DNA from: Acidobacteriota bacterium
Lineage (GTDB): Bacteria; Acidobacteriota; Thermoanaerobaculia; Multivoradales; JBCCEF01
Direction: 5' to 3'
Assembly (NCBI GenBank): GCA_039028635.1
Contig: JBCCHV010000036.1
Span: forward strand, 1 to 64,000
DNA length: 64,000 nt
A model generated the notes under the pieces. The model had not been told where the DNA came from. It worked only from the letters and a program-made list of their open reading frames with translations, and made no database searches. Below, piece by piece: positions 1 through 64,000 of this stretch. Every line of letters starts with the position of its first letter. The stretch's first letter is position 1. Made by a program: the position numbers and the translations under genes.

Positions 1-93
1 GGCCCCGCCTCGCCCGCTGGGCTCGGGGTTACACTCGGGCCAGAAGCCCTCGAACCTGAACTTCTTCAGCAGCCTGCTAGCAGGCTGCTGAAG
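1..93. repeat. Truncated copy of CTAG-bounded structured repeat; palindromic junction
   Basis: Positions 64-93 form a perfect 30-nt palindrome centred on CTAG (79 is in the centre). Its left arm is the TTCAGCAGCCTGCTAG end seen at 23349-23364 and 53919-53934. Its right arm, CTAGCAGGCTGCTGAA, matches the opposite end of the copy at 53737-53934. Upstream of it, GCCTCGCCC followed by GGGCTCGGG resembles the interior of the 23.1 kb copy. The sequence therefore looks like the end of one element abutting the start of another across a shared CTAG. The left part is cut off by the window edge. Confidence 0.6.
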
Positions 94-367
94 GAGACGC
101 GAAGCGACTTCGCCTGGATAGGGCGCCGGCGGCTCCCGTACCAAGAAGTAGGTCGGGGCTTGCTCTGACCGAGGTATCGATCTCCGGCTTCCTCAGCCAA
201 CCCCATCTCCGGAGATCCTCACCTGGCGGGGTCCGCCGCCCTGCGGTCGGCGGGCCCCGCGTCTTCGGGCTCCGAGAGCGACATCGTGTAATGGCAGAGA
301 GCGGCCCCGGGGCCGCCCCTGGTCACGGCTCGGTGAGCCGGCCTTGACAGGTGATGAGGCCGGAGGA
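94..367. other. Intergenic region with GC-rich hairpins, no gene seen
   Basis: There is no convincing coding sequence here. The region holds a small hairpin GCGAAG-CGA-CTTCGC (99-113), a 13-bp stem at 226-238/248-260 containing one G-T pair, and a perfect 16-nt palindrome GCGGCCCCGGGGCCGC at 301-316. The last two lie just 3' of the minus-strand adaptor gene (stop at 368) and could act as a transcription end or mRNA 3' stabiliser, but neither has a T-run. Confidence 0.4.
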
Positions 368-1465
368 CTAGGCGTCGGCGCGGCCGCTGTTGGGATCCTT
401 GATGCGTTCGCCTTCGCCGAGGCCGGTGACGATCTCGATGTTGATGCCGTCCGAGAGTCCGGTTTCGATGTCGCGGCGCTCGAAGCTCTGAGGGGCCGTC
501 TCGACCTCGACGAAGGGCGTGCCGCCCTCGAACTGCAGCCAGCTCTCCTTGATCGACAGCACGTCGTCGCGGCGCGCCAGGATGATGTCGGCGTTGGCAC
601 TGTAGTTGGCGCGCACGAAGAGCTCGTCCTTGAGGGTGAGGGCGGCGCGAATCTCGAACTGGATGGCGCCGTCGATCTCGACACCCTTGGGGGCGATGTA
701 CTCGAGCTCGGCGGCGAAGCGCTCGCTGTCGATGGCGCCGATGGTGAGCTCGAGATCCATGCCCTCGCTCAGCTTGCCGACCTCGGACTCGTCGACCTGG
801 CCCTCGAAGATGAGCTCGTCCATGTCGGCGATGGTGGCGATGGTGGTGCCGTCGTTGAAGGTGTTGCTCTCGATCACCGAGTCGCCGGTCTCGACCGGCA
901 CCTCGAGCACCATGCCGGAGGTGGTGGCGCGGACCACGGTGTTGGTGGCGGTGCCGGCCCGTTTACGGGCACCTTCGCGCACCAGAGCGAGGTTGTCCTC
1001 GGCCGCCGACAGCTCTTCGCGGGCATTCTTGAAGGCCAGATCGAAGCTCAGAAAGGCGGACTCGGAGATCAATCCCTGATCGAACAGGCGCTGGTTGCGC
1101 TGGTACTCGTTCTCGGCATTCTCGAGGCCGATATTGGCGCGGTTGAGGCGGGTCTCGGCGCTGCTCAGGCTGACCATGTTGGGAACGATCGCCACCCGCG
1201 CCAGCCGATCCCCCTTGGCCACCTCCCGGCCGGGCTCGATGAAGAGCTCTTCGACGATGCCCGAGACCTTGGGCTTGATCGCCACCTCTTTGCGCGGCAC
1301 GACCGAGCCGGTGGCGACGGTTTTCTGCAGGATGGTGGCGTTGAAGGGAGCTTCGGCGGCGTAAACCGTCGGCTCGACCTGCGACTTGTCGAACAGAAAC
1401 CACAGGGTGCCGGCGAAGGTCGCCAGCAGGATCAGTCCCAACACAGAGTAGAGGATTTTCTTCAT
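368..1465 (-). CDS. Periplasmic adaptor subunit of MacAB-like efflux pump (HlyD/MFP family)
   Basis: This 365-residue protein begins with an N-terminal membrane anchor (about residues 5-27). A split biotin-lipoyl-like domain follows: the first half is around 60-92 (VSGIVEELFIEPGREV) and the second around 185-205 (TSGMVLEVPVETGDSV). Between them lies a long coiled-coil hairpin (about 100-170), and a beta-barrel region follows. In this family the adaptor bridges an inner-membrane MacB-type ABC transporter to a TolC-like outer-membrane channel. It is the last gene of a minus-strand cluster with an ABC ATPase and two FtsX-like permeases. It is separated from the second permease by 204 bp containing an inverted-repeat element, so its expression could be partly uncoupled. 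No TolC gene is in the window. The substrate cannot be predicted. Confidence 0.88.
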   Translation of the reverse strand: MKKILYSVLGLILLATFAGTLWFLFDKSQVEPTVYAAEAPFNATILQKTVATGSVVPRKEVAIKPKVSGIVEELFIEPGREVAKGDRLARVAIVPNMVSLSSAETRLNRANIGLENAENEYQRNQRLFDQGLISESAFLSFDLAFKNAREELSAAEDNLALVREGARKRAGTATNTVVRATTSGMVLEVPVETGDSVIESNTFNDGTTIATIADMDELIFEGQVDESEVGKLSEGMDLELTIGAIDSERFAAELEYIAPKGVEIDGAIQFEIRAALTLKDELFVRANYSANADIILARRDDVLSIKESWLQFEGGTPFVEVETAPQSFERRDIETGLSDGINIEIVTGLGEGERIKDPNSGRADA

Positions 1466-1496
1466 CGCGATCTCAGCATCCCATAGGGGTTAGCCA

Positions 1497-1666
1497 GCCC
1501 TTCTCACGAGGATTCCTCGCGACAGGGCGTAGGTTCTTGAAGATGCAAGGCATCCGTTGCTGCCACGACGATGCCGTACTCGACGTACTGCGAGGAGAGC
1601 AAGCGACGGAGAACGCAGCAGATTCGGGGACATACGGGCTCGCAGCGGAAAGCTCGTGAGAAGGGC
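1497..1666. repeat. 170-bp element bounded by 14-bp perfect inverted repeats
   Basis: GCCCTTCTCACGAG (1497-1510) is perfectly inverted as CTCGTGAGAAGGGC (1653-1666). The 142 bp between them have no credible reading frame. The element fills nearly all of the gap between the second permease stop (1670) and the adaptor start (1465). It could be a MITE-like insertion or a long transcribed stem. No target duplication is obvious by eye. Confidence 0.5.
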
Positions 1667-1669
1667 GGG

Positions 1670-2932
1670 TTAATCACTGCGCAGGGCGGCGACGGGGCGA
1701 ACGGCGACCGCTCGGCGGGCCGGAATCAGGCCGGCGAAGGTACCGGCGAAAACCAGGATGAGGAGTGCGATGGCGGCGGTCTGGAGGTCGACGCCGGGAT
1801 TGCGGAACATGCCGCCGTTGCCATCGGTGTTGACCAGGATCTGGCGCACCAGCTCGAGAACGCCGATGCCCGCCACCAGGCCGCAGTAGCCGGCGAGGGA
1901 GGTCAGGGCCAGGGCTTCGAGCAAGATCTGGCGAATCACCGCGAAGGGCGAGGCCCCGATGGCGCGCCGCAGGCCGATCTCCTTGGTGCGCTCCTTGACC
2001 AGGATGAGCAGAATGTTGCTCACCCCGATGACGCCCGCCGCCAGGGTGCCGGCGCCGACGATCCAGACCAGCACTCGAATGCCCGCGAACAGGCCGCGCA
2101 CCTGGTTGTACTCCTCTTCGAGATTGAACGATCCCATCGCCCAGCGGTCGTTGGGATGGATGCGGTGGCGCTCCGCGAGCAGAGCCTTGACCTCGGCCTC
2201 GACCTGCGATGCCGGGACGTCATCTCGCGAGGTGATGGCGAGCCAGCTGATCAGGTTGCCCCAGTTGAAGGCGCGCTGGAAGGTGGAGATGGGGATGAAC
2301 AGGGTCTGGGTGGAGCGCTGGCCGTCTTCGCCGTCCTGTAGCGACGCGAACACGCCGACCACCTTGAAGTAGACCCCCTGGACTTGAATGCTGCCGCCGA
2401 TCACCGGCTCGTCGGCCTCGAAGAGGAGGTCGCGGACGCGCTCACCGATCACCGCGACCTTGCGCCGCTCGGCGACGTCGAGGGGATTGAGGAGACGACC
2501 GGCGACCAGCTTCACCGGCTGGATGCGGAAGTTCTCGGGCACGTCACCCATCACGTCGAAGGCGCCGGCCTTGTTGCCGCGGGTGACGTTGTGGGCGCCG
2601 CGCCAGCCGCCGAGCTGGGCGCGAGGGGCGACGATGGAGGCGTTGGGGATGGCGGCGATCACGGCGGCGGTATCGTCGTTGTCGAAGTTGAAGCGGCGTC
2701 CTTCCGGCAGGCCGCGGAAGGGCATCGAGGTGCGCTGCGGCCAGATGAAAACGCTGTTGGTGGCGCCGCTCGTGAAGTCGGCGTCGACGCCGTTGCGCAG
2801 GCCGTTGCCGGAGCCCAGCATGATGACCAGCATGAAGATGCCCCAGAAGACCCCGAATGCGGTCAGCAGCGTGCGCAGCTTGTTGTGGGAGAGGGCATTC
2901 CAGATCTCTTGCCAGTCGTCGAGGTCGAACAT
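1670..2932 (-). CDS. MacB-like ABC transporter permease (second copy)
   Basis: This 420-residue protein has one N-terminal membrane segment (about 22-45, with GVFWGIFMLVIMLGSG). A large periplasmic MacB-type domain follows (about 50-270). The C-terminal FtsX domain has three membrane segments (about 285-410) and contains GVSNILLILVKERTKEIGLRRAIGA, of which ERTKEIGLRRAIGA is the family signature. It is a clear paralogue of the permease immediately upstream (16-bp gap), so the pair probably forms a heterodimer served by the shared ATPase. It works with the adaptor at 368-1465 to export an unknown substrate by mechanotransmission. Length and topology are normal for the family. Confidence 0.9.
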   Translation of the reverse strand: MFDLDDWQEIWNALSHNKLRTLLTAFGVFWGIFMLVIMLGSGNGLRNGVDADFTSGATNSVFIWPQRTSMPFRGLPEGRRFNFDNDDTAAVIAAIPNASIVAPRAQLGGWRGAHNVTRGNKAGAFDVMGDVPENFRIQPVKLVAGRLLNPLDVAERRKVAVIGERVRDLLFEADEPVIGGSIQVQGVYFKVVGVFASLQDGEDGQRSTQTLFIPISTFQRAFNWGNLISWLAITSRDDVPASQVEAEVKALLAERHRIHPNDRWAMGSFNLEEEYNQVRGLFAGIRVLVWIVGAGTLAAGVIGVSNILLILVKERTKEIGLRRAIGASPFAVIRQILLEALALTSLAGYCGLVAGIGVLELVRQILVNTDGNGGMFRNPGVDLQTAAIALLILVFAGTFAGLIPARRAVAVRPVAALRSD

Positions 2933-2948
2933 CGCCGCAGATCCTCTT

Positions 2949-4181
2949 CTATTCCGTGCGCAGGGCTTCGATGGGGCGAATGCGGGCGGCTTTGCGGGCC
3001 GGGAAAAAGCCCGCCAGGCAGCCCGACAGGATGAGCACGCCAGTGGCCGCCAGGGCCAGGCCGAGATCGACCTGGGGATTGCGGAAGAAATCCGAGTTGG
3101 GCAGCTTGTCGGCCCCCAGCTCGAGCACCGCCACGCCGAGCACCAAGCCGGTGTAGCCGGCGACGGCGGTGATCAACACCGATTCTTGCAGGACGAGGCC
3201 GATGATCGAGCCCGGTGTCGCTCCCAGCGCCTTGCGCACGCCGATTTCGCGGGTGCGCTCCTGCACCGCGATCATCATGATGTTGCTGACCCCGACGACG
3301 CCGGCCAGGATGGTTCCGATGCCGATCAGCCAGACGAACAGGCGAATTCCGTCGATCACCTGCAGCACCTGTTGAAAGCTGGCGTTGTTGTTGTCCACGG
3401 CGACGGCGCGCTGGTCGGCCAAGGCGAAGCGATGGCGCTGCGCCAAACGCTGCCGCACTTCGCCGGCCATCGCCTGGGAAGCGGCGAGATCGGCTTCGCC
3501 GGTGGTGAACATGATCTGGTTGACGCGGTCGCGACCGTTGAAGACCCGCTGGGCGGTGGTGATCGGTAGGTAGACGAACTCCGTTTCGCCGACGCTGCCG
3601 GCGTCGTGGAAGATCCCGACCACTTTGAACGGAATACCGTTGATCTCGACGTATTTGCCGATCGCCGTCGCGCGCCCGAAGAGCTGCTCCTTCACCGGCT
3701 CCCCGATCACCGCCACCTTGCGGAAATCGGCCAGGTCGAGGTCGTTGATATAGCGCCCAGCGATCATCTCGGTTTTCTCGAGATGGAGGTGCCCTGGGTG
3801 GACACAGCGGATATTGAAGGACTCGCTCTTGTCGCCGTAGCGCACTCGGTTGTGGCCGCGCAGCATGAAGCGCGAAGTGATGTGCTCGACGCCGTCGATC
3901 TCGGAGGCGATCTCCTGATGGTCGTCGTTGGTCAGGCGCACGCTGCGGCCGGGCTTGAGGCCGAGGTGGGGCAGGCTGGTCTGTCCCGGCGAGATCCAGA
4001 TGCTGTTGATGGCATCGTCCCGGAACTGGTACTCGACGCCGTTCGCCAGCCCGTTGCCGGAGCCGAGCAGGATGATCAGCATGAAGATCCCCCAGGCGAC
4101 GGAAAAACCGGTCAGGAAGGTGCGCAGCTTGTTCTGCCGCAGGGTGGCGAAGATCTCCTGCCACTTGTCGAGATCGAACAT
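2949..4181 (-). CDS. MacB-like ABC transporter permease (first copy)
   Basis: This 410-residue protein has the same topology as its downstream paralogue. The first membrane segment is at about 20-45, followed by a periplasmic domain and then an FtsX domain (about 275-400) carrying the ERTREIGVRKALGATPGSI signature. The C-terminus ends in PARKAARIRPIEALRTE, typical of MacB/LolC-type permeases. Its start lies 5 bp after the ATPase stop, so the two are co-transcribed. The family exports peptides, macrolides, lipoproteins or virulence factors; nothing here decides which. Confidence 0.9.
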   Translation of the reverse strand: MFDLDKWQEIFATLRQNKLRTFLTGFSVAWGIFMLIILLGSGNGLANGVEYQFRDDAINSIWISPGQTSLPHLGLKPGRSVRLTNDDHQEIASEIDGVEHITSRFMLRGHNRVRYGDKSESFNIRCVHPGHLHLEKTEMIAGRYINDLDLADFRKVAVIGEPVKEQLFGRATAIGKYVEINGIPFKVVGIFHDAGSVGETEFVYLPITTAQRVFNGRDRVNQIMFTTGEADLAASQAMAGEVRQRLAQRHRFALADQRAVAVDNNNASFQQVLQVIDGIRLFVWLIGIGTILAGVVGVSNIMMIAVQERTREIGVRKALGATPGSIIGLVLQESVLITAVAGYTGLVLGVAVLELGADKLPNSDFFRNPQVDLGLALAATGVLILSGCLAGFFPARKAARIRPIEALRTE

Positions 4182-4186
4182 CGCGC

Positions 4187-4861
4187 TCAGCTCACCGGAT
4201 CGTCGTCGATGCGGCCATCCTTGAGGTGGATGGTGCGGTCCGTGAGGGCGGCGATGTCGTGCTCGTGGGTGACCAGCACGACGGTCGTGCCCTGATCCCG
4301 GATGCCCCGCAGAACATCCATCACCTCGTAGGAGGTCTTGGTGTCGAGGGCGCCGGTCGGCTCGTCCGCCAGGATCACCTTGGGTCGACTGATCAAGGCG
4401 CGAGCGATGGCGACGCGCTGCTGTTGCCCGCCGGAAAGCTCCGTCGGCAGGTGATCGGACCAGTCGGCGAGGCCCACCTGATCGAGGTATTCGCGGGCGA
4501 TGCGGTTGCGCCGGCGCCGCGGTACTCGCTGGTAGTACAGCGGTAGGGCGACGTTCTCGGCGGCGGTCTTGAAGGAGATCAGGTTGAAGGACTGGAAGAC
4601 AAAGCCCAGGAGGCGGTTGCGCAAGCGCGCCGCGCGCCGTTCCGAAAGCTGCTGGACGGTCTCTCCGGCGAGCGAGTAGTGGCCTTCGTCGTAGCCATCG
4701 AGGATGCCCAGGATATTGAGCAAGGTCGACTTTCCAGAGCCCGAGGAGCCCATGATCGCCACCAATTCGCCGGCCCCGATCTCGATGTCGATGCCCTTCA
4801 GAACGTGCAGACGGTTCTTGCCGACGGTATAGGACTTGTGGATGTCTTGCAGTTGAATCAT
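4187..4861 (-). CDS. ABC transporter ATP-binding protein (MacB/LolD type)
   Basis: This is a 224-residue nucleotide-binding subunit. Walker A is GSSGSGKST (38-46), the signature is LSGGQQQ (142-148) and Walker B is VILADEP (162-168). It also has a D-loop and an H-loop (LVTHEHD). I chose the ATG at 4861 ([11 protein letters not shown]), where the conserved family N-terminus begins. The reading frame is open a further 66 bp upstream to another ATG, but that extension is basic and not family-like. It is the first gene of the ATPase-permease-permease-adaptor operon and is divergent from the secreted protease at 5143. Confidence 0.92.
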
Positions 4862-5142
4862 CACCCGTTCTGCCAGCGCTGAACGCCTGTTCGCGAGTTG
4901 CTTCTTTCTAGTGGTTTCGCCGGCCACCGGCCTTTGGTTGCGCCCGCTGGATTTTACGGGTGCTGCGGGGCTTTTGTTGCGGTGGCCGCGGGTGGCTGGT
5001 CGGCGAATCGGCGGATCGGGAGCCGCCCGCGGAAATCCCTCGTCGTTGTGCGTACGTAATTATGTTGTGAAGCCATATCAGGTGCCTGTGGGTGGTGCAG
5101 GGGCGAAGACCAAAGCTCGGTCGAACACCAAGGAGACTCATC

Positions 5143-7569
5143 ATGAGACAACGAGCTTTCCCATTCACTCTGACGGCGATTCTGCTGGCGACCCTACCGG
5201 CAGGCGCGGACCTCGACGACTGTCCGCTGATCAGCAATGCCTCGTCGGCGGTGGTCTGTCTTACCAAAGCACCCTTCACGCTTCCAGGCAAGACCTCGTC
5301 GGCGAGCGATTTTGAGATTCACCGGGCTGCGGCGGCGCGCTTGAGCGCCTACGAGCTGCAGGCCCTGGCGCCGGCGAAGGTCCGGCGGGAGGTCGATCGG
5401 TCGGGCCGTTTCATCCTGACCATCGAGGGCCAGGCGAGGACCTTGATCCTCGACCCGGTATCGATCGTCGCGCCCAACCTTGACGCTCTCCAAGGTTCTC
5501 CTGGGCGGACCGCGACCTACCGCGGCCGGGTCGCCGACGAGCCCGATAGCTGGGTGCGCCTGTGGCTCGACGACGATCTGCTGTTCGGAGCCGTGCAGGT
5601 GGCCGAGCAGCGCTGGCTGATCGAGCCGGCCTACAAGTTCGTCGCCGGAGGCGGCACCGACCGCCTGCTGATCTACCGTGACGATTCCCACCATCAGGAA
5701 GGCGGCGTGGGATGTGGCCTGCAGCGTCTAGAGGTCGAGAACGCGGCAATCTTCGGCGGGGTCTCCCCCGGCGGTCGGGGCACCGCGCCTCCGCCGCTGC
5801 GCGTGGTCGAGCTCGCCCTCGACCTCGACGCCGAGTATCAGGCCCTCCATGGGCCCTTCGTCATCGGCCATGCCCTCGGCGTCATCAACCTGGTCAGCGA
5901 GCTCTACGAGCGGGATCTCGACCTGATGCTGAAGGTTGTCCACATTCGCTTCGGGAACTACCAGGAATGTGAGGTCTGGCGTAGCTGGTGTGAGGTTTGG
6001 GATGCCTGGGAGAACACGCCGGCGCTGCAGGCGGTGGATCGCGACCAGGTGTTGTTGATGAGCGGTCGGGACGTCTGGCGCGAGAATTTCTCGGGGACGA
6101 TTGTCCGAATTCGAGGCTTCGCAGGGCAGATCGCCGCCACCTGTGTCGATCGCAGTCAGTCGTACGCCTTGACCACCAACTACCGGGAAGTCGGTTTGGT
6201 GGCCCATGAGCTGGGACACCTGCTCGGAATGCTGCCCCACGTCGCAGGCCCGTGCCCTGACGGCGATTGCGGGCTTGCGACCTGCCCTGATCCCGATCCG
6301 GCTGGCGGGGCCGTGATGTGCGGCGCGATTCAGTCACCGATCCTTGGATTCGTCCGCGACTCCCAGGAGGCGATCGGGGCGTTCGTCGAGACCAACGGAA
6401 GCTGCCTCGAGGGCTCGCGAATCACGCTGGAGAATCCCGACGGCGGTGAGTTCTGGCCCCTCGGTCAGCCGGGGTTGATCGAGTGGTCCTCGGCAGCGGT
6501 GACGGGCGACGTTGGCATCGAGCTGTCGCGCGACGACGGGGCGACCTGGGAGGTGCTGTTTCCGGCGACGGAGAACGACGGGGTCGCCGCCTGGACCGTG
6601 ACCGGTCCCCCGACCTCGTTGGCGCGCCTTCGGATCTCGAGCCTCGATCTGCCGGGAATCGCCGCCACCAGCGCCGCGAGGTTCTCGATCACCGGTCCTC
6701 CGACCGCCATCGTGGTGGCCCCCAATGGCGGCGAGTCCTGGCCCCAGGGCTCATTACAGACGCTGCGCTGGCAGGCGAACGGAGTCGTCGGTAGCGTCCG
6801 GATCGAGCTGTCACGCGATGGTGGCGTCTCCTGGGAGGTCCTCTTCGCCTCGACGGCCAACGATGGACAGCAGCCGTGGACCGTGTCCGGACCGGCGACC
6901 ACCAACGGCCTGCTGCGGGTGACCGCCCTCTCCGATCCTTCGGTGAGCGACGTCAGTGACGCGACCTTCAGCTTGGGCAGCCTGCCGACGGTGTTGGCCC
7001 CCAACGGCGGCGAGGTCTGGTCCGTCGGGCAGCCACAGACGATTCGATGGCTGCCCTCGCCGCGCGGCGGTAGCGTTCAGATCGAGCTGTCGCGCGACGA
7101 TGGAGCGAGCTGGTCGACGCTCTTCGCTGCGACCCAAGACGATGGCGTTGAAGAGTGGACGCCGACGCTGCCTCTCTCCGAGACGGCTCGATTGCGCGTC
7201 ACTCGCCTCGACGGCAGCGGGGCGGATGTTTCCGACGGTACTTTCGCCCTGGTTGGCGCCCTGGTCGTGCTGGAGCCGGCCACCGGGGCCATTCTTCCCG
7301 GTGGTTCGCTGCAGACCATTCGCTGGTCGAGCCTGGGCGTGACGGGCAACTTGCGCATCGAGCTCTTGCGTTCCCTCGGAACCTCGTCTGAAGTCGAAGT
7401 CCCGGAGGTGCTCTTCGCGACGACCCCCGACGATGGCGCCCAGATCTGGGGCGTCACCACCCCCGCCACCACCTCGGCGAGAGTTCGGATCGTGAGCCTC
7501 GACGATGGTCGCGTGGTGGGTCTCAGTGGTCCCTTCACCATCACCACGGGAACGACCGCAGCAAAGTAA
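5143..7569 (+). CDS. Secreted metzincin-like metalloprotease with four Ig-like repeats
   Basis: This 808-residue protein starts at the ATG preceded by AAGGAG and has a signal peptide (MRQRAFPFTLTAILLATLPAGA). An N-terminal propeptide-like region of about 200 residues leads into a zinc-protease domain with HELGHLLGMLPH (355-366). A downstream AVMCGAI segment fits a Met-turn. The order of elements resembles reprolysin/adamalysin-type peptidases, but the third histidine is one residue later than in the usual HExxHxxGxxH. The C-terminal half has four repeats of about 90 residues, each opening with a PNGGExWxxGxxxxIxW motif typical of Kre9/KNH-like Ig folds, probably for substrate or surface binding. 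The last 40 residues carry no recognisable sorting tail. It stands alone, divergent from the export operon. Confidence 0.75.
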   Translation: MRQRAFPFTLTAILLATLPAGADLDDCPLISNASSAVVCLTKAPFTLPGKTSSASDFEIHRAAAARLSAYELQALAPAKVRREVDRSGRFILTIEGQARTLILDPVSIVAPNLDALQGSPGRTATYRGRVADEPDSWVRLWLDDDLLFGAVQVAEQRWLIEPAYKFVAGGGTDRLLIYRDDSHHQEGGVGCGLQRLEVENAAIFGGVSPGGRGTAPPPLRVVELALDLDAEYQALHGPFVIGHALGVINLVSELYERDLDLMLKVVHIRFGNYQECEVWRSWCEVWDAWENTPALQAVDRDQVLLMSGRDVWRENFSGTIVRIRGFAGQIAATCVDRSQSYALTTNYREVGLVAHELGHLLGMLPHVAGPCPDGDCGLATCPDPDPAGGAVMCGAIQSPILGFVRDSQEAIGAFVETNGSCLEGSRITLENPDGGEFWPLGQPGLIEWSSAAVTGDVGIELSRDDGATWEVLFPATENDGVAAWTVTGPPTSLARLRISSLDLPGIAATSAARFSITGPPTAIVVAPNGGESWPQGSLQTLRWQANGVVGSVRIELSRDGGVSWEVLFASTANDGQQPWTVSGPATTNGLLRVTALSDPSVSDVSDATFSLGSLPTVLAPNGGEVWSVGQPQTIRWLPSPRGGSVQIELSRDDGASWSTLFAATQDDGVEEWTPTLPLSETARLRVTRLDGSGADVSDGTFALVGALVVLEPATGAILPGGSLQTIRWSSLGVTGNLRIELLRSLGTSSEVEVPEVLFATTPDDGAQIWGVTTPATTSARVRIVSLDDGRVVGLSGPFTITTGTTAAK

Positions 7570-7587
7570 GCTCCACGTCATCGGGTG

Positions 7588-7608
7588 CCGGCGGGCCTTA
7601 CCCGCCGG
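7588..7608. terminator. Short hairpin between convergent genes
   Basis: CCGGCGGG-CCTTA-CCCGCCGG forms an 8-bp perfect stem in the 63-bp gap between the protease stop and the convergent yhbY stop. It has no T-run, so it is only a weak candidate for a bidirectional terminator. Confidence 0.3.
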
Positions 7609-7632
7609 TGCCGCGGTCGATTCCGGGGCCGG

Positions 7633-7935
7633 CTAGGCGCGCAGCCGAACCTTGCGTTTGGCCTCGTCCGGGTGAGGGCGATAGAAGATCGCGACGTGAC
7701 CGATCATGCCGACGCATTCGCAGCCCAGTCGGCGGTCGATCTCGCCCGCGAAGGTCTTCTTTTCGCCCTTGTCGCCGACCATCCGAACCTTGATCAGCTC
7801 GTGGTGATCGAGGGCCTTCTCGACCTCCTGCAGAACCGCCTCGCCGAGACCGTGCTGGCCGATGTGAACCACCGGGTCGAGGGAGTGGGCGAGACCCCGC
7901 AGGTGACGTCGCTGAGATCCGGTGAGGGCTTCCAT
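7633..7935 (-). CDS. yhbY: YhbY-type CRM-domain RNA-binding protein
   Basis: This 100-residue protein consists of a single CRM (YhbY) domain. It opens with LTGSQRRHLRGLAHSLDPVV and contains the GxxG-like segment HIGQHGLGEAV and the conserved ELIKVRM strand. Family members bind pre-50S ribosomal particles. The last 15 residues are basic (EAKRKVRLRA). It is a monocistronic minus-strand gene, divergent from the epimerase gene at 8083. Confidence 0.85.
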   Translation of the reverse strand: MEALTGSQRRHLRGLAHSLDPVVHIGQHGLGEAVLQEVEKALDHHELIKVRMVGDKGEKKTFAGEIDRRLGCECVGMIGHVAIFYRPHPDEAKRKVRLRA

Positions 7936-8019
7936 GGCATTCCTTTCAGGGCGTGGGCGGATGGTTCCGAGAGTCCGACCGCGAAGGGCTCGGAGAGCTC
8001 TCCAGAGGGCGAGCGGCGG

Positions 8020-8062
8020 GATGGTAGCACGCGACCCTCGGGGCAGGGTGGCTGCTACCATC
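8020..8062 (+). promoter_or_regulatory. Strong leader hairpin upstream of the epimerase gene
   Basis: GATGGTAGCA (8020-8029) pairs perfectly with TGCTACCATC (8053-8062). A nested inner stem ACCCT/AGGGT closes a CGGGGC loop. The structure ends 20 bp before the epimerase ATG at 8083. It could be an operator dyad or a 5'-UTR hairpin that controls translation or RNA stability. Confidence 0.45.
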
Positions 8063-8082
8063 GGCAGCCGCGAGATGCTGCC

Positions 8083-9159
8083 ATGAAGATCCTCCGGGCC
8101 GACAGCCGCGTCGAGCGCATCGCGCTGACGCAACCCTATGCCATCGCCTATGCCGCCTTCGATGCGGTGGAGATCCTGCACGTTCGTCTCGAGCTCGAGG
8201 ACGGCCGGGTCGGTCTCGGGGCGGGCTCGCCGGCGGAGGCGATCACGGGGGAGCGGGCGGAGGAGTCGGCGGCCGCCCTCGAGCACCATCTCGAAGCTCT
8301 GACCCTCGGGGCCGATGTGCGACGGCTGCCGGCTCTGCTGGGGCATGTCGGTCGCGCTCTGGGCGCCTGGCCGGCGGCGCGGGCGGCTCTCGACATCGCC
8401 CTCCACGACCTCTGGGGCAAGGTGCTCGAGGCGCCCCTGGTGGAGGTGCTGGGACGGGCTCAGCCGATGCTGCCGACGTCCATCACCCTCGGCATTCAGG
8501 ACCCTGAGTCGGCGGCGGACGAGGCTCGCCGGCGGGTTGCCGACGGTTTTCGCATTCTCAAGATCAAGATCGGCGCCGGCCTGGCGCTGGACCTTGCCGC
8601 TCTGCAGGCGATTCGCCGCGCCGTCGGACCCGGTGTCGGCCTGCGGGTGGACGCCAACCAGGGTTACGCGGCCGACGAGCTGGGCGCGTTGCTCACCGCC
8701 TGCGAAGGGCTCGGCGTCGAGCTCGTGGAGCAGCCGCTGCCGGCCGAGTCCGATCACGCGATGGCAGCCCTACCGGAGCCTCAGCGGCGCCGCTGTGCCG
8801 CCGATGAAAGTCTCCATCACGCCGCGCACGGGTTGCGACTGTCGGCAGCGCCCCAGCCCTTCGGGATCTTCAATATCAAGCTGATGAAGTGCGGCGGTAT
8901 CGCGCCGGCGCGGCAGATCGCTGCCCTGGCCGAGACCGCCGGCCTCGAGCTGATGTGGGGATGCATGGACGAGAGCGTGATCAGCATCGCGGCGGCTCTG
9001 CACGTGGCCTTGGCGAGCCCAGCGACTCGTTACCTCGATCTCGATGGCAGCTTCGATCTGTCACGGGATCCGGCGAGGGGCGGTTTTCGCCTCGTCGCGG
9101 GTTGTCTCGACTGCCTCGACCGGCCGGGGCTGGGAGTCGACGAGCGGGCGCCATGGTAG
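8083..9159 (+). CDS. Enolase-superfamily epimerase (dipeptide epimerase / N-acetyl-D-glutamate racemase-like, DgcA-like)
   Basis: This 358-residue protein has the enolase-superfamily capping domain (about 1-120) and barrel. Catalytic features are visible: KIKIG (Lys pair about 160/162), the metal ligands in DANQ (D190), E216 and D241 (ADES), and a second catalytic Lys, K266 (NIKLMKCGG). This layout matches L-Ala-D/L-Glu epimerases. The closely related DgcA enzymes racemise N-acetyl-glutamate. The DUF1611 (DgcN-like) gene two positions downstream favours the D-glutamate role, while the sequence alone would equally suit a peptidoglycan dipeptide epimerase. The gene is first in an apparent three-gene operon, with 10 bp to the next start. 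A strong hairpin sits in its leader. Confidence 0.85.
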   Translation: MKILRADSRVERIALTQPYAIAYAAFDAVEILHVRLELEDGRVGLGAGSPAEAITGERAEESAAALEHHLEALTLGADVRRLPALLGHVGRALGAWPAARAALDIALHDLWGKVLEAPLVEVLGRAQPMLPTSITLGIQDPESAADEARRRVADGFRILKIKIGAGLALDLAALQAIRRAVGPGVGLRVDANQGYAADELGALLTACEGLGVELVEQPLPAESDHAMAALPEPQRRRCAADESLHHAAHGLRLSAAPQPFGIFNIKLMKCGGIAPARQIAALAETAGLELMWGCMDESVISIAAALHVALASPATRYLDLDGSFDLSRDPARGGFRLVAGCLDCLDRPGLGVDERAPW

Positions 9160-9169
9160 TTTCCGCGCG

Positions 9170-10090
9170 ATGAGTGTACGTACTCTTTTGCTGGCCGGGA
9201 TCGCCGTGGTGTGCTGGCTGGTGAGCCCTCTCCCGCTGTCCGGTCAGATCAACACCGAGCGTTTGCGCTTGGGGGCCGAGAAGGCCGGCTACAGCGGCTT
9301 CTTCTCCCTCAGTCTGGCGGCCAAGGACGGCAACACCGACCGGGTGTCGGCGGGAGTCGGCCTGCGCATACAGCACGCCGTGCTGATGCCGCCGCCGCCG
9401 GAGATCGTGTTCGAGCCGCCACCCGGCTGGGAGGAATCCGAAGCCAAGGTGCCGCCCCAAGTCCCGGCGGCCCCGGCCGGCGAGACGTCGGACGATGCCA
9501 AGGCGCAGTACGATCCGATCGTCAAGCGCCTGGTCTTTCTGGTCGCCAACGGTGACTTCGCAGAGGAGAGCGGTGAGCGCTCCGAGCGCCGCAGCTTCGC
9601 CCACCTGCGCTGGGTCTGGTACCACTCATCGAAGCTCTCGTGGGAGACCTTCCTGCAAAACGAGTTCAACGAGTTCACCAATCTCGACAGTCGCTACCTC
9701 CTGGGGGCCGGGGGACGCTGGACGCTGGTCAAGAAGCCCCGGCGGGAGCTCTTCCTGGGCCTCGGGCTGATGGCCGAATCGGAGCGCCTCGACGTCCCCG
9801 AGGACGGCCCCGACGAGCGTTCCTCGGAGACCTGGCGGGCGACCAGCTATCTGTCCTGGAAATGGCGCCTCAAGAGCGAGGGCAGCAGTCTGATCAACAC
9901 GCTCTATGTGCAGCCCGAGCTCGACGATCCGTCGGACCTTCGCCTGCTCAACGAGCTCGATCTCCAGGTGCCCCTCGGGGAGCGCCTCTCCCTCTCCCTG
10001 GCAGCCGTCGTCCAGCACGACAGCGAGCCCCCGGCCGGGGTCGAGGAAACCGATCTGTCGATCACCAATTCCCTTCGCCTGACCTTCTGA
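9170..10090 (+). CDS. DUF481 (YdiY-like) outer-membrane beta-barrel protein
   Basis: This 306-residue protein has a signal peptide (about 1-25, ending PLSGQ). A repeated amphipathic beta pattern follows (GFFSLSLAAKDGNTDRVSAGVGLRIQH, FAHLRWVWYHSSKLSWETFLQNEFNEF and later strands), and the protein ends SLRLTF with a terminal aromatic residue, as for outer-membrane barrels. This matches DUF481/YdiY proteins. A Pro-rich loop (residues about 80-110) interrupts the early strands. It lies between the epimerase and the DUF1611 gene with short gaps (10 and 41 bp), so it may be the outer-membrane entry route for the compound they handle. That role is inferred from position only. Confidence 0.75.
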   Translation: MSVRTLLLAGIAVVCWLVSPLPLSGQINTERLRLGAEKAGYSGFFSLSLAAKDGNTDRVSAGVGLRIQHAVLMPPPPEIVFEPPPGWEESEAKVPPQVPAAPAGETSDDAKAQYDPIVKRLVFLVANGDFAEESGERSERRSFAHLRWVWYHSSKLSWETFLQNEFNEFTNLDSRYLLGAGGRWTLVKKPRRELFLGLGLMAESERLDVPEDGPDERSSETWRATSYLSWKWRLKSEGSSLINTLYVQPELDDPSDLRLLNELDLQVPLGERLSLSLAAVVQHDSEPPAGVEETDLSITNSLRLTF

Positions 10091-10131
10091 GCCGCCTTGC
10101 TGGCCCGGCGCCGGCGTGGTCTGATTTCGCC

Positions 10132-11190
10132 ATGGAAGCGCAATCGGCAGTCGTCCTGACCCAGGGGTTGCTGGCGACCAACTTCGCCAAGACCGCCCAC
10201 GGGCTGCTGCGCGGCTCGGACCGCTTCGCCGTGCGGGCGGTGATCGACGAGCGCCATGGCGGTCGCGACGCCGGTGAGGTGATGGACGGCCGGGCGAAGG
10301 GGGTGCCGGTCTTCGCCACCTTGGCGGACTGCCTGGCGACCGTCGGCGAGCCGCCGCCGCGCTGGATGGTGGTGGGCGTGGCCTTCCCCGGGGGCTACCT
10401 GCCGGCGCCGGCCCGGGAGCAGGTCCGGCAGGCCCTGGAAGCGGGCCTTTCGGTGGTTTCGGGGCTGCACCAGTGGCTCGCCGATGACGACGAGCTGATG
10501 GCTTTGGCGGCTGCCCATGGCGGCGAGCTCCTCGACATTCGGCGACCGCGGCCGGATCTGCATTTCTGGAGCGGTGCGGTCCTCGACCTGCCGGCTCGCC
10601 GTCTCGCCGTCCTCGGCATGGACTGCGCCATCGGCAAGCGCACCACCTGTCGCTGGCTGTGGCAGGGCTGCCGTCGCCGCGGCCTGGCGGCGGAGATGAT
10701 CTACACCGGGCAGACCGGCTGGATGCAGGGCTATCGCCACGGCTTCTTGTTCGACGCCACGCCCAACGACTTTGTCAGCGGCGAGCTCGAACGGGCGCTG
10801 CTCGACTGCCATCGCGACACCGGTGCCGAGCTGATCCTGATCGAAGGGCAGTCCGGTCTGCGCAATCCCTCCGGCCCCTGCGGCAGCGAAATGCTGCTCT
10901 CGGGGGCGGTCGATGGGGTGGTCTTGCAGGTGGCGCCGGGGCGCGAGTTCTTCGTCGATTTCGAGGACCGAGGCTGCCGCTTGCCGTCGATCGCCAGCGA
11001 GATCGAGCTGATCCGCGTCTACGGCGTCGAGACTTGGGCCGTGTGCCTCAACGGCGAGGGCTTGAGCGGGCGCCAGCTCGCAGAGGCCCAGGCCGAGCTT
11101 CGGGCCGAGCTCGGCCTACCGGTGATTCGGCCCCTCGACGAGGGCATCGACGAGCTCGTCGAGGTGGTGGCTCACAGGCTGCGGGCGTAG
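10132..11190 (+). CDS. DUF1611 family protein (DgcN-like, putative D-glutamate N-acetyltransferase)
   Basis: This 352-residue protein matches DUF1611. It has an N-terminal Rossmann-like half (about 1-150) and a C-terminal P-loop half with GMDCAIGKRTT (about 163-173; K169). The conserved GQTGWMQG, ELILIEGQSGLRNPSGPCGSE and CLNGEGL segments are present. Characterised members (DgcN) acetylate D-glutamate, and the product is then racemised by an enolase-superfamily DgcA. Having an epimerase of that superfamily two genes upstream supports the same pathway here. The stop overlaps the end of the convergent SdpI-family gene by 19 bp. Confidence 0.8.
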   Translation: MEAQSAVVLTQGLLATNFAKTAHGLLRGSDRFAVRAVIDERHGGRDAGEVMDGRAKGVPVFATLADCLATVGEPPPRWMVVGVAFPGGYLPAPAREQVRQALEAGLSVVSGLHQWLADDDELMALAAAHGGELLDIRRPRPDLHFWSGAVLDLPARRLAVLGMDCAIGKRTTCRWLWQGCRRRGLAAEMIYTGQTGWMQGYRHGFLFDATPNDFVSGELERALLDCHRDTGAELILIEGQSGLRNPSGPCGSEMLLSGAVDGVVLQVAPGREFFVDFEDRGCRLPSIASEIELIRVYGVETWAVCLNGEGLSGRQLAEAQAELRAELGLPVIRPLDEGIDELVEVVAHRLRA

Positions 11191-11510
11191 AGCCAGCCCG
11201 CGATGCACGGGATGATGTAGAGCAGCGGCGTCAGGCCGGCGATCAACACGCGCATCTCGGAGTCGCCCACGATCGGGGTCAAGGCGAGGACACCGGCCAA
11301 GGCCACCGGCAACGACCAGAGGATCATCTGGCGACCTCCCCAGGCATTGATGGCGTACCAGTTCTCCTCCGATTCGAAGGCCTTGGCGATGCGGAAACCA
11401 TAGAGGCGATTGGGCTTCACCCGCCGCCGCACCATCGGCCACGAAATGGCGCTGACCAGGATGGCGCAGAAGAAGTTCGAAACCGCGACGATGATCTGGA
11501 TGGCGCTCAT
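11172..11510 (-). CDS. SdpI-family small membrane protein
   Basis: This 112-residue protein has three predicted membrane segments (about 5-24, 62-82 and 88-108). Between the first and second lies the SdpI-type signature NRLYGFRI...SEENWYAINAWGG. SdpI of Bacillus is an immunity protein and sensor for the SDP toxin, but most members, including stand-alone ones like this, have no known role. No toxin-like gene is adjacent. It converges on and slightly overlaps the DUF1611 gene. Confidence 0.75.
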   Translation of the reverse strand: MSAIQIIVAVSNFFCAILVSAISWPMVRRRVKPNRLYGFRIAKAFESEENWYAINAWGGRQMILWSLPVALAGVLALTPIVGDSEMRVLIAGLTPLLYIIPCIAGWLYARSL

Positions 11511-11617
11511 GTGGTTTCCCCCGCAGCGACGGCCGAGCCCCCGGGCTCGGCGGGTTCTCTCAACCTACGTCGCGGATCGCGAACCGATTCCACGACCAGC
11601 CCGGCTCGTCCGCTGAG

Positions 11618-13438
11618 CTACTCGACGGTCGCCGACCAAGCGCTGGTATTGCCGCTCTCGAAGCCGTCCACGAATAGCGGAACCGGGGCCACGATCTCGA
11701 GGCTGACCGTCGCCGAGGCCTCGCGCACGCCGTCGCTGATGACGTACTCGAAGCTGTCGCTGCCGACGAAGCCCGCGTTCGGACAGTAGACCAGCAGGGT
11801 GTCCGAGCTGAAGCAGATCGCGCCGTTGCCGGGAGCGGTCCAGCGCACCACTGTCAGCGGATCGCTGTCCGGGTCGCTGTCGCCGTCGAGGAGGTCGGCA
11901 AAGGGGATGTCGAGATTCTGGTCGCTGGTGCCGGTGAAGCTCTCCGGCGTCGCCGTCGGTGGTCCGTTGCCGGTCAGGTTGTCGATCGCCGCCCGCAGGT
12001 CCGGGAAGGGTCCGATATTGCCGCCGCTACCTTGCGGGATGCCGGTGGTCACCAGCAGATTGCGCATGCCCTGGGGTGACAGCCGGTCACCGTACTCCTG
12101 CACCGCCACTTGCTGCAATATCGCCGCCGCCGAGGCGATGAAAGGCGAGGCCGAGCTGGTGCCGTTGAAGGTCGCCGTGTAGCTTTGGTTGGGGTGGTCG
12201 CCGCCGTAGCTCGCAAAAGAGCCGTAGCCGAGGGTGAAGACTCCGGTGCCCCAGCCCTGGACGTCGACGCGCGAGCCATAGGTCGAAAAGCCGAGCTTGT
12301 CGTGGTTGGTGTTGTTGCTGCCGGCACCGACCAGGATGGCGCCGCTGTGGCCGCGGGCGCGGTAGGCGGCGTAGGGCGCCGAGTCGAGATCCTGATTGCC
12401 GTTGCCGGCCGCGCCGACCACGATGACGCCGGCATCGGTTCCGGTCTTGGTCGCCAGCCAAACGCCGAAGTCGAACTCGGCCGGCGCGAAGCCGCCGGCG
12501 CCGCCGGACTGCATCTCGAGCAATACGACATCGCCCACCGCCGAGTCGGCGATGGCGTTGGTGACCGCGGTGGTTCGCCGGAAGCCCTCTTCGTCGGTCC
12601 ACTCGGGATAGGTGTAGACCTCGGCGTCCGGCGCCAGGCCGGTGACGCCGTAGGCGTTGTCGACGCCGGAGGTGATCCCGACCACCGCCGTGCCGTGCTG
12701 GTCCCAGCCGTTGGTGAAGACGTCCGCCGCGACGGTCTGGCCGGCCTCGAGATTGAGATTGCGATCCTCGAGGTCCTCGTGGGTCTGGGTCCAGCCGTAC
12801 TCGCAGTCGGCGAGGCGAATGCCGGCACCGGTGGCTCCTTGCGAGGCCGCGTAGTCGGCGTCGATGCCGGGATCCGGGCCGCGGTAGGTCTGGTTGGGGA
12901 CGTGATCCGGGGTCGGGGGAGCCTGATCCGCCGGCGGCGGCGGGAAGAGCTGCTGCAGGGACGCGACTTCGATCTCCGGCAGCGCCAGCAGCGCCCTGCC
13001 GGCGGCGAGCAGCTTGCCCGGTGTGGCGTCGGGAAGCTCGGCCACCATCAGGCTCGAGAGATCGGCGGCGGCGACACCGGTGCGCTCGGCGGCGCGCCGT
13101 TCGAGGTCGCGCAGCTTTTGGGGATCGGTGCGCAGCAGTGGCGAGAAGACCAAGCGATGCTCCGCCGCCACTGCCTCCAGGCGGTCGAGACGGCTGCCGG
13201 CCAAGGAAACGACCTTGCCGGCCCGGGCACGGCCCTCGACCTCGTCCTTCAGCTTGACGACGAGGCGGTACTGCAAGGCGGCGCTGTCGGCGGCTCGAGG
13301 AAGCTGCGGGATGGCGGACAGCGGCAGCGCCTCCTTCGGCAACGGCTCACGCGGCCGGTAGCGAGGCGCTTCGGCCAGCACCGTGGTGCTGATCAGGGCG
13401 AGGCAGACGGCGACAGGAACGACAGCAGAGTTGGGCAT
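11618..13438 (-). CDS. Secreted subtilisin-like serine protease (S8) with C-terminal FxDGFESG tag
   Basis: This 606-residue protein has a signal peptide (1-22, ending TTVLA) and a propeptide of about 170 residues. Its S8 catalytic domain contains Asp in LADCEYGW (D211), His in WDQHGT (H248), the oxyanion Asn in GAAGNGN (N346) and the nucleophile in NGTSSASP (S428). A cadherin-like/tandem Ig domain follows (about 495-585; the PxxF...GxDSFEYVISDG pattern is typical). The last residues are FVDGFESGNTSAWS plus five. The same tail ends the unrelated secreted protein at 51170-52567, which suggests a shared sorting or anchoring signal. It is likely monocistronic. Confidence 0.88.
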   Translation of the reverse strand: MPNSAVVPVAVCLALISTTVLAEAPRYRPREPLPKEALPLSAIPQLPRAADSAALQYRLVVKLKDEVEGRARAGKVVSLAGSRLDRLEAVAAEHRLVFSPLLRTDPQKLRDLERRAAERTGVAAADLSSLMVAELPDATPGKLLAAGRALLALPEIEVASLQQLFPPPPADQAPPTPDHVPNQTYRGPDPGIDADYAASQGATGAGIRLADCEYGWTQTHEDLEDRNLNLEAGQTVAADVFTNGWDQHGTAVVGITSGVDNAYGVTGLAPDAEVYTYPEWTDEEGFRRTTAVTNAIADSAVGDVVLLEMQSGGAGGFAPAEFDFGVWLATKTGTDAGVIVVGAAGNGNQDLDSAPYAAYRARGHSGAILVGAGSNNTNHDKLGFSTYGSRVDVQGWGTGVFTLGYGSFASYGGDHPNQSYTATFNGTSSASPFIASAAAILQQVAVQEYGDRLSPQGMRNLLVTTGIPQGSGGNIGPFPDLRAAIDNLTGNGPPTATPESFTGTSDQNLDIPFADLLDGDSDPDSDPLTVVRWTAPGNGAICFSSDTLLVYCPNAGFVGSDSFEYVISDGVREASATVSLEIVAPVPLFVDGFESGNTSAWSATVE

Positions 13439-13517
13439 CGGAGACCTCCTCCAGAAGTAATCACAGACCCCTATCCGTCATTCTAGCCGGGTGGCTCGTC
13501 GAGTTTCCAGCGCCCCT

Positions 13518-14693
13518 TCAGTTGCCGGCCAGCTTGGACTGCACCGCCGTCAGGTGGGCCTGGTAGGCGCTCAGATTGGGGTCCTGGACTTTGCTCCCCA
13601 TCGACACGGCGCGGCGGTAGTTGTCGCGTGCCTCTTCGAGGCGCCCGGCCGCTTCCAGGCCTTCGCCGAGACTGTCGTAGACGTTGGCCGAATCGGGGTA
13701 GTCCCGCACGTTGCGTTCGAACAGGGCGATGGCTTCGTCGACCTTACCGTCGCCGAGGGCGGCGTAGCCCAGGTTGTTGACGCGGTTCTCGGGTACGGCG
13801 ATTTCGAAGCCGTAGGTGGCCGAGAGGTCGGTGTAGTGCTGTTCGAGGCCGGCGATGCCGTCGGCGGCGGCGAAGGTCGGTGGCCGCCAGCGGTCGAAGA
13901 GATGACGCATGGCGCCGTAGACGGTGGGCAGGGGAACGGTTCCGTGGTCCTCCCCTTCGAGAATGCGGGCCGACCAGTCGAGGCTGGCCGGCGCCCGGTG
14001 GCGCAGCACCTCGGTGAGGCGCTTGAACTGGGCCTGCATGTCTCCACCCTCATCGCCGAGGGTGGCGTAGAGGCGACCGGCGAGATCCGGGCGGCGGTCG
14101 AGCAAGGCGATCATCTCGTCCACCGGTCGGCCGTGGTCCCACCACAGGCTGGGGCTGATGGCGATGACGGCGGCGTAAGCATCCGGCCGCTGGCTAAAGG
14201 CGTGGACCGCGAAGAGGCCGCCGAAGGAGTGGCCGGAGAGGATGTGGAAGGGCACCGTGCGGTAGCTCTTGTTGACTCCGGGCATGGCCTCGTCGGTGAG
14301 GAACTCGAGGAAATTGTCGGCTCCACCGCCGGCCTCCCGCTGCTGGTCGCGGCCTTCCATCGGGTCGCCCTTCCAGGGCGGCGTGAGGTCGCGGGTGCGA
14401 TCGGTGTTGGTGACCCCGATGACGATGAGCTCGGGGATATGGCCAGTGCGGGCGAGGCTGCGAACGGTACCGAGGGTGTGGAGGAAGCGGGTCTCGGCGT
14501 CCAGCACCCAGAGCACGGGATAGCGTTTCGTGCCCTCTTCGCGATAGCTGCCCGGCAGCGAGATCATCAGGGTGCGGTTCTCGTCGAGGACTTCCGAACG
14601 GACCGTCGCCGTTTCGCCGATGACGATCGGGTCGGCGAGCAGCAGAGTCGGCGAGAGGAGGACGAGGCAGAGGACGACGAGTAGGCTTCTCAT
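13518..14693 (-). CDS. Secreted alpha/beta-hydrolase (esterase D / BesA-IroE type) with C-terminal TPR
   Basis: This 391-residue protein has a signal peptide (1-20). The hydrolase domain resembles the putative-esterase family that includes ferri-siderophore hydrolases: RYPVLWVLDAE, then ELIVIGVTNTDRTRDLTPP, nucleophile S156 in SGHSFGGLFA, and a late His in EGEDHGTVPLP. The C-terminal approximately 110 residues (from about 275) form TPR-like helices (NLGYAALGDGKVDEAIALFERNV). Fused TPRs are common in homologues. The natural substrate is unknown. It has its own gap from queA and is probably transcribed alone. Confidence 0.82.
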   Translation of the reverse strand: MRSLLVVLCLVLLSPTLLLADPIVIGETATVRSEVLDENRTLMISLPGSYREEGTKRYPVLWVLDAETRFLHTLGTVRSLARTGHIPELIVIGVTNTDRTRDLTPPWKGDPMEGRDQQREAGGGADNFLEFLTDEAMPGVNKSYRTVPFHILSGHSFGGLFAVHAFSQRPDAYAAVIAISPSLWWDHGRPVDEMIALLDRRPDLAGRLYATLGDEGGDMQAQFKRLTEVLRHRAPASLDWSARILEGEDHGTVPLPTVYGAMRHLFDRWRPPTFAAADGIAGLEQHYTDLSATYGFEIAVPENRVNNLGYAALGDGKVDEAIALFERNVRDYPDSANVYDSLGEGLEAAGRLEEARDNYRRAVSMGSKVQDPNLSAYQAHLTAVQSKLAGN

Positions 14694-14749
14694 GGCTTCT
14701 CCTTGCGGCGGTACGGGCGGCGTCCATGGTGGCCGGCCGGCAGCGGTGG

Positions 14750-15844
14750 TCAGTCTTCGCTAGTTACGCGCTTTTCTTGGTTCGAGTTCCCACTCGGTGG
14801 CGATTCGGCCGTCGCGGCGTCTGCCCGCGCCAGCAGCATGGCGTCGCCGTAGGAGTAGAAGCGATAGCCCTCGGCGATCGCTTCGCGGTAGGCCGCCAAC
14901 ATTCGGCGCCGGCCGCCGAAGGCGCTGACCAGCATCAGGAGAGTCGACTTGGGGAGGTGGAAGTTGGTCAACAGCAGGTCGACGCGCTGAAACTGGAACC
15001 CCGGCGTGATGAAGAGATCGGTGCGGCCCGAGCCGCTTTCGAGACCCTGGCGAGCTGCCCCTTCGAGGGTGCGCACCACGGTCGTGCCGACGGCCACCAC
15101 CCGACCGCCGCGCTGCCGAGTCCGGTGCAGGGCGCGCGCCGTCGTGGCCGGAATCTCGAAGCGCTCCGACTCCATGCGGTGCTCGTGCACCAGGTCCGCC
15201 GTCACCGGCTTGAAGGTGCCGATGCCGACGTGGAGGGTGACGGTGGCGCGCTCGACGCCGCGCGCCTCAAGGGCGGCGAGGAGGGCGTCGTCGAAGTGCA
15301 GGCCCGCCGTCGGGGCGGCGACGGCCCCCGCCTTGGCCGCGAAGACGGTCTGATAGCGCTCTCGATCAGCGGCGTTGTCGGGGCGCTTGATGTAGGGCGG
15401 CAGGGGGATGTGGCCGAGCTTCTCCAGAAAGGGCTCGACAGGTTGCGAAAAGCGCACCCGCAGGCGACCGTCATCGCTGTCGGGGCGTGATTCGGTGCGC
15501 CCCTCGAGACCCTCGGCGAGCTCGAGTCGGGTGCCGGGGCGGGCTTTGCGTCCGGGGCGGGCGAGGACGTCCCACAGGGTGTCGTCGACCTTCTCGATCA
15601 GCAGCAGCTCGATGCGGGCGCCGGTGGCGGCGCGGCGGGCGAAGAGCCGGGCCGGAATCACTCGGGTGTCGTTGACCACCAGCAGGTCGCCGGGCAGGAG
15701 TAGATCCGCCAGGTCGGAGACTCTGCGATGGCGGCGCTCCCGGGCGGCTTCGTCGACCACCAGCAGGCGACTGCTGCCGCGGGCCACCGGCTGCTGGGCG
15801 ATGGCCGCCTCGGGAAGCTCGAAATCGAAGTCGTCGGTCAGCAT
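14750..15844 (-). CDS. queA: S-adenosylmethionine:tRNA ribosyltransferase-isomerase QueA
   Basis: This 364-residue protein is full length. It opens LTDDFDFELPEAAIAQQP and contains the conserved RLLVVD, GDLLVVNDTRVIPARL, GHIPLPPYIKR, YQTVFA...GAVAAPTAGLHF, HVGIGTFKPV, RVVAVGTTVVRTLEGAA and TNFHLPKSTLLMLVSAFGG segments. It transfers the ribosyl of SAM to preQ1-tRNA to give epoxyqueuosine at wobble position 34. The C-terminus (about 20 residues after the ARAD segment) is a short unrelated extension. It is the last gene of a minus-strand run after the MFS gene (37-bp gap). No other queuosine genes are nearby. Confidence 0.95.
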   Translation of the reverse strand: MLTDDFDFELPEAAIAQQPVARGSSRLLVVDEAARERRHRRVSDLADLLLPGDLLVVNDTRVIPARLFARRAATGARIELLLIEKVDDTLWDVLARPGRKARPGTRLELAEGLEGRTESRPDSDDGRLRVRFSQPVEPFLEKLGHIPLPPYIKRPDNAADRERYQTVFAAKAGAVAAPTAGLHFDDALLAALEARGVERATVTLHVGIGTFKPVTADLVHEHRMESERFEIPATTARALHRTRQRGGRVVAVGTTVVRTLEGAARQGLESGSGRTDLFITPGFQFQRVDLLLTNFHLPKSTLLMLVSAFGGRRRMLAAYREAIAEGYRFYSYGDAMLLARADAATAESPPSGNSNQEKRVTSED

Positions 15845-15881
15845 TTCGTGGTGCCGGTCCAGCGCCGTCGGAGCACGGGCC

Positions 15882-17141
15882 TCAGATCGGCTCGCCGTCG
15901 GGGCCGCGCAGCCGGCGCAGCACCGGCCAGGCGAACAGGCAGGTGGCCGCCATCAGAGCGGCGGCGGCTTGGAACGGCATCGCCGGGCCGACGCGCTCGA
16001 ACAGCCAGGTTCCGCCGAGGGGACCGAGGACGCGGGCCAGGGATCCGAAGAAGCGCGACAGGCCTTGCACTTCTCCCTGGGTGGCGCTGCCGGTGATGCG
16101 ACTGATCAGCGCCATCGACGTGGGGTTGTAGAAACCGGAGCCGAAGGCCAGCAGGGCGCCGGCGAGACCGAGCGTGGCGAGGCCCGGTGCCAAGGGCAAG
16201 GCGAGGAGGCCGGCGGCGATGCCGGCGATGCCGACGATGGCCATGCGGCGGTCGCCGAAGCGGCGGGCCATGCGGCCGATCAAGCCGCCCTGGACGATCA
16301 CCAGGAGAACGCCGATGTAGACGAACAGCCAGGCGGTCTCGCGCTGCCCGAACTCGAAGCGGTGCTGGCAGTAGAGGGCGAGGGTGGCCTCCATCAGCGA
16401 GAAGCAGAGGGTGACCAGGAAGAACAGCGTGAGCAAGCCCTTGAGGTGCGGATTGCCGGTCAGGCGGCGAAAACCGTCGAAGGGGTTCCACGGGGTGCGG
16501 CGGCGATTTTCGGCGGCGAGCGATTCCGGCAGGTAGAAGTAGGCCAGCCCCCAGTTGACGAAGGACAGGACGGCCGGTCCGAGGGCGACCGCCGCCAGCC
16601 CCCAGGTGCCGAGCAAGGCGCCGAGGGCGGGGCCGCCGACGAAGCCGAGGCCGAAGGCGGCGCCGAGCATGCCCATGCCCTTGCTGCGCTGGCCGGCGGG
16701 CAGGATGTCGGCGATGTAGGCCGGGGCGACGGCGAAGTTGGCGGCGGCGCTGCCGGCGACGAAGCGCGCCACCATCAGCACCCAGATGCCGTGGGTTGCC
16801 AGGGGCCCCGGAGCTCCCGGCAGAGAAGGCGCCGCGAACAGCAGGTAAGCGAAGAAGCCGATGGCGATTGCGGTCAACAGGACCGGACGCCGGCCGTAGC
16901 GATCGGAGAGGATGCCGAGGATCGGCGCCATCACCAGCTGGGCGGCGCTGAAGGCCGCCAGCAGCAGCCCGATCTGAAAGTCGCTGGCTCCGAACTCCTG
17001 GGCGTAGAAGGGCAGCAGCGGCAGGATCATGCCGAAGCCCAGCAGGTCGATCAGAACGGTGAAGAACAGCACCGCAAGGGGCTTGCGGTGGCTCGGCCCG
17101 GTCGCGGCCTCCTCCTCGGTCCGGCGTGTTTCGCTGTTCAA
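15882..17141 (-). CDS. MFS transporter (TetA-like drug/metabolite exporter)
   Basis: This 419-residue protein has twelve predicted membrane segments. The first holds the TetA/MdtG-like sequence FGMILPLLPFYAQEFGAS, followed by motif A GILSDRYGRRPVLL between helices 2 and 3. A second motif-A-like GRMARRFGDRRMAIVG lies between helices 8 and 9. This points to a proton-coupled exporter of the 12-TMS drug class. The substrate is not predictable. It follows the ABC importer permease genes by 75 bp and precedes queA, but has no functional link to either that I can see. Confidence 0.88.
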   Translation of the reverse strand: MNSETRRTEEEAATGPSHRKPLAVLFFTVLIDLLGFGMILPLLPFYAQEFGASDFQIGLLLAAFSAAQLVMAPILGILSDRYGRRPVLLTAIAIGFFAYLLFAAPSLPGAPGPLATHGIWVLMVARFVAGSAAANFAVAPAYIADILPAGQRSKGMGMLGAAFGLGFVGGPALGALLGTWGLAAVALGPAVLSFVNWGLAYFYLPESLAAENRRRTPWNPFDGFRRLTGNPHLKGLLTLFFLVTLCFSLMEATLALYCQHRFEFGQRETAWLFVYIGVLLVIVQGGLIGRMARRFGDRRMAIVGIAGIAAGLLALPLAPGLATLGLAGALLAFGSGFYNPTSMALISRITGSATQGEVQGLSRFFGSLARVLGPLGGTWLFERVGPAMPFQAAAALMAATCLFAWPVLRRLRGPDGEPI

Positions 17142-17215
17142 GGGGTTCTCGTGCGGTCGTTGATCGGGAAGGCCCGAGCTCGAAGCAGGATTCTACAGCC
17201 CTTCGAGGCGATCCT

Positions 17216-18215
17216 TCAGAGTCTTTGCCGGCGGGGATCGAGGGCGTCGCGGAGACCGTCCGTGACCAGGTTGAAGGCGATCACCGTCAGGATGATGGCG
17301 CTGCCCGGAAAGACCGCCATCCACCAGAGATCGATCGGTCCGCCGGTAACGTCGGCGACCATCTTGCCCCAGCTCGATGCCGGCTCCGGGACGCCGAAGC
17401 TGAGAAAGGACAGGGCCGACTCGGTGAGGATCATGTTGCCGACCAGCAAGCCGGTCTGGACCAGCGCCGGAGTCAGGGCGTTGGGCAGGATGTGGCGCAG
17501 CAAGACGCGCAGGGGATGCTGCCCGAGGCCGTGGGCGGCGCGCACGAAGTCGCGCTCCTTGAGGCTCAGGATTTCGGCCCTCACCAGGCGACTGATGGTC
17601 ATCCAGGAGGTTCCGCCGAGGAGCAGGATGATGGCCTCGATGCCCGGTGACAGCAGGCTGACCAGGGCGAGCAGGATGAACAGCGGAGGAATGGTGAGGA
17701 AGGTGTCGACGAGGCGCATCAGAACGGCGTCGACCAGCCTTCCGCCGCTCGCCGCCAGGCTACCGACGAGCACCCCGAGGACGAGGGCGAGGAGGGCGGC
17801 GAGGAAGCCGATGACCAGGGAGATGCGGCCGCCGTAGAGGAGTCGCGCCCAGAGGTCGCGGCTCAGGCGGTCGGTACCGAGCAGAAACGTCCGCTGCGGC
17901 GGTAGGCCCTCGGCGGTCAGATTGGCGATCTCCTGTTCGGCGAAGGTGCGCTGCCGGCCGCTACGGGTGATCTCGAGCTGATCTCCCCGGCGCACCACCT
18001 CCTCGGCGACCTGGGGGAGACGGTTGTCGGCGAACTCGAGCACGTAGCGCTGGGCTCCGGGCAGGATTTGCTTGCCGGCGACGATGTCGAACTGGTGGGC
18101 GGGATCGGCCGAGGCCAGCCAGGGGGCGGAGAGGGCGGCGAGGGCGAGGCCGACGATCAGGACGGCGCCGGCGGTGATCAGCGGCGTCCGTCGCCACGAG
18201 GTCAGCAGGGAGCGC

Positions 18216-18223
<8 letters not shown>
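17216..18223 (-). CDS. Oligopeptide-type ABC transporter permease (OppC/DppC family) with periplasmic insertion
   Basis: This 335-residue protein has six membrane segments. The family motif LLGTDRLSRDLWARLLYGGRISL is at about 115-137 and the EAA-type loop RAEILSLKERDFVRAAHGLG is in the C-terminal half. Between the first membrane segment and the GTD motif there is an insertion of roughly 70 residues (about 40-110, FDIVAGKQILPGAQ...TAEGLPPQRTF), longer than in typical OppC. It resembles the extended loops of transporters acting with their own binding protein. Its start overlaps the upstream permease stop by 8 bp, giving tight translational coupling. No ATPase subunit gene follows. Confidence 0.88.
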
Positions 18224-19190
<967 letters not shown>

Positions 19191-19284
19191 GGTTGCCGTC
19201 CGCCGGGCTTCGTCCCTGGAGCCGAGTCGATCGCTGCTGCCCGCAGGAGGCGGGGGCTCGGGCTGGTGGAGGCGCTCACCGGCT

Positions 19285-19310
19285 CACGGCGGCGATCTCG
19301 CGCCGCCGTG
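19285..19310 (-). promoter_or_regulatory. Intercistronic hairpin between binding-protein and permease genes
   Basis: CACGGCGGCG and CGCCGCCGTG form a perfect 10-bp stem with loop ATCTCG, 15 bp after the binding-protein stop. There is no T-run. Such stems commonly protect the upstream mRNA so that the binding protein is made in excess over the membrane subunits; that function is inferred. Confidence 0.45.
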
Positions 19311-19325
19311 GGGCCGGATCGAAGG

Positions 19326-20948
19326 TCACGAGTCGACCCACCACTGCGGCAGGTCGTAGTGGACGAACAGCACATTCGGGTTGGCGTCGCGAATTCGCCG
19401 ATTCATGCCGACGATGCGCTTCGACTCCCAGAGGATGGTGTAGGGAAGCTGCTGGTTGAGAACCTCTTGCAGCTCGAGGAGCAGCGGCTCGGCGTCGGCG
19501 AGCTCGCTCTGGGCGGCGATCTGGTCGAGGAGGCGATCGGTGTCCGGGTTCGAGTAGGCGATGAAGTTCGAGCCGTGGCCGATCTCGTCGCTGTGGAAGG
19601 CGTAGCGGAAGTCGAGCGTGGTCGGCATCGTCCAGCCGCTCAAGGCGGCGTCATACTCGCCTTCGTTGGTCTTCTTGACGAAGGATTGGAACTCGAGAAT
19701 GCGTGGCGTCGCTTGAATCCCGAGGCGGGCGAGCTGGCTTTGGATGATGACCGTGGCGTCGATGCGCTGGCGGTTGCCTTCGTTGGTCATCAGGTCGAAG
19801 GCGAAGGGCTGGCCGTCGCGGTCGAGCACGCCGTCGCCGTCGGTGTCGCGCCAACCGTGCTTGGCGAGCAGCTCCTTGGCACGGTTGGGGTCGTAGGCGT
19901 AGGGCTCGAGGTCGGGGTTGTGGATCCACACGTTCTGGATGATCGGTGAATTGGCGACCCGCCCCTTGTCGCCCCACAGCGACTCCACCATGGTCGCGCG
20001 GTCGATGGCGAGGGTGAGCGCTTCGCGTACGTCTCGCTCTTGGAACAGGGGGCTGCGCTGGTTCCAGGCGATGAAGATGTAGCTCGGGCCCCAGAACGAG
20101 CGCAGCTCGATGTGCGGTTGTTCCTCGAGGCGTTCGAGATTCTCCGGGGAGAGGGTGCCGGCCATGTCGATGGAGCCCGAGAGCAGCTGGGTGACGTGGT
20201 TGGTCTGGTCCGGCACGATGCGGTAGATCACCCGGTCGAGGCGCGGCAGCTCGGGGTCGTAGTACGCCTCGTTGCGCTCCAGCACGATCTCCTGTTGCGG
20301 CGTCCAGGAGGCGATCTCGAAGGCGCCTGAATACACCGCGTTGTCGCGGAACCACTCGCTCTTCTGGCGCCATTCGGCAAAGGGAACTCGACCCCACAGG
20401 TGTTGCGGCAGAATGTAGCTCTCGTTGAGATCGAGCATCTGGTTGGGGTAGACGCGGTCGAAGTGGACCCGAACCGTGTGCTGATCGACCACTTCGACGT
20501 CGGTGATCGACTCCTTGGCGTAGGCCGTATCCCAGGCGATGTCGGGATCCATCTGGGCTTGCCAGGTGAAGCGCACGTCGGCGGCGGTGACCGGCGTGCC
20601 GTCGCTCCAGCGGGCATCCTGGCGCAGCGCAAAGGTCACCACTTTGTGGTCCTCGGACCACTGCCAGCTCTCGGCGAGATCCGGGGCGAAGCTCGGCGGA
20701 CCGCTTTCGAAGTCGGCGCGCTCCCGAACCAGCTGCAGGTAGACGTGTCGCAGGATCATGTCCGTCGGCCGGTTGGAGCCGACGATCAGGGGGTTGGTGC
20801 TGCCCATGTCGGCGGTGGTCCCGATCACGATCTGACCGCCGCGGCGGGGCTCGTCGCTGGCTTCAATGGGCTCCGGAGGCGGCGCGCAAGCGGTGGTCCC
20901 GAGGAGCGTCAGGACGATCAAGAGGGAGAGAGTACGTGCGCTTTTCAT
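19326..20948 (-). CDS. Peptide/nickel-type ABC transporter substrate-binding lipoprotein (SBP family 5)
   Basis: This 540-residue protein has a lipoprotein-type N-terminus (LLIVLTLLGTTAC, Cys about 21). It matches the full solute-binding family 5 fold: GGQIVIGTTADMGSTNPL, FAPDLAESWQWSEDHKVVTFALRQDARWSDGTPVTAADVRFTW, and the mid-domain PYAYDPNRAKELLAKHGWRDTDGDGVLDRDGQPFAFDL. Family members bind peptides, sugars, metals-chelates or oligosaccharides. It is first in the SBP-OppB-OppC cluster, which makes this an importer. A short hairpin element with CTAGCAGG lies immediately upstream of the start. Confidence 0.9.
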   Translation of the reverse strand: MKSARTLSLLIVLTLLGTTACAPPPEPIEASDEPRRGGQIVIGTTADMGSTNPLIVGSNRPTDMILRHVYLQLVRERADFESGPPSFAPDLAESWQWSEDHKVVTFALRQDARWSDGTPVTAADVRFTWQAQMDPDIAWDTAYAKESITDVEVVDQHTVRVHFDRVYPNQMLDLNESYILPQHLWGRVPFAEWRQKSEWFRDNAVYSGAFEIASWTPQQEIVLERNEAYYDPELPRLDRVIYRIVPDQTNHVTQLLSGSIDMAGTLSPENLERLEEQPHIELRSFWGPSYIFIAWNQRSPLFQERDVREALTLAIDRATMVESLWGDKGRVANSPIIQNVWIHNPDLEPYAYDPNRAKELLAKHGWRDTDGDGVLDRDGQPFAFDLMTNEGNRQRIDATVIIQSQLARLGIQATPRILEFQSFVKKTNEGEYDAALSGWTMPTTLDFRYAFHSDEIGHGSNFIAYSNPDTDRLLDQIAAQSELADAEPLLLELQEVLNQQLPYTILWESKRIVGMNRRIRDANPNVLFVHYDLPQWWVDS

Positions 20949-20963
20949 GGTGAAAAAGCATCC

Positions 20964-21009
20964 TAGCAGGCTTCGAAAAATTCGCGCTGCGACTTATTCG
21001 AAGCCTGCT
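20964..21009. repeat. Short hairpin repeat related to the CTAG-bounded family
   Basis: AGCAGGCTTCGAA (20965-20977) is perfectly inverted as TTCGAAGCCTGCT (20997-21009) around a 19-nt loop, preceded by C at 20964 to give CTAGCAGG. The left end and loop (CTAGCAGGCTTCGAAAAATTCGC) resemble the CTAGCAGGCTGCTGAAAAA ends of the longer copies at 53.7 kb. It sits between the Hsp20 terminator and the binding-protein gene start. Confidence 0.5.
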
Positions 21010-21043
21010 GTCTTGGTCGAGTTCTTCGTCCTGCTCGCGGAGC

Positions 21044-21073
21044 AAGAAAAAGGGCGCCCGGTGGGGGCGCCCT
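21044..21073 (-). terminator. Rho-independent terminator of the Hsp20 gene
   Basis: Read on the minus strand, a stem AGGGCGCC/GGCGCCCT (21073-21065 with 21059-21051) is followed by TTTTTCTT. It begins 29 bp after the Hsp20 stop. Confidence 0.75.
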
Positions 21074-21101
21074 GGAATGGCGTCGGTGCCGACGACTGCT
21101 C

Positions 21102-21545
21102 TTACTCGATGGTGATCTTGCGCGCCTTGGCCTCTTCGGCCTTGGGCAGGGTCACCGTCAGGATGCCGTCTTCGAAGCTCGCTTTGACCTCGTCCGTGCG
21201 CAGGTTGCTGGGCACCGTGAAGGAGCGCGAGAAGGTGCCGTATGAGCGCTCGATACGGTGGTAGGTCTCGCCCGCTGTGTCCTTCTCGAAGTTGCGCTCG
21301 CCGCGTAGCGTCAGCACTCGGTTCTCGAGCGTGATCTCGACGTCTTCGGACTTCATGCCGGGAAGCTCCGCGACGAGGGTCAAGCCTTCCTCCGATTCGC
21401 GCACGTCCACCGCCGGCATCCAGTTGCGGCGGGCGACCTCCTCGGTCGGACGGCTGAGGGTGAAGAAGTCGTCGAAGCCGCGGTCGAAGAAGCGCTGCAT
21501 GCTGTCGCGAAAGAGGTCTGGAGTGCGGGTCATCAGGGTGGTCAT
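21102..21545 (-). CDS. Small heat-shock protein (Hsp20 / alpha-crystallin family)
   Basis: This 147-residue protein has an alpha-crystallin domain at about 40-135. It includes PAVDVRESEEGLTLVAELPGMKSEDVEITLENRVLTLRGER and the closing FEDGILTVTLPKAEEAKARKITIE, with the C-terminal I-x-I-like anchor (ITIE). The N-terminal arm (1-40) has the aromatic residues usual for oligomer assembly. It is an ATP-independent holdase for unfolding proteins in the cytoplasm. It has its own terminator and is divergent from the histidine kinase gene, with a 9-bp inverted repeat in the shared 238-bp upstream region. Confidence 0.93.
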   Translation of the reverse strand: MTTLMTRTPDLFRDSMQRFFDRGFDDFFTLSRPTEEVARRNWMPAVDVRESEEGLTLVAELPGMKSEDVEITLENRVLTLRGERNFEKDTAGETYHRIERSYGTFSRSFTVPSNLRTDEVKASFEDGILTVTLPKAEEAKARKITIE

Positions 21546-21686
21546 GGTCTCTCCTCCTTGGTCGGGTCTTGGGGACCCTTGGTTCTGCTCGTTCGGCGGC
21601 GCCGGGTGCTCCCGCCCCGCGTTGACTCTGTTCGACTCAAATGAGACCCGTTGGGATCGAATCTCAGTGTGTTCATGAGGGTCAAC

Positions 21687-21733
21687 AACTAAGATTAGAG
21701 GTCTATTCCAGAAATTTTCTCCAGATCTTAGTT
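21687..21733. promoter_or_regulatory. Inverted repeat between divergent Hsp20 and histidine-kinase genes
   Basis: AACTAAGAT (21687-21695) is perfectly inverted as ATCTTAGTT (21725-21733) in an AT-rich stretch. A smaller imperfect dyad CCAGAAATTTTCTCCAG lies inside. A TTGACC (minus strand, 21685-21680) next to it could be a -35 box for Hsp20. The site could be a repressor operator; it is not a CIRCE (GCACTC-N9-GAGTGC) element. Confidence 0.4.
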
Positions 21734-21783
21734 TTTCCTGCGCAGGTCTCTCTCGAGGAGCTGTTCGGGAAGGCGGTGATAAA

Positions 21784-23145
21784 TTGAAAAGCTCTATGGC
21801 GTCTTCTCCGACGGTCTCGCGACGGCTGGTCTATGGCTCTATCGCCTTCGGCCTCTTCGTGCTCTTCGATCTCGCCCTCTTCGGAGTCCTGATCTTCAAG
21901 AGCCTGTCCGAGCGCGAGGTCGACGAGGTCTTGCTCGAGACCCAGGCGGAAGCCCAACTGCTGGCTGATCAGATCGCCGGTGGGGCCGAGCGCCAGCAGG
22001 ACCGTGACCTGTTTACGGCGGTGGCGTCGCAGAACCTGGTCAGCACCTACATCGACGAGATGTTGAGCGAGAAGCGCATCGTCGAGCACGTCCGCATCTA
22101 CGACGGCGAAGGGACGCTGGTGTTCGAGAGCAACAGCGACCGGGTGCGCTTTCGCGACGGTGCGCCGCGCCTCGAAGAGGCCGGCGATGCCGAGATCCGC
22201 ACTCAGGAAGAGCGGCGGCAGTTCGAAGAGCAGCTCCCCGGCATCGAGGTGCCGATCGGCGAGTACGGCGGCACCCTGGTGGTGGGGTTGAGCACCGAGA
22301 TGATGGACAACCGCATCGAGGTGCTGCGCCGGGACCTACTGCGACAGGCCTCGATCATCGGTGGCGTCTCGGTGCTGCTTCTGCTCACCGCCTACGTCAT
22401 CATCTGGCGATTGCTGCGGCGCTCGAAGCGTCTCGAAGAGCAGGCCGCCAGAGCCGAGCGGTTGGCCTATGTCGGCACCCTGGCCTCGGGCCTCGCCCAC
22501 GAGATCCGCAATCCCCTCAACTCCCTCAACCTCAATATGCAGATGTTGGAGGAAGACCTGGCCGGACCGGCGAACAGCGGCAGCGGCCGCTTGCTCTCGA
22601 TCACCCGCTCCGAGATCGGTCGCCTCGAGCGGCTGGTGAGTGACTTCCTGTCCTATGCCCGGCCGCGGCCGCCGGAGCTCGAGGCGGTGGCCGTCGGTGA
22701 GCTCTTCGATCGCACTCGCCAGGTGATGGCCGGGGCCGAGCAGTCGGCCAAGGTCCGCATCGAGGTGCGCGACGAGACCGGCGGTGCCCAGGTGCGGGTC
22801 GATTCGGAGCAGATCGGCCAGCTACTGCTCAATCTGGTGCAGAACGCCTTGGCAGCGGTCGAAGAGACCGCGGGGCCGGCGGTGGTCCGGCTGCGGGCCG
22901 AGCCCCTCGGCGGCGGCGTGATCCTGCGCGTCGAGGACAACGGACCGGGCGTGCCCGAGGGCGATCGGCAGAAGATCTTCGACCTCTTCTACTCCAATAA
23001 GAAGGGTGGCACCGGCCTCGGGCTGGCGATCGTGCAGCGCATCGCCCAGAACCACGATGGCCACGTCGAGGTCTCGGACCGCCCTGGCGGCGGCAGTGTT
23101 TTTTCGGTCTACCTACCGGGAGCGCGGGTCGCCCGCGCGAGCTAG
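21784..23145 (+). CDS. Membrane sensor histidine kinase (NtrB/HisKA type)
   Basis: This protein is 453 residues if started at TTG 21784 (AAGGCGG eight bases upstream), or 449 from ATG 21796. The first membrane segment is at about 16-40, a periplasmic sensor region at 42-188 and the second membrane segment at 190-211. The HisKA phospho-acceptor is H239 in LAHEIRNPLNSLNLNMQ, and the ATPase motifs are NALAAVEE (N), DNGPGVPE (G1) and GGTGLGLAIV (G2). There is no HAMP domain. It has no response regulator beside it, so it is an orphan in this window. Its TAG stop is part of CTAG at the edge of the repeat element at 23142. Confidence 0.88.
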   Translation: MKSSMASSPTVSRRLVYGSIAFGLFVLFDLALFGVLIFKSLSEREVDEVLLETQAEAQLLADQIAGGAERQQDRDLFTAVASQNLVSTYIDEMLSEKRIVEHVRIYDGEGTLVFESNSDRVRFRDGAPRLEEAGDAEIRTQEERRQFEEQLPGIEVPIGEYGGTLVVGLSTEMMDNRIEVLRRDLLRQASIIGGVSVLLLLTAYVIIWRLLRRSKRLEEQAARAERLAYVGTLASGLAHEIRNPLNSLNLNMQMLEEDLAGPANSGSGRLLSITRSEIGRLERLVSDFLSYARPRPPELEAVAVGELFDRTRQVMAGAEQSAKVRIEVRDETGGAQVRVDSEQIGQLLLNLVQNALAAVEETAGPAVVRLRAEPLGGGVILRVEDNGPGVPEGDRQKIFDLFYSNKKGGTGLGLAIVQRIAQNHDGHVEVSDRPGGGSVFSVYLPGARVARAS

Positions 23146-23364
23146 CAGGGGGCTAAAGGCGCCCCCCTCAGGCGCACGCACATGTCGTGCGCCTTCACCC
23201 CCGACCTCGGCGGCTTTGCCGCCGCCTCGCCCCCTTGGGCTCGGGAGCCCTTGGGCTAAGAGATCCAAGTAGACGAGAGTTTTCAGCGCTTGTCCCAAGC
23301 CGAGGGCACCGAGTCTTCCCGGGATCGGTAGCAGGTTGCCGATGAGTTTTTCAGCAGCCTGCTA
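23142..23364. repeat. CTAG-bounded structured repeat element (MITE-like), copy at 23.1 kb
   Basis: The element begins CTAGCAGG and ends TTTTTCAGCAGCCTGCTAG. Inside is a hairpin GGCGCACG-CACATGT-CGTGCGCC (23171-23193), then a segment CCCCCGACCTCGGCGGC shared with the 53.7 kb copy, and a terminal hairpin TAGCAGGTTGC...GCAGCCTGCTA with a TTTTTC-containing loop. About 80 bp align with the reverse complement of 53737-53934 with few changes, and paired bases change together. It fills the whole gap between the kinase stop and the zinc-ribbon stop and has no coding potential. Confidence 0.7.
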
Positions 23365-23372
23365 GGCGTCTT

Positions 23373-23543
23373 CTACTCGGCGCCGGAGAGGGCGTCGTAG
23401 TCGTCCGGCGACAGGAATTGCTCGACCTCGTCGTTGCCGCAGACGTCACAGAAGCACTCTTCGAGCTGCTCGTTTTTCCACTCGAAGACGTAGCTCGGGG
23501 ACTCGCACTCGAGGCAGATGAAGTAGTCCGGCGAGCCGATCAT
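23373..23543 (-). CDS. Small zinc-ribbon protein
   Basis: This 56-residue protein has two Cys clusters, CLEC (10-13) and CFCDVC (30-35), spaced as in a zinc ribbon. An acidic tail (SPDDYDALSGAE) follows. The function is unknown; the size and fold suggest a protein- or nucleic-acid-binding adaptor. Its ATG overlaps the TGA of the upstream hydrolase gene (ATGA), so translation is probably coupled. Confidence 0.65.
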   Translation of the reverse strand: MIGSPDYFICLECESPSYVFEWKNEQLEECFCDVCGNDEVEQFLSPDDYDALSGAE

Positions 23544-24424
23544 GCCGGCACTTCCTCGGCGGCGTCCGCCGGACGAGGGGTCGGGTAACGCTGGCGGAAA
23601 TCGTCCAGGGCGCGATCGATGGCGCTGGGTTTCTCCCAGTGGGCGGCGTGGCCGCAGTCGTCGAGGCGATAGAGGTGCGCCTGCGGCAGGGCCGCTGCCA
23701 TGCGCTCGGCGACGGCGAAGTCGAAGATGCCGTCGTGCTCGCCCCAGATCACCGCCGTCGGCAGGGCGAGGGACTGCAGCTCGCGATCGCCGTAGGCGTC
23801 CTCTTCGCGCAGCTTGGCGAGCACCGAGGCGACCTCCGGCGAACCGTAGGCGCGTTGAAATCCCTTGCGTGCCAGACGCAGCCCGAGGGGCGTGCGGACG
23901 AAGAGGGCGCGCAACAGCGGGTCGACGTCCTGGGAGTCGCGCACCGTCACCAGCTCCTTGATGCGTTCCCAATCCTGGTCGCGATAGCCGGCGGCGGCGA
24001 TCAGCACCAGGCGGTCGAGCAGCTCCGGGCGCTCGAGGGCGATGCGCAGGGCGATCCAGGCGCCGAGGCTGTTGCCGGCCAGGGTGACCCGCCGGCCCGG
24101 GGATTCGCGCTCGATCAGGGCGCTGATCACCCGCACGCCGTCGGCCACCCCGAGACCGCCACCGATCGACTCGGTGCCACCGAGGCCCGAGAGCTCGGGG
24201 ACGATCACTCGGCAATCGCGGCGCAGGTGCCAGGCCGTGCGATGCCAGGAGAGAGCCGTCGAGGCCAGACCGTGGAGCAGAATCCAGGTCTCGTCGGCCT
24301 GCGGCGATCCGAAGCGGTAGCCCACCAGGCGAGTGGCACCGAACCACTCCTCGAAGGGGCGGCCGCCGCGCAGGCGGAGAGCGGTGGAAGTACCGAGTCG
24401 AAGGGCGCGAAGAACCATCACCAT
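23540..24424 (-). CDS. Alpha/beta-hydrolase
   Basis: This 294-residue protein starts at MVMVLRALRL; two in-frame ATGs lie here. It has the canonical fold: HGLASTALSW oxyanion region, nucleophile elbow AGNSLGAWIA, an acidic residue in WGEHDGIFDF, and the catalytic His in DDCGHAAHWEKP. The closest style is the epoxide hydrolase / MhpC-like esterase group; the substrate is unknown. It is divergent from rplU and coupled to the zinc-ribbon gene downstream. Confidence 0.85.
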   Translation of the reverse strand: MVMVLRALRLGTSTALRLRGGRPFEEWFGATRLVGYRFGSPQADETWILLHGLASTALSWHRTAWHLRRDCRVIVPELSGLGGTESIGGGLGVADGVRVISALIERESPGRRVTLAGNSLGAWIALRIALERPELLDRLVLIAAAGYRDQDWERIKELVTVRDSQDVDPLLRALFVRTPLGLRLARKGFQRAYGSPEVASVLAKLREEDAYGDRELQSLALPTAVIWGEHDGIFDFAVAERMAAALPQAHLYRLDDCGHAAHWEKPSAIDRALDDFRQRYPTPRPADAAEEVPA

Positions 24425-24453
24425 CGCAGGATAGCACCGGGGTCCGGGAGCGA

Positions 24454-24480
24454 TTGACCGACTCTTCAGCGCGTGATACT
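24454..24480 (+). promoter_or_regulatory. Putative sigma-70 promoter of the rplU operon
   Basis: TTGACC (24454-24459) and GATACT (24475-24480) are separated by 15 bp, or TTGACC and TACTTT by 17 bp. They lie about 46 bp upstream of the rplU ATG, in the gap between divergent genes. GTAGGAG precedes the start as a ribosome binding site. Confidence 0.5.
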
Positions 24481-24525
24481 TTTCGCCGTCCACGCCTTTG
24501 TGGATTGGCCGTAGGAGTGTGTCTC

Positions 24526-24834
24526 ATGTATGCGTTGATCGAAACAGGTGGTAAGCAGTATCGGGTCGAGCCCGGCGACGTGATCGATGTCGAGCTGCTG
24601 CCGGATTCAGAGGAAAGCGTCTCCTTCGACCGGGTCCTAATGGTGGCGGACGAAGGCAACGTCAAGCTCGGATCGCCCGTCGTCGACGGAGCCGTGGTCA
24701 AAGGCTCGATCGTCGAAAGCGTTCGGGGACCGAAGCTTCGGGTGTTCAAGATGAAGCGCCGCAAGGGCTACCGCCGGACCAACGGACACCGACAGAACTA
24801 CACGCGGGTGCGAATCGACGACATTCAGGCCTGA
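24526..24834 (+). CDS. rplU: 50S ribosomal protein L21
   Basis: This 102-residue protein is full length: MYALIETGGKQYRVEPGD at the N-terminus, the FDRVLMV and GSPVVDGAVVKGSI strands, and the basic FKMKRRKGYRRTNGHRQNYTRVRI tail that binds 23S rRNA. The ATG with the conserved MYALIETGGKQY was chosen over upstream in-frame codons. It heads the usual rplU-rpmA-obgE block. Confidence 0.97.
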   Translation: MYALIETGGKQYRVEPGDVIDVELLPDSEESVSFDRVLMVADEGNVKLGSPVVDGAVVKGSIVESVRGPKLRVFKMKRRKGYRRTNGHRQNYTRVRIDDIQA

Positions 24835-24873
24835 GGGCCTCGGGCGCCGGACGCGGCGCTGGAAGGAGCAGTC

Positions 24874-25131
24874 ATGGCTCATAAGAAAGGACAGGGCTCG
24901 AGCCGGAACGGACGCGACTCGAATCCGAAGAATCTCGGCATCAAGGCCTACGGTGGCCAGCAGGTGAAGGGCGGAGCGATCATTCTTCGCCAGCGTGGAA
25001 CGCCGTTCAACGCTGGGCGTAACGTCGGCCGCGGCAATGACGACACGCTGTTTGCCAAAACCGCCGGGGTCGTGGAGTTCCAGGACCGCGGGCGGCACGG
25101 CAAGTTCGTGCACGTCATCCCGGCCGAGTAG
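24874..25131 (+). CDS. rpmA: 50S ribosomal protein L27
   Basis: This 85-residue protein starts [29 protein letters not shown], the standard unprocessed bacterial L27 N-terminus. [28 protein letters not shown] follows. The flexible N-terminus reaches the peptidyl-transferase centre. It lies 39 bp after rplU, with GGAAGGAG before the start. Confidence 0.97.
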
Positions 25132-25149
25132 TACCCCCTCCTCTTTCCC

Positions 25150-26172
25150 TTGATCTTTCTCGACGAAGCGGTCATCCGCGTCCGTGGTGGGCGCGGAGGT
25201 GCCGGCTGCACGGCGTTTCGGCGCGAGAAGTTCGTCGCCAAAGGCGGTCCCGCCGGGGGAGACGGTGGCAAGGGTGGCTCCGTTTGGCTGATCGCCGACG
25301 GTGGTCTCAACACCCTCTACCATCTGCGCGGCCGCTCCCTCCACGCGGCGGAGAACGGCCGCAACGGCGAAGGCTCCCACAAGACCGGGCGCAGCGGCGC
25401 CGACAAGGAAGTCTTGGTGCCATTGGGAACCCAGGTCTTTCGCCTCGAGGGCGGGGAGATGGTGGGCGAGGTGCTGCAACCCGGCGAGCGTCTGAAGGTG
25501 GCCGCCGGTGGCGATGGCGGTCGCGGCAACGCGCGCTTCGCCACCGCCACCAATCAGGCGCCGCGGCGCTCCGAGGCGGGCTGGGAGGGGGACGAGCTGG
25601 AGCTTCGGCTCGAGCTCAAGCTGCTCGCCGACGTCGGGGTGGTGGGCTTGCCGAACGCCGGCAAGTCGACCCTGATCAGCCGGGTGACGGCGGCCAAGGC
25701 GAAGATCGCCGACTATCCCTTCACCACCCTGGTGCCGCAGCTCGGGGTGGTGGCTCGGGGGCCCCTGGCAGAGCCCTTCGTGATCGCCGATCTTCCCGGT
25801 TTGATCGCCGGAGCGGCCTCCGGAGCCGGTCTCGGGATCCGCTTCTTGAAGCACATCGAGCGCTGCCGTCTGCTGGTGCATCTGGTGGATCTGTCGGCGG
25901 TCGAGGGGCCTGGAGCGGCGGCCGATCTGGCCGCCATCGAGCAGGAGCTGGCGGCTTTTCGGGAGGATCTTCTGGAGCGCTCTCAGGTGATCGTTGGCAG
26001 CAAGATCGACGCCGCCTTGCCGCAGCGTCAGGACGAGCTACGCAGCGCTGCCGAGGCTCGCGGGGCGCGCTATCTCGAGATCAGCTCGGTGACCGGTGAA
26101 GGAATCGACGAGCTGGTGACGGCGCTCTCCGACGAGCTGGCTCGGGCGCGGGCGAGGGAGGACGCCGAGTGA
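25150..26172 (+). CDS. obgE: GTPase Obg
   Basis: This 340-residue protein has a glycine-rich Obg fold at 1-158 (MIFLDEAVIRVRGGRGGAGCTAFRREKFVAKGGPAGGDGGKGG). The G domain has G1 GLPNAGKSTL, switch I DYPFTTLVPQLG, G3 DLPGLIAGA, G4 as GSKID (variant of NKxD) and G5 SVTGEG. The start is TTG, fixed by the conserved MIFLDEA N-terminus. It acts in late 50S assembly and the stringent response. It lacks the long C-terminal OCT domain, as many homologues do. The unusual G4 motif (SKID) may alter guanine recognition. Confidence 0.95.
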   Translation: MIFLDEAVIRVRGGRGGAGCTAFRREKFVAKGGPAGGDGGKGGSVWLIADGGLNTLYHLRGRSLHAAENGRNGEGSHKTGRSGADKEVLVPLGTQVFRLEGGEMVGEVLQPGERLKVAAGGDGGRGNARFATATNQAPRRSEAGWEGDELELRLELKLLADVGVVGLPNAGKSTLISRVTAAKAKIADYPFTTLVPQLGVVARGPLAEPFVIADLPGLIAGAASGAGLGIRFLKHIERCRLLVHLVDLSAVEGPGAAADLAAIEQELAAFREDLLERSQVIVGSKIDAALPQRQDELRSAAEARGARYLEISSVTGEGIDELVTALSDELARARAREDAE

Positions 26173-26783
26173 GCCAGCGGATCGGTCTCTTCGGCGGCAG
26201 CTTCGACCCGATCCATCGCGGCCACGTGGCGCCGGTGCAGGATGCCCGCCGCAGCCTCGGTCTCGATCGGGTGATTTTCCTGCCCACCGCACGGCCACCG
26301 CACAAGCCGGACCGGCGGTTCGCGTCGTCGTGGGCGCGCTACGCGATGGTCGAGCTGACTCTGCTCGACGAGGAGGGGTTGTTCGTCTCCCCGCACGAGC
26401 TGGCCGGCGATCGACCGGCCTACACGGTGGAGACCGTCGAGGCCTTTCGGCAGAGGCTGCCCGATGCCGAGCTCTCCCTGGTGATCGGCAGCGATTCCTT
26501 CGCCGATCTCGAGACCTGGAAGCGCTGGCGTGAGCTGGTGACCCTGGCGCGATTGGTGGTGTTGGTGCGACCGGGCTGGGAGCCGGAAAGGCTGCGACCG
26601 GATCTGCCGTCGCCGCTGCGCGATCTGATGGATCGCCAGGAGATCGATTTCGTGGCCGTGCGGCCATTGCCCGTTTCTTCGACCGAGCTGCGTCGTCACT
26701 TTGCGCGCGGCAGCTCGCCACCGGCCGACTGGATTGCCGAGCCGGTGTTACGATTCATTCAGAAATACGACCTCTACCAATGA
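26169..26783 (+). CDS. nadD: Nicotinate-nucleotide adenylyltransferase
   Basis: This 204-residue protein is full length, with nucleotidyltransferase motif GLFGGSFDPIHRGHV (the HxGH is RGHV preceded by H17), FLPTARPPHK, and the ISSTxIR-like VSSTELRRHF near the C-terminus. It makes NaAD from NaMN and ATP. The GTG start overlaps the obgE stop (GTGA), as expected for translational coupling. Confidence 0.95.
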   Translation: MSQRIGLFGGSFDPIHRGHVAPVQDARRSLGLDRVIFLPTARPPHKPDRRFASSWARYAMVELTLLDEEGLFVSPHELAGDRPAYTVETVEAFRQRLPDAELSLVIGSDSFADLETWKRWRELVTLARLVVLVRPGWEPERLRPDLPSPLRDLMDRQEIDFVAVRPLPVSSTELRRHFARGSSPPADWIAEPVLRFIQKYDLYQ

Positions 26784-27154
26784 AACTAGCCACCGTCACC
26801 GACGCCGACATCTCGCAACGAGTTCGTCGCGCCGTCGCCGCCGCGGAGGACCGCAAGGCCTTCGAGCTGCGCGTTCTCAACCTCTCCCGCGTCAGCGGCT
26901 TCACCGATTTCTTCGTCATCTGCAGCGGTACCAGTGACCGCCAGGTGCAGGCCATCGCGGAGGCCATCCAACGCGACCTACGGGCCTTCGGGGCACGGCC
27001 GCTGCACGTCGAAGGCCAGCGCTCCGGGAGCTGGGTTCTGCTCGATTTCGGAGCCTTCGTGGTCCACGTCTTCGATCAGGAAACGCGCGCCTTCTACGGC
27101 TTGGAGAACCTCTGGGCGGACGCGCCCGAAGTGACCGCCGACTTCACCTCTTGA
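26780..27154 (+). CDS. rsfS: Ribosomal silencing factor RsfS
   Basis: This 124-residue protein is a full-length RsfS/iojap: DRKAFELRVLNLSRVSGFTDFFVICSGTSDRQVQAIAEAI, then GSWVLLDFGAFVVHVFDQETRAFYGLENLW. It binds L14 and blocks subunit joining when nutrients are short. ATGA overlaps join it to both nadD and the downstream regulator. Confidence 0.95.
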   Translation: MKLATVTDADISQRVRRAVAAAEDRKAFELRVLNLSRVSGFTDFFVICSGTSDRQVQAIAEAIQRDLRAFGARPLHVEGQRSGSWVLLDFGAFVVHVFDQETRAFYGLENLWADAPEVTADFTS

Positions 27155-28059
27155 CCACCGACCTGGCGCGCCTGCTGGCGCTCTCGCCCGGCCTCGCGAA
27201 AGCCCTCAAGGGTGTGCAGCGGGCTGCCCGGGTGGATGCGCCGGTGTTGCTCCTGGGAGAGGCCGGCAGCGGCCGGTCGACCCTCGCCCGCGCTCTGCAC
27301 TTCGCCGGCGACCGCGCCCTCGGACCGCTTGTCGAGCTCGATCCCGGCACGGTGCCGGTGGAGCTTTTCGAGAGCGATCTCTTCGGCTACCGCAGCGGCG
27401 CCTTCACCGGTGCCGAGCGCGATCGCCTGGGCAAGGTGGCGCGGGCCGAGGGTGGGACGCTGATCCTCGATCACCTCGAAGCGCTGCCGCTGCAGGTGCA
27501 GCCGAAGCTCCTGCGCTTGTTGGCGGAGAGGCGCTATGCCCCCCTCGGCGGCGCCGAGGTCGAGTGCGACGTCCGCTTCGTAGCGATTGCCGGTGGCGAT
27601 TTGCGCCAGCGGGTCGAAGCCGGTGCCTTCCGCGGCGATCTGTTCTTCCGCCTCGGGGTGCTGGCCTTCGAGATACCGCCTCTGCGCCAGAGGCGAGACG
27701 AGATCCTGCAGATCGCCGATGGGGTGCTGGCGGATCTCGCCGAGCGGCTGGGGCGACCCAAGCCCCGGCTGGCCTCGGCCACTGCCGATTGGATGGAACG
27801 CCATGGCTGGCCGGGCAATCTCACCGAGCTGCGGGCGATCCTCGAGCGCGGCCTGATCCTGTCGCGCCACGACCCTTTGGAAATTCCGCCGCCGGCGAAT
27901 CTCACCAGCCCGGTGCCGCGGGCATTGGTCGAAGTCGAGCGGGAAGAAATCCTGCGGGCTCTCGCCTACACTCGGGGGCGTCAGGGTAAAGCGGCGGAGC
28001 TGCTGGGGGTGAGCCGGAAAACGCTGTGGGAGAAGCGCAAGCGCCACGGCATTCCGTAG
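27151..28059 (+). CDS. Sigma-54 activator-like AAA+ protein with degenerate Walker motifs
   Basis: This 302-residue protein starts at a TTG overlapping the rsfS stop. It has no receiver or other sensory domain: the AAA+ domain starts near residue 15 and a Fis-type HTH occupies about 262-300 (GRQGKAAELLGVSRKTLWEKRKRHG). GAFTGA (83-88) and the arginine-finger region FRGDLFFRL are intact. Walker A reads GEAGSGRST with Arg for the essential Lys (R42). Walker B reads LILDHLE with His for Glu (H108). Sensor I reads AGG rather than ATN. This predicts weak or no ATP hydrolysis. It is the fifth downstream gene of the rplU operon, an unusual place for such a regulator. Confidence 0.8.
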   Translation: MTTDLARLLALSPGLAKALKGVQRAARVDAPVLLLGEAGSGRSTLARALHFAGDRALGPLVELDPGTVPVELFESDLFGYRSGAFTGAERDRLGKVARAEGGTLILDHLEALPLQVQPKLLRLLAERRYAPLGGAEVECDVRFVAIAGGDLRQRVEAGAFRGDLFFRLGVLAFEIPPLRQRRDEILQIADGVLADLAERLGRPKPRLASATADWMERHGWPGNLTELRAILERGLILSRHDPLEIPPPANLTSPVPRALVEVEREEILRALAYTRGRQGKAAELLGVSRKTLWEKRKRHGIP

Positions 28060-28095
28060 GGCTCGGACTCGGTGGGTGATCTGGCGAAAAAAGAA

Positions 28096-28125
28096 GCCGC
28101 GGGCTCCGGGCTCGAAGCCCGCGGC
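28096..28125 (-). terminator. Terminator of the minus-strand beta-barrel-like gene
   Basis: Read on the minus strand, a perfect 10-bp stem GCCGCGGGCT/AGCCCGCGGC (28125-28096) is followed by TTCTTTTTTC. It lies about 130 bp beyond the stop at 28254. The rest of the 28060-28253 gap is GC-rich and repetitive, without a gene. Confidence 0.55.
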
Positions 28126-28253
28126 AAGCAGCACCAAGAGTTGTTCCGACGGGGACGGAGAGAGGGAAGCGCCCGCCGCCGGGCCTGGCCCCCGCCGGCC
28201 CAGCGGCGGGCTCCCAGCCTCCGCTCCGGCCCGAGGTTCGGGCCCCCCAGGCC

Positions 28254-28916
28254 TCAGGTTTCGGGCTCGAGGACGCGTCGACAGTCGATTCGCATGGTCT
28301 CCTTGCGCCAGGTCTTCTTGCCGTCGAAGGAGGTGTGCTGGCGCCAGCGGAAGCGGTCCTTCTGGATGTCGTAGAAGTTGTACTCGAGGTCGAGGTCGAT
28401 GATCTCGCCGGCGCTGTTGCGCGCCTTGATCCGGGTTTCGAGCAGCATCTCGTCGCCGCGCATGGCGCCGACCAGGGGTTGCGACCAGAAGCCTCGCCGA
28501 CCGTCGAGCCAGTAGCCGTTCCAGCGCTTGTCTTGGCGATTGAAGGCGCGAAAGGTGGTCGCGATGTAACCCTCGCCGAAGCCACCTCGGAAGTCGTCCA
28601 TGATGGCGTGACCATCGAGGGCGTAGTAAGCGGTCCAGGTCCCTTGGGACTGAGTCCGGGTGGTGAGATCGGGGTTGAGGTAGTCGAGGTCGCAGGACCA
28701 CCGACCGATCAGAAAGGCGAACTGGGACAGCTCCTCGGCGGCTTCCGGATGCGGTCGACCGAAGTCCCCCGGCGCTTGCGGAGAGGCGGCGATGGCGGGC
28801 GGTCGGGCGGCGGCGATCGAGGTGGTGAGCGCGAGCAAGCTCGCGGCGAGAAGAAGGTGTCGGGCGACCCTCAGGGTCGAGGCACCGCGGCTGAGAGAAG
28901 GAGCCTGGGAGTTCAT
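28254..28916 (-). CDS. Secreted lipocalin-like protein of unknown function (DUF1579-like)
   Basis: This 220-residue protein has a signal peptide (about 1-38, ending SIAAA). The mature part has a pattern of beta strands with conserved FLIGRWSCDL, TWTAYYALDGHAIMDDFRG, FRAFNRQDKRWNGYWLD and WRQHTSFDGKKTWRKE segments. This resembles DUF1579-type ten-stranded barrels. No ligand or catalytic site is evident. The gene is divergent from the wHTH regulator at 28983 with only 66 bp between starts, so the regulator may control it. Confidence 0.6.
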   Translation of the reverse strand: MNSQAPSLSRGASTLRVARHLLLAASLLALTTSIAAARPPAIAASPQAPGDFGRPHPEAAEELSQFAFLIGRWSCDLDYLNPDLTTRTQSQGTWTAYYALDGHAIMDDFRGGFGEGYIATTFRAFNRQDKRWNGYWLDGRRGFWSQPLVGAMRGDEMLLETRIKARNSAGEIIDLDLEYNFYDIQKDRFRWRQHTSFDGKKTWRKETMRIDCRRVLEPET

Positions 28917-28982
28917 GGGCTTATGCTGAGGCCGGTGAGCGCCGGTGTCCTGACGAAACGATGAAGAGGTGATGACGAAGCG

Positions 28983-30533
28983 ATGAGCAGCGGCATGACC
29001 AGGCCAGATGGCCCGATTTCTGGAGCGGTGCATCCCGCGGGCGCGCCTCGCGTAGAAAAGAGCATGGTGACTCGCTTCGTCTTTCCCGGGGGTAGGTTCG
29101 ACCGCCTCAGCCTCGAGCTCGAGGTCGAGGGGCGCCGCCACCGTCTCGAACCGAAGCATGGCGAGACCCTGGCGCTGCTTCTCGAGCGCGCCGGGGAAGT
29201 GGTCACCAAGGAAGAGCTCCTGCAGAGGGTGTGGGCCGGTCGCCACGTCACCGACGATGCTCTGGTGGTGACGATCTACAAGTTGCGCCGGGTGTTGGCG
29301 GATCGGGCACGCTCGCCACGCTACATCGAGACCATCGCCAAACGCGGCTATCGCTGGATTGCGGCGCCGGTGAGCGCGGCGCCGGCGCCGACGGAATCGA
29401 CCACACCGGCGCCCCCGGGGACGGTCCGTCGCTGGCTGGCGATGCTGGCGGTACCTCTGCTGGCGGCGATTCTCTGGATCGCCTGGCCGGTTAGCGATCC
29501 GGTGTCGACCGATGACGAGCTCGAGGGAGCGCGCGCTCTCCTCGCCGAGCGTTCGCCGTCGGCCCTCGAACGGGCCCTCGAGATCCTCGATTGGCACTTG
29601 CTCGAGGAGCCGGGCGATGGCGAGGCCCAGGCGCTGCGGGCGCAGGCCCTGGTGTTCATCGCCGAAGGCAATCCGGTGCGTCGTCCGGAGCTGATCGCAG
29701 CGGCGCGCAAGGCGACCCGTCGGGCCCTGGTCGAGAGCCCGACCTCGCCCCAAGCGAATCTCGCCGAGGGCCTGCTGGCGCTGTTCCACGAGCGCGATCC
29801 GGAGCGCGCCGGCTTGGCCTTGCAGCGCAGCTTGCGACGAACGCCGAAGGATCCGCAGTTGCTGGCCGCGTCCTCTTGGTGGTTGTCCGTCCAGGGGCGC
29901 CACGATGCCGCCCTCGGCGCGGCGCGGCGCTCGCTGATGCTCGACCCTTCGGGTGCGACCGGTTGGTCGGACCTCGCCTATTTGGCGGCGGCGGCGAATC
30001 AGCCGAATCAATCGCTGCGCGCCGCCGAGATCGCCTTGGGCCTGGACCCGGCCTCGAACGCGGCCGCCTGGGAGCGGGTGCGGGCCCTGAGCGCCCTGGG
30101 GCGGTCGCAGGAGGGCATCGCCGACTACCTCGAGTATCTTGCCGGGGCCGGTGTCGACCCGGCATCCCTCGCGGCTCTCGAAGGGGCGGCGTCGCGCGGC
30201 GGTTGGCCGGCCTTTCACCGCCTCATGGTGAATGCCTTTCCGGAGGACCGCCTGCTGGTTCAGAGGGCCGTGATCGCGCTACGCCGGGACGATCGCGATG
30301 GTGCCCTCGGGCTGCTCACCCGAGCGGTCGATCGCGGCGACTGGGAAACCCTCTGGATGGCCTCCTTGCCGGAGCTTCGTCCACTGCGAGGCCATCCGCG
30401 CTTCGCGGCGCTGCAAATCCGCCTCGGGTTGACCCCCGGTCGCGAGCTGCCGCCTTGGGGGTTCGCCGGTCCCGCCGTGTCCCTCGATCCCTTCCGGTCT
30501 TTGCATCAGCCGTGGGAGAGAAGCGGCATCTGA
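28983..30533 (+). CDS. Membrane-bound winged-helix regulator with TPR domain (CadC/ToxR-like topology)
   Basis: This 516-residue protein has an OmpR/PhoB-type winged helix at about 32-128 (LSLELEVEGRRHRLEPKHGETLALLLERAG, LLQRVWAGRHVTDDALVVTIYKLRR, IETIAKRGYRW). A Pro/Ala linker is followed by a single membrane segment at 151-169. The remaining 340 residues form TPR-like helical pairs. The cytoplasmic DNA-binding and outside TPR arrangement is that of CadC-like one-component sensors. An alternative start at 29064 (MVTRFVF) would remove only the weakly conserved N-terminus. The target is unknown; the divergent gene at 28916 is the obvious candidate. Confidence 0.8.
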   Translation: MSSGMTRPDGPISGAVHPAGAPRVEKSMVTRFVFPGGRFDRLSLELEVEGRRHRLEPKHGETLALLLERAGEVVTKEELLQRVWAGRHVTDDALVVTIYKLRRVLADRARSPRYIETIAKRGYRWIAAPVSAAPAPTESTTPAPPGTVRRWLAMLAVPLLAAILWIAWPVSDPVSTDDELEGARALLAERSPSALERALEILDWHLLEEPGDGEAQALRAQALVFIAEGNPVRRPELIAAARKATRRALVESPTSPQANLAEGLLALFHERDPERAGLALQRSLRRTPKDPQLLAASSWWLSVQGRHDAALGAARRSLMLDPSGATGWSDLAYLAAAANQPNQSLRAAEIALGLDPASNAAAWERVRALSALGRSQEGIADYLEYLAGAGVDPASLAALEGAASRGGWPAFHRLMVNAFPEDRLLVQRAVIALRRDDRDGALGLLTRAVDRGDWETLWMASLPELRPLRGHPRFAALQIRLGLTPGRELPPWGFAGPAVSLDPFRSLHQPWERSGI

Positions 30534-30541
30534 CCCTCCGG

Positions 30542-30569
30542 TCGCAACACTTCGCAACAATTCTTGACG
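30542..30569 (+). promoter_or_regulatory. Direct-repeat operator plus -35 box upstream of the Spy-like/two-component operon
   Basis: TCGCAACA (30542-30549) repeats at 30552-30559, a 10-bp helical period typical of OmpR-family regulators. TTGACG (30564-30569) follows immediately as a -35 box. The -10 position 17 bp on (CACGCT) is poor, consistent with activator dependence. The ORF-encoded response regulator two genes on is the likely ligand. Confidence 0.5.
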
Positions 30570-30668
30570 CGCCTTCACGCTGGCCACACGCTGGCGCAAG
30601 GTGTCCCCGCCAAGCTGCGCTCCACATTGGTGGCCATGGTGGCCAGCGATGAGTCACAGGAGCAAGCG

Positions 30669-31112
30669 ATGTCGAAACGATTTTTCTGGATAGCGATTTT
30701 GATGGTCGCAGCCGCCCTCTGCAGCGGGGGGTGGCTGTTCGCCGGGGCTCACGGCCAGGACTCCCACTCTCCCGAGAGCGTGCTGGCGGAGCTCGACCTG
30801 AATCCCGAGCAGATGCGCCAGATCCATGCCATCCACGGGATGGTCAGCAGCCACTGGAACGGGGCCCATCTGCATGGTCAGCATCTCCAGGCCTTGGTCC
30901 GCCACGCCGCCGATGGCGAGCTGAGCCGCGAGGAGATTCGGCAGACCGTCGATGCCGGAGTCGAGCAGATGCGCCAGCGCGGATACGCCCTGGCCGACGA
31001 GATGACGGCCCTTCTCGAGAGCCTCGACTCGCACCAGTACACGCTGCTGATGGAGCACCTCGAAAAGGCCGCGACCTTCATGAGCCAGAAGCACGAGCGC
31101 GGGCATCACTGA
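30669..31112 (+). CDS. Spy/CpxP-like periplasmic stress protein
   Basis: This 147-residue protein has a signal peptide or N-terminal anchor (4-28). The rest is all helix: LAELDLNPEQMRQIHAIHGMV (an LTxxQ-like motif), then long amphipathic helices and a His-rich C-terminus (HERGHH). It also has His-rich stretches (HWNGAHLHGQHLQ) that could bind metal. The size and motif place it with Spy/CpxP chaperones that sense envelope stress. It is followed by an OmpR-type regulator and histidine kinase 56 bp on, mirroring cpxP-cpxRA. CAGGAG precedes the chosen ATG. Confidence 0.72.
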   Translation: MSKRFFWIAILMVAAALCSGGWLFAGAHGQDSHSPESVLAELDLNPEQMRQIHAIHGMVSSHWNGAHLHGQHLQALVRHAADGELSREEIRQTVDAGVEQMRQRGYALADEMTALLESLDSHQYTLLMEHLEKAATFMSQKHERGHH

Positions 31113-31168
31113 CCCTTGCCGGGTCGGCAGGCAGAACGACCGCGGGCCCGTGCCATGATGCGGTGATC

Positions 31169-31864
31169 ATGATTCGGCTCTTGATGATCGACGATGACGA
31201 GAAGCTGGTCGCCCTGACGCGCGATTACCTCGCGCCTCAGGGTTTTCTCGTCGAGGCGGCCCACGATGGCCTCGCCGGCCTCGAGGTGGCGCTGCTCGAG
31301 CCGCCGGCGCTGGTCGTCCTCGATCTCATGCTTCCCGGCCTCGATGGCCTCGAAGTGTGCCGGCGATTGCGCCGGGAAAGCCGCGTCCCGGTACTCATGC
31401 TGACCGCCCGGGGGGACGAGACGGACCGCATCGTGGGGCTGGAGATGGGAGCCGACGACTACCTCCCCAAGCCCTTCAACCCGCGCGAGCTGCTGGCGCG
31501 GGTGAAGGCCATCCTGAGGCGCACGGACGGTGCCGTGGAGCGAGAGGAAGACTGCCTCGAGGTCGGCCCACTGCGTCTGCTGGCGGCTTCCCGTCGGGTC
31601 TTTCTCGCCCAACGCGAGGTCGAGCTGACGACGGCCGAGTTCGACCTCTTGCGGGCCTTGATGGAAGGGGCGGGCCGGGTGCAGAGCCGGGATCGCCTTT
31701 TGGAGCGCATCCACGGTCCCGGCTGGGCCGCCTACGACCGCTCCGTCGACGTCCACATCAGCCGCTTGCGCCAAAAGCTCGGCGATGATCCGCGGCGGCC
31801 GCGCTGGCTCAAGACCGTGCGCGGCGCCGGCTACCTGTTGGCGCGGCCGGCGGCGGCATCGTGA
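31169..31864 (+). CDS. OmpR-family response regulator (CpxR-like)
   Basis: This 231-residue protein has a receiver domain at 1-115 with D9/D10 acidic pocket residues (MIDDDE), the phospho-acceptor D52 (VLDLMLPG), T in MLTARG and K in YLPKPF. The C-terminal winged helix (about 130-228) ends DRSVDVHISRLRQKLGDDPRRPRWLKTVRGAGYLLA. The stop overlaps the kinase start (GTGA). With the Spy-like gene upstream it probably regulates envelope stress and its own operon. Confidence 0.92.
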   Translation: MIRLLMIDDDEKLVALTRDYLAPQGFLVEAAHDGLAGLEVALLEPPALVVLDLMLPGLDGLEVCRRLRRESRVPVLMLTARGDETDRIVGLEMGADDYLPKPFNPRELLARVKAILRRTDGAVEREEDCLEVGPLRLLAASRRVFLAQREVELTTAEFDLLRALMEGAGRVQSRDRLLERIHGPGWAAYDRSVDVHISRLRQKLGDDPRRPRWLKTVRGAGYLLARPAAAS

Positions 31865-33183
31865 GGACTCTGTTTCTCGCCATCAAGATCGGCCTGCTCT
31901 TCGCCCTGGTCATGGCCCTCGTGCTGAGCGGCGTCCTGTTCTTGTTCTTCCATGTCTTCGGGCACGATCCCCACGACCTCCATGGCGCCATGGCGAGGGT
32001 TCAGGCGCAGGCCGGCGTGGAGACGGCGCACGCCATCGAGGCGCTCCTCGATCGTGGCCGCGGGCTCGATGGCGAGGAGATCGCCATCGTGCTGACGCGC
32101 CGGGGACATCGGCTTCATCGCGAGGACTCGGGCCAGTACCAGCGACCGTCCTTTCTCGAGGTCGACGGGCGCCGCTGCCTCCTGGTGGGTGATGGTGGTG
32201 GGCAGATCCTCATCCCGATCGATCGCGCCGGCCGGACCGTCGCCCATGTCGCCGTCGCGGCCGGGCCGAGTCCCCAGATGCTTCATCGCGCCTTCCGTCG
32301 CGGTCTTCTGAACATCTCCCTGGCGTCGCTGATCGGGATCGCGGCGGTGGCGATCTATCTGTCGAGCCCCCTGCGCCGCATGCGGCGGTCGATGGATCGC
32401 ATCGCCGCCGGCGATCTCGATCATCAGGTGACGGTGCGCGGACGCGACGAGGTCGCCGCCATGGGCGACAGCTTCAATGCCATGGCGGATCGCATTCGGC
32501 AGATGGTCCGCGGCCAAAAGGAGATGCTGGCCGGGGTCTCCCACGAGCTGCGCTCACCGCTGGCCCGCATGAAGGTGGCTCTCGAGCTGTTGCGCGAGGA
32601 GGCGCCGTCCGAACGCCTGGAGGATCTCGAGGCAGAGGTCGACGCCATCAACGATCTGGTCGGCGAGGTGCTGCTGGCGAGTCGCTTCGACCTCGACGCC
32701 GTACCGCTCGAAACGCAGCGCCTCGAGCTGGGCCCGGCGGTCGAGGGCGCCTGGCACGAGGCGGCGATGGGGGCGGAGTTCGAGCTGGTCCTCGATCTCG
32801 CCGCCGAGGCGATGGCCGTGTCCGGCGATGCTGCTCTGGTGACGCGAGTCTTGCGCAACCTGTTCCAGAACGCCCGCCGCTACGCCGGTGGCGGTGCGGT
32901 GGTGGTGAGCAGCCGGCTCTGGCAAGGCAGGGTCGAGCTGCTGGTCAGCGATCACGGTCCCGGAGTGCCGGCGGATCAGCGGCAGCGGTTGTTCGAGCCC
33001 TTCTTCCGCGGCGATCGATCGCGTCGTCCCCGTTCCGGCGCCGTCGGCCTCGGATTGATGATCGTGCGGCGCGCCGTCGAAGCCCATGGCGGCCGGGTGC
33101 GGGCCGAGGAAAGCGCTGCCGGCGGCCTTGCCATTAGCTTCGATTTGCCGGCGCCGACGGCAGCCGGGGAATCGGTCCGGTAG
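31861..33183 (+). CDS. Sensor histidine kinase (CpxA-like, HAMP-HisKA-HATPase)
   Basis: This 440-residue protein starts at GTG, overlapping the regulator stop. The first membrane segment is at about 8-32, the periplasmic domain at 35-140 and the second membrane segment at about 148-166. HAMP contains SPLRRMRRSMDRIAAGDL. HisKA has H228 in GVSHELRSPLARM. The ATPase domain has N-box NLFQNARRYAG, G1 DHGPGVP and G2 GAVGLGLMIV. The organisation and gene order match CpxA. The ligand or stress sensed is not predictable, but the adjacent Spy-like protein is the likely periplasmic modulator. Confidence 0.92.
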   Translation: MRTLFLAIKIGLLFALVMALVLSGVLFLFFHVFGHDPHDLHGAMARVQAQAGVETAHAIEALLDRGRGLDGEEIAIVLTRRGHRLHREDSGQYQRPSFLEVDGRRCLLVGDGGGQILIPIDRAGRTVAHVAVAAGPSPQMLHRAFRRGLLNISLASLIGIAAVAIYLSSPLRRMRRSMDRIAAGDLDHQVTVRGRDEVAAMGDSFNAMADRIRQMVRGQKEMLAGVSHELRSPLARMKVALELLREEAPSERLEDLEAEVDAINDLVGEVLLASRFDLDAVPLETQRLELGPAVEGAWHEAAMGAEFELVLDLAAEAMAVSGDAALVTRVLRNLFQNARRYAGGGAVVVSSRLWQGRVELLVSDHGPGVPADQRQRLFEPFFRGDRSRRPRSGAVGLGLMIVRRAVEAHGGRVRAEESAAGGLAISFDLPAPTAAGESVR

Positions 33184-33213
33184 TAGACTCGGGTCCTTCG
33201 CCGGACCCGCTCT

Positions 33214-33495
33214 ATGACCCAAGATCCCGACAGCTCGGTTGCGATGTTTCTCCGCGCCCTCTTTTCGCTCGGGCTGCTGGTGGCAGCCTTCGGCATTGCC
33301 CGGTCGTGGCGTTCCGGTGATCCCGTGGCCCTCCTGCTGGCGGTGGCTTTGACGCTGCTCTTCGGGGCCTTGGGGCGGGCTCCGCAGCTGCTCGGCGGGT
33401 CGGCCGCTGGGCCGCCTCGGCCGGCGGTTCTGTGGGTCTATCGCCTGGCCCTGGTGCTGTTGGTCGGCTACGCCGTCGTGGCGCTCTTTCGCTGA
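33214..33495 (+). CDS. Small membrane protein of unknown function
   Basis: This 93-residue protein has about three hydrophobic segments (10-28, 36-52 and 70-91) and short Arg-containing loops. No family recognised. It starts 30 bp after the histidine kinase stop and may be the last gene of that operon. Codon use fits the genome, so it is probably real. Confidence 0.55.
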   Translation: MTQDPDSSVAMFLRALFSLGLLVAAFGIARSWRSGDPVALLLAVALTLLFGALGRAPQLLGGSAAGPPRPAVLWVYRLALVLLVGYAVVALFR

Positions 33496-33568
33496 GAAGA
33501 TCTGGCGACGAGATCGGGCTTGCCCGTCGGCAGGCCCAACAATCCGCGGGCCGGGTCGTACCTGGGCC

Positions 33569-34243
33569 ATGCCACGATCGCGACCGTCCTTCCTGCTCGG
33601 CCCCTGCACTGCGCTCTTGTTCGCTCTCGCGGTCGCCGGCGGCTCCGCCGCCGAGAGCCATTCGATCACCGGCCCGAACGGTCAGAAGGTCGAGCTCGAG
33701 GTCCACGAGCCGCCGGCCTTCGATCCCGAGCGCGAGTACTCGGTGCTGGTCGGTCCCGGGGACTACTACTGGCAGGGCGAGCCGTCTCAGCCCGGCTGGA
33801 TCACCGTCACCAGTCACGCCTTCTTCGAGGGGCGCGGCGACGAGACGGCCGTTCTCGACTGGCTCCGCAAGACCTACAAGGTGCGCCAGGGCGGCTTTCA
33901 CATCACCGGCTGGAGCGCCAACAGCGCCGCCATCTTCAAGGTCGCGATGGATCACCCGGAGCAGTTTCTCTCGGTCACCGGCGTCGCCGGCATGCCCGGC
34001 CGCGGTAGTGAAGACCGACTCGAACGTCTGCGCGGCGTGCGAGTGCAGTTCATCGTCGGCGAGCGCGACACCTACTGGCGCGAGGGCTCGGAGCGCTGGC
34101 ATCGACTGCTGGAAGAGAAGGGCGTCCAGAGCAGCCTCGAGATCGTTCCCGATGGCGAGCACGTCATGCCCGAGATCGCCGATGGTCCCTTCTTCGAGCG
34201 CTTGAATCGGCTGGTGGCGGCGATCGAAGCACAGCGCGACTAG
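33569..34243 (+). CDS. Secreted alpha/beta-hydrolase-like protein
   Basis: This 224-residue protein has a signal peptide (about 1-28, ending GGSAAES). The hydrolase-like core has YSVLVGPGDYYW, an elbow GWSANSAAIFK in place of GxSxG (G-W-S-A-N), RVQFIVGERDTYW with the acidic residue, and EHVMPEI with a candidate His. This resembles dienelactone-hydrolase/PHB-depolymerase-like esterases. The elbow Asn in place of the second Gly is unusual, so activity is uncertain. Confidence 0.65.
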   Translation: MPRSRPSFLLGPCTALLFALAVAGGSAAESHSITGPNGQKVELEVHEPPAFDPEREYSVLVGPGDYYWQGEPSQPGWITVTSHAFFEGRGDETAVLDWLRKTYKVRQGGFHITGWSANSAAIFKVAMDHPEQFLSVTGVAGMPGRGSEDRLERLRGVRVQFIVGERDTYWREGSERWHRLLEEKGVQSSLEIVPDGEHVMPEIADGPFFERLNRLVAAIEAQRD

Positions 34244-34437
34244 GCGCTCGGCGCCCTTCCAGGGTAGTCCTCGCCTCACTGCGGGCTCGGCGAGGCCGAG
34301 CCGGAACCCGACCTCCTTCAAGGCCGCACCAAAGACACCTCGCCGGTGAGTTGGTGTAGGTAGCTGGCGGCGTGCTCCACTTATCCGTCAGGCACGGTAG
34401 TCGGCGGTGGTTCGCCCTCTGTCCCTGGACCGGACGA

Positions 34438-34462
34438 TGCGCGCTAGCGCGCGTTTTGCGCG
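34438..34462 (+). promoter_or_regulatory. Candidate enhancer (UAS) dyads for the sigma-54 activator
   Basis: TGCGCG-CTAG-CGCGCG (34438-34453) overlaps CGCGCG-TTT-TGCGCG (34448-34462). The first dyad is centred 108 bp upstream of the -24 GG at 34553-34554. A matching pair of dyads stands 107 bp and 83.5 bp upstream of the GG of the kinase-operon promoter. Confidence 0.6.
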
Positions 34463-34551
34463 CTCGGAGGACTCGCCTCGTGGCACTCTTCGTCCGACAC
34501 GATGAGCAGTAAGTTGTTCTTTCGTTGGGATTTACCTACGTACTAGTCGAT

Positions 34552-34567
34552 TGGCAGGGGACTTGCT
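34552..34567 (+). promoter_or_regulatory. Sigma-54 (-24/-12) promoter of the giant Ig-repeat gene
   Basis: TGGCAGGGGACTTGCT has GG and GC exactly ten bases apart and matches the consensus TGGCACG-N4-TTGCW at nearly every position. It is identical at 15 of 16 positions to the site upstream of the kinase operon (45925-45910). The predicted start of transcription is about 34578, giving a leader near 60 nt. Confidence 0.8.
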
Positions 34568-34637
34568 CTTCTGGGCTTGCAGGAAGGGTCCTGTGTGACT
34601 GATCAATCGACCGTCGTCCTGCGATGAGGAGGTCCCC

Positions 34638-37600
34638 ATGAATGTCTCGAGTTCGGTTGGAAATGGTGGAGGGTTTAGGGGTTGGCCGCAAGGGGGCCGG
34701 ACCTTGCAGGTGCTGACGCTGTGGGTGCTGATCCTGGGGGCCGGCAGCGTGGTTGCCCAACCGCAGCCTTCGGCTTCGACGATTGTGGTGCAGCTCTATG
34801 AACCGGTAGTCGCCGAGGTGCGCAGCGGGGAGGTGGTGGACGTCGGTGAGCTGCCCAGCTACGGGTGGCAATCGGAGCTGAGCTTCGCGGTGATCAACCG
34901 CGTCGGAGCCGGCGAGCGCAGCCAGGGCTCAGCGGCGGCCGAGGCGGTCTCCGACTTCAAGGTCACCGACGTGCGCGGACCGATCACCTTCGACCTGGAG
35001 GCGCCGACGGAGCGAGTGGACCTCGAGCCGGCGCGCGGACTGATGCTCGAGGCGACGGTGGGTAGCGCGACGCGCCAAGGCCTGGCGCCGCTCGACGAGT
35101 TCCGCGTCGACCTGTCCTTCATGACCGATCGGGGGGAGTTTCATTTTTCCATCGTCGGGCTGGCACCGAAGGCCGCTGCCGCCGACTACTCGGTTTCCTT
35201 CGAGGGCTTCGGTCCGGGTGCGATTGACCGGCTGAGATTTCACCAGGCGGAGCTGCCCACCACCCGCACCTATACGGCGGTGCTCGAGAATCGCGGCGCT
35301 GAAGATCTCACCCTCCCCTGTGGATTCGGCAATTCCCTGAGGACCTCGGGAACCGCCGATGGCGTGGATGCGACGTCAACGCTCTTTCCCTGTAACACGG
35401 CGATCGCTCCCGGACAGCGGGACCGAATCACGATCCCGGTGAAATTCTCTCGCCGTCTGACGGCCGGGTTTTTTGACCTCGAGGTCGTTGTCCGGCCAAA
35501 CGGATTGCCCACCCGGGTGGCTCGTCTGCGCTTGCAGATCGAGGTCGAGGAAGTCAACAGGCTCGACGTGTTCTTCACCGACTCGTCCGGCCGCCGGGTT
35601 TCGAACTTTGGAACCGAGCAGCTCAACTCTGACGAGCTTCCGAGGGTGTTGGACTACGAGCTCGTCATTCGCAACCTCGGTGTCTCTTCGGATCTTTCGA
35701 TCCCTTGTTCGGGCATCACCTACTCGGAGCAGTCGCCGCGCGGCGTTTCCGGCCGACTCTTCGAGCGTTGCCCTTTGAATATCCGTCCGGGGCGAGAAGA
35801 GAGCATGGATTTCGAGCTGACTCTCGGCGGCGGGACTGAAACCGGCCGATTCGATGGGTCCGTGGCGGTGAGCCCGGAGGGCGGCGGTTTGCGCCTTGGA
35901 TCGCTGCGGGGACGCATCGAGCTCGAGGCCGCCTGCACCGCCGACTGCCCGGGACCGAACATCGAAATTCGGGACGCCAGCGGTCAGACCGGTGGCCTGT
36001 TCGAGATTTTTCACGATGGCGAGCCGGAGATCATCGCCGAGTTCGAGATCAAGAACAAAGGCACCGAAGATCTTCTCCTCGACTCGGCCGCAGCCATCGA
36101 GCTGACCGGCGATGATCGCTTCAGTATCGATCGGGTTCCCAACACCCTCTTGATTCGGCCGGATCCCCAGCTGGCCTCGACCTTCGCGATCAAGTTCGAT
36201 GCTCGGGGTGCCGATCCCAACGCCGAGTTCCGAGCCTTCGTGGAGGTGCGGAGCAATGCCGTCAATCCACGGGAGGGCAAGTTCGAGCTGCGAGTGGCGG
36301 AGTTCGACACACCCTACGTGCAGATCAAGGTCGATGGGGTCGAGCTCAACTCGCCGACCGCCGATCTCGGAACGATTCAGTCGCTACCTCGAAGCGTTCG
36401 CTTCACCCTCACCGAAGACCCGGGGCCTCCGAGCGGTCCCGAGATTTCCGACTTCAACGCAAGGATTTCGCGTGGCCAGGGCTTGATCTGGTCTTGGACC
36501 TCTCCCCGACCACCCATCGGAAATGAGTCCCAGTACTTTACTTCGCTCTACGAGTTCGAGGGTGCCTTGCGGGCAGATCACACGGGAGCCGACCTCAACG
36601 GTTCATTCCGCCTCGAGATCGACTTCTACCTCGATTTTCCGGGACTCTTCATCGGCAACATTCCGGCGAATGCCAGGATCGCCTTTGGTGTGGAAGGCGT
36701 GGTCGAAGAGGTCTACAACCCCAGCGAGGACCCCGATGTTTCCTGTACCGAGCCCTCGTTCGAAACCGAGTGTTTGCCGCGATATTGCCAGGACCTCGAC
36801 ACCTATTTCGAAGGGCTGACTTTACCCGGGGCCGCCTGTCTGTTGGCCCACTACGGTGCCTTCCTGAGTTGTCCTTCCGCAGCGCTCGACTTGAGGGCCT
36901 TCAAGGGATGTGTCGTCTCCATTCTCGGAGCTGCTCTTTGCGACGTCCTTCTGACTGACGATGTCTTGGAAGACCTTCGCGAGATCGTCGATCGATTCAA
37001 GGCCTGTCATTGTTCGAACTACGGCGAGATCTGCCCGGCGAATCTACCCGCCGTGCACGCCGTGGTTCACCACGTGGCTCCCGGCGAGCACGCCATCCTC
37101 GAGGCCTCGTGCTTTGGCGATGCTCCGTTCTCGAACATGAGTGAGCGAGTCACCGTGAGCGATAACGCCTTCTTTCCCGTGCTGGATTGTCCGACCGGGT
37201 TCACGGTCCACGTTCGATTGAGTGACTTGACCAACACCGCAGGGCAGACTCGGTCCTGCGATGCCACCGAGAGCTCCGATGGAACGACCCTCGACGCCAC
37301 GGTCTCCGGGCGGATGGGGCCGGGTGATTTTCTCGCCGAGTTCAACTGCCAGTGTCTCGATCCGGAGGGCTGTGGACAGTCCTTCACCCTGACCGGCAGG
37401 GCCGAAGGGCTCGAGGATGGCGACACGGTGGGGGTTGGCCTCTACTTGCCGGAGCTCGATTTGGCGACCTCGACCATCGTCTCCGGCAATGGCGGCTTCG
37501 AGTTCCCCGAGGCGATGCCGGCCGCCAACCTCTACGAGGTGCGGATCACCAATCAGGGCGACTATCCGCACTGTTTCGTCACCCCGACCCGTAGCGACAT

Positions 37601-40600
37601 CTTGGGGGATCGACCGAGCCTCGAGGTGATTCGGCTGGAGTGCGACTCGATCGCTCCCAACGTCCGCATCGTTTCGCCGGTCGAAGGGGCCGTGGTGCCG
37701 AGAGATTCGAGCGGCCGAGTCCTGGTCGAGGTGGCGGCCGGTGATGCCGTGGGATTGGAAGCCGTCGATCTCGTCGAGTTCACGGATGCCGGTGAGACGC
37801 TTATCGGTCGGCAACGGACGGCGCCCTATCGATTCAGTGTCGGCCTCGAAGTCGGGCCTCACACGGTGATGGCGCGAGTCACCAGCGACCGCGGAATCGT
37901 GCGCGAATCGGAACCGGTCTCGTTCTCGGTGGAAACGGCCCTGGGGTGCGCCGATGGCGACGAGGAGGCGCCCCGGATCGTTCTGCAACAGCCCGTCGAT
38001 GGCCAGCGGCTGGTATCCGATGCCAACGGGCGAGTTCGCTTGACCGCCGGAGTGTCCGATCCCTCCGGAGTGAAGAACGCCAAGTTCTTCGTCGATGGCC
38101 GGCGGGTGGCGGTGGACGCCTCCTATCCGTACAGCGTCTTCTTCGAGGTAGGGAGCGATGCTGCTCCGTCCTTTCACGAGCTTTTCGTGCGCGCCCGCGA
38201 CCGCTGTGGCAATGAGCGCGATTCCGAGGTCATCCGTTTCCAGGTGGTGGGGCGCGACGACGCCTGCGCCGAGGACTCGACTCCGCCGGAGGTGCGCCTG
38301 ATTCGGCCGATGGAGGGGGCGACCCTGGTCCAGAACGCCGGCGGCAGGGTCACCCTGCGCGGGCAGGCGAATGACGAGAGCGGAATCGAGGAGGTGAGCT
38401 TCGTGGTCTTGGGTGTCGAGCTCGGGAGGGTCGACAGCCCGCCCTACTCGCTGGCTTTCCCGCTACTGGAGGGGACCCAGCGCATCATCCTGCGGGCGAC
38501 CGATCGCTGTGCCAACTCGGCGATTACCCCGGAGGTGGAGTTTGCCGTCGAGGCCGGTGAACCGGTGGACTGCGCCTCCGATGTCGTGCTGCCGGTGGTG
38601 CGGTTGATCGAGCCCTTCGAGGGCGAGATCGTCACCATTCGAGATGGCAATCGTGTTCGCATTCGAGCTTCGGCCGAGGATGCCAGCGGCATTGATCAGG
38701 TCACGTTCACCGTCGATCAGGGGAGCGAGCAGCGAGTCGCCATCGATGACGATGCCCCTTACGGCTACAACTGGCCGATCAACCGACCAGGGGTTCACCG
38801 GGTCGTCGCCCTGGCGAGCGATCGGTGCGGCCGAGCCAGCTCGACGCCACCGCTTCGGTTCATCGTTCCCGATGACGGCTCATCGCCCATCGTCATCACT
38901 CACCCCAGCGATGGCAGCGATCTGCTGCCGGAGCAGGAAGTGCCGGTGGTGGTGGCGGCGGACGATCCCGACGCGCTCGAGCTCGTCGAGCTTTTCGTCG
39001 ACGGGCAGATGCTCGCCGACGATCCGGACGATCCCTTCGCCTGGCTGTGGACCCCGGCCTGGGGCGACCACACGGTGCAGGCGCGGGCGGTGACCACGCT
39101 GGGCAACGAGCACTGGTCGCCGATGGTCTCCGTTTCGGCCGGCTGTGGCGCCGATCAGGAGAGCCCGGAGGTGGTGGTCACACAACCGGCAGCGGGCGAC
39201 TCGGTGGTCGCCAACGAGCATGGGCGCTTCACTCTGCGCGCCGCTGCCAGCGACGACAGCACCATCGATCGCGTCGAGTTCTGGGTCGATGGCGAGTTGA
39301 AGAAGACCGACTCGACGGCACCCTACGGCTACAACTGGCCGGCCCCCCTGGGCGGCCACACGGTTCAGGCGCGGGCCTACGACTCGTGCGAGCGCAACGC
39401 CACGTCGCTGGCGGTGTCCTTCACGGTGGAAGAGGCGGGCTCCGGCGAGTGTGGTGCCGAGGCCGGGCCGCCGACCGTGGCCGTCACCCTGCCGGCGGCG
39501 CAGAGCGAGGTCGAGCTCTCGGATACGGGCAGAGTCCTGCTGCGCGCCGCCGCCAGCGACGAGAGCGGTGTCGGTCGGGTGGAGTTCTGGGTCGACGGCG
39601 TGCACGTCTGGACCGATTCGACGGCGCCCTTCGCCCATCACTGGCTCGCGACCCTCGGACCTCACCTGGTGAAGGCGAGGGCTTTCGATCGTTGCGATGA
39701 ATTCGCCTGGTCTTCGGAAGTGCGCTTCGTGGCCACCGAGCCCGGGTCCTGTTCCACCGATTCGACCTCGCCGGAAGTGGTGGTCACATTGCCACTGGTC
39801 GGGCAAGAGCTCGAACCTTCGCCGACCGGCCGGGTGCTGTTGCGGGCCGAGGCCTCTGATATGGCCGGCATAGATCGGGTGGAGTTTTGGGTCGACGGCA
39901 GCCGGGTGTGGACCGACTTCACCCATCCCTTTGCGCACAACTGGCTCGCGACGCCGGGGGCTCACTCGGTACGCGCCAAGGCCTTCGATGCCTGCGATCA
40001 GGAAAGGCTGTCGCCCGCGGTGACCTTCACGGTGGCCGGTGGTGACTCCTGCAGCGGCGACGTCCTCGGCCCGGACAGCGATGTCACCCTGCCGCTGGCA
40101 GGCCAAACTGTCGAACCGTCGGCCACCGGTCGGGTGCTGCTTCGTGCCGAGGCGAGCGACGTTTCCGGCGTCGACCGGGTGGAGTTCTGGGTCGATGGTG
40201 TGGCGGTTTGGAGCGACGCGACGGCGCCCTATGCCCACAACTGGTTGTCGACGCCGGGACCGCACTCGCTGCAGGTGAAAGCCTTCGACGCCTGCGACAA
40301 CTCCGAGCTCTCGCCGGCGGTGACCTTCACCGTCTCGGATCCGGACCCCTGCAGCGGCGATGACACGGCTCCGACGGTTTCGGTGACCGAGCCGGCAGCG
40401 CACCAGAGCCTCGAGCCGAGCCCGACCGGCCGCATCCTGATGCGGGCCGCGGCGGACGACGCCGGGGGCATCGACCGGGTGGAGTTCTGGGTCGATGGGG
40501 CGCCGGTGTGGACCGACGTCACGGCACCTTATGGGCACAACTGGCTGGCGACGCCGGGCTCGCACTCGGTGCAGGCCAAGGCCTTCGACACCTGCGGCAA

Positions 40601-41240
40601 TGAGCGCCTGTCGGTGGCGGTGCCGATCACCGTGACGGATCCCGATCCGTGCTCGGCGGATGGCACGCAGCCGACGGTGGCGGTCACCTTGCCGGTGGCG
40701 AATGCGGTGCTCGAGCCGTCGGCGACGGGGCGGGTCCTGTTCCGAGCCGACGCCGGCGACGCCGGCGGCATCGACCGAGTGGAGTTCTGGGTCGACGGTC
40801 AGGTGGTGTGGAGTGACGACACCCATCCCTACGCCCACAACTGGCTGGCGACGGCAGGGGCTCACTCGCTTCGAGCGAAGGCCTTCGACGCCTGTGGCAA
40901 TGAGCGCCTATCGGCGGCGGTGCCGTTCTCGGTCGAGGTACCAGACCCCTGTACCGACGACAACACTCAGCCCCAGGTGAGCATCACGGTGCCGCTGCCC
41001 GATGCGGTGCTCGAGCCCTCGCCGACGGGCCGGGTGCTGTTCCGGGCCTCGGCCTCCGATGCTGGCGGTATCGATCGGGTGGAGTTCTATGTCGACGGCA
41101 CGCTGGTGCGGACTGACACGGACGCCCCCTACGCCTACAACTGGCTCGCTGCCTCCGGAAGCCACGTCGTGCGGGCCAAGGCCTTCGACGCGTGCGGCAA
41201 CCCCAGGTGGTCCACCGAGGTGCCTTTCTCGGTGCCGTAG
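34638..41240 (+). CDS. Giant secreted protein with tandem Ig-like repeats
   Basis: This 2200-residue protein has a signal peptide with a long n-region (cleavage near residue 41, VVAQ). Residues about 50-690 hold several Ig-like folds, including a choice-of-anchor-D-like module near 450-560. Residues about 695-800 form a Cys-rich region. From about 1000 to the end there are twelve Ig-like repeats with the core GRVLLRAxASDxxGIDRVEFWVDG...HNWLATPGxHxVxAKAFDxC. Each begins with a Cys and has a second in AFDxCxN, suggesting one disulfide per domain. The last six units are exactly 300 bp each. No sorting tail is seen. It resembles large adhesins or surface stalk proteins. It has a sigma-54 promoter and faces the kinase/activator operon, whose product probably controls it. 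Confidence 0.85.
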   Translation: MNVSSSVGNGGGFRGWPQGGRTLQVLTLWVLILGAGSVVAQPQPSASTIVVQLYEPVVAEVRSGEVVDVGELPSYGWQSELSFAVINRVGAGERSQGSAAAEAVSDFKVTDVRGPITFDLEAPTERVDLEPARGLMLEATVGSATRQGLAPLDEFRVDLSFMTDRGEFHFSIVGLAPKAAAADYSVSFEGFGPGAIDRLRFHQAELPTTRTYTAVLENRGAEDLTLPCGFGNSLRTSGTADGVDATSTLFPCNTAIAPGQRDRITIPVKFSRRLTAGFFDLEVVVRPNGLPTRVARLRLQIEVEEVNRLDVFFTDSSGRRVSNFGTEQLNSDELPRVLDYELVIRNLGVSSDLSIPCSGITYSEQSPRGVSGRLFERCPLNIRPGREESMDFELTLGGGTETGRFDGSVAVSPEGGGLRLGSLRGRIELEAACTADCPGPNIEIRDASGQTGGLFEIFHDGEPEIIAEFEIKNKGTEDLLLDSAAAIELTGDDRFSIDRVPNTLLIRPDPQLASTFAIKFDARGADPNAEFRAFVEVRSNAVNPREGKFELRVAEFDTPYVQIKVDGVELNSPTADLGTIQSLPRSVRFTLTEDPGPPSGPEISDFNARISRGQGLIWSWTSPRPPIGNESQYFTSLYEFEGALRADHTGADLNGSFRLEIDFYLDFPGLFIGNIPANARIAFGVEGVVEEVYNPSEDPDVSCTEPSFETECLPRYCQDLDTYFEGLTLPGAACLLAHYGAFLSCPSAALDLRAFKGCVVSILGAALCDVLLTDDVLEDLREIVDRFKACHCSNYGEICPANLPAVHAVVHHVAPGEHAILEASCFGDAPFSNMSERVTVSDNAFFPVLDCPTGFTVHVRLSDLTNTAGQTRSCDATESSDGTTLDATVSGRMGPGDFLAEFNCQCLDPEGCGQSFTLTGRAEGLEDGDTVGVGLYLPELDLATSTIVSGNGGFEFPEAMPAANLYEVRITNQGDYPHCFVTPTRSDILGDRPSLEVIRLECDSIAPNVRIVSPVEGAVVPRDSSGRVLVEVAAGDAVGLEAVDLVEFTDAGETLIGRQRTAPYRFSVGLEVGPHTVMARVTSDRGIVRESEPVSFSVETALGCADGDEEAPRIVLQQPVDGQRLVSDANGRVRLTAGVSDPSGVKNAKFFVDGRRVAVDASYPYSVFFEVGSDAAPSFHELFVRARDRCGNERDSEVIRFQVVGRDDACAEDSTPPEVRLIRPMEGATLVQNAGGRVTLRGQANDESGIEEVSFVVLGVELGRVDSPPYSLAFPLLEGTQRIILRATDRCANSAITPEVEFAVEAGEPVDCASDVVLPVVRLIEPFEGEIVTIRDGNRVRIRASAEDASGIDQVTFTVDQGSEQRVAIDDDAPYGYNWPINRPGVHRVVALASDRCGRASSTPPLRFIVPDDGSSPIVITHPSDGSDLLPEQEVPVVVAADDPDALELVELFVDGQMLADDPDDPFAWLWTPAWGDHTVQARAVTTLGNEHWSPMVSVSAGCGADQESPEVVVTQPAAGDSVVANEHGRFTLRAAASDDSTIDRVEFWVDGELKKTDSTAPYGYNWPAPLGGHTVQARAYDSCERNATSLAVSFTVEEAGSGECGAEAGPPTVAVTLPAAQSEVELSDTGRVLLRAAASDESGVGRVEFWVDGVHVWTDSTAPFAHHWLATLGPHLVKARAFDRCDEFAWSSEVRFVATEPGSCSTDSTSPEVVVTLPLVGQELEPSPTGRVLLRAEASDMAGIDRVEFWVDGSRVWTDFTHPFAHNWLATPGAHSVRAKAFDACDQERLSPAVTFTVAGGDSCSGDVLGPDSDVTLPLAGQTVEPSATGRVLLRAEASDVSGVDRVEFWVDGVAVWSDATAPYAHNWLSTPGPHSLQVKAFDACDNSELSPAVTFTVSDPDPCSGDDTAPTVSVTEPAAHQSLEPSPTGRILMRAAADDAGGIDRVEFWVDGAPVWTDVTAPYGHNWLATPGSHSVQAKAFDTCGNERLSVAVPITVTDPDPCSADGTQPTVAVTLPVANAVLEPSATGRVLFRADAGDAGGIDRVEFWVDGQVVWSDDTHPYAHNWLATAGAHSLRAKAFDACGNERLSAAVPFSVEVPDPCTDDNTQPQVSITVPLPDAVLEPSPTGRVLFRASASDAGGIDRVEFYVDGTLVRTDTDAPYAYNWLAASGSHVVRAKAFDACGNPRWSTEVPFSVP
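39450..41237 (+). repeat. Six near-identical 300-bp tandem coding repeats
   Basis: The opening Cys codon of successive units falls at 39450, 39750, 40050, 40350, 40650 and 40950, an exact 300-bp (100-residue) period. The preceding unit is 306 bp (39144) and older units vary. Nucleotide identity is high between neighbours, pointing to recent unequal crossing-over or gene conversion. Confidence 0.9.
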
Positions 41241-41288
41241 ATTTTTCCGACCCGCGGCCGGGTTCGTCCTCCGCGAGTTGGCCTGCCA

Positions 41289-41320
41289 GGCCGTGCCCTG
41301 CCCGGGCACGGCCCTTTTTT
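41289..41320 (+). terminator. Rho-independent terminator after the giant Ig-repeat gene
   Basis: GGCCGTGCCC (41289-41298) and GGGCACGGCC (41304-41313) form a perfect 10-bp stem with a 5-nt loop, followed by a C and TTTTTT. It lies 48 bp after the stop and 12 bp before the convergent activator gene stop. Confidence 0.92.
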
Positions 41321-41332
41321 GTCGACCCGTTC

Positions 41333-43132
41333 TCAGAGCTTGTCGATGCCGTGGCGGGCGAGGCGTCGGCGGAGCTGGTGCCGGGACAGGCCGAGTAGCT
41401 TGGCGGCGGCGACCTGGTTGCCACGGGTGCGCCTCATGGCCCGCAGAATGGCTTCGCGCTCGAGGGCTTCGAGATCGAGGTCCGGCGAGGTGTTCTCGGA
41501 GGCTGCGGCCGAAGGGGTCTCGTCAGAGGTCGGGGCGGTCGCCTCGGGTGGGTGCTCCTGGCCCTCGCGGAGCTCCGGAGAGACCATCGCCAAGGTGATG
41601 GCTTCCGCCGCCGGACAGTGATGTGCCAAGCGTTGCACTTCGTGCTCGAGCTGGCGAATGTTGCCGGGCCAGTCGTGGGCCAGCAAACGGTTGAGAGCCG
41701 CCACCGTGACGCCCAGGATCGGCTTGCCGAGATCTTCTGTGGTGCGCTGCAGGAAGGTCTGGATCAGCAGCGGGATGTCTTCTCGGCGGTCGCGCAGAGG
41801 TGGCAGCCGCAGCACGATGCCGGCGAGTCGGTAGTAGAGATCGCGGCGAAACTCGCCGCGCTTCATCAAGTCCGCCAGATCGGCGTTGGTCGCCGCCACC
41901 AGCCGAACATCGATCGCCCGTGAGGGCCGACCCAGGGGCTCGATGCGCTGCTCCTGGAGGGCGCGCAGCAGCTTGGCCTGCAGCGCAGCCGGGGTGTCGC
42001 CGATCTCGTCGAGAAACAGCGTGCCGCCGTTGGCCTCTTCGAACTTGCCGCGCCGCGCCGCCACGCCGGTCGCGACGCGATCGCCGATACCGAACAGCTC
42101 GGCCTCGAGGAGCTCGTGGGGGATGGCCGCGCAGTTGATCACGACGAAGGGCTGGTGACGGCGTGGGGACGACAGGTGAAGGGTTCTAGCGGTGAGCTCC
42201 TTGCCGGTGCCGGTCTCGCCCATGATGAGGGTGGGCAGGTGACTTTGGCTGGCCGAATGAAGCTCTCCGTGGAGGGCTTCGAGGGCCGGCGAGGCTCCCG
42301 CGATGTAGCCTGGTGGGAAGGTCAACGGCAGAGCTCGGTGGGCTCCCCAGGAAACGCCGACGGCGGGTTCCTGAGAAAGCACCAGGCAGAGGGTGAGCAG
42401 GGTGCTGAAGAGCTCCTCGCTGGACTCGCGGTAGGGAAAATCTCCCAGCGCCACGAGCTCGACGAAGCCGCCGTCGATGGCATCGAAGTAGTGGGTGCTG
42501 TCGGCGCTGGTGCGGAACCGTTGTCGTCGATCGAGACTCTTCTCCGTGGTCTCCCGCCGGGCCAGGTTCCTGGTATCGCCGCAGGCCGCGAGCACCGTTC
42601 CCGAGTGCGGATCGAGGAGTGCGAGGGCGGAGCAACCGAGCTCGTCCTGAGCCATTCCAAGGGCTGCCCCGGCGCCTCGCTCGGCGAGGGTGGTGGTGAA
42701 GCGGCGGATCAGGCCCAGCCAGTAGTCGAGGCGAGGATCCTTGGGAGGCTGGGCGAAGGCGGTGGTGCCGGCTGCGGTTCTCGGGCCGCTCTCGGGGGCG
42801 GCGAGGGCGAGTCCGAGCTCGACGTCGTCCTTGGCGACCCGCTCGAGGCGCAGCTCGACCGGTCCGAAGGCGACGGTTTCACCGGGCAAGAGCTCGGCGC
42901 TCGAGATCGGGCGCCCGTCGATGTAGGTGCCATTCTTGCTCTGACGGTCGATCACCAACACGCTGTCGCCCTCCACGACCAAGGTGGCCTGGCGCCGCGA
43001 AACGCCGGCATCGGTCAGGACGAGGCGATTCGAGGGATCGGATCCGAGGGAGTTGGAGCCCGGCGAGAGGACCAGGGAGAGGGTTCTCTGCGGATCCTCG
43101 GCGACGAGGCGGAAGACCGATGATGGCTTCAT
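41333..43132 (-). CDS. FHA-domain sigma-54 transcriptional activator with non-canonical GAFTGA loop
   Basis: This 599-residue protein has an FHA domain at about 5-100 ([30 protein letters not shown]: the Arg, Ser and Asn-Gly phosphothreonine-binding residues are present). A GAF-like region lies at about 135-255. The AAA+ domain has Walker A GETGTGKE (305-312), Walker [10 protein letters not shown] (371-379) and ATN sensor I. The C-terminal Fis HTH has the sequence [27 protein letters not shown]. The sigma-54 contact loop reads RVATGV (352-357) rather than GAFTGA. FHA domains read phosphothreonine, so the co-transcribed Ser/Thr kinase is the obvious input. Its ATG overlaps the kinase stop. Likely targets are the two sigma-54 promoters that flank this cluster. 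Confidence 0.9.
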
Positions 43133-45870
43133 GAGGGGTTCCTGGTGGCCAGCCACTGCTGGATGGCCTGGTGTCTTTCGGCGCCGGGACCTTGCCATTC
43201 TCGGGATGCTTGTCGCGCCTCCTCGGCGAGCTCCAGGGCGCGTTCCGGATCGTCGTTCCAGAGGGCGCGGGCAAGGGTGAAATGGGCTGCGGCGAGCAGT
43301 CTCGGGTCCGGTTGATGGAGCTGATCGAGGGTGCTTTCGAGGGCCTTTACGGCGGCTTGTCGCCGGCCCGCCGCGAGCAGCGAGCGCGCCAGGCCGAGGG
43401 CGGCTCGGAGATGCTCGCGCCGGCCGCTGCCGTCGAGTTTCTCGAGGGCCGAGGAGAACAGGCTTCGGGCCTCGCCATGGCGACCTTGAGCCAGCCGGAG
43501 CTGTCCCAAGCTGATCGCCACCGAGGCCCGGTTGGGATGGTCCGGCGGCAGCGCCACAGCGATCTCCTGGGCCTCGAGCAGGAGCGATTCGGCGGTGGCG
43601 AGCTGGTCGTCCGAGAGCTGATCCGCCAAGAGATGGGCGTCGGCCAGCCCTTGGAGCACCTGGGCGAGGATCGGATGGCCCTTCCCGAGGCTCTTTTCGG
43701 CGCTGCTCGCGAGCGGCTCGAGAACGGTCCGAGCGGCTTGGCTGCGCTCCTCGGCAACGTGGATCAGGCCTTCCTGCAGGCGGGGATAGATCAGGTAGGG
43801 ATGGTCCTCCCCGTGGACCGGCAGCAGCACCCCTTCGGCGCGGCGGCAGGCGGCGAGGGCCTCGTCGTAGCGCTGCAGCTCGGCGTAGATCGAAGACAGA
43901 TTCACCAGGGCCGGACCGAGGCTCCAGGAGTCCGGGCCAAAGGTCGCCTCCTCGACGGCGATCGAGAGCTCGAGGTAGGGCAGCGCTTCGAGGGGATCGT
44001 CGACGGTGAGAGCGCCGAGGTTGTTGAGCACCTGGCGCAGGCGAGGGGAGGTCTCGCCGAAGGCCTGTTGGGTGGCTTCCAGGGCGCCCAGGAAGTGCTC
44101 CCGAGCGCGCGAAACTTCGCCGCGTTTCCAGGCTTGAATGCCGAGTGCGTTCTCGAGGTCGGCCGCCACATCGGGATGCTTTTCGGCTCCGAGTCCTGCG
44201 ACCACGGCCTGGGCGAGCTCGGCCCACTCCGCCGCGCTGGCGAAGTCGTCGGCCACTTGGCCCGAGAAATCGGCCAGGCCGATCAGAGCCTGGGCTGCGA
44301 GGCGCTGGCTGCGCGCCGCGAAGGCGCTGGCGAGGGCGCGGCGATAGGCCTGCGGAGCGCGTTCCGCATCGGCGAGGTGCTCGTCGAGCAGAACGGCGCG
44401 CCCGAGGTGGGCTCTGGCGATCAGCGGGGCGTATCCGAGCTCTTCGGCGCGGGCGACGAGCTCGGCGGCGTGATCGAGCTCCGGGGATTGGCGAAACTGC
44501 CGGTCGGCGCGGGCCAGGGCGAGGTCCTTTCTCAGCGCTTCGAGGGCCAGGCGCCGTTGCGGGTCGGAGGGCATGGGCGGCAGCGCCAAGAGCTCTTCGG
44601 TGTCGGCGCACGCGTCGAGACTGGGCAGCGCCGCCACCGCGCCGACGGCGCGGCTCACGGCGTTGGGATCGATGCCTTCGAGGGCGGCGATGACGGCATC
44701 GAAGTCGTCGCGGCGGCTGGCCAGGCAGGTCATCCGGAGATCGAGCAGGTCCGCCGACTGGTGGCCGGCGACGTGGGTGGCGCGGCAAGTCTCGCCGTAG
44801 GCCTCGGTCCAGCTCGCGGCGAAGCGATCGAGAAGCCCGAGGATGCCGCGGGCGTGGTGGTGGTCGCCTTGGCCCGCGAGGGTGTTCTCGAGCTTGCCTC
44901 GGCGATCGGCGTTCCACACCGGCTCGAGTTCGGCGGGCCCTTCGGCGCACAAGGTCTGGCCCGACCCTCGCGGCAGCAGCAGCAGAGCGCTCGCCAGGAG
45001 GGCGGCCGCGGCGACGCCGATCCAGTGGCGCGAGCGCACCGTGCCTTCGAGGGCGGTGAGCAGGTCCTCCATGGACGAGTAGCGGTCCTGGGGATGCTCG
45101 GTGAGGCCGCGGTCGAGAATCGGCCGCAGGGCCCTCGGCAGGCGCCTGCGGTCGGTTTCCCGCGGCTCCCGCGGCAGGTTGCCGAGCAGGGCCAGGTGGA
45201 GGGAAGCGCTGAAGCTGTACTGGTCGCTGCGGGCGTCGACGCCGTGGCCGGCGCGGCGCTCCGGAGCCATGTAGCCGGAAGTGCCGCCGTGGGTCGATGT
45301 GGGCGTTGCCGAGGCCCCGCCGGGGAGGACCGCCTCGGAGACGCCGAAGTCGAGCAGCCGAACCCGCCCGTCTTCGCCGAGGAAAGCGTTGCTGGGTTTG
45401 AAATCGTGATGGACCACGCCGGCCCGGTGAGCCTCGGCGAGACCGCGACCGGCCTGCAGGAAGACCCGCACGGTCTCCTTCCAGTTGCGGGGACCGCTGT
45501 CGATCCACTGGTCGAGGGGCTGGCCGGAGAGTAGCTCCATGGTCATGAAGACTCGGCCGGAGGCCAGGCCGACGTCGTGAACGGTGACCACGTTGGGGTG
45601 TGACAGACGGGCCGTGGCCTGGGCTTCGCGCTGCAGCCGGGCCTGGTCGGCAGCCGCCCCGCGATGGCGCAGGACCTTGATCGCGACCTTGCGATCGAGC
45701 TCTGGGTCGTAGGCCTCATAGACCCGCCCCATGCCGCCCTGACCGATCGGATCGAGGATCAGGTACCGACCCAGCAAACTGGCCCGGGCGACCTGTGGCT
45801 GCCCTTCGGGAGCTCGCCGGTCCGCGAGGTCGGCGATGGTGCGGGTCTCGTCCTGGGGTCGATCGGTCAC
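43129..45870 (-). CDS. Transmembrane Ser/Thr protein kinase with TPR domain
   Basis: This 913-residue protein starts at GTG. The Hanks-type kinase domain is at about 34-275: GQGGMGRVYEA loop, K65 in VAIKVL, catalytic loop HHDFKPSN (154-161), DFG (174-176) and APE (202-204). The usual HRD is HHD, so it is a non-RD kinase that may not need activation-loop phosphorylation. A membrane segment at about 283-300 is followed by some 600 residues of TPR helices with paired Cys in the first part, predicted outside the membrane as a sensor. The operon with the FHA activator (4-bp overlap) suggests direct phospho-signalling. Transcription is predicted from the sigma-54 site at 45925-45910. Confidence 0.9.
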   Translation of the reverse strand: MTDRPQDETRTIADLADRRAPEGQPQVARASLLGRYLILDPIGQGGMGRVYEAYDPELDRKVAIKVLRHRGAAADQARLQREAQATARLSHPNVVTVHDVGLASGRVFMTMELLSGQPLDQWIDSGPRNWKETVRVFLQAGRGLAEAHRAGVVHHDFKPSNAFLGEDGRVRLLDFGVSEAVLPGGASATPTSTHGGTSGYMAPERRAGHGVDARSDQYSFSASLHLALLGNLPREPRETDRRRLPRALRPILDRGLTEHPQDRYSSMEDLLTALEGTVRSRHWIGVAAAALLASALLLLPRGSGQTLCAEGPAELEPVWNADRRGKLENTLAGQGDHHHARGILGLLDRFAASWTEAYGETCRATHVAGHQSADLLDLRMTCLASRRDDFDAVIAALEGIDPNAVSRAVGAVAALPSLDACADTEELLALPPMPSDPQRRLALEALRKDLALARADRQFRQSPELDHAAELVARAEELGYAPLIARAHLGRAVLLDEHLADAERAPQAYRRALASAFAARSQRLAAQALIGLADFSGQVADDFASAAEWAELAQAVVAGLGAEKHPDVAADLENALGIQAWKRGEVSRAREHFLGALEATQQAFGETSPRLRQVLNNLGALTVDDPLEALPYLELSIAVEEATFGPDSWSLGPALVNLSSIYAELQRYDEALAACRRAEGVLLPVHGEDHPYLIYPRLQEGLIHVAEERSQAARTVLEPLASSAEKSLGKGHPILAQVLQGLADAHLLADQLSDDQLATAESLLLEAQEIAVALPPDHPNRASVAISLGQLRLAQGRHGEARSLFSSALEKLDGSGRREHLRAALGLARSLLAAGRRQAAVKALESTLDQLHQPDPRLLAAAHFTLARALWNDDPERALELAEEARQASREWQGPGAERHQAIQQWLATRNPS

Positions 45871-45909
45871 GGTTGCCTCATCGAAGGTCGCTGCACGTTG
45901 AGTAGCGAG

Positions 45910-45925
45910 AGCAAGACCCCTGCCA
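45910..45925 (-). promoter_or_regulatory. Sigma-54 (-24/-12) promoter of the kinase/FHA-activator operon
   Basis: On the minus strand TGGCAGGGGTCTTGCT has GG and GC ten bases apart. It lies 40 bp upstream of the kinase GTG, giving a predicted transcript start near 45899 and a leader of about 29 nt. It differs from the 34.5 kb site at one base only. It implies autoregulation by the activator encoded in the same operon. Confidence 0.8.
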
Positions 45926-45999
45926 GATCTGCGACTGGGGCCCGATGCCGCCGCTGCCGGTCGGTCGCGGGACTCGGGATCGCGCCGAAGGGGCGGTGA

Positions 46000-46047
46000 C
46001 GCGCAGGTTGCGCGCTTCGTGTTGCGCGGATTCGCGCAGTCTGCGCG
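46000..46047 (-). promoter_or_regulatory. Candidate enhancer (UAS) dyads upstream of the kinase operon
   Basis: Two dyads are visible: TGCGCG-GATT-CGCGCA (46023-46038) and CGCGCA-GGT-TGCGCG (46000-46014). A further TGCGCG half-site is at 46042-46047. The N4 dyad is centred 107 bp upstream of the -24 GG. The same N4 plus N3 pair of dyads occurs upstream of the giant Ig-repeat gene. Confidence 0.6.
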
Positions 46048-46087
46048 CCCGTCGACGGAGTTGGCAGTGGGCCAACGCTGGCATTCG

Positions 46088-47278
46088 CTATTGCGCCGCC
46101 GGCCGCTCCTGCGATCGCCCGGCGAGGCCGCGTTCGGTCACCAGGTACATCGCGAAGCTGCCTAGCCAGTGGCCGCCCTCGTAGTGGGCGCCGGTGACCG
46201 CGGCGAGGCCGGCGTCACGATGGGCTCGCGCGGCCCTCTCCAGCGTGGGACGGCGCGGGTCGTCGTCGGCGAGCCCGGAGACCATGCCGTCGAGCATCCA
46301 GGCTCGGCTGAGGTTGAGTCCGTCGAGATGGGCCAGCTTGGGATCCTCCGGATCGCTGACCACGGCGGGCTCGATCCAACCACCGGCGGTGGCGGCGCCG
46401 AGGCCCGGCAAGAATCGCGTCAGCCAGCCGGCGAACTTCGCCGGCGGCTGGATCCGCCGCATGAGATCGGCCTCGGCGAGACAGGGTGAGAGAAAGTCCT
46501 GGCCCGACGGCTCATAGGCCAGGGGACATTTCTGGTCGGCGCCGTAGAGCTCGCCGATGCGGCGCTCGAGCAGCGTCACCATCTCGTCGTCGCCGGTGAT
46601 GCGCGCCCAGTCGAGGACCAGGCCGAAGGCGAAGGCCGTCTGCGAGTGCTCGCCGACTCGGATCGGGTAGGTGAGCTTCGGGATCCACTCCTTCAGGCGC
46701 TCTGCCGCCAGTGCTTCGAGGGGTAGCAGGGCTTGCCGCCAGCGTTGCGCCGCCGGGTCCTGCCACTCGTCGAGCTCGGCGGCGAGCTGCAGCAGCCAGG
46801 CGAGTCCGTAGGGGCGCTCGAAGGAAACCCTGCCCGCACCCGAAAGGTAGCCCACCTCGATGGCGATGTGATCTCGCGTCAAGCTCTTGGCGAGGGCCTG
46901 GCGAGCGGGCTCCGCCAAGGGGCTGTCGGGCACGGTGCGGGCCAGGCGCGCCAGCAACCAATGGCCGTGGACCGCCGAGTGCCAGTCGTAGCAACCGTAG
47001 AAGGCCGGTGTCAGGCGCCGCGGTGGTTTGGCGTCCTCATCCCCCTGCAGCACGTGGGCGATCTTGTTGGGGTACTCGCGATGCACGCAGTCGAGGGCCA
47101 GCCGGCCGAAGCGCTCGGCGAGCTTAGCTTCCGAGGCTGCTGCTGGTGACGCTCCCGGCAGGCAGCCGAGAGCGAGGGTGATCGCCATCCAGGACAGGAG
47201 CCATCGGGTGGACGAGGTCGGGCGTCGGCGAAGTGGCGGCGGATTCGGGGTCGAAGGGGTCGCGGGTTTCCTCATCAT
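46088..47278 (-). CDS. DUF2891 family secreted protein
   Basis: This protein is 396 residues from the first of two adjacent ATGs, with a basic N-terminus and hydrophobic segment (about 25-45, ending PAAASEA) as a long signal peptide. The mature part is alpha-helical and matches DUF2891: FYGCYDWHSAVHGHWLLARL, GYLSGAGRVSFERPYGLAWLLQLAAEL, RVGEHSQTAFAFGLVLDWAR, DFLSPCLAEADLM and LDGLNLSRAWML. The conserved Trp-His and Glu-His residues suggest an (alpha/alpha)-barrel enzyme, but no activity is known for the family. It is a single gene; its stop lies just upstream of the enhancer region of the kinase operon. Confidence 0.8.
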   Translation of the reverse strand: MMRKPATPSTPNPPPLRRRPTSSTRWLLSWMAITLALGCLPGASPAAASEAKLAERFGRLALDCVHREYPNKIAHVLQGDEDAKPPRRLTPAFYGCYDWHSAVHGHWLLARLARTVPDSPLAEPARQALAKSLTRDHIAIEVGYLSGAGRVSFERPYGLAWLLQLAAELDEWQDPAAQRWRQALLPLEALAAERLKEWIPKLTYPIRVGEHSQTAFAFGLVLDWARITGDDEMVTLLERRIGELYGADQKCPLAYEPSGQDFLSPCLAEADLMRRIQPPAKFAGWLTRFLPGLGAATAGGWIEPAVVSDPEDPKLAHLDGLNLSRAWMLDGMVSGLADDDPRRPTLERAARAHRDAGLAAVTGAHYEGGHWLGSFAMYLVTERGLAGRSQERPAAQ

Positions 47279-47446
47279 CTCCTGGCTCGCAATCGGAAAG
47301 GTTTCTTCCAAGCCTAACGGAGAGTCGTGCATTCGCCTGTTGCTTCCGATCACCAATGGCGCTTCTAGGAATAGGTACCCACAACTCGAACGCCCGAAAT
47401 ACGCGACGTGGTCGCCGCTCGCCTCGCGGGGCAGGACGGAGGACTC

Positions 47447-48184
47447 ATGATGCGAAGCGACCCATCCGCCGGGCCGAGAAAGCGCGGTCCATACCTTTTC
47501 TTCCTGGCGCTTTTGGTGCTCTCTCCAGGTCTTGTCGGGGCCCAGGAGTCGCCCCCCGGGAGCCCGCTCTCGGGCGGCGACAACCAGGATGTCTGCGATG
47601 CCCTCGACGCGCTCCACTGCGCCGTCGATGCGATGGACGAAGAGGATCCCAATCGCAAGAAGGCGGAGAAGGCCCTCGACGCCGCCCTCAAGGCCAAGAA
47701 GGGCAAGAAGAATCCCGACACCGGTCAGTACGAGACGCGGCTGCGCAAGAAGACCCTCGAGCGCAAGGGGCACGATGCCTTCACCACTCCGGAGGCCGAC
47801 GACGGCAAGAAGGTCTCGGGCACAGAAGCGGTGGGCGAGGGCAATGAGTTCGTGGTGCTGGGAGACAAGTGGCTGGGCGGTTCCGGCAGTGCTGCCAACG
47901 CCAGCCTGGCGGGGCTCCTCGCCCACGAAGGAGTGCGCTTGACGCAGAAGTACAGCTACCCGCGCAAGGGCCAGTCCTTCAAGGACAAGTGCGGCATCGT
48001 CAACCGTTCCCTCGATGCCTGGGGTGTCCACATCGCGGTTCTGGAGGCGCTCGCCGGTAAGGAAACGGATCCCGACGAAAAGAAGAAGATCGAGGATCGC
48101 ATCAAGGACGCCGAGGCTGCCAAGGACAGTTGGCAGAAGCACAAGGACGCTCTCAACAAGCAGCAACCCGGGGGGTGCAAGTGA
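47447..48184 (+). CDS. Secreted protein of unknown function, Lys/Asp-rich
   Basis: This 245-residue protein has a signal peptide (about 1-32, ending GLVGAQ). The mature protein is highly charged, with Lys-rich helices (DPNRKKAEKALDAALKAKKGKK, DPDEKKKIEDRIKDAEAAKD). A short segment LAGLLAHEGVRLTQKYSY has an HE pair (H160) reminiscent of, but not sufficient for, a metalloprotease helix. Four Cys are spread through the sequence. I do not recognise a family. The stop overlaps the next start by one base (TGATG), so the two genes form an operon. Confidence 0.65.
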   Translation: MMRSDPSAGPRKRGPYLFFLALLVLSPGLVGAQESPPGSPLSGGDNQDVCDALDALHCAVDAMDEEDPNRKKAEKALDAALKAKKGKKNPDTGQYETRLRKKTLERKGHDAFTTPEADDGKKVSGTEAVGEGNEFVVLGDKWLGGSGSAANASLAGLLAHEGVRLTQKYSYPRKGQSFKDKCGIVNRSLDAWGVHIAVLEALAGKETDPDEKKKIEDRIKDAEAAKDSWQKHKDALNKQQPGGCK

Positions 48185-49620
48185 TGACCACCACGCGTCG
48201 AATCCTGCCCTACGTCATCGTTATCGCCGGACTGGTCGCTGGATCGCTGGCGGCCCAGTCGCCGATCGTCATCGCCCCTGGAACGCCGACCATCAATCCT
48301 CGGCCGGTCGACCACGTGCCCTACCTTCCGTACCCGATTCTGCGCTCGACCCGGGCCTTGGCGGACAGCGGTCCCCTGAGCTCGTCGGTGAGCGCCTCCG
48401 GCCTGCTGCACGACGGCGCCGGCAACGAAGCCCAGACCGGGGTCGGGGTGCCGGGGGACTACCATCGCCTCTCCGACGGCTCGTTCCTGGTTGCCGGACG
48501 GCGTGCGGGAAGCTTCGGTGCCGGCATCGTCGAGCACTGGACGGCGGACTTCTTCGGCAACCTGTCGGAGTCGAGCCAGTACATCGCCGCGGGCTCCGAC
48601 TTCACCGGCGTCGTCTATGACGAGAACTCGTCCTATCTCTATCTCCTGGACGGCAACAAGAAGAAGATCTGGCGGGCCTTCTGGAACGGCTTCGGGAGCT
48701 TGCCGCAGACCTACGCCACCTGGGCCGTCAAGGCCGACGTCGGAGCCCTCAACACGGCGCGGGACCGCTATCTCGATCTGGTCTGGCCCAGCGGTACCAA
48801 TCCGGCTTTCGATCCCGGCCACGTCTACCTCGGTCCCCATCCGGACTACACCACCCAGGGGCGTGCGCTCACCGGCACCGCCGGCAACATCGTCAATCAC
48901 CTCTGGGACTGGCTCGACGGCGATATCTCACCGGACATGATCATCGATTCGGCGACCGTCTCGGAGGGCTCCTTCAGCCTCGACGTGGTGTCCCCGAGTG
49001 CCGTCACCTCGCCCCTGTCCTTCGAGATCGTGCATCTCGAATCAGGCTTCGTGCGCGGCTTCGGGAGCTTGGCGAGCGGCGACGATCGGACCACCGTCAA
49101 CCTGACCGCACCGATCGTGATCGGGGACTCCTACGTGGCGCGGGAATCCGGCACCGGCACCACCGATCATTGGGCGATGCGGGCGATGCGGCGCTATGGC
49201 TTCCCGGAGACCTTCGCCGACGGCAGTGCCTTGCGCCCGATCTTCACGCCGCCGGACTCCTTCATCGGCAACCCCATCCTGACCCTCATGCTGGGAGTCG
49301 AGATCGATCCCGACAACCCACCGCTGGTCGCCGAGCAGGACCTCTTCGGCACCTTGCGGGTCGGGGTACGCTCCTTCGGCGATCCGGTGATCCCCTTGGG
49401 CGGTGGGCAGTTCTGGCTCAGCCCGACCACCCAGGTGGTGCCGGCGGTGGGCAAGGTCGGCCCTTCGGGGCACGGCTTGATCGGCGCCACCATCGCCATC
49501 CCCTACAACTTTTCGCTGATCGGCCAGGTGTGGTTCGTGCAGTTCGAGATCACCGATCCGGTGACCGCCGGAACCGTACGCAGCGAGGTGGTGGGGTTCG
49601 AGATCCTGCCGTTCTTCTAG
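48184..49620 (+). CDS. Secreted protein of unknown function, partner of the preceding gene
   Basis: This 478-residue protein has a signal peptide (about 1-24, ending LAAQ). The first two thirds contain repeated short beta segments (YHRLSDGSFLVAGRRAG, YIAAGSDFTGVVYDENSSYLYLLDGNKKKIWRAFW, RDRYLDLVW) that suggest a beta-propeller or similar repeat. The last third is beta-rich and ends FEILPFF. I recognise no family or active site. It is translationally coupled to the Lys-rich gene upstream and followed by a hairpin. Confidence 0.7.
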   Translation: MTTTRRILPYVIVIAGLVAGSLAAQSPIVIAPGTPTINPRPVDHVPYLPYPILRSTRALADSGPLSSSVSASGLLHDGAGNEAQTGVGVPGDYHRLSDGSFLVAGRRAGSFGAGIVEHWTADFFGNLSESSQYIAAGSDFTGVVYDENSSYLYLLDGNKKKIWRAFWNGFGSLPQTYATWAVKADVGALNTARDRYLDLVWPSGTNPAFDPGHVYLGPHPDYTTQGRALTGTAGNIVNHLWDWLDGDISPDMIIDSATVSEGSFSLDVVSPSAVTSPLSFEIVHLESGFVRGFGSLASGDDRTTVNLTAPIVIGDSYVARESGTGTTDHWAMRAMRRYGFPETFADGSALRPIFTPPDSFIGNPILTLMLGVEIDPDNPPLVAEQDLFGTLRVGVRSFGDPVIPLGGGQFWLSPTTQVVPAVGKVGPSGHGLIGATIAIPYNFSLIGQVWFVQFEITDPVTAGTVRSEVVGFEILPFF

Positions 49621-49642
49621 GCGCTTTCCGTCGGAATTGGAA

Positions 49643-49666
49643 GAGGGGGCTCGGTCGAGCCCCCTC
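49643..49666. terminator. Hairpin between convergent secreted-protein genes
   Basis: GAGGGGGCTCG and CGAGCCCCCTC form a perfect 11-bp stem with a 2-nt loop. It sits midway in the 58-bp gap between two convergent stops. The following bases (GTTCTCTC) are only weakly T-rich. A bidirectional terminator is the likely role. Confidence 0.6.
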
Positions 49667-49678
49667 GTTCTCTCGCCC

Positions 49679-50956
49679 TTAGAAACAGCTACAGCCGTTG
49701 CAGGATTTGCCGATCGGCCGGGTGGGGTCGTTGGGGTGGTAGTAGGTGACGATGGCATTGCGACAGGTCTTGCAGCCGCCGTTCTTGGCGCAGTCGGCGC
49801 CATCGGTCTTGCAGGCGGTGCCGCCGAAGCTGCACAGGGCCGAGCCGCGCGGCTCCTGCTTGGTCTCGCAGGCCTTGTCCTCCTTCTTGTCGTTGCCTTC
49901 GTCGCAGGCGTAGGCGACGGTGGTGGCGCCGACCGCCAGGCTGCCCTCGATGCCGGTGAGGCGATAGCGCTCGAAGCCGCCGGGCCGGAAGGCGACGTAG
50001 CCGCCGGCGACCTTGCCGCTGCCGACGAGGGTCTCCGGGTAGGCGTCGAGGTCGACGTTGAGGCCGATCTCGCCGCCCACGACCCGACCATCGGCGAGCG
50101 ACACGTCGATGAAGGACGGGGCCGCGGGATCGTCGTCGAAGGTCATCGCGCCGAGCTGCTCCGAGGTGGCGACGCCGCTGTCATCGGAAACCACCAGCCG
50201 CACCACGCCGCCTTCGAGCTCGACCAGGGAGCCGGTGGTGTGTCCGGCGAGGGAGCGGATCTCGATGGCGCCGTTGGCCAGCGTGCAAACGCTGCCGCCG
50301 GGCTGGACATCGGCGGAGAAGGGTGTTCCGAGGGTGAGGGCCGCACGGCCGAAGGATGAGCGCACGATGGCGATGTCCTGGTCGTCGACCCGGCCGTCGT
50401 CGTTGAGGTCGGCGTCGTCGGTGGGTTTGTCGGTGACGGCACCGCGCTCACTGCGCACGAACTCGAGGTCGCGCAGGTCGACCACTCCGTCGCGCATCGG
50501 GTCGGGGCTGGGGTCGCCGTCGCGCAGGATGAAGGCCGCCGGTGCCGCGATCAAGGAGTCGCTGCGCCGGTCATCGTGGATGAAATTGAGTCGGGTCTCG
50601 AGGCCACTGGCGATGTCGACCTGATAAGACGCCGAGGCACCGCTGGCGGCGTCCTTGGCCACCACCACATAGTGACCTTCGGCGAGGCTCGGCACGGCAT
50701 AGGCGCCATCGGCGTCGCTGGCGGCACTGGCGGCGAATAGGCCCTCGGCAGAGATCACTTCGATGACCAGGGCGCCGTCCCAGGCGGCATTGCCGACGGC
50801 GTAGGCGCTGCCGGCGAGGCGGCCGGGGGCACGGGGCTCCTCTTCCTGAGGCTTCTCCGCGACCGGGATCGAGGTCGCCAGGGCCGAGCCTACGCTCGCC
50901 AGGATGAAGACGACGCACAGGGTGACGAGGGTGAGTGGGGAGGTGGGGCGCAACAT
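49679..50956 (-). CDS. Secreted protein with dockerin-like motifs and Cys-rich tail
   Basis: This 425-residue protein has a signal peptide (about 1-27, ending ALA). A carboxypeptidase-regulatory-like beta domain follows (about 45-125: SAASDADGAYAVPSLAEGHYVVVAKD). Residues about 145-205 hold two dockerin type I-like calcium loops, DPMRDGVVDLRDLEFVRS and DLNDDGRVDDQDIAIVRSSFG. A beta domain of about 140 residues follows. The last 75 residues contain ten Cys (GCKTC, SCNGCSCF at the end) and probably form a disulfide-knotted module. The architecture suggests a cell-surface or complex-forming protein, though no cohesin is seen here. Confidence 0.75.
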   Translation of the reverse strand: MLRPTSPLTLVTLCVVFILASVGSALATSIPVAEKPQEEEPRAPGRLAGSAYAVGNAAWDGALVIEVISAEGLFAASAASDADGAYAVPSLAEGHYVVVAKDAASGASASYQVDIASGLETRLNFIHDDRRSDSLIAAPAAFILRDGDPSPDPMRDGVVDLRDLEFVRSERGAVTDKPTDDADLNDDGRVDDQDIAIVRSSFGRAALTLGTPFSADVQPGGSVCTLANGAIEIRSLAGHTTGSLVELEGGVVRLVVSDDSGVATSEQLGAMTFDDDPAAPSFIDVSLADGRVVGGEIGLNVDLDAYPETLVGSGKVAGGYVAFRPGGFERYRLTGIEGSLAVGATTVAYACDEGNDKKEDKACETKQEPRGSALCSFGGTACKTDGADCAKNGGCKTCRNAIVTYYHPNDPTRPIGKSCNGCSCF

Positions 50957-51169
50957 GGATTCTCCTTTGCGCTGAGTCGCCGCAGGGGGCGACGGGTCCT
51001 GGGGGAGGGGTTCGACCTACGAGGGACCGATCGGACAGTCCTTCTATCAACGCTAAGCGCGGAAGCGTTGTGAATCGAAAGGCGATGGGCGATTCATCCG
51101 ACTCCCGAGCGGTTCCGTAAGAGGGGCGATCTCGGTCGAACAACGGTCCACGGAACAGGAAGGAGCGCC

Positions 51170-52567
51170 ATGCGCCAGCGAAAGGTCAGATGGGTTCTCG
51201 TGCTTCAGCTCGCCACTCTCGGGTTCGTCCTGGCGGCGGTCGCCGGTGCCGGGGGGCCGGTAGTGGTGCCGACGGCGGAAGGCCAGATCGGGGAGGTGCC
51301 GGAATCGGGCACCTCACTGGGTGGCTTTCGCGTCGAGAGCATTCGAGGAACCTTCGCCGATGTGCTCTTCGGAGGAACGCGTTTTCGGCCGGCGATGGCG
51401 CCGGAGATGGCGATTCTCAACGACGTCATTCACGAGACTGCCGATCCCCAGGAGCTCGACATTCTGCCGATCGAGCTGACCACCGTCGCCGAAGTGACGC
51501 CGGGCAGTAGCCGGCGGCGCAACGCCGCCGACGATGGCGACTTCGTCGTTTTCAGCTTCGCCGTCGACGGCGCCATGCCACAGACCCTGGCGGTGCGAAT
51601 CGCCACCTATGACGAGAGCGGTCAATCCCTGCTCTCGGTACCGATCATCGACAACATCCCGACGGCGCCGTTCCCGGATGTGATCCTGGCGGGAACCGAC
51701 GTCGGCATCGACGACGAGGGCCGCGTCACGGTGGTCTACACCGACATTCCGCCGGGTGGCTTCGCCGAGATTCGCGGGCAACGCATCGATGGCGCGACCG
51801 GCAATGTCATCGACCCGAGCTTTCTGATCAGTCCTCCGGGACGCGCCGACCCCAGCGTCGCTTTGCTCGATCCGGCCGGCAATCGCCTGGTCGTGACGGC
51901 CACCAACCTGCCGCAGATCGTCGGCAATATCGTCGATACCGCCGGCCCCAGCCCCGTCGTGTCGCCGGAGTTCACCATCTCGACGACGGCGGCGAGCTTC
52001 GGCAATCTGCTGCCGGAAGTGGCTGCGGATCCAGAAGGCGGTGACTTCTTGGTCGTCTGGGAGCACCTCGACGATGCCCCCGGCGATCCGGTGAACGTGC
52101 GAGGGCGCCGCTTCGATGCCGACGGCAATCCCATCGGTGGAGACTTCGTGGTCAACACCACTACCGTCAACGCTCAGGGCCAGCCGGCGGTGGCCTATGG
52201 CCCTGATGGCCTGAGTGCCGTGGTCTGGGCCGGTGATTCGAGTGTCCAGGGAGACGAGCTCGACGTCTACCTCCAGGTCTACGACGCCGATGGCAACCCG
52301 ATCGGTGGCGAAACGCGGGCCAACACCGTGACCAGCGGTGTCCAGGATCGTCCCGGGGTCAACTTTCCGCCCCAACCCGACGATCAGGGGCGTCCCCAGG
52401 TGCTGGTGACCTGGCGCGACGTCGGCACCGCCGACGGCGGCAATCCCCGCGGCACCGGCAGCACCTACCGCTGCTTCTCGATCGATGGCCTGGAGGATCC
52501 AACGGCGATCTTCGCCGACGGCTTCGAATCCGGCGACACCAGCTCGTGGAGCGATTCCCGGCCGTAG
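51170..52567 (+). CDS. Secreted beta-propeller-like protein with C-terminal FxDGFESG tag
   Basis: This 465-residue protein has a signal peptide (about 1-26). The body consists of repeated segments of the type PSVALLDPAGNRLVVTATN, PEVAADPEGGDFLVVWEH...RRFDADGNPIGGDFVVNT and PAVAYGPDGLSAVVWAGD, a pattern seen in predicted propellers with Asp-box-like turns. The last residues, FADGFESGDTSSWSDSRP, match the tail of the S8 protease at 11618. AAGGAG precedes the ATG. No enzymatic motif is visible. Confidence 0.78.
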   Translation: MRQRKVRWVLVLQLATLGFVLAAVAGAGGPVVVPTAEGQIGEVPESGTSLGGFRVESIRGTFADVLFGGTRFRPAMAPEMAILNDVIHETADPQELDILPIELTTVAEVTPGSSRRRNAADDGDFVVFSFAVDGAMPQTLAVRIATYDESGQSLLSVPIIDNIPTAPFPDVILAGTDVGIDDEGRVTVVYTDIPPGGFAEIRGQRIDGATGNVIDPSFLISPPGRADPSVALLDPAGNRLVVTATNLPQIVGNIVDTAGPSPVVSPEFTISTTAASFGNLLPEVAADPEGGDFLVVWEHLDDAPGDPVNVRGRRFDADGNPIGGDFVVNTTTVNAQGQPAVAYGPDGLSAVVWAGDSSVQGDELDVYLQVYDADGNPIGGETRANTVTSGVQDRPGVNFPPQPDDQGRPQVLVTWRDVGTADGGNPRGTGSTYRCFSIDGLEDPTAIFADGFESGDTSSWSDSRP

Positions 52568-52637
52568 CGGTCATCGCCCCGGGGAGGAGGTCGGGCTAAT
52601 ATCGCGGACGTTCTCTCGACCGAAAAGGAGGTTCGCG

Positions 52638-53198
52638 ATGCGATCGATGCAGCGACTATGGGCTCTTACGGCCTCGGTTCTGGTGCTTTCCAGCTTGATC
52701 TCGGTTCCGGCGGCCATGGCCGACGACGCCAAGGCGGCGACCCCCGAGGGGCGCCTGGCGAAGCTCGGCCTCGAGCTGCCCACCCTGCCGCCGCCGGCCG
52801 CCAACTATGTGCGCGCCGTGCGTACCGGAAATCTGGTGTTCCTGTCCGGCCACGGCCCCTGGCGCGCAGAGGGCGGTTACATCAAGGGACGCTTGGGCGA
52901 CGACGTGTCGGTGGAGCAGGGCTACGAAGCGGCTCGCCTGACGGCGCTGGCCATGCTGTCGAGCCTGAAAGGGGAGATCGGCGATCTCGACCGCGTGCGG
53001 CGCATCGTCAAGGTCTTGGGCATGGTGCGCTCGACGCCGGACTTCACCCAGCAATCGGCGGTGATCAACGGCTGCTCCGATCTGCTGGTCGAGGTCTTCG
53101 GCAAGGAGCGCGGCCAGCACGCCCGCGCCGCCGTCGGCATGGCATCGCTGCCGATCGGCATCGCGGTCGAGATCGAGATGGTGGTCGAGGTCGAGTAG
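52638..53198 (+). CDS. Secreted RidA/YjgF-family protein
   Basis: This 186-residue protein has a signal peptide (about 1-28, ending PAAMA). A RidA-like domain of about 140 residues follows: NYVRAVRTGNLVFLSGHGPW, QGYEAARLTALAMLSSLKGEIGDLDRVRRIVKVLGMVRSTPDF, and GQHARAAVGMASLPIGIAVEIEMVVEVE with the Arg that binds carboxylates in RidA (R in HARAAVG). RidA proteins hydrolyse reactive enamines. The secretion signal on such a protein is uncommon and argues for a periplasmic variant. AAAGGAGG precedes the ATG. Confidence 0.85.
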   Translation: MRSMQRLWALTASVLVLSSLISVPAAMADDAKAATPEGRLAKLGLELPTLPPPAANYVRAVRTGNLVFLSGHGPWRAEGGYIKGRLGDDVSVEQGYEAARLTALAMLSSLKGEIGDLDRVRRIVKVLGMVRSTPDFTQQSAVINGCSDLLVEVFGKERGQHARAAVGMASLPIGIAVEIEMVVEVE

Positions 53199-53224
53199 GG
53201 GAGAAGGTCTCGATCGGGGCGGGT

Positions 53225-53259
53225 TGTAGTTATTTATTTTAATATGCTATTGTTAGTAT
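53225..53259 (+). promoter_or_regulatory. AT-rich leader upstream of the small Cys-rich gene
   Basis: About 35 bp here are almost pure A/T in a GC-rich genome, ending at the ATG (53260). No Shine-Dalgarno is present. TTGTAG and TAATAT/TATGCT hexamers could be promoter parts, and the AT-rich RNA would suit S1-dependent or near-leaderless initiation. Confidence 0.45.
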
Positions 53260-53658
53260 ATGAAAAATATTTACAATCCGAAGAAACTCTTCCCCCTCTC
53301 GATCGTGTTGATCGGAGCTCTGTGCTTTGGGCTCTCGCCGGCGTTGGCCTCGGAGGGCCCGCCAGTCAGCTTTGACGAAGATCTTGGGACTCTCGCCCAG
53401 GCCGCCCCATCGCCCGAAGAGACGCCGTCCGCTGATGCGGCCGGCGAAAATCTCGGCCTCTTCACGCCGTCGGCAAGTCCGGCGAGCGGCAGCGGTTGCT
53501 GCACCCCTCAGGAGGAAATCCAGGGGTTACGAATCTGCCTGTTTGGAATTGGTCCGCTCGGCGATTTCTGTCCCACCTGCAATCCGGATGGGAGCTGTGG
53601 CGGCTATTGCGTGAGGCTCCCCCTCGAACTCGAGGGCCCGGTGGCGACCTGCTCCTAG
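53260..53658 (+). CDS. Small secreted Cys-rich protein of unknown function
   Basis: This 132-residue protein has a signal peptide (about 1-31, ending ALA). A Pro/Glu/Ala-rich linker (32-75) is followed by a compact C-terminal domain with nine Cys: GCCTPQ, GLRICLF, DFCPTC, GSCGGYC and a final ATCS. It looks like a precursor with a secreted disulfide-rich module. I do not recognise a family. Codon use near the start (MKNIYNPKK) is AT-rich compared with the rest. A 12-bp hairpin follows. Confidence 0.65.
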   Translation: MKNIYNPKKLFPLSIVLIGALCFGLSPALASEGPPVSFDEDLGTLAQAAPSPEETPSADAAGENLGLFTPSASPASGSGCCTPQEEIQGLRICLFGIGPLGDFCPTCNPDGSCGGYCVRLPLELEGPVATCS

Positions 53659-53671
53659 GGCCATCGTGCAA

Positions 53672-53703
53672 AGCGCTCGCCGGTGTCTCGGCCGGCGAGC
53701 GCT
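53672..53703 (+). terminator. Hairpin downstream of the small Cys-rich gene
   Basis: AGCGCTCGCCGG and CCGGCGAGCGCT form a perfect 12-bp stem with an 8-nt loop, 13 bp after the stop. There is no T-run. It probably ends or stabilises the transcript. Confidence 0.5.
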
Positions 53704-53736
53704 GGTAGAAGCTGTCCGCGGTCCTGCTGCCGCCCG

Positions 53737-53934
53737 CTAGCAGGTTGCTGAAAAACTCGTCGGCAACCTGCGACCGGGCCCGAGAGGGCCCGGCGGCGGC
53801 AAGAGCCGCCGAGGTCGGGGGTGAGGCCGCACGACATGTGCGTGCGGCCGAGGGGGGCGCCTCTAGCCCCCCTGAAACAAACAGCTAGCAGCGCTGGAAA
53901 AGCCGCGAAGCGGACTTTTTCAGCAGCCTGCTAG
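53737..53934. repeat. CTAG-bounded structured repeat element (MITE-like), copy at 53.7 kb
   Basis: On the minus strand this copy starts CTAGCAGGCTGCTGAAAAA and ends TTTTTCAGCAACCTGCTAG, 19-bp terminal inverted repeats with one mismatch. It contains a hairpin GGCCGCACG-CACATGT-CGTGCGGCC, one base pair longer than in the 23.1 kb copy. It also has the shared CCCCCGACCTCGGCGGC segment and a terminal hairpin GCAGGTTGC/GCAACCTGC with a TTTTTC loop. A second CTAG hairpin spans 53885-53934. There is no coding potential. Its outer CTAG supplies the TAG stop of the neighbouring minus-strand gene. Confidence 0.75.
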
Positions 53935-54725
53935 GGAGTCGTCGGGCAGCCCGCCGGGTTGTAGGCGGCGGACCATACTTGGCCGTACTTCAGAGCGCAG
54001 TTGCCGGTGGTGGAGTCGCCGCAGGCGCGGCCGAACTGGTAGTCGGCGAGGCTCGTCGCGGGCCACAGCGGGCACGAGCAGCTGACATAGGGTTTGCCGT
54101 TCTCGGCGGTTTCGAGCTGGCCGCAGGGAGCGGTCATGCAGCCCGCGTAGTGTCCGTAGCGGTCATTGCAGCCGATCTCGAACTCCTCGTCGCTCGCCGG
54201 GTCGAGCACGGTGGCGAAGCTGAAGGTCGAAGTGATCTCCGACTCCGGGTGGAAGGTGCCACGGCGAATGTACTCGCAGACCTTGGCGACCGGCGGGTCG
54301 TCCGGCAGGTCGAGGCCGCGGCACTGCGGTGCCTTGGGATCGTCATTGCAGACGTTGCGGCAGCCGGAGCCGTCCTCGCCGCACTGCTCGACCGTTTCCT
54401 TGTAGACGCAGAGGTTGAGGATGCCTTCGATCTCGACGTACATGGGAGCGTCATCCTGGGCTTCGAAGACCTGGCACTGGCAGTCGGCCCGATCGCCGTC
54501 GGTGGTGCAGGGCAAGGGGTCGGCACCGGAGTAGTAGCACAGGGCGTAGCGTCCCGCCGGGCAGCTCAGGAAATTGGTCGGGCTGTCCATTCGGTCCTGG
54601 GCGGCGTCCGGATTGACCTGGTAGGGCACCTTCTCGCAGGCCAGCTTGTCGGCCATCGCCGGCAGTACGGCGAAACCCAGCATCAGCAATCCCACCAGGC
54701 AGGTCATCGCGTAGCGCTTCTTCAT
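53931..54725 (-). CDS. Secreted Cys-rich protein of unknown function
   Basis: This 264-residue protein has a signal peptide (about 1-24, ending PAMA). The mature part has about twenty Cys in regular short loops (SCPAGRYALCYYSG, PLPCTTDGDRADCQC, NLCVYKETVEQCGEDGSGCRNVCNDD, EIGCNDRYGHYAGCMTAPCGQ, SCSCPLWP, ACGDSTTGNCALKYG). The whole chain is probably disulfide-stabilised. No enzyme motif or known family is recognised. The start at MKKRYAM has a GAGGGAG site upstream. The TAG stop lies inside the CTAG end of the repeat at 53737-53934. Confidence 0.72.
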   Translation of the reverse strand: MKKRYAMTCLVGLLMLGFAVLPAMADKLACEKVPYQVNPDAAQDRMDSPTNFLSCPAGRYALCYYSGADPLPCTTDGDRADCQCQVFEAQDDAPMYVEIEGILNLCVYKETVEQCGEDGSGCRNVCNDDPKAPQCRGLDLPDDPPVAKVCEYIRRGTFHPESEITSTFSFATVLDPASDEEFEIGCNDRYGHYAGCMTAPCGQLETAENGKPYVSCSCPLWPATSLADYQFGRACGDSTTGNCALKYGQVWSAAYNPAGCPTTP

Positions 54726-54938
54726 CTCTCCCTCCTCGGTCATCATCGGATTCATCTTGCAACCATGTCATGACCTGCGGCGCCCGGTTCGAGCCCGAGC
54801 GTTCTCCTGCTTGTGCCGCTGGACCCGCGATCCGTTTCGAGGAGCGGGCGATAATGGGGCCATCGAAGGATCTGGGTGGCCAGCGGGCAGGGCGCCCGGT
54901 ACCGCTGGCGGTCATGACGGGGAGGAGAGGTCACCACG

Positions 54939-55439
54939 ATGACGATTTCTGGGCTTGCCATCCGGCCGACGGAGGCGCGAGATTTTCCGACCATTCTGCG
55001 CCTCAATCTCGAGTTCGAGGCCTACCTCAGCCCGATGGACGGAGATCGTCTGGCGTTGCTCGATTCCCTTTCGGCCTACCATCGGGTGGTCGAGCAGAAC
55101 GGCGAGATCCGCGCTTTCCTGCTCGCCTTTCGCGAGGGTAGCGGCTACGACAGCCCGAACTATCGCTGGTTCGAGTCCTGCCTCGACTCCTTTCTCTACA
55201 TCGATCGCATCGTCGTCGATCGCGCCTGCCAGGGGCTGGGCTTGGGCGGCATGCTCTATCGCGATCTCTTCGACTTCGCTCGCCAGCAAGGGGTGGGGAC
55301 GGTGACCTGCGAGTACGACATCGAGCCCCCCAACGACGGCTCACGCCGGTTCCACGACAGCTTCGGCTTTCGCGAGCTCGGTCGGCAGGTGCTCGACGGC
55401 GGCAAGCAGGTTTCACTGCAGGCACGGCAACTGTCGTGA
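54939..55439 (+). CDS. GNAT-family N-acetyltransferase
   Basis: This 166-residue protein has the GNAT fold. The acetyl-CoA-binding motif A is YIDRIVVDRACQGLGLGGMLYRDLFDFA (about 87-114, with QGLGLGG as the pyrophosphate loop), and a C-terminal motif B region FHDSFGFRELGRQV. The closest style is RimI/YncA-like small-molecule or protein acetyltransferases. Its stop overlaps the GTG start of the aminotransferase downstream, so both probably act on one amino-acid substrate. Confidence 0.85.
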   Translation: MTISGLAIRPTEARDFPTILRLNLEFEAYLSPMDGDRLALLDSLSAYHRVVEQNGEIRAFLLAFREGSGYDSPNYRWFESCLDSFLYIDRIVVDRACQGLGLGGMLYRDLFDFARQQGVGTVTCEYDIEPPNDGSRRFHDSFGFRELGRQVLDGGKQVSLQARQLS

Positions 55440-56611
55440 AGCGCCGGCGACCGCAGCGGCTGCGCCACATCGCCGGCATCGGTGTCGACCAGATGGGGGC
55501 CTTGGCGGATCGCTCTGGCGAGGACTTTCTGCGCCTCGAAAACCTCGACGTCGACGTTCTTCCGGATGCGGAGGCGGTGGAGATGACCCGCCGATCGGCG
55601 CAGCGCGACGCCGACAACAGCTATCTGCCCTTCGTCGGCCAGGATCGTTTGCGCCGGGTCGCTGCCGAGCATGTCTCCCGGACCAGCGGCGTCGACTATT
55701 CGGGCGAGCGCCACTGCGTCATCTCCGCCGGCGGCCTGGCGGGCATCCTCAACGTGCTCTTGGCGACCCTCGAGGTCGGCGACGAGGTGGTTCTGACGGA
55801 TCCCACCTATGCCGGCCTGATCAACCGGGTTCGCCTCGCCGGAGGCGTGCCGGCGTTTGCGCCGCTGGTGTTCTCGCCTGGCAGCGAGTGGCGGCTCGAT
55901 CACGCCGGGCTGCGGGCCGCCGTCGGGCCGCGTACCACGGCGATGCTCCTGATGTCGCCGTCGATGCCCACGGGAGCGGTTTTCGGTGCCGACGATTGGG
56001 AACTGGTGGCGGCCCTCTGCCGCCAGCACGATCTCCTGCTGATCGTCGATGCGGCCATGGAACGGCTGTTGTTCGACGGCCGGGAGCTGGTTCATCCGGC
56101 GGGGCTTCCGGGGATGGCGGAGCGCACCGTTTCGGTGGGTTCGTCGGCCAAAGAGCTGCGCATGATCGGCTGGCGGGTGGGTTGGGTGGTGGCGCCGGAG
56201 TGGTTGATGCCGGACCTGACGGCGGTTTCGATCGCCAACGTGGTGGTGCCGGTGGGCCTGGCGCAGGATGCCGTCGCTCTGGCCCTCGAGCGGTCGGCGG
56301 CAACCCTGCCGGCCTTCGTCGCCGAGCTCCAGGCTCGCCGCGACCTGATGCTCGACGAGTTGGCCGGCCTGCCGGTGGGGGTGCCGGGTGGGGGCTGGTC
56401 CCTGCTGATGAGGGTTTCGGACTTCGGCATCAATGGGGCCGAAATGTCCCGTCGCCTGCTGGCACAGAAGGTGTGTGCCACCGCGATGGCGGGGTGGGGT
56501 GGGCAAAATGCCACGGAGTACATACGTTTTGTGTACTCGAACGAACCCCGGGAACGGCTGCGCGGCCTGGGCGACAGAGTGCGGCGCGCTCTTGAGATGT
56601 CACCTGGGTGA
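55436..56611 (+). CDS. PLP-dependent aminotransferase (class I/II)
   Basis: This 391-residue protein starts at GTG. It has the fold-type I pattern: SAGGLAGILNVLLATLEVGDEVVLTDPTY, then MSPSMPTGAVF (PxNPTG variant), LLIVDAAMERLLFDG with the cofactor Asp, and the PLP lysine K239 in SSAKELRMIGWRVGWV. The final RFVYSNEP includes the substrate-carboxylate Arg. It resembles aspartate/aromatic aminotransferases. The exact substrate is unknown. Translational coupling to the GNAT gene suggests a two-step modification of an amino acid. Confidence 0.88.
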   Translation: MKRRRPQRLRHIAGIGVDQMGALADRSGEDFLRLENLDVDVLPDAEAVEMTRRSAQRDADNSYLPFVGQDRLRRVAAEHVSRTSGVDYSGERHCVISAGGLAGILNVLLATLEVGDEVVLTDPTYAGLINRVRLAGGVPAFAPLVFSPGSEWRLDHAGLRAAVGPRTTAMLLMSPSMPTGAVFGADDWELVAALCRQHDLLLIVDAAMERLLFDGRELVHPAGLPGMAERTVSVGSSAKELRMIGWRVGWVVAPEWLMPDLTAVSIANVVVPVGLAQDAVALALERSAATLPAFVAELQARRDLMLDELAGLPVGVPGGGWSLLMRVSDFGINGAEMSRRLLAQKVCATAMAGWGGQNATEYIRFVYSNEPRERLRGLGDRVRRALEMSPG

Positions 56612-56769
56612 CCGGAATTCTCGCCGCCAGAGGGTACAATCGCGTGGGGTAGGTCTTACTCTGCGTGAAGCCACGACTCGCTGAGCAGCGAGGTCTGCCG
56701 TCCGCGGTGCGCCGACGGTCCTGATATCCGAGGGTGACTTTCCTTCCTGAACGGAGAGAGAGGTCGATT

Positions 56770-59700
56770 GTGAATTCATTTCTGATGCGGCGAGGGGTTT
56801 TGGTTCTGTTCACGGTGATGGCCCTCTGCGGCGCGACGGCGGCGCAGGCGCAGCCTGGCTTCAGCAAGTCCTTCGAGCTCGGCACCACCGGCCCCGACAC
56901 GGTGGTGGCGCTGACCTTCACGATCGACAACGGCGACAGTGGCTCGGCGGTCACGGACCTCGCCTTCACGGATACGCTGCCGGCAGCTCTCACCATCGCC
57001 GATCCGCCGCGCGCCTCGAGCGACTGCACCGGCGCAACCCTGACGGCCCCCGCCGGTGGCAGCACGATCACCTTCAGCGATGGGGCGGTGTCAGCCTTTG
57101 GGATCTGTACGGTCCAGGTCGACGTCACCGGCTCCGCCGCCGGCACCCACACCAACATTTCCGGCGACCTGACGTCGTCAGCGGGCAACAGCGGGACGGC
57201 GATGGCGAGCCTGACCATCAACGCGTCGTTGGTTTCTTTTTCGAAGGTCTTTTCGCCGGATACGATCTCCCTGGGTGGGCGTAGCACTCTGACGTTCACG
57301 ATCGACGCCAACACCGAATCGCCGGGCTTCGCCGGCCTGACCATCACCGACGATTTGCCGACTGGAGTGGTGATTGCCGGTCCGGCCAACGTTTCGACGA
57401 CTTGCGAGGGCGGGGTCTTCGATGCCGTTCCGGGGTCAAGCGTCTTCGGCTATTCAGGCGCAGACGCCTCCGATGCCGGGATTCCGATGGATGGAAACTG
57501 TACGGTTCAGGTCGATGTCATCGGTCTGGCTTTGGGTACCTCCGTCAACAGCAGTGACTTCTTGACCTACAGGAACAACTTATTTCAGTTCTTTACCACT
57601 GGACGGGCGACCGATGTCCTCACCGTCACCGGTGGTGATCTCACCCTACGAAAGGACTTCACCGACGATCCGGTGTTGCCGGGGGACACGGTGACCCTCG
57701 AGTTCACGCTCACCAACCGCAGCCGCACGGAAGCGGTGACCGGGCTGACCTTTACGGATGATCTCGATGCCACCCTCACCGGCCTGGTGGCGACGGGGCT
57801 TCCAGCTTCGGACGTCTGCGGAGCGGGTTCGACCCTCTCGGGGACCAGCACGTTGACCCTTGCCGGCGGCAACCTGCCGGCGGAGGGCTCCTGCACCTTC
57901 AGCGTGACCCTTCAGGTCCCGGCGGGAGCGGCACCCGCTTCCTACCCCAACACCACCAGCACGGTCAGCGGAACCCGAGGTGGCTCGCCGGTGAGCGGCG
58001 AAGCGGCGAGCGAGATCCTCGTCGTCACCGACGGCCCGACCTTGACCAAGACCTTCCTGACCAATCCGGTCGGTGCCGGCGACACGGTGACCCTCGAGTT
58101 CACCATCACCAACAACAGCGCGACCGCGACGGCGTCGGACTTTTTCTTTACCGACGACCTGGGCGGCTTCATTTCTGGGGTGACGGCCTCCTCGCTGCCG
58201 GCGATCGGCTTCTGTGGTGCCGGATCCTTCGCGTTCACCTTCATCAACAGCGGCAGCCTGAACCTTCAGATAACCGGCGGATCTCTCGCAGCGAGCGCCT
58301 CCTGTACCTTCTCGGTGGATCTCTTGATTCCGGTCGGGACCCCGGTGGGAACCTACCTCAACACCACTTCGGCGATCACGGCGGACGTCGGCGGGACCTT
58401 CCGTACCGGCAACGTGGCGACCGACGACCTGGCGGTGGTTGGAGCGCCGAGACTGCAGAAGAGCTTCACCGACGACCCGGTCGATCCGGGCGACACGGTG
58501 ACCCTCGAATTTACTCTGACCCATGACGAGGCGGCGCCGGCCGACGCCACGGCCATCACCTTCACCGACAATCTGGCCGGCGTGATCACCGGGTTGGAGG
58601 CCACGGGCTTGCCGGCCTCGGACGTCTGCGGCACCGGTTCGACCCTTTCGGGAACTTCGCTCCTCACCCTCAGCGGCGGCACCTTGGCGCCGGGGGCGAG
58701 CTGTACCTTCTCGGTCACCCTGCAGGTGCCTGCCAGTGCGATTCCAGGTGCTTTCGTGAACATCACGTCGAGTGTCACGGCGACCGTTTCCGGCGTTACG
58801 GCGATCGGCGGCGGCGCCCAGGACACTCTGCTGATCGGAGGACTGACTTTCACCAAGGAGTTCACCGACGATCCGGTGATTCCGGGCGATCTGGTGACCC
58901 TCGAGTTCACCATCTCCAACGGCTCGACCCTCGATGCCACGAACCTGATGTTCAGCGACAATCTGGGCGCCACCCTCAGCGGTTTGGCGGTGGAGGGAGC
59001 GCTGCCGACCGCGCCTTGCGGTGCAGGATCGGTCCTCGGCACCTCGGGGCCGACCGTCTTGGTTTTCCAGAACGGATCCTTGACGGCGGGTACTTCTTGC
59101 ACATTCTCGATCACGGCACGGGTACCCGGCGGCGCCGCTTCCGGCTTCTACAACAACAGCACCAGCAACCTGTCCGGTGCCATCGGCGGTGGCGGCGCGT
59201 TCATACCGCCGGCCCTGGACGTGCTGGAGGTTTCCTCGACCCAGCTCTCCCTGACCAAGGAGTTCACCGATGATCCGGTGGCTCCGGGCGGGACGGCGAC
59301 GCTCGAGTTCACCCTCACCAACCTCGATGCGGCGAATGCGGCCACCGGCATCGCCTTCACCGACGATCTCGATGCCGCCCTCACCGGGCTGACCGCCGTG
59401 ACCTTGCCGGCGGCGGGCTTCTGCGGCGCCGGCTCGAGCATTGTGGGATCTGGTCTGTTGTCGGTCGCCGGAGCCAATTTGCCGGCCGGCGGCTCTTGCA
59501 CCTTCAGCGTCACCGTTCAGGTGCCGGCTGCGGTTTCCCTGGGGTCGACGGCGACCAACACCACCAGCTCCGTCAGCGGTACCATCGGTGGCTTGGCGGT
59601 GACCGGCGATCCGGCCTCGGACGTGCTTTTGATCGACTTCCTCGAGTTCACCAAGAGCTTCTCCGGGGACACCGCTCCGGGTCGCAGCGAGACCCTGAGC

Positions 59701-62700
59701 ATCACGATTCGCAACCTGAGCGCCACCAGCACCGTTTCGTCCTTGAGCTTCACGGACGACCTCGACGCGGTGCTCACCGGGCTGGTGGCCACGGGGCTAC
59801 CGCTCGCCGATGTCTGCGGCGGCGGCTCGATGATCTCTGGGACATCGTTCCTGACCTTCACCGGCGGCACTCTGTTGCCGGGTGGCTCGTGCACCATTCC
59901 GGTGCCGGTGCAGATTCCGGCTACCGCCGCGGCTGGCACCTATCCCAACACCACGAGCGACCTCTTCCAGGCCGGTGTTCCGGTGGCTCAGCCGGCGACC
60001 GCGGACCTGGTGGTCAACCCGTCGCCGACCTTCGCCAAGGACTTCGCGCCCAACTTCATCGGTTTGGGGCAGGTCAGCCAGTTGACCCTCGCCATCGGCA
60101 ACACGGCGAGCACCGTCAGCGTGGCGATGCTCGACTTCACCGACAACTTGCCGGCCGGGGTGGCCGTGTCGACGCCGGCGAATGCCTCTACCACTTGCCT
60201 TGGCGGCACGCTGACGGCGGTGGCCGGCAGCGGCACGATCGCCTACACCGGGGGCAGCGTCGCCGCTGGAGCCGTTTGTACGGTGACGGTCGATGTCACC
60301 GGCACGGCCGTCGGCGTGCACGTCAATCTCACCGGAGATCTGACTTCCGATGCCGGTAACAGCGGGACCGCGACGGATACCTTGACGGTGAATCCGCAGA
60401 AGGACTTCCAGAAGGCCTTCGCGCCGACCACCATCGACGTCGGTGGCGTCAGCACGCTGACCTTCACCATCGACAACGGTGGCAGCACGGTGGCAGCGAC
60501 GGGGCTGGCCTTCACCGATACCTTCCCGGCCGGGATGACCGTCGCCACTCCGGCGAACGCCTCGACCACCTGCACCGGTGGCACGATCACGGCGGCGCCG
60601 GGAAGCGGTTCGGTGAGCTACTCCGGTGGCAGTGTCGCGGCCGGCGCCACCTGCACTCTGCAGGTCGACGTCACCTCGTTGACGCCGGGTTCCAACCTCA
60701 ACACCAGTGGCAACCTCACCTCGTCCCTGGGCCAGGGCGGCCAGGCGACCTCGAGCCTGCAGGTCGACTACGTCCTGCCGACCTTCGCCAAGGCCTTCGC
60801 GCCGCAGTTCATCGGCCTGGGCCAGGTCAGCACGCTGACCTTCACGATCGACAACAGCAACCCGATCGCGGTCGCCAATCTGGCCTTCGTCGACAACCTG
60901 CCGGCCGGGACCGAGGTTTCGAGCCCGGCGAACGCCGCGACCACCTGTACTGGTGGCACGCTGACGGCGGTGGCCGGCAGCGGCACGATCAGCTACAGCG
61001 GCGGCACGGTGGCGGCGTCTTCGAGCTGTACGGTGACGGTCGACATCACCGGTACGGCGGTCGGGGTGCAGAACAACGTCAGCGGTGATCTGACCTCTGA
61101 TGCCGGCAATAGCGGCAACGCCACGGACAGCGTCACGGTCAACCCGCAAAAGGCCTTCTCGAAGGCCTTCGTGCCGGCGACCATCAATCTCGGCGATACC
61201 AGCACGCTGACCTTCACCATCGACAACTCCGCCAGCACGGTGGCCGCTACCGGCCTCGATTTCACCGATGTCTTCCCGACCGGGATGACGGTGGCGACGC
61301 CGCCCAACGCGTCGACCACCTGCACCGGCGGCACCCTGACGGCGGTGCAAGGCAGTGGCTCGGTGAGCTACACCGGTGGCACCGTGGCGGCGGGCGCGAC
61401 CTGCACCGTGCAGGTCGACGTGACCTCGCTGACGCCGGGAGCGAATCTCAACGTCAGCGGCAACCTGACCTCGTCGCTGGGCCAGGGAGAAACCGCATCG
61501 GCGACGCTGACCGCCAACTACCAGGCGCTGACCTTCGCCAAGGCCTTCGCGCCGAACCCGATCACCGTGGGTGACGTCAGCACGCTGACCTTCAGCATCG
61601 AGAATCCCAACCCGATCGCCGTCGGCACGCTGGCCTTCACGGACGTGCTGCCCACCGGCGTGGTGGTGGCCAGTCCGCCCAACGCGGCGAGCACTTGCCT
61701 GGGAACGGTGACGGCGACGGCCGGTAGCGGCACCATCGGCTTCAGCGGCGGCACGGTGGCGGCGAGCGCGAACTGCACGATCGACGTCGACGTCACCAGC
61801 GACACCGAGGGGCTCTACGCCAACACCACCGGCGACCTGACCTCCGAGGCCGGCTCCACCGGACCGGCGACGGACACCCTTTCGGTGGTCGAGGGCGTGA
61901 TGATCAGCAAGGCCTTCCTCGGCAACCCGGTGCTGCGCGGTGGCGCGATCGATCTCGAGTTCACCATCACTGGCCTGGCTGCCTTTGCCACCACCGACAT
62001 CGCCTTCACGGATGATCTCGGTGCGGTGGTGCCGGGCCTGGAGGCGGTCGGATTGCCGGCGGCGGATGTCTGCGGCGCCGGCTCGACGCTCGCCGGTACC
62101 GCGGTCATTTCACTCACTGGGGGTAGCCTCGCGGCCGGAGGATCCTGCACCTTCACGGTGACGGTGCTGCTGCCGCCGGATGCCGCCGAAGGCACCTTCA
62201 CCAACACCACCTCGGCGGTCACCGCGACCGCCGCCGGCGTTGGGGTGACCGGCAACTCCGCCTCGGCGGATCTCGAGGTGGTCTACCTCGAGTTCGAGAA
62301 GGTGTTCGCCACCGGCGGCGTGATCGGTGGCTTCCCGACGATGCTGACCTTCACCATCACCAACCCGGATGCCAACAACACCGTCACCGGGATCACCTTC
62401 ACCGATGACCTCGATGCGGTGATTCCGGGGATGGCGGCGATCGGTCTGCCGGCGAGCGACGTCTGCGGCGCCGGCTCGCTGCTCGACGGCACCTCGCTGA
62501 TCGCGCTGACGGACGGCACTCTGGCGCCTTCCGGCTCTTGCTCCTTCGATGTCGAGGTGCTGGTGCCGGAGTCGACTCCGACTGGCATCTACACCAACGT
62601 CACCAGCATCCTCGATGCGGTGGTCGACGGCGTTCCGGTGAGCGGTGATCCCGCCGACGTCGCGATCGCCGACCTCAACGTCAACGGCAACGTCCTGGCG

Positions 62701-62787
62701 ATTCCGACCCTCGGGACCTGGGGCCTGCTGCTGATGGTCATCGGGCTGGGACTGTTCGCCATCCGCCGGATCCGGATCGCCGCCTGA
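56770..62787 (+). CDS. Giant secreted DUF11-type repeat protein with IPTL-CTERM sorting tail
   Basis: This 2005-residue protein starts at GTG with a GGAGAGAGAGG site upstream. A signal peptide (about 1-29, ending AQAQ) is followed by fifteen Ig-like DUF11/conserved-repeat units. Two are of type a (SKSFELGTTG, SKVFSPDTIS), six of type b (KxFTDDPVxPGDTVTLEF), five of type a again (FAKAFAPxxIxxGxVSTLTF) and two of type b. The C-terminus, IPTLGTWGLLLMVIGLGLFAIRRIRIAA, is an IPTL-CTERM signal: motif, one membrane segment, then a basic patch. Such tails are thought to be processed by an exosortase-like system, none of which is in the window. It is probably a surface or matrix protein. A strong terminator follows. 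Confidence 0.9.
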   Translation: MNSFLMRRGVLVLFTVMALCGATAAQAQPGFSKSFELGTTGPDTVVALTFTIDNGDSGSAVTDLAFTDTLPAALTIADPPRASSDCTGATLTAPAGGSTITFSDGAVSAFGICTVQVDVTGSAAGTHTNISGDLTSSAGNSGTAMASLTINASLVSFSKVFSPDTISLGGRSTLTFTIDANTESPGFAGLTITDDLPTGVVIAGPANVSTTCEGGVFDAVPGSSVFGYSGADASDAGIPMDGNCTVQVDVIGLALGTSVNSSDFLTYRNNLFQFFTTGRATDVLTVTGGDLTLRKDFTDDPVLPGDTVTLEFTLTNRSRTEAVTGLTFTDDLDATLTGLVATGLPASDVCGAGSTLSGTSTLTLAGGNLPAEGSCTFSVTLQVPAGAAPASYPNTTSTVSGTRGGSPVSGEAASEILVVTDGPTLTKTFLTNPVGAGDTVTLEFTITNNSATATASDFFFTDDLGGFISGVTASSLPAIGFCGAGSFAFTFINSGSLNLQITGGSLAASASCTFSVDLLIPVGTPVGTYLNTTSAITADVGGTFRTGNVATDDLAVVGAPRLQKSFTDDPVDPGDTVTLEFTLTHDEAAPADATAITFTDNLAGVITGLEATGLPASDVCGTGSTLSGTSLLTLSGGTLAPGASCTFSVTLQVPASAIPGAFVNITSSVTATVSGVTAIGGGAQDTLLIGGLTFTKEFTDDPVIPGDLVTLEFTISNGSTLDATNLMFSDNLGATLSGLAVEGALPTAPCGAGSVLGTSGPTVLVFQNGSLTAGTSCTFSITARVPGGAASGFYNNSTSNLSGAIGGGGAFIPPALDVLEVSSTQLSLTKEFTDDPVAPGGTATLEFTLTNLDAANAATGIAFTDDLDAALTGLTAVTLPAAGFCGAGSSIVGSGLLSVAGANLPAGGSCTFSVTVQVPAAVSLGSTATNTTSSVSGTIGGLAVTGDPASDVLLIDFLEFTKSFSGDTAPGRSETLSITIRNLSATSTVSSLSFTDDLDAVLTGLVATGLPLADVCGGGSMISGTSFLTFTGGTLLPGGSCTIPVPVQIPATAAAGTYPNTTSDLFQAGVPVAQPATADLVVNPSPTFAKDFAPNFIGLGQVSQLTLAIGNTASTVSVAMLDFTDNLPAGVAVSTPANASTTCLGGTLTAVAGSGTIAYTGGSVAAGAVCTVTVDVTGTAVGVHVNLTGDLTSDAGNSGTATDTLTVNPQKDFQKAFAPTTIDVGGVSTLTFTIDNGGSTVAATGLAFTDTFPAGMTVATPANASTTCTGGTITAAPGSGSVSYSGGSVAAGATCTLQVDVTSLTPGSNLNTSGNLTSSLGQGGQATSSLQVDYVLPTFAKAFAPQFIGLGQVSTLTFTIDNSNPIAVANLAFVDNLPAGTEVSSPANAATTCTGGTLTAVAGSGTISYSGGTVAASSSCTVTVDITGTAVGVQNNVSGDLTSDAGNSGNATDSVTVNPQKAFSKAFVPATINLGDTSTLTFTIDNSASTVAATGLDFTDVFPTGMTVATPPNASTTCTGGTLTAVQGSGSVSYTGGTVAAGATCTVQVDVTSLTPGANLNVSGNLTSSLGQGETASATLTANYQALTFAKAFAPNPITVGDVSTLTFSIENPNPIAVGTLAFTDVLPTGVVVASPPNAASTCLGTVTATAGSGTIGFSGGTVAASANCTIDVDVTSDTEGLYANTTGDLTSEAGSTGPATDTLSVVEGVMISKAFLGNPVLRGGAIDLEFTITGLAAFATTDIAFTDDLGAVVPGLEAVGLPAADVCGAGSTLAGTAVISLTGGSLAAGGSCTFTVTVLLPPDAAEGTFTNTTSAVTATAAGVGVTGNSASADLEVVYLEFEKVFATGGVIGGFPTMLTFTITNPDANNTVTGITFTDDLDAVIPGMAAIGLPASDVCGAGSLLDGTSLIALTDGTLAPSGSCSFDVEVLVPESTPTGIYTNVTSILDAVVDGVPVSGDPADVAIADLNVNGNVLAIPTLGTWGLLLMVIGLGLFAIRRIRIAA
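60031..61533 (+). repeat. Higher-order 750-bp tandem coding repeat
   Basis: The segment TTCGCCAAGG that starts one repeat type recurs at 60031, 60784 and 61534 (753 and 750 bp apart). The alternate type starts at 60406 and 61156 (750 bp apart). Two different 125-residue units therefore duplicated together as a 250-residue block. Confidence 0.8.
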
Positions 62788-62813
62788 GGCGCACCTGACG
62801 AAGGACCCTCGAA

Positions 62814-62844
62814 CGGCCCCGGAATCCGGGGCCGTTTTTCTTTT
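62814..62844 (+). terminator. Rho-independent terminator after the IPTL-CTERM gene
   Basis: CGGCCCCGGA and TCCGGGGCCG form a 10-bp perfect stem with a one-base loop centre (62814-62834), followed by TTTTTCTTTT. Confidence 0.92.
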
Positions 62845-62918
62845 CTCGACAGGTTCGGTTCGAACCGCGTGTCTTTCCTCGGTGGGAGGACGGGTAGGGC
62901 CTCAGACCTCGAGGAGCC

Positions 62919-63971
62919 TCACACTGGATTTCGGGTCGGGTGGTCGAAAAGGTAAACCAGGTTCAGCTCGCAGGCTAAATGTTCTTGGAACTGCGTCAGT
63001 GAAATCATGATCTCGGTGCCGTCCGGCAGCTCTTCGCGGTGAACGAAGGGGAAGTCGTAGTGACTGACGTTGAGATCGTGCGCGCTGACTTCCCATTTCA
63101 CCGCCGGAACCTCGCCATTCGGAAGGTTCCCATCACCGAGGAGCCGATTCGGCATCGTTGAAGGATCGAGCTTCGGAGCAAGCGCCGGGTTTGGCTCTGA
63201 GATCGAAACAATCAGCTCGATCTCTTTGGCGTCTCGATCGACCCCTGCGACTTCCAGGTGAACGAGCCTCTGGGTCGAGGTGTTTCCCGCTGGAATGTCG
63301 ATGATTTGGTGGATGACGACATTGCGGTTGTCGTTCTCCTCGACCTCATCCTCACCGCGGAGAGGCTGGTCTTCGACGCCACTGTCCAGGGATTGGTCGC
63401 CTTGAAGGTCCTCAAAGAAAACCGACCCACTCAGCCTCTCACCCTGAGATGCAAGGGCTGCCAGTTGCTGCCGATGAATACTCTCCGAAAGATTGTCGAG
63501 CTGATCTCGGAGAGGGCCCGTTTCCGCACAGAGGGCGGGCTCGCCGCACAAGGCGACGAGTCGACGGTGCACGTGTCGAAACAGGGGACCGACATCGAAT
63601 GAGTCGTGAAAAATACTGGCAATCAGGTCTAGTTGCATGACGAGGTTTTCGAGCTCTTTCAAGTCGGCGCGGTCCGTTTCCGAAGTGGATTGACCGTCGA
63701 GAGACTTGGCTTCCGGAACCAAGAAGGCGCTCATGATGGCATCGACAACCTGCCTTTGGTTGCGGTTCTGGATCTCCTCTCGAGCTTTCATGAGCTCGAT
63801 CTGCTGGTGATTTTCGGCAGCCTCTAGCTGCCGCTGCTCGAAGATGGCACTCGCCTTGAATCCCAAGATTGCGGCAATCATGGCGGCGAGAATGGCTCCC
63901 AGGGGCTTGAGGAGAATCTCCGCTTTGTCCCAGCGGTCCTTCGCGAAGAAGCTATCGTCGACGTAGGTCAT
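62919..63971 (-). CDS. Membrane-anchored protein of unknown function
   Basis: This 350-residue protein has a single membrane segment at about 21-40 (LKPLGAILAAMIAAILGF). A coiled-coil helix follows (about 42-78: FEQRQLEAAENHQQIELMKAREEIQNRNQRQ), then a helical region to about 185, an acidic linker (about 195-225), and a C-terminal beta-rich domain of about 125 residues (VVIHQIIDIPAGNTSTQRLVHLEVAGVDRDAKEIELIVSISEP...). GC content and codon use are lower than in neighbours, so it may be a recent arrival. No family recognised. The start lies near the window end; what lies upstream is unknown. Confidence 0.65.
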   Translation of the reverse strand: MTYVDDSFFAKDRWDKAEILLKPLGAILAAMIAAILGFKASAIFEQRQLEAAENHQQIELMKAREEIQNRNQRQVVDAIMSAFLVPEAKSLDGQSTSETDRADLKELENLVMQLDLIASIFHDSFDVGPLFRHVHRRLVALCGEPALCAETGPLRDQLDNLSESIHRQQLAALASQGERLSGSVFFEDLQGDQSLDSGVEDQPLRGEDEVEENDNRNVVIHQIIDIPAGNTSTQRLVHLEVAGVDRDAKEIELIVSISEPNPALAPKLDPSTMPNRLLGDGNLPNGEVPAVKWEVSAHDLNVSHYDFPFVHREELPDGTEIMISLTQFQEHLACELNLVYLFDHPTRNPV

Positions 63972-64000
63972 ATTTGCCGCTCGCGGTCTTGACGATTTCG

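Follow-up and report, generated by a model that had tools for sequence, protein, structure and literature searches.

Within the window (the whole 64-kb stretch of DNA that was analyzed), an exact direct repeat, TCGCAACA-CT-TCGCAACA (30542-30559), precedes an operon for a Spy/CpxP-like protein, a response regulator, and a sensor histidine kinase (Table 1). The locus raises the question of which protein reads this repeat, to what effect, and how the site relates to the Cpx box of Escherichia coli. The 10-bp period of the repeat is exact, as the first-pass annotation had described.

Operon and promoter array

The noted Spy-regulator-kinase operon is upheld, and the Response_reg and Trans_reg_C domains of the regulator place it in the OmpR family. 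The kinase gene overlaps the regulator gene by 4 bp. Both proteins score under their NCBIfam cut-offs and are therefore called CpxR-like and CpxA/RstB-like, not CpxR and CpxA: the regulator reaches 190.2 bits with NF008199 (CpxR, cut-off 341), and the kinase reaches 179.4 bits with NF007007 (CpxA, cut-off 486) and 188 bits with the RstB model (cut-off 478).

Table 1. Coordinates of the operon, its upstream neighbor, and the promoter array in the window
Feature	Coordinates	Strand	Remarks
Winged-helix (Trans_reg_C) + TPR protein, HilA/CadC-like domain plan	28983-30533		Upstream of operon
Half-site 1, CGCAACA	30543-30549	+	Same register kept in four relatives
Half-site 2, CGCAACA	30553-30559	+	Exact repeat; same register kept in four relatives
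Half-site 3, CTTGACG (includes TTGACG)	30563-30569	+	Best motif match together with half-site 4
Half-site 4, CTTCACG	30573-30579	+	Best motif match together with half-site 3
Core promoter and leader, 89 bp	30580-30668	+	85-95 bp in five genomes
Spy/CpxP-like protein, 147 aa	30669-31112	+	Two LTxxQ-like boxes (LNPEQ, LDSHQ)
OmpR-family response regulator, CpxR-like	31169-31864	+	Response_reg + Trans_reg_C; tree
Sensor histidine kinase, HAMP-HisKA-HATPase	31861-33183	+	Scores under the cut-offs of both closest NCBIfam models (RstB, CpxA)

The Spy-like protein scores 14.9 bits with the Pfam family LTXXQ (PF07813), below the cut-off of 24.3 (E = 0.046), and all five members of its alignment match the family at E ≤ 1 (best 2.8e-8). 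A profile built for it matched in 37 of 148 genomes at E ≤ 0.001 and in 9 of 396 at E ≤ 1e-6 (class and phylum searches), with E < 1e-50 in five genomes only. The predicted structure is helical (pLDDT 81). In structure comparisons, CpxP (3itf, Z 7.0 over 108 residues) and Spy (6owy, Z 6.1) stand amid unrelated helical bundles with equal or higher Z. Foldseek returned no match for the model at E ≤ 0.001 and 81 at E ≤ 10, with CpxP 3itf at rank 27, and neither Spy nor CpxP was among the matches of the sequence profile against solved structures. These Foldseek and profile results were not taken to prove Spy identity. In two related loci the Spy-like proteins (L004, 2269-2823; L005, 2223-2837) carry His-rich C-terminal repeats (GHGADH, GHHGSG), a composition that suggests metal binding.

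The annotated repeat turned out to be half of a longer array. Its two copies stand, and they are followed by two units that had been overlooked, which gives four 7-bp units at 10-bp steps from 30543 to 30579 (CGCAACA, CGCAACA, CTTGACG, CTTCACG). The direct repeat with a 10-bp period that characterizes a CpxR-type box is thus present in the array. The upstream winged-helix/TPR gene ends 8 bases before the repeat; because it stops at 30533, the operon promoter is expected between 30533 and 30668, barring co-transcription.

Conservation of the phased array

On the 64-kb scale the window repeat alone is within chance, as three exact 8-mers recur at a distance of 10 in the window and the 18-mer, when up to 3 mismatches are allowed, is matched once against 0.45 expected. 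It is striking through its conservation in relatives, and it is counted as beyond chance because the array is conserved and phased there. A regulator search of 59 genomes identified four besides the own genome with a protein at 64-73% identity (next best 53%), and in all four (L002-L005) a Spy-like gene lies directly upstream of the regulator gene. In the 160 bp before the spy ATG, which were taken as the relatives' promoters, units follow each other in the same 10-bp register: GGCAACA, CGAAACA, CGCATCA, and TGCAACA in L002; GGCAACA, CGCAACA, TGCAACA, TGCAGCA, and CGCAACA in L003, where one extra unit keeps the step; CGACACA, CGTAACA, CGTCACG, and TGCAACA in L004; TGAAATA, CGAAACA, CTTCATC, and CGCAACA in L005. 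The distance from the array end to the spy ATG is 89 bp in the window and 91, 95, 90, and 85 bp in L002 to L005, respectively.

The phasing was also measured without a motif, by summing over the five promoters the best 30-bp self-match of each at lags of 5-30 and comparing the sums with 1000 dinucleotide shuffles. The sum is 86 at lag 10 (shuffles: mean 61.0, maximum 76) and 75 at lag 20 (mean 60.2, maximum 73), values that 0 of 1000 shuffles reach; none of the other lags between 5 and 30 exceeds all shuffles. Judging by the ORF lists, the ORFs in front of the operon vary among the five loci. Exact triple arrays in the genomes G016 and G023 are confined to this locus.

Relation to the Cpx box and the TTGACG element

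For a wider comparison, species genomes were scanned and the best 80 of 582 relatives kept; 79 were used, as L086 lies on a contig (10,086 bases, number 318) that is apparently the L004 contig. Among the 79 loci, 24 have a Spy-like ORF near the regulator gene by HMM (E ≤ 0.05), 12 of them co-directional and 12 divergent. Eight of the 24 had served as seeds of the Spy HMM. Excluded were L155 and L163, in which the ORF runs antisense over the regulator, and L153 and L126, in which it is too distant. Together with the five orthologs, these loci give 29 Spy-linked promoters, and an exact 6-mer repeat at a distance of 10 occurs in 17 of them (3.0 expected, maximum 8 in 200 shuffles). Distances 6 and 15 stand out as well, with nine promoters each (a level reached in 1 and 0 of 200 shuffles, respectively), but far behind distance 10.

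Expectation-maximization on the 24 distant loci, without the five orthologs and on the spy-gene strand only, yielded the motif CTTTACA-N3-CTTTACA, with a log-likelihood of 166.7 for the 10-bp step against 32.7-86.1 for steps of 8, 9, 11, 12, and 13. Read on the opposite strand, it is the CpxR box GTAAA-N5-GTAAA, the form in which the CpxR motif has been published (PMC12802237). In the positive control, CTTTACGTTGTTTTACAC in the E. coli cpxR-cpxP intergenic region scores 17.6 bits and is directed toward cpxP; E. coli spy reaches 2.7 bits in gene direction and 8.8 bits on the other strand. Some of the 24 score weakly even in-sample (L087 3.0, L092 6.7, and L122 8.0 bits). Six of 40 loci with no detected Spy gene reach at least 16 bits on either strand, compared to 17 of the 24 loci used for training (in-sample, one strand), so it is the regulator type, more than Spy, that the motif follows. 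Over the 24 loci, the mean unit score is also high at offset 31; in five divergent Spy loci (L106, L114, L117, L143, and L149), an extra unit (CTTAACC, CTTAACG, or GTTAACC) lies 31 bp past the first half-site.

In the held-out window promoter (160 bp), the best match is CTTGACG-N3-CTTCACG (30563-30579) with 11.8 bits, and 0 of 1000 shuffles are as good. These units 3 and 4 rank second among 127,966 two-strand positions in the window; rank 1 (36536, 17.4 bits) lies inside a 2200-aa ORF. Units 1 and 2 score about 0 each, and the array contains no exact GTAAA/TTTAC half-site. The earlier contrast with the E. coli half-site GTAAA is partly right: units 1 and 2 (GCAACA) are clearly diverged, and units 3 and 4 come near to TTTAC-N5-TTTAC, the E. 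coli box read on the other strand. The four relatives have more GCAACA-like units than the window and score 1.5 (L002), -2.5 (L003), 4.2 (L004), and 4.2 bits (L005), with 218, 360, 23, and 72 of 1000 shuffles as good; because of these poor scores, their link to the Cpx box depends on phasing and position. The window array is most likely of the Spy-linked Cpx box kind, with its units 1 and 2 apparently drifted to GCAACA. The gammaproteobacterial locus L122 pairs GGCAACA with CTTTACC (8.0 bits only), so a mixed pair of the GCAACA and CTTTAC types may exist outside this lineage, too.

The kinship of the regulators was assessed in a midpoint-rooted tree of 48 regulator proteins, in which 18 of the 25 lower-identity regulator loci L006-L030 served as paralogs. 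The five orthologous regulators form one group (99/96), which is nested in a larger one of 30 rows (96/87). The latter also takes in E. coli CpxR, 23 of the 24 Spy-linked regulators, and a single one of the 18 paralogs. The remaining Spy-linked regulator (L103) lies outside with three paralogs, and the next larger group includes 4 of the 18. The window regulator carries YDRSVDVHISRLRQKL at the position that we take to be the recognition helix, and loci with a CTTTACA box have an almost identical helix. Since the helices of TTTACA and GCAACA loci are nearly the same, the drift of the half-site is without a simple explanation.

The first-pass annotation had placed TTGACG directly against the repeat and had read it as a -35 box, in the layout of an OmpR-family class II activator site. 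The hexamer lies at 30564-30569, four bases (ATTC) past the second copy, and fits better as half-site 3; TTGAC is not kept in the four relatives, whose aligned units are CGCATCA, TGCAGCA, CGTCACG, and CTTCATC. The description of the -10 element as weak was fair, as a promoter scan of 30300-31300 returned no sigma-70-like site. TTGACG matches the -35 consensus at five of six positions, and one sequence could be half-site and -35 box at once. That it is a true sigma-70 -35 box, with the activator site formed by the two upstream GCAACA copies only, is nevertheless unlikely in view of the empty promoter scan, the aligned units that lack TTGAC, and the fact that units 3 and 4 together match the Cpx box better than any other pair in the promoter. 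TTGACG belongs to the best Cpx-type pair and its assignment as a -35 box is probably wrong, so that a plausible call is likely corrected here.

Four described systems come closest. In Sinorhizobium meliloti, SMb21562-SMb21561-SMb21560 form an operon for CpxP-like, CpxR-like, and CpxA-like proteins, with the same gene order and co-direction and a CpxR-type site in the upstream promoter region; according to the available part of the source, that site was found through the E. coli consensus GTAAA-N5-GTAAA, whereas the window combines two GCAACA with TTGACG and TTCACG (PMC2912261). The cpxP/cpxRA box of E. coli K-12 (L184) likewise is a 10-bp direct repeat oriented toward the Spy/CpxP gene and read by an OmpR-family regulator with a similar recognition helix. 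In E. coli, however, cpxP is divergent from cpxRA, the half-sites are CTTTACG and TTTTACA, and the CpxR regulon is large, with about 100 promoters according to the accessible text (PMC12802237). For Pseudomonas aeruginosa CpxR, cpxP has GTAAAGCTTGGGTAAA (PMC12802237, PMC5063474), and the SELEX half-site variant GTCAA equals the TTGAC of unit 3 read on the opposite strand (PMC12802237); it differs in its many targets, and no GCAACA half-sites appear in the portions of these sources that were available (PMC12802237, PMC5063474). VicR/WalR, in the excerpted source, also binds an OmpR-family direct repeat for which helical phasing matters, but the repeat consists of hexamers of another sequence with a 5-bp spacer, i.e. 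an 11-bp period (PMC4168254). A literature search of partial coverage found no description of a Spy-linked Cpx box in this lineage, and for a GCAACA direct repeat with a response regulator it gave only a match that seems unrelated from the part of the text available.

Regulation of the operon and its reach

Most probably, the CpxR-like regulator that the operon encodes binds the array and would thereby activate the operon; the array is likely a diverged relative of the E. coli Cpx box. The earlier proposal of a phased OmpR-family site with likely autoregulation gains support from the conserved array, from its position, orientation, and spacing, which are those of Spy-linked Cpx boxes, and from the CpxR-like regulator. 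Envelope stress, a signal suggested by the Spy-like gene with its weak family match in the window, would activate the kinase and so lead to phosphorylation of the regulator. The four head-to-tail half-sites on one helix face could accommodate two tandem regulator dimers. The phosphorylated regulator would bind the array and recruit RNA polymerase to a promoter that is presumably weak alone, and the Spy-like chaperone, the regulator, and the kinase would be raised together.

Another OmpR-family regulator of the same cell could bind the array instead, as half-sites are alike within the family, the genome has 49 scored regulator matches, and a winged-helix regulator gene ends just upstream of the repeat. 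Such cross-regulation is improbable: the array accompanies this operon in the relatives despite differing upstream ORFs, and the Spy-linked box recurs beside the regulator gene in distant phyla. Feedback repression through a site that may overlap the promoter is very improbable, considering that 85-95 bp separate the array from the ATG in all five genomes and that Spy-linked Cpx boxes are known to activate. A chance repeat in intergenic DNA, for which the three recurring 8-mers could be cited, is hardly credible against the conservation and phasing in five promoters and the held-out motif match.

The first-pass annotation had suggested looking for phased copies upstream of other envelope genes, and the predicted copies were not found in this genome. 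TCGCAACA-N2-TCGCAACA with up to 3 mismatches has 25 matches (18 + 7, one of them exact) against 16 (7 + 9) in the backwards control, and by a rough coding test 4 of the 25, window site included, lie outside GC3-rich ORFs of at least 120 aa. GCAACA-N4-GCAACA with up to 1 mismatch has 13 matches (control 9), CTTNAC-N4-CTTNAC 5 (control 4), and a triple KYNACR at 10-bp steps 2 overlapping matches (control 1), both in the window array. The looser patterns are thus not, or not clearly, commoner than in their controls. Nineteen own-genome loci matched by the GCAACA pattern, the CTTNAC pattern, or the exact triple-array search were inspected, including the window site (L213); most others lie in long ORFs, and L173, L174, and L176 are ambiguous. 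One of the three other matches outside such GC3-rich ORFs, TCGCAACACTTCGAAATT (L046:1501-1518; G000:C23:47364-47381), has an ECF-type sigma factor gene on the opposite strand and an unnamed ORF as neighbors, and lies either between them or at a gene start; it is a possible second target of the regulator, albeit a weak lead. Across the 6.28 Mb of the genome, pattern searches thus pointed to no second target that convinces, and weaker sites would escape such patterns; the array perhaps serves its own operon only, for which negative pattern searches are weak evidence.

The type of system is known already; the find is of an ordinary kind and modest novelty, and its new part is the partly diverged half-sites, by which the Spy-linked Cpx box is extended to a lineage where no description was found. 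It is conceivable, though rather doubtful, that the Cpx-type regulator in this lineage now forms a private circuit with one operon, its half-site having moved from TTTACA to GCAACA under an almost constant recognition helix; the window, with two units of each type, would then represent a half-way state. If true, the arrays would provide a natural series for the drift of an OmpR-family binding code. The small promoter family (four to five half-sites) lets half-site drift be weighed against the nearly invariant helix.

Some further features of the window were recorded. The 2200-aa ORF (34638-41240) contains many tandem copies like SPTGRVLLRA-ASDxxGIDRVEFWVDG. An ORF at 27151-28059 contains the stretch ESDLFGYRSGAFTGA, which, by eye, we take to resemble the AAA+ domain of sigma-54 activators. 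At 53228-53270, an AT-rich patch interrupts the GC-rich window and holds several AT-rich motif matches.
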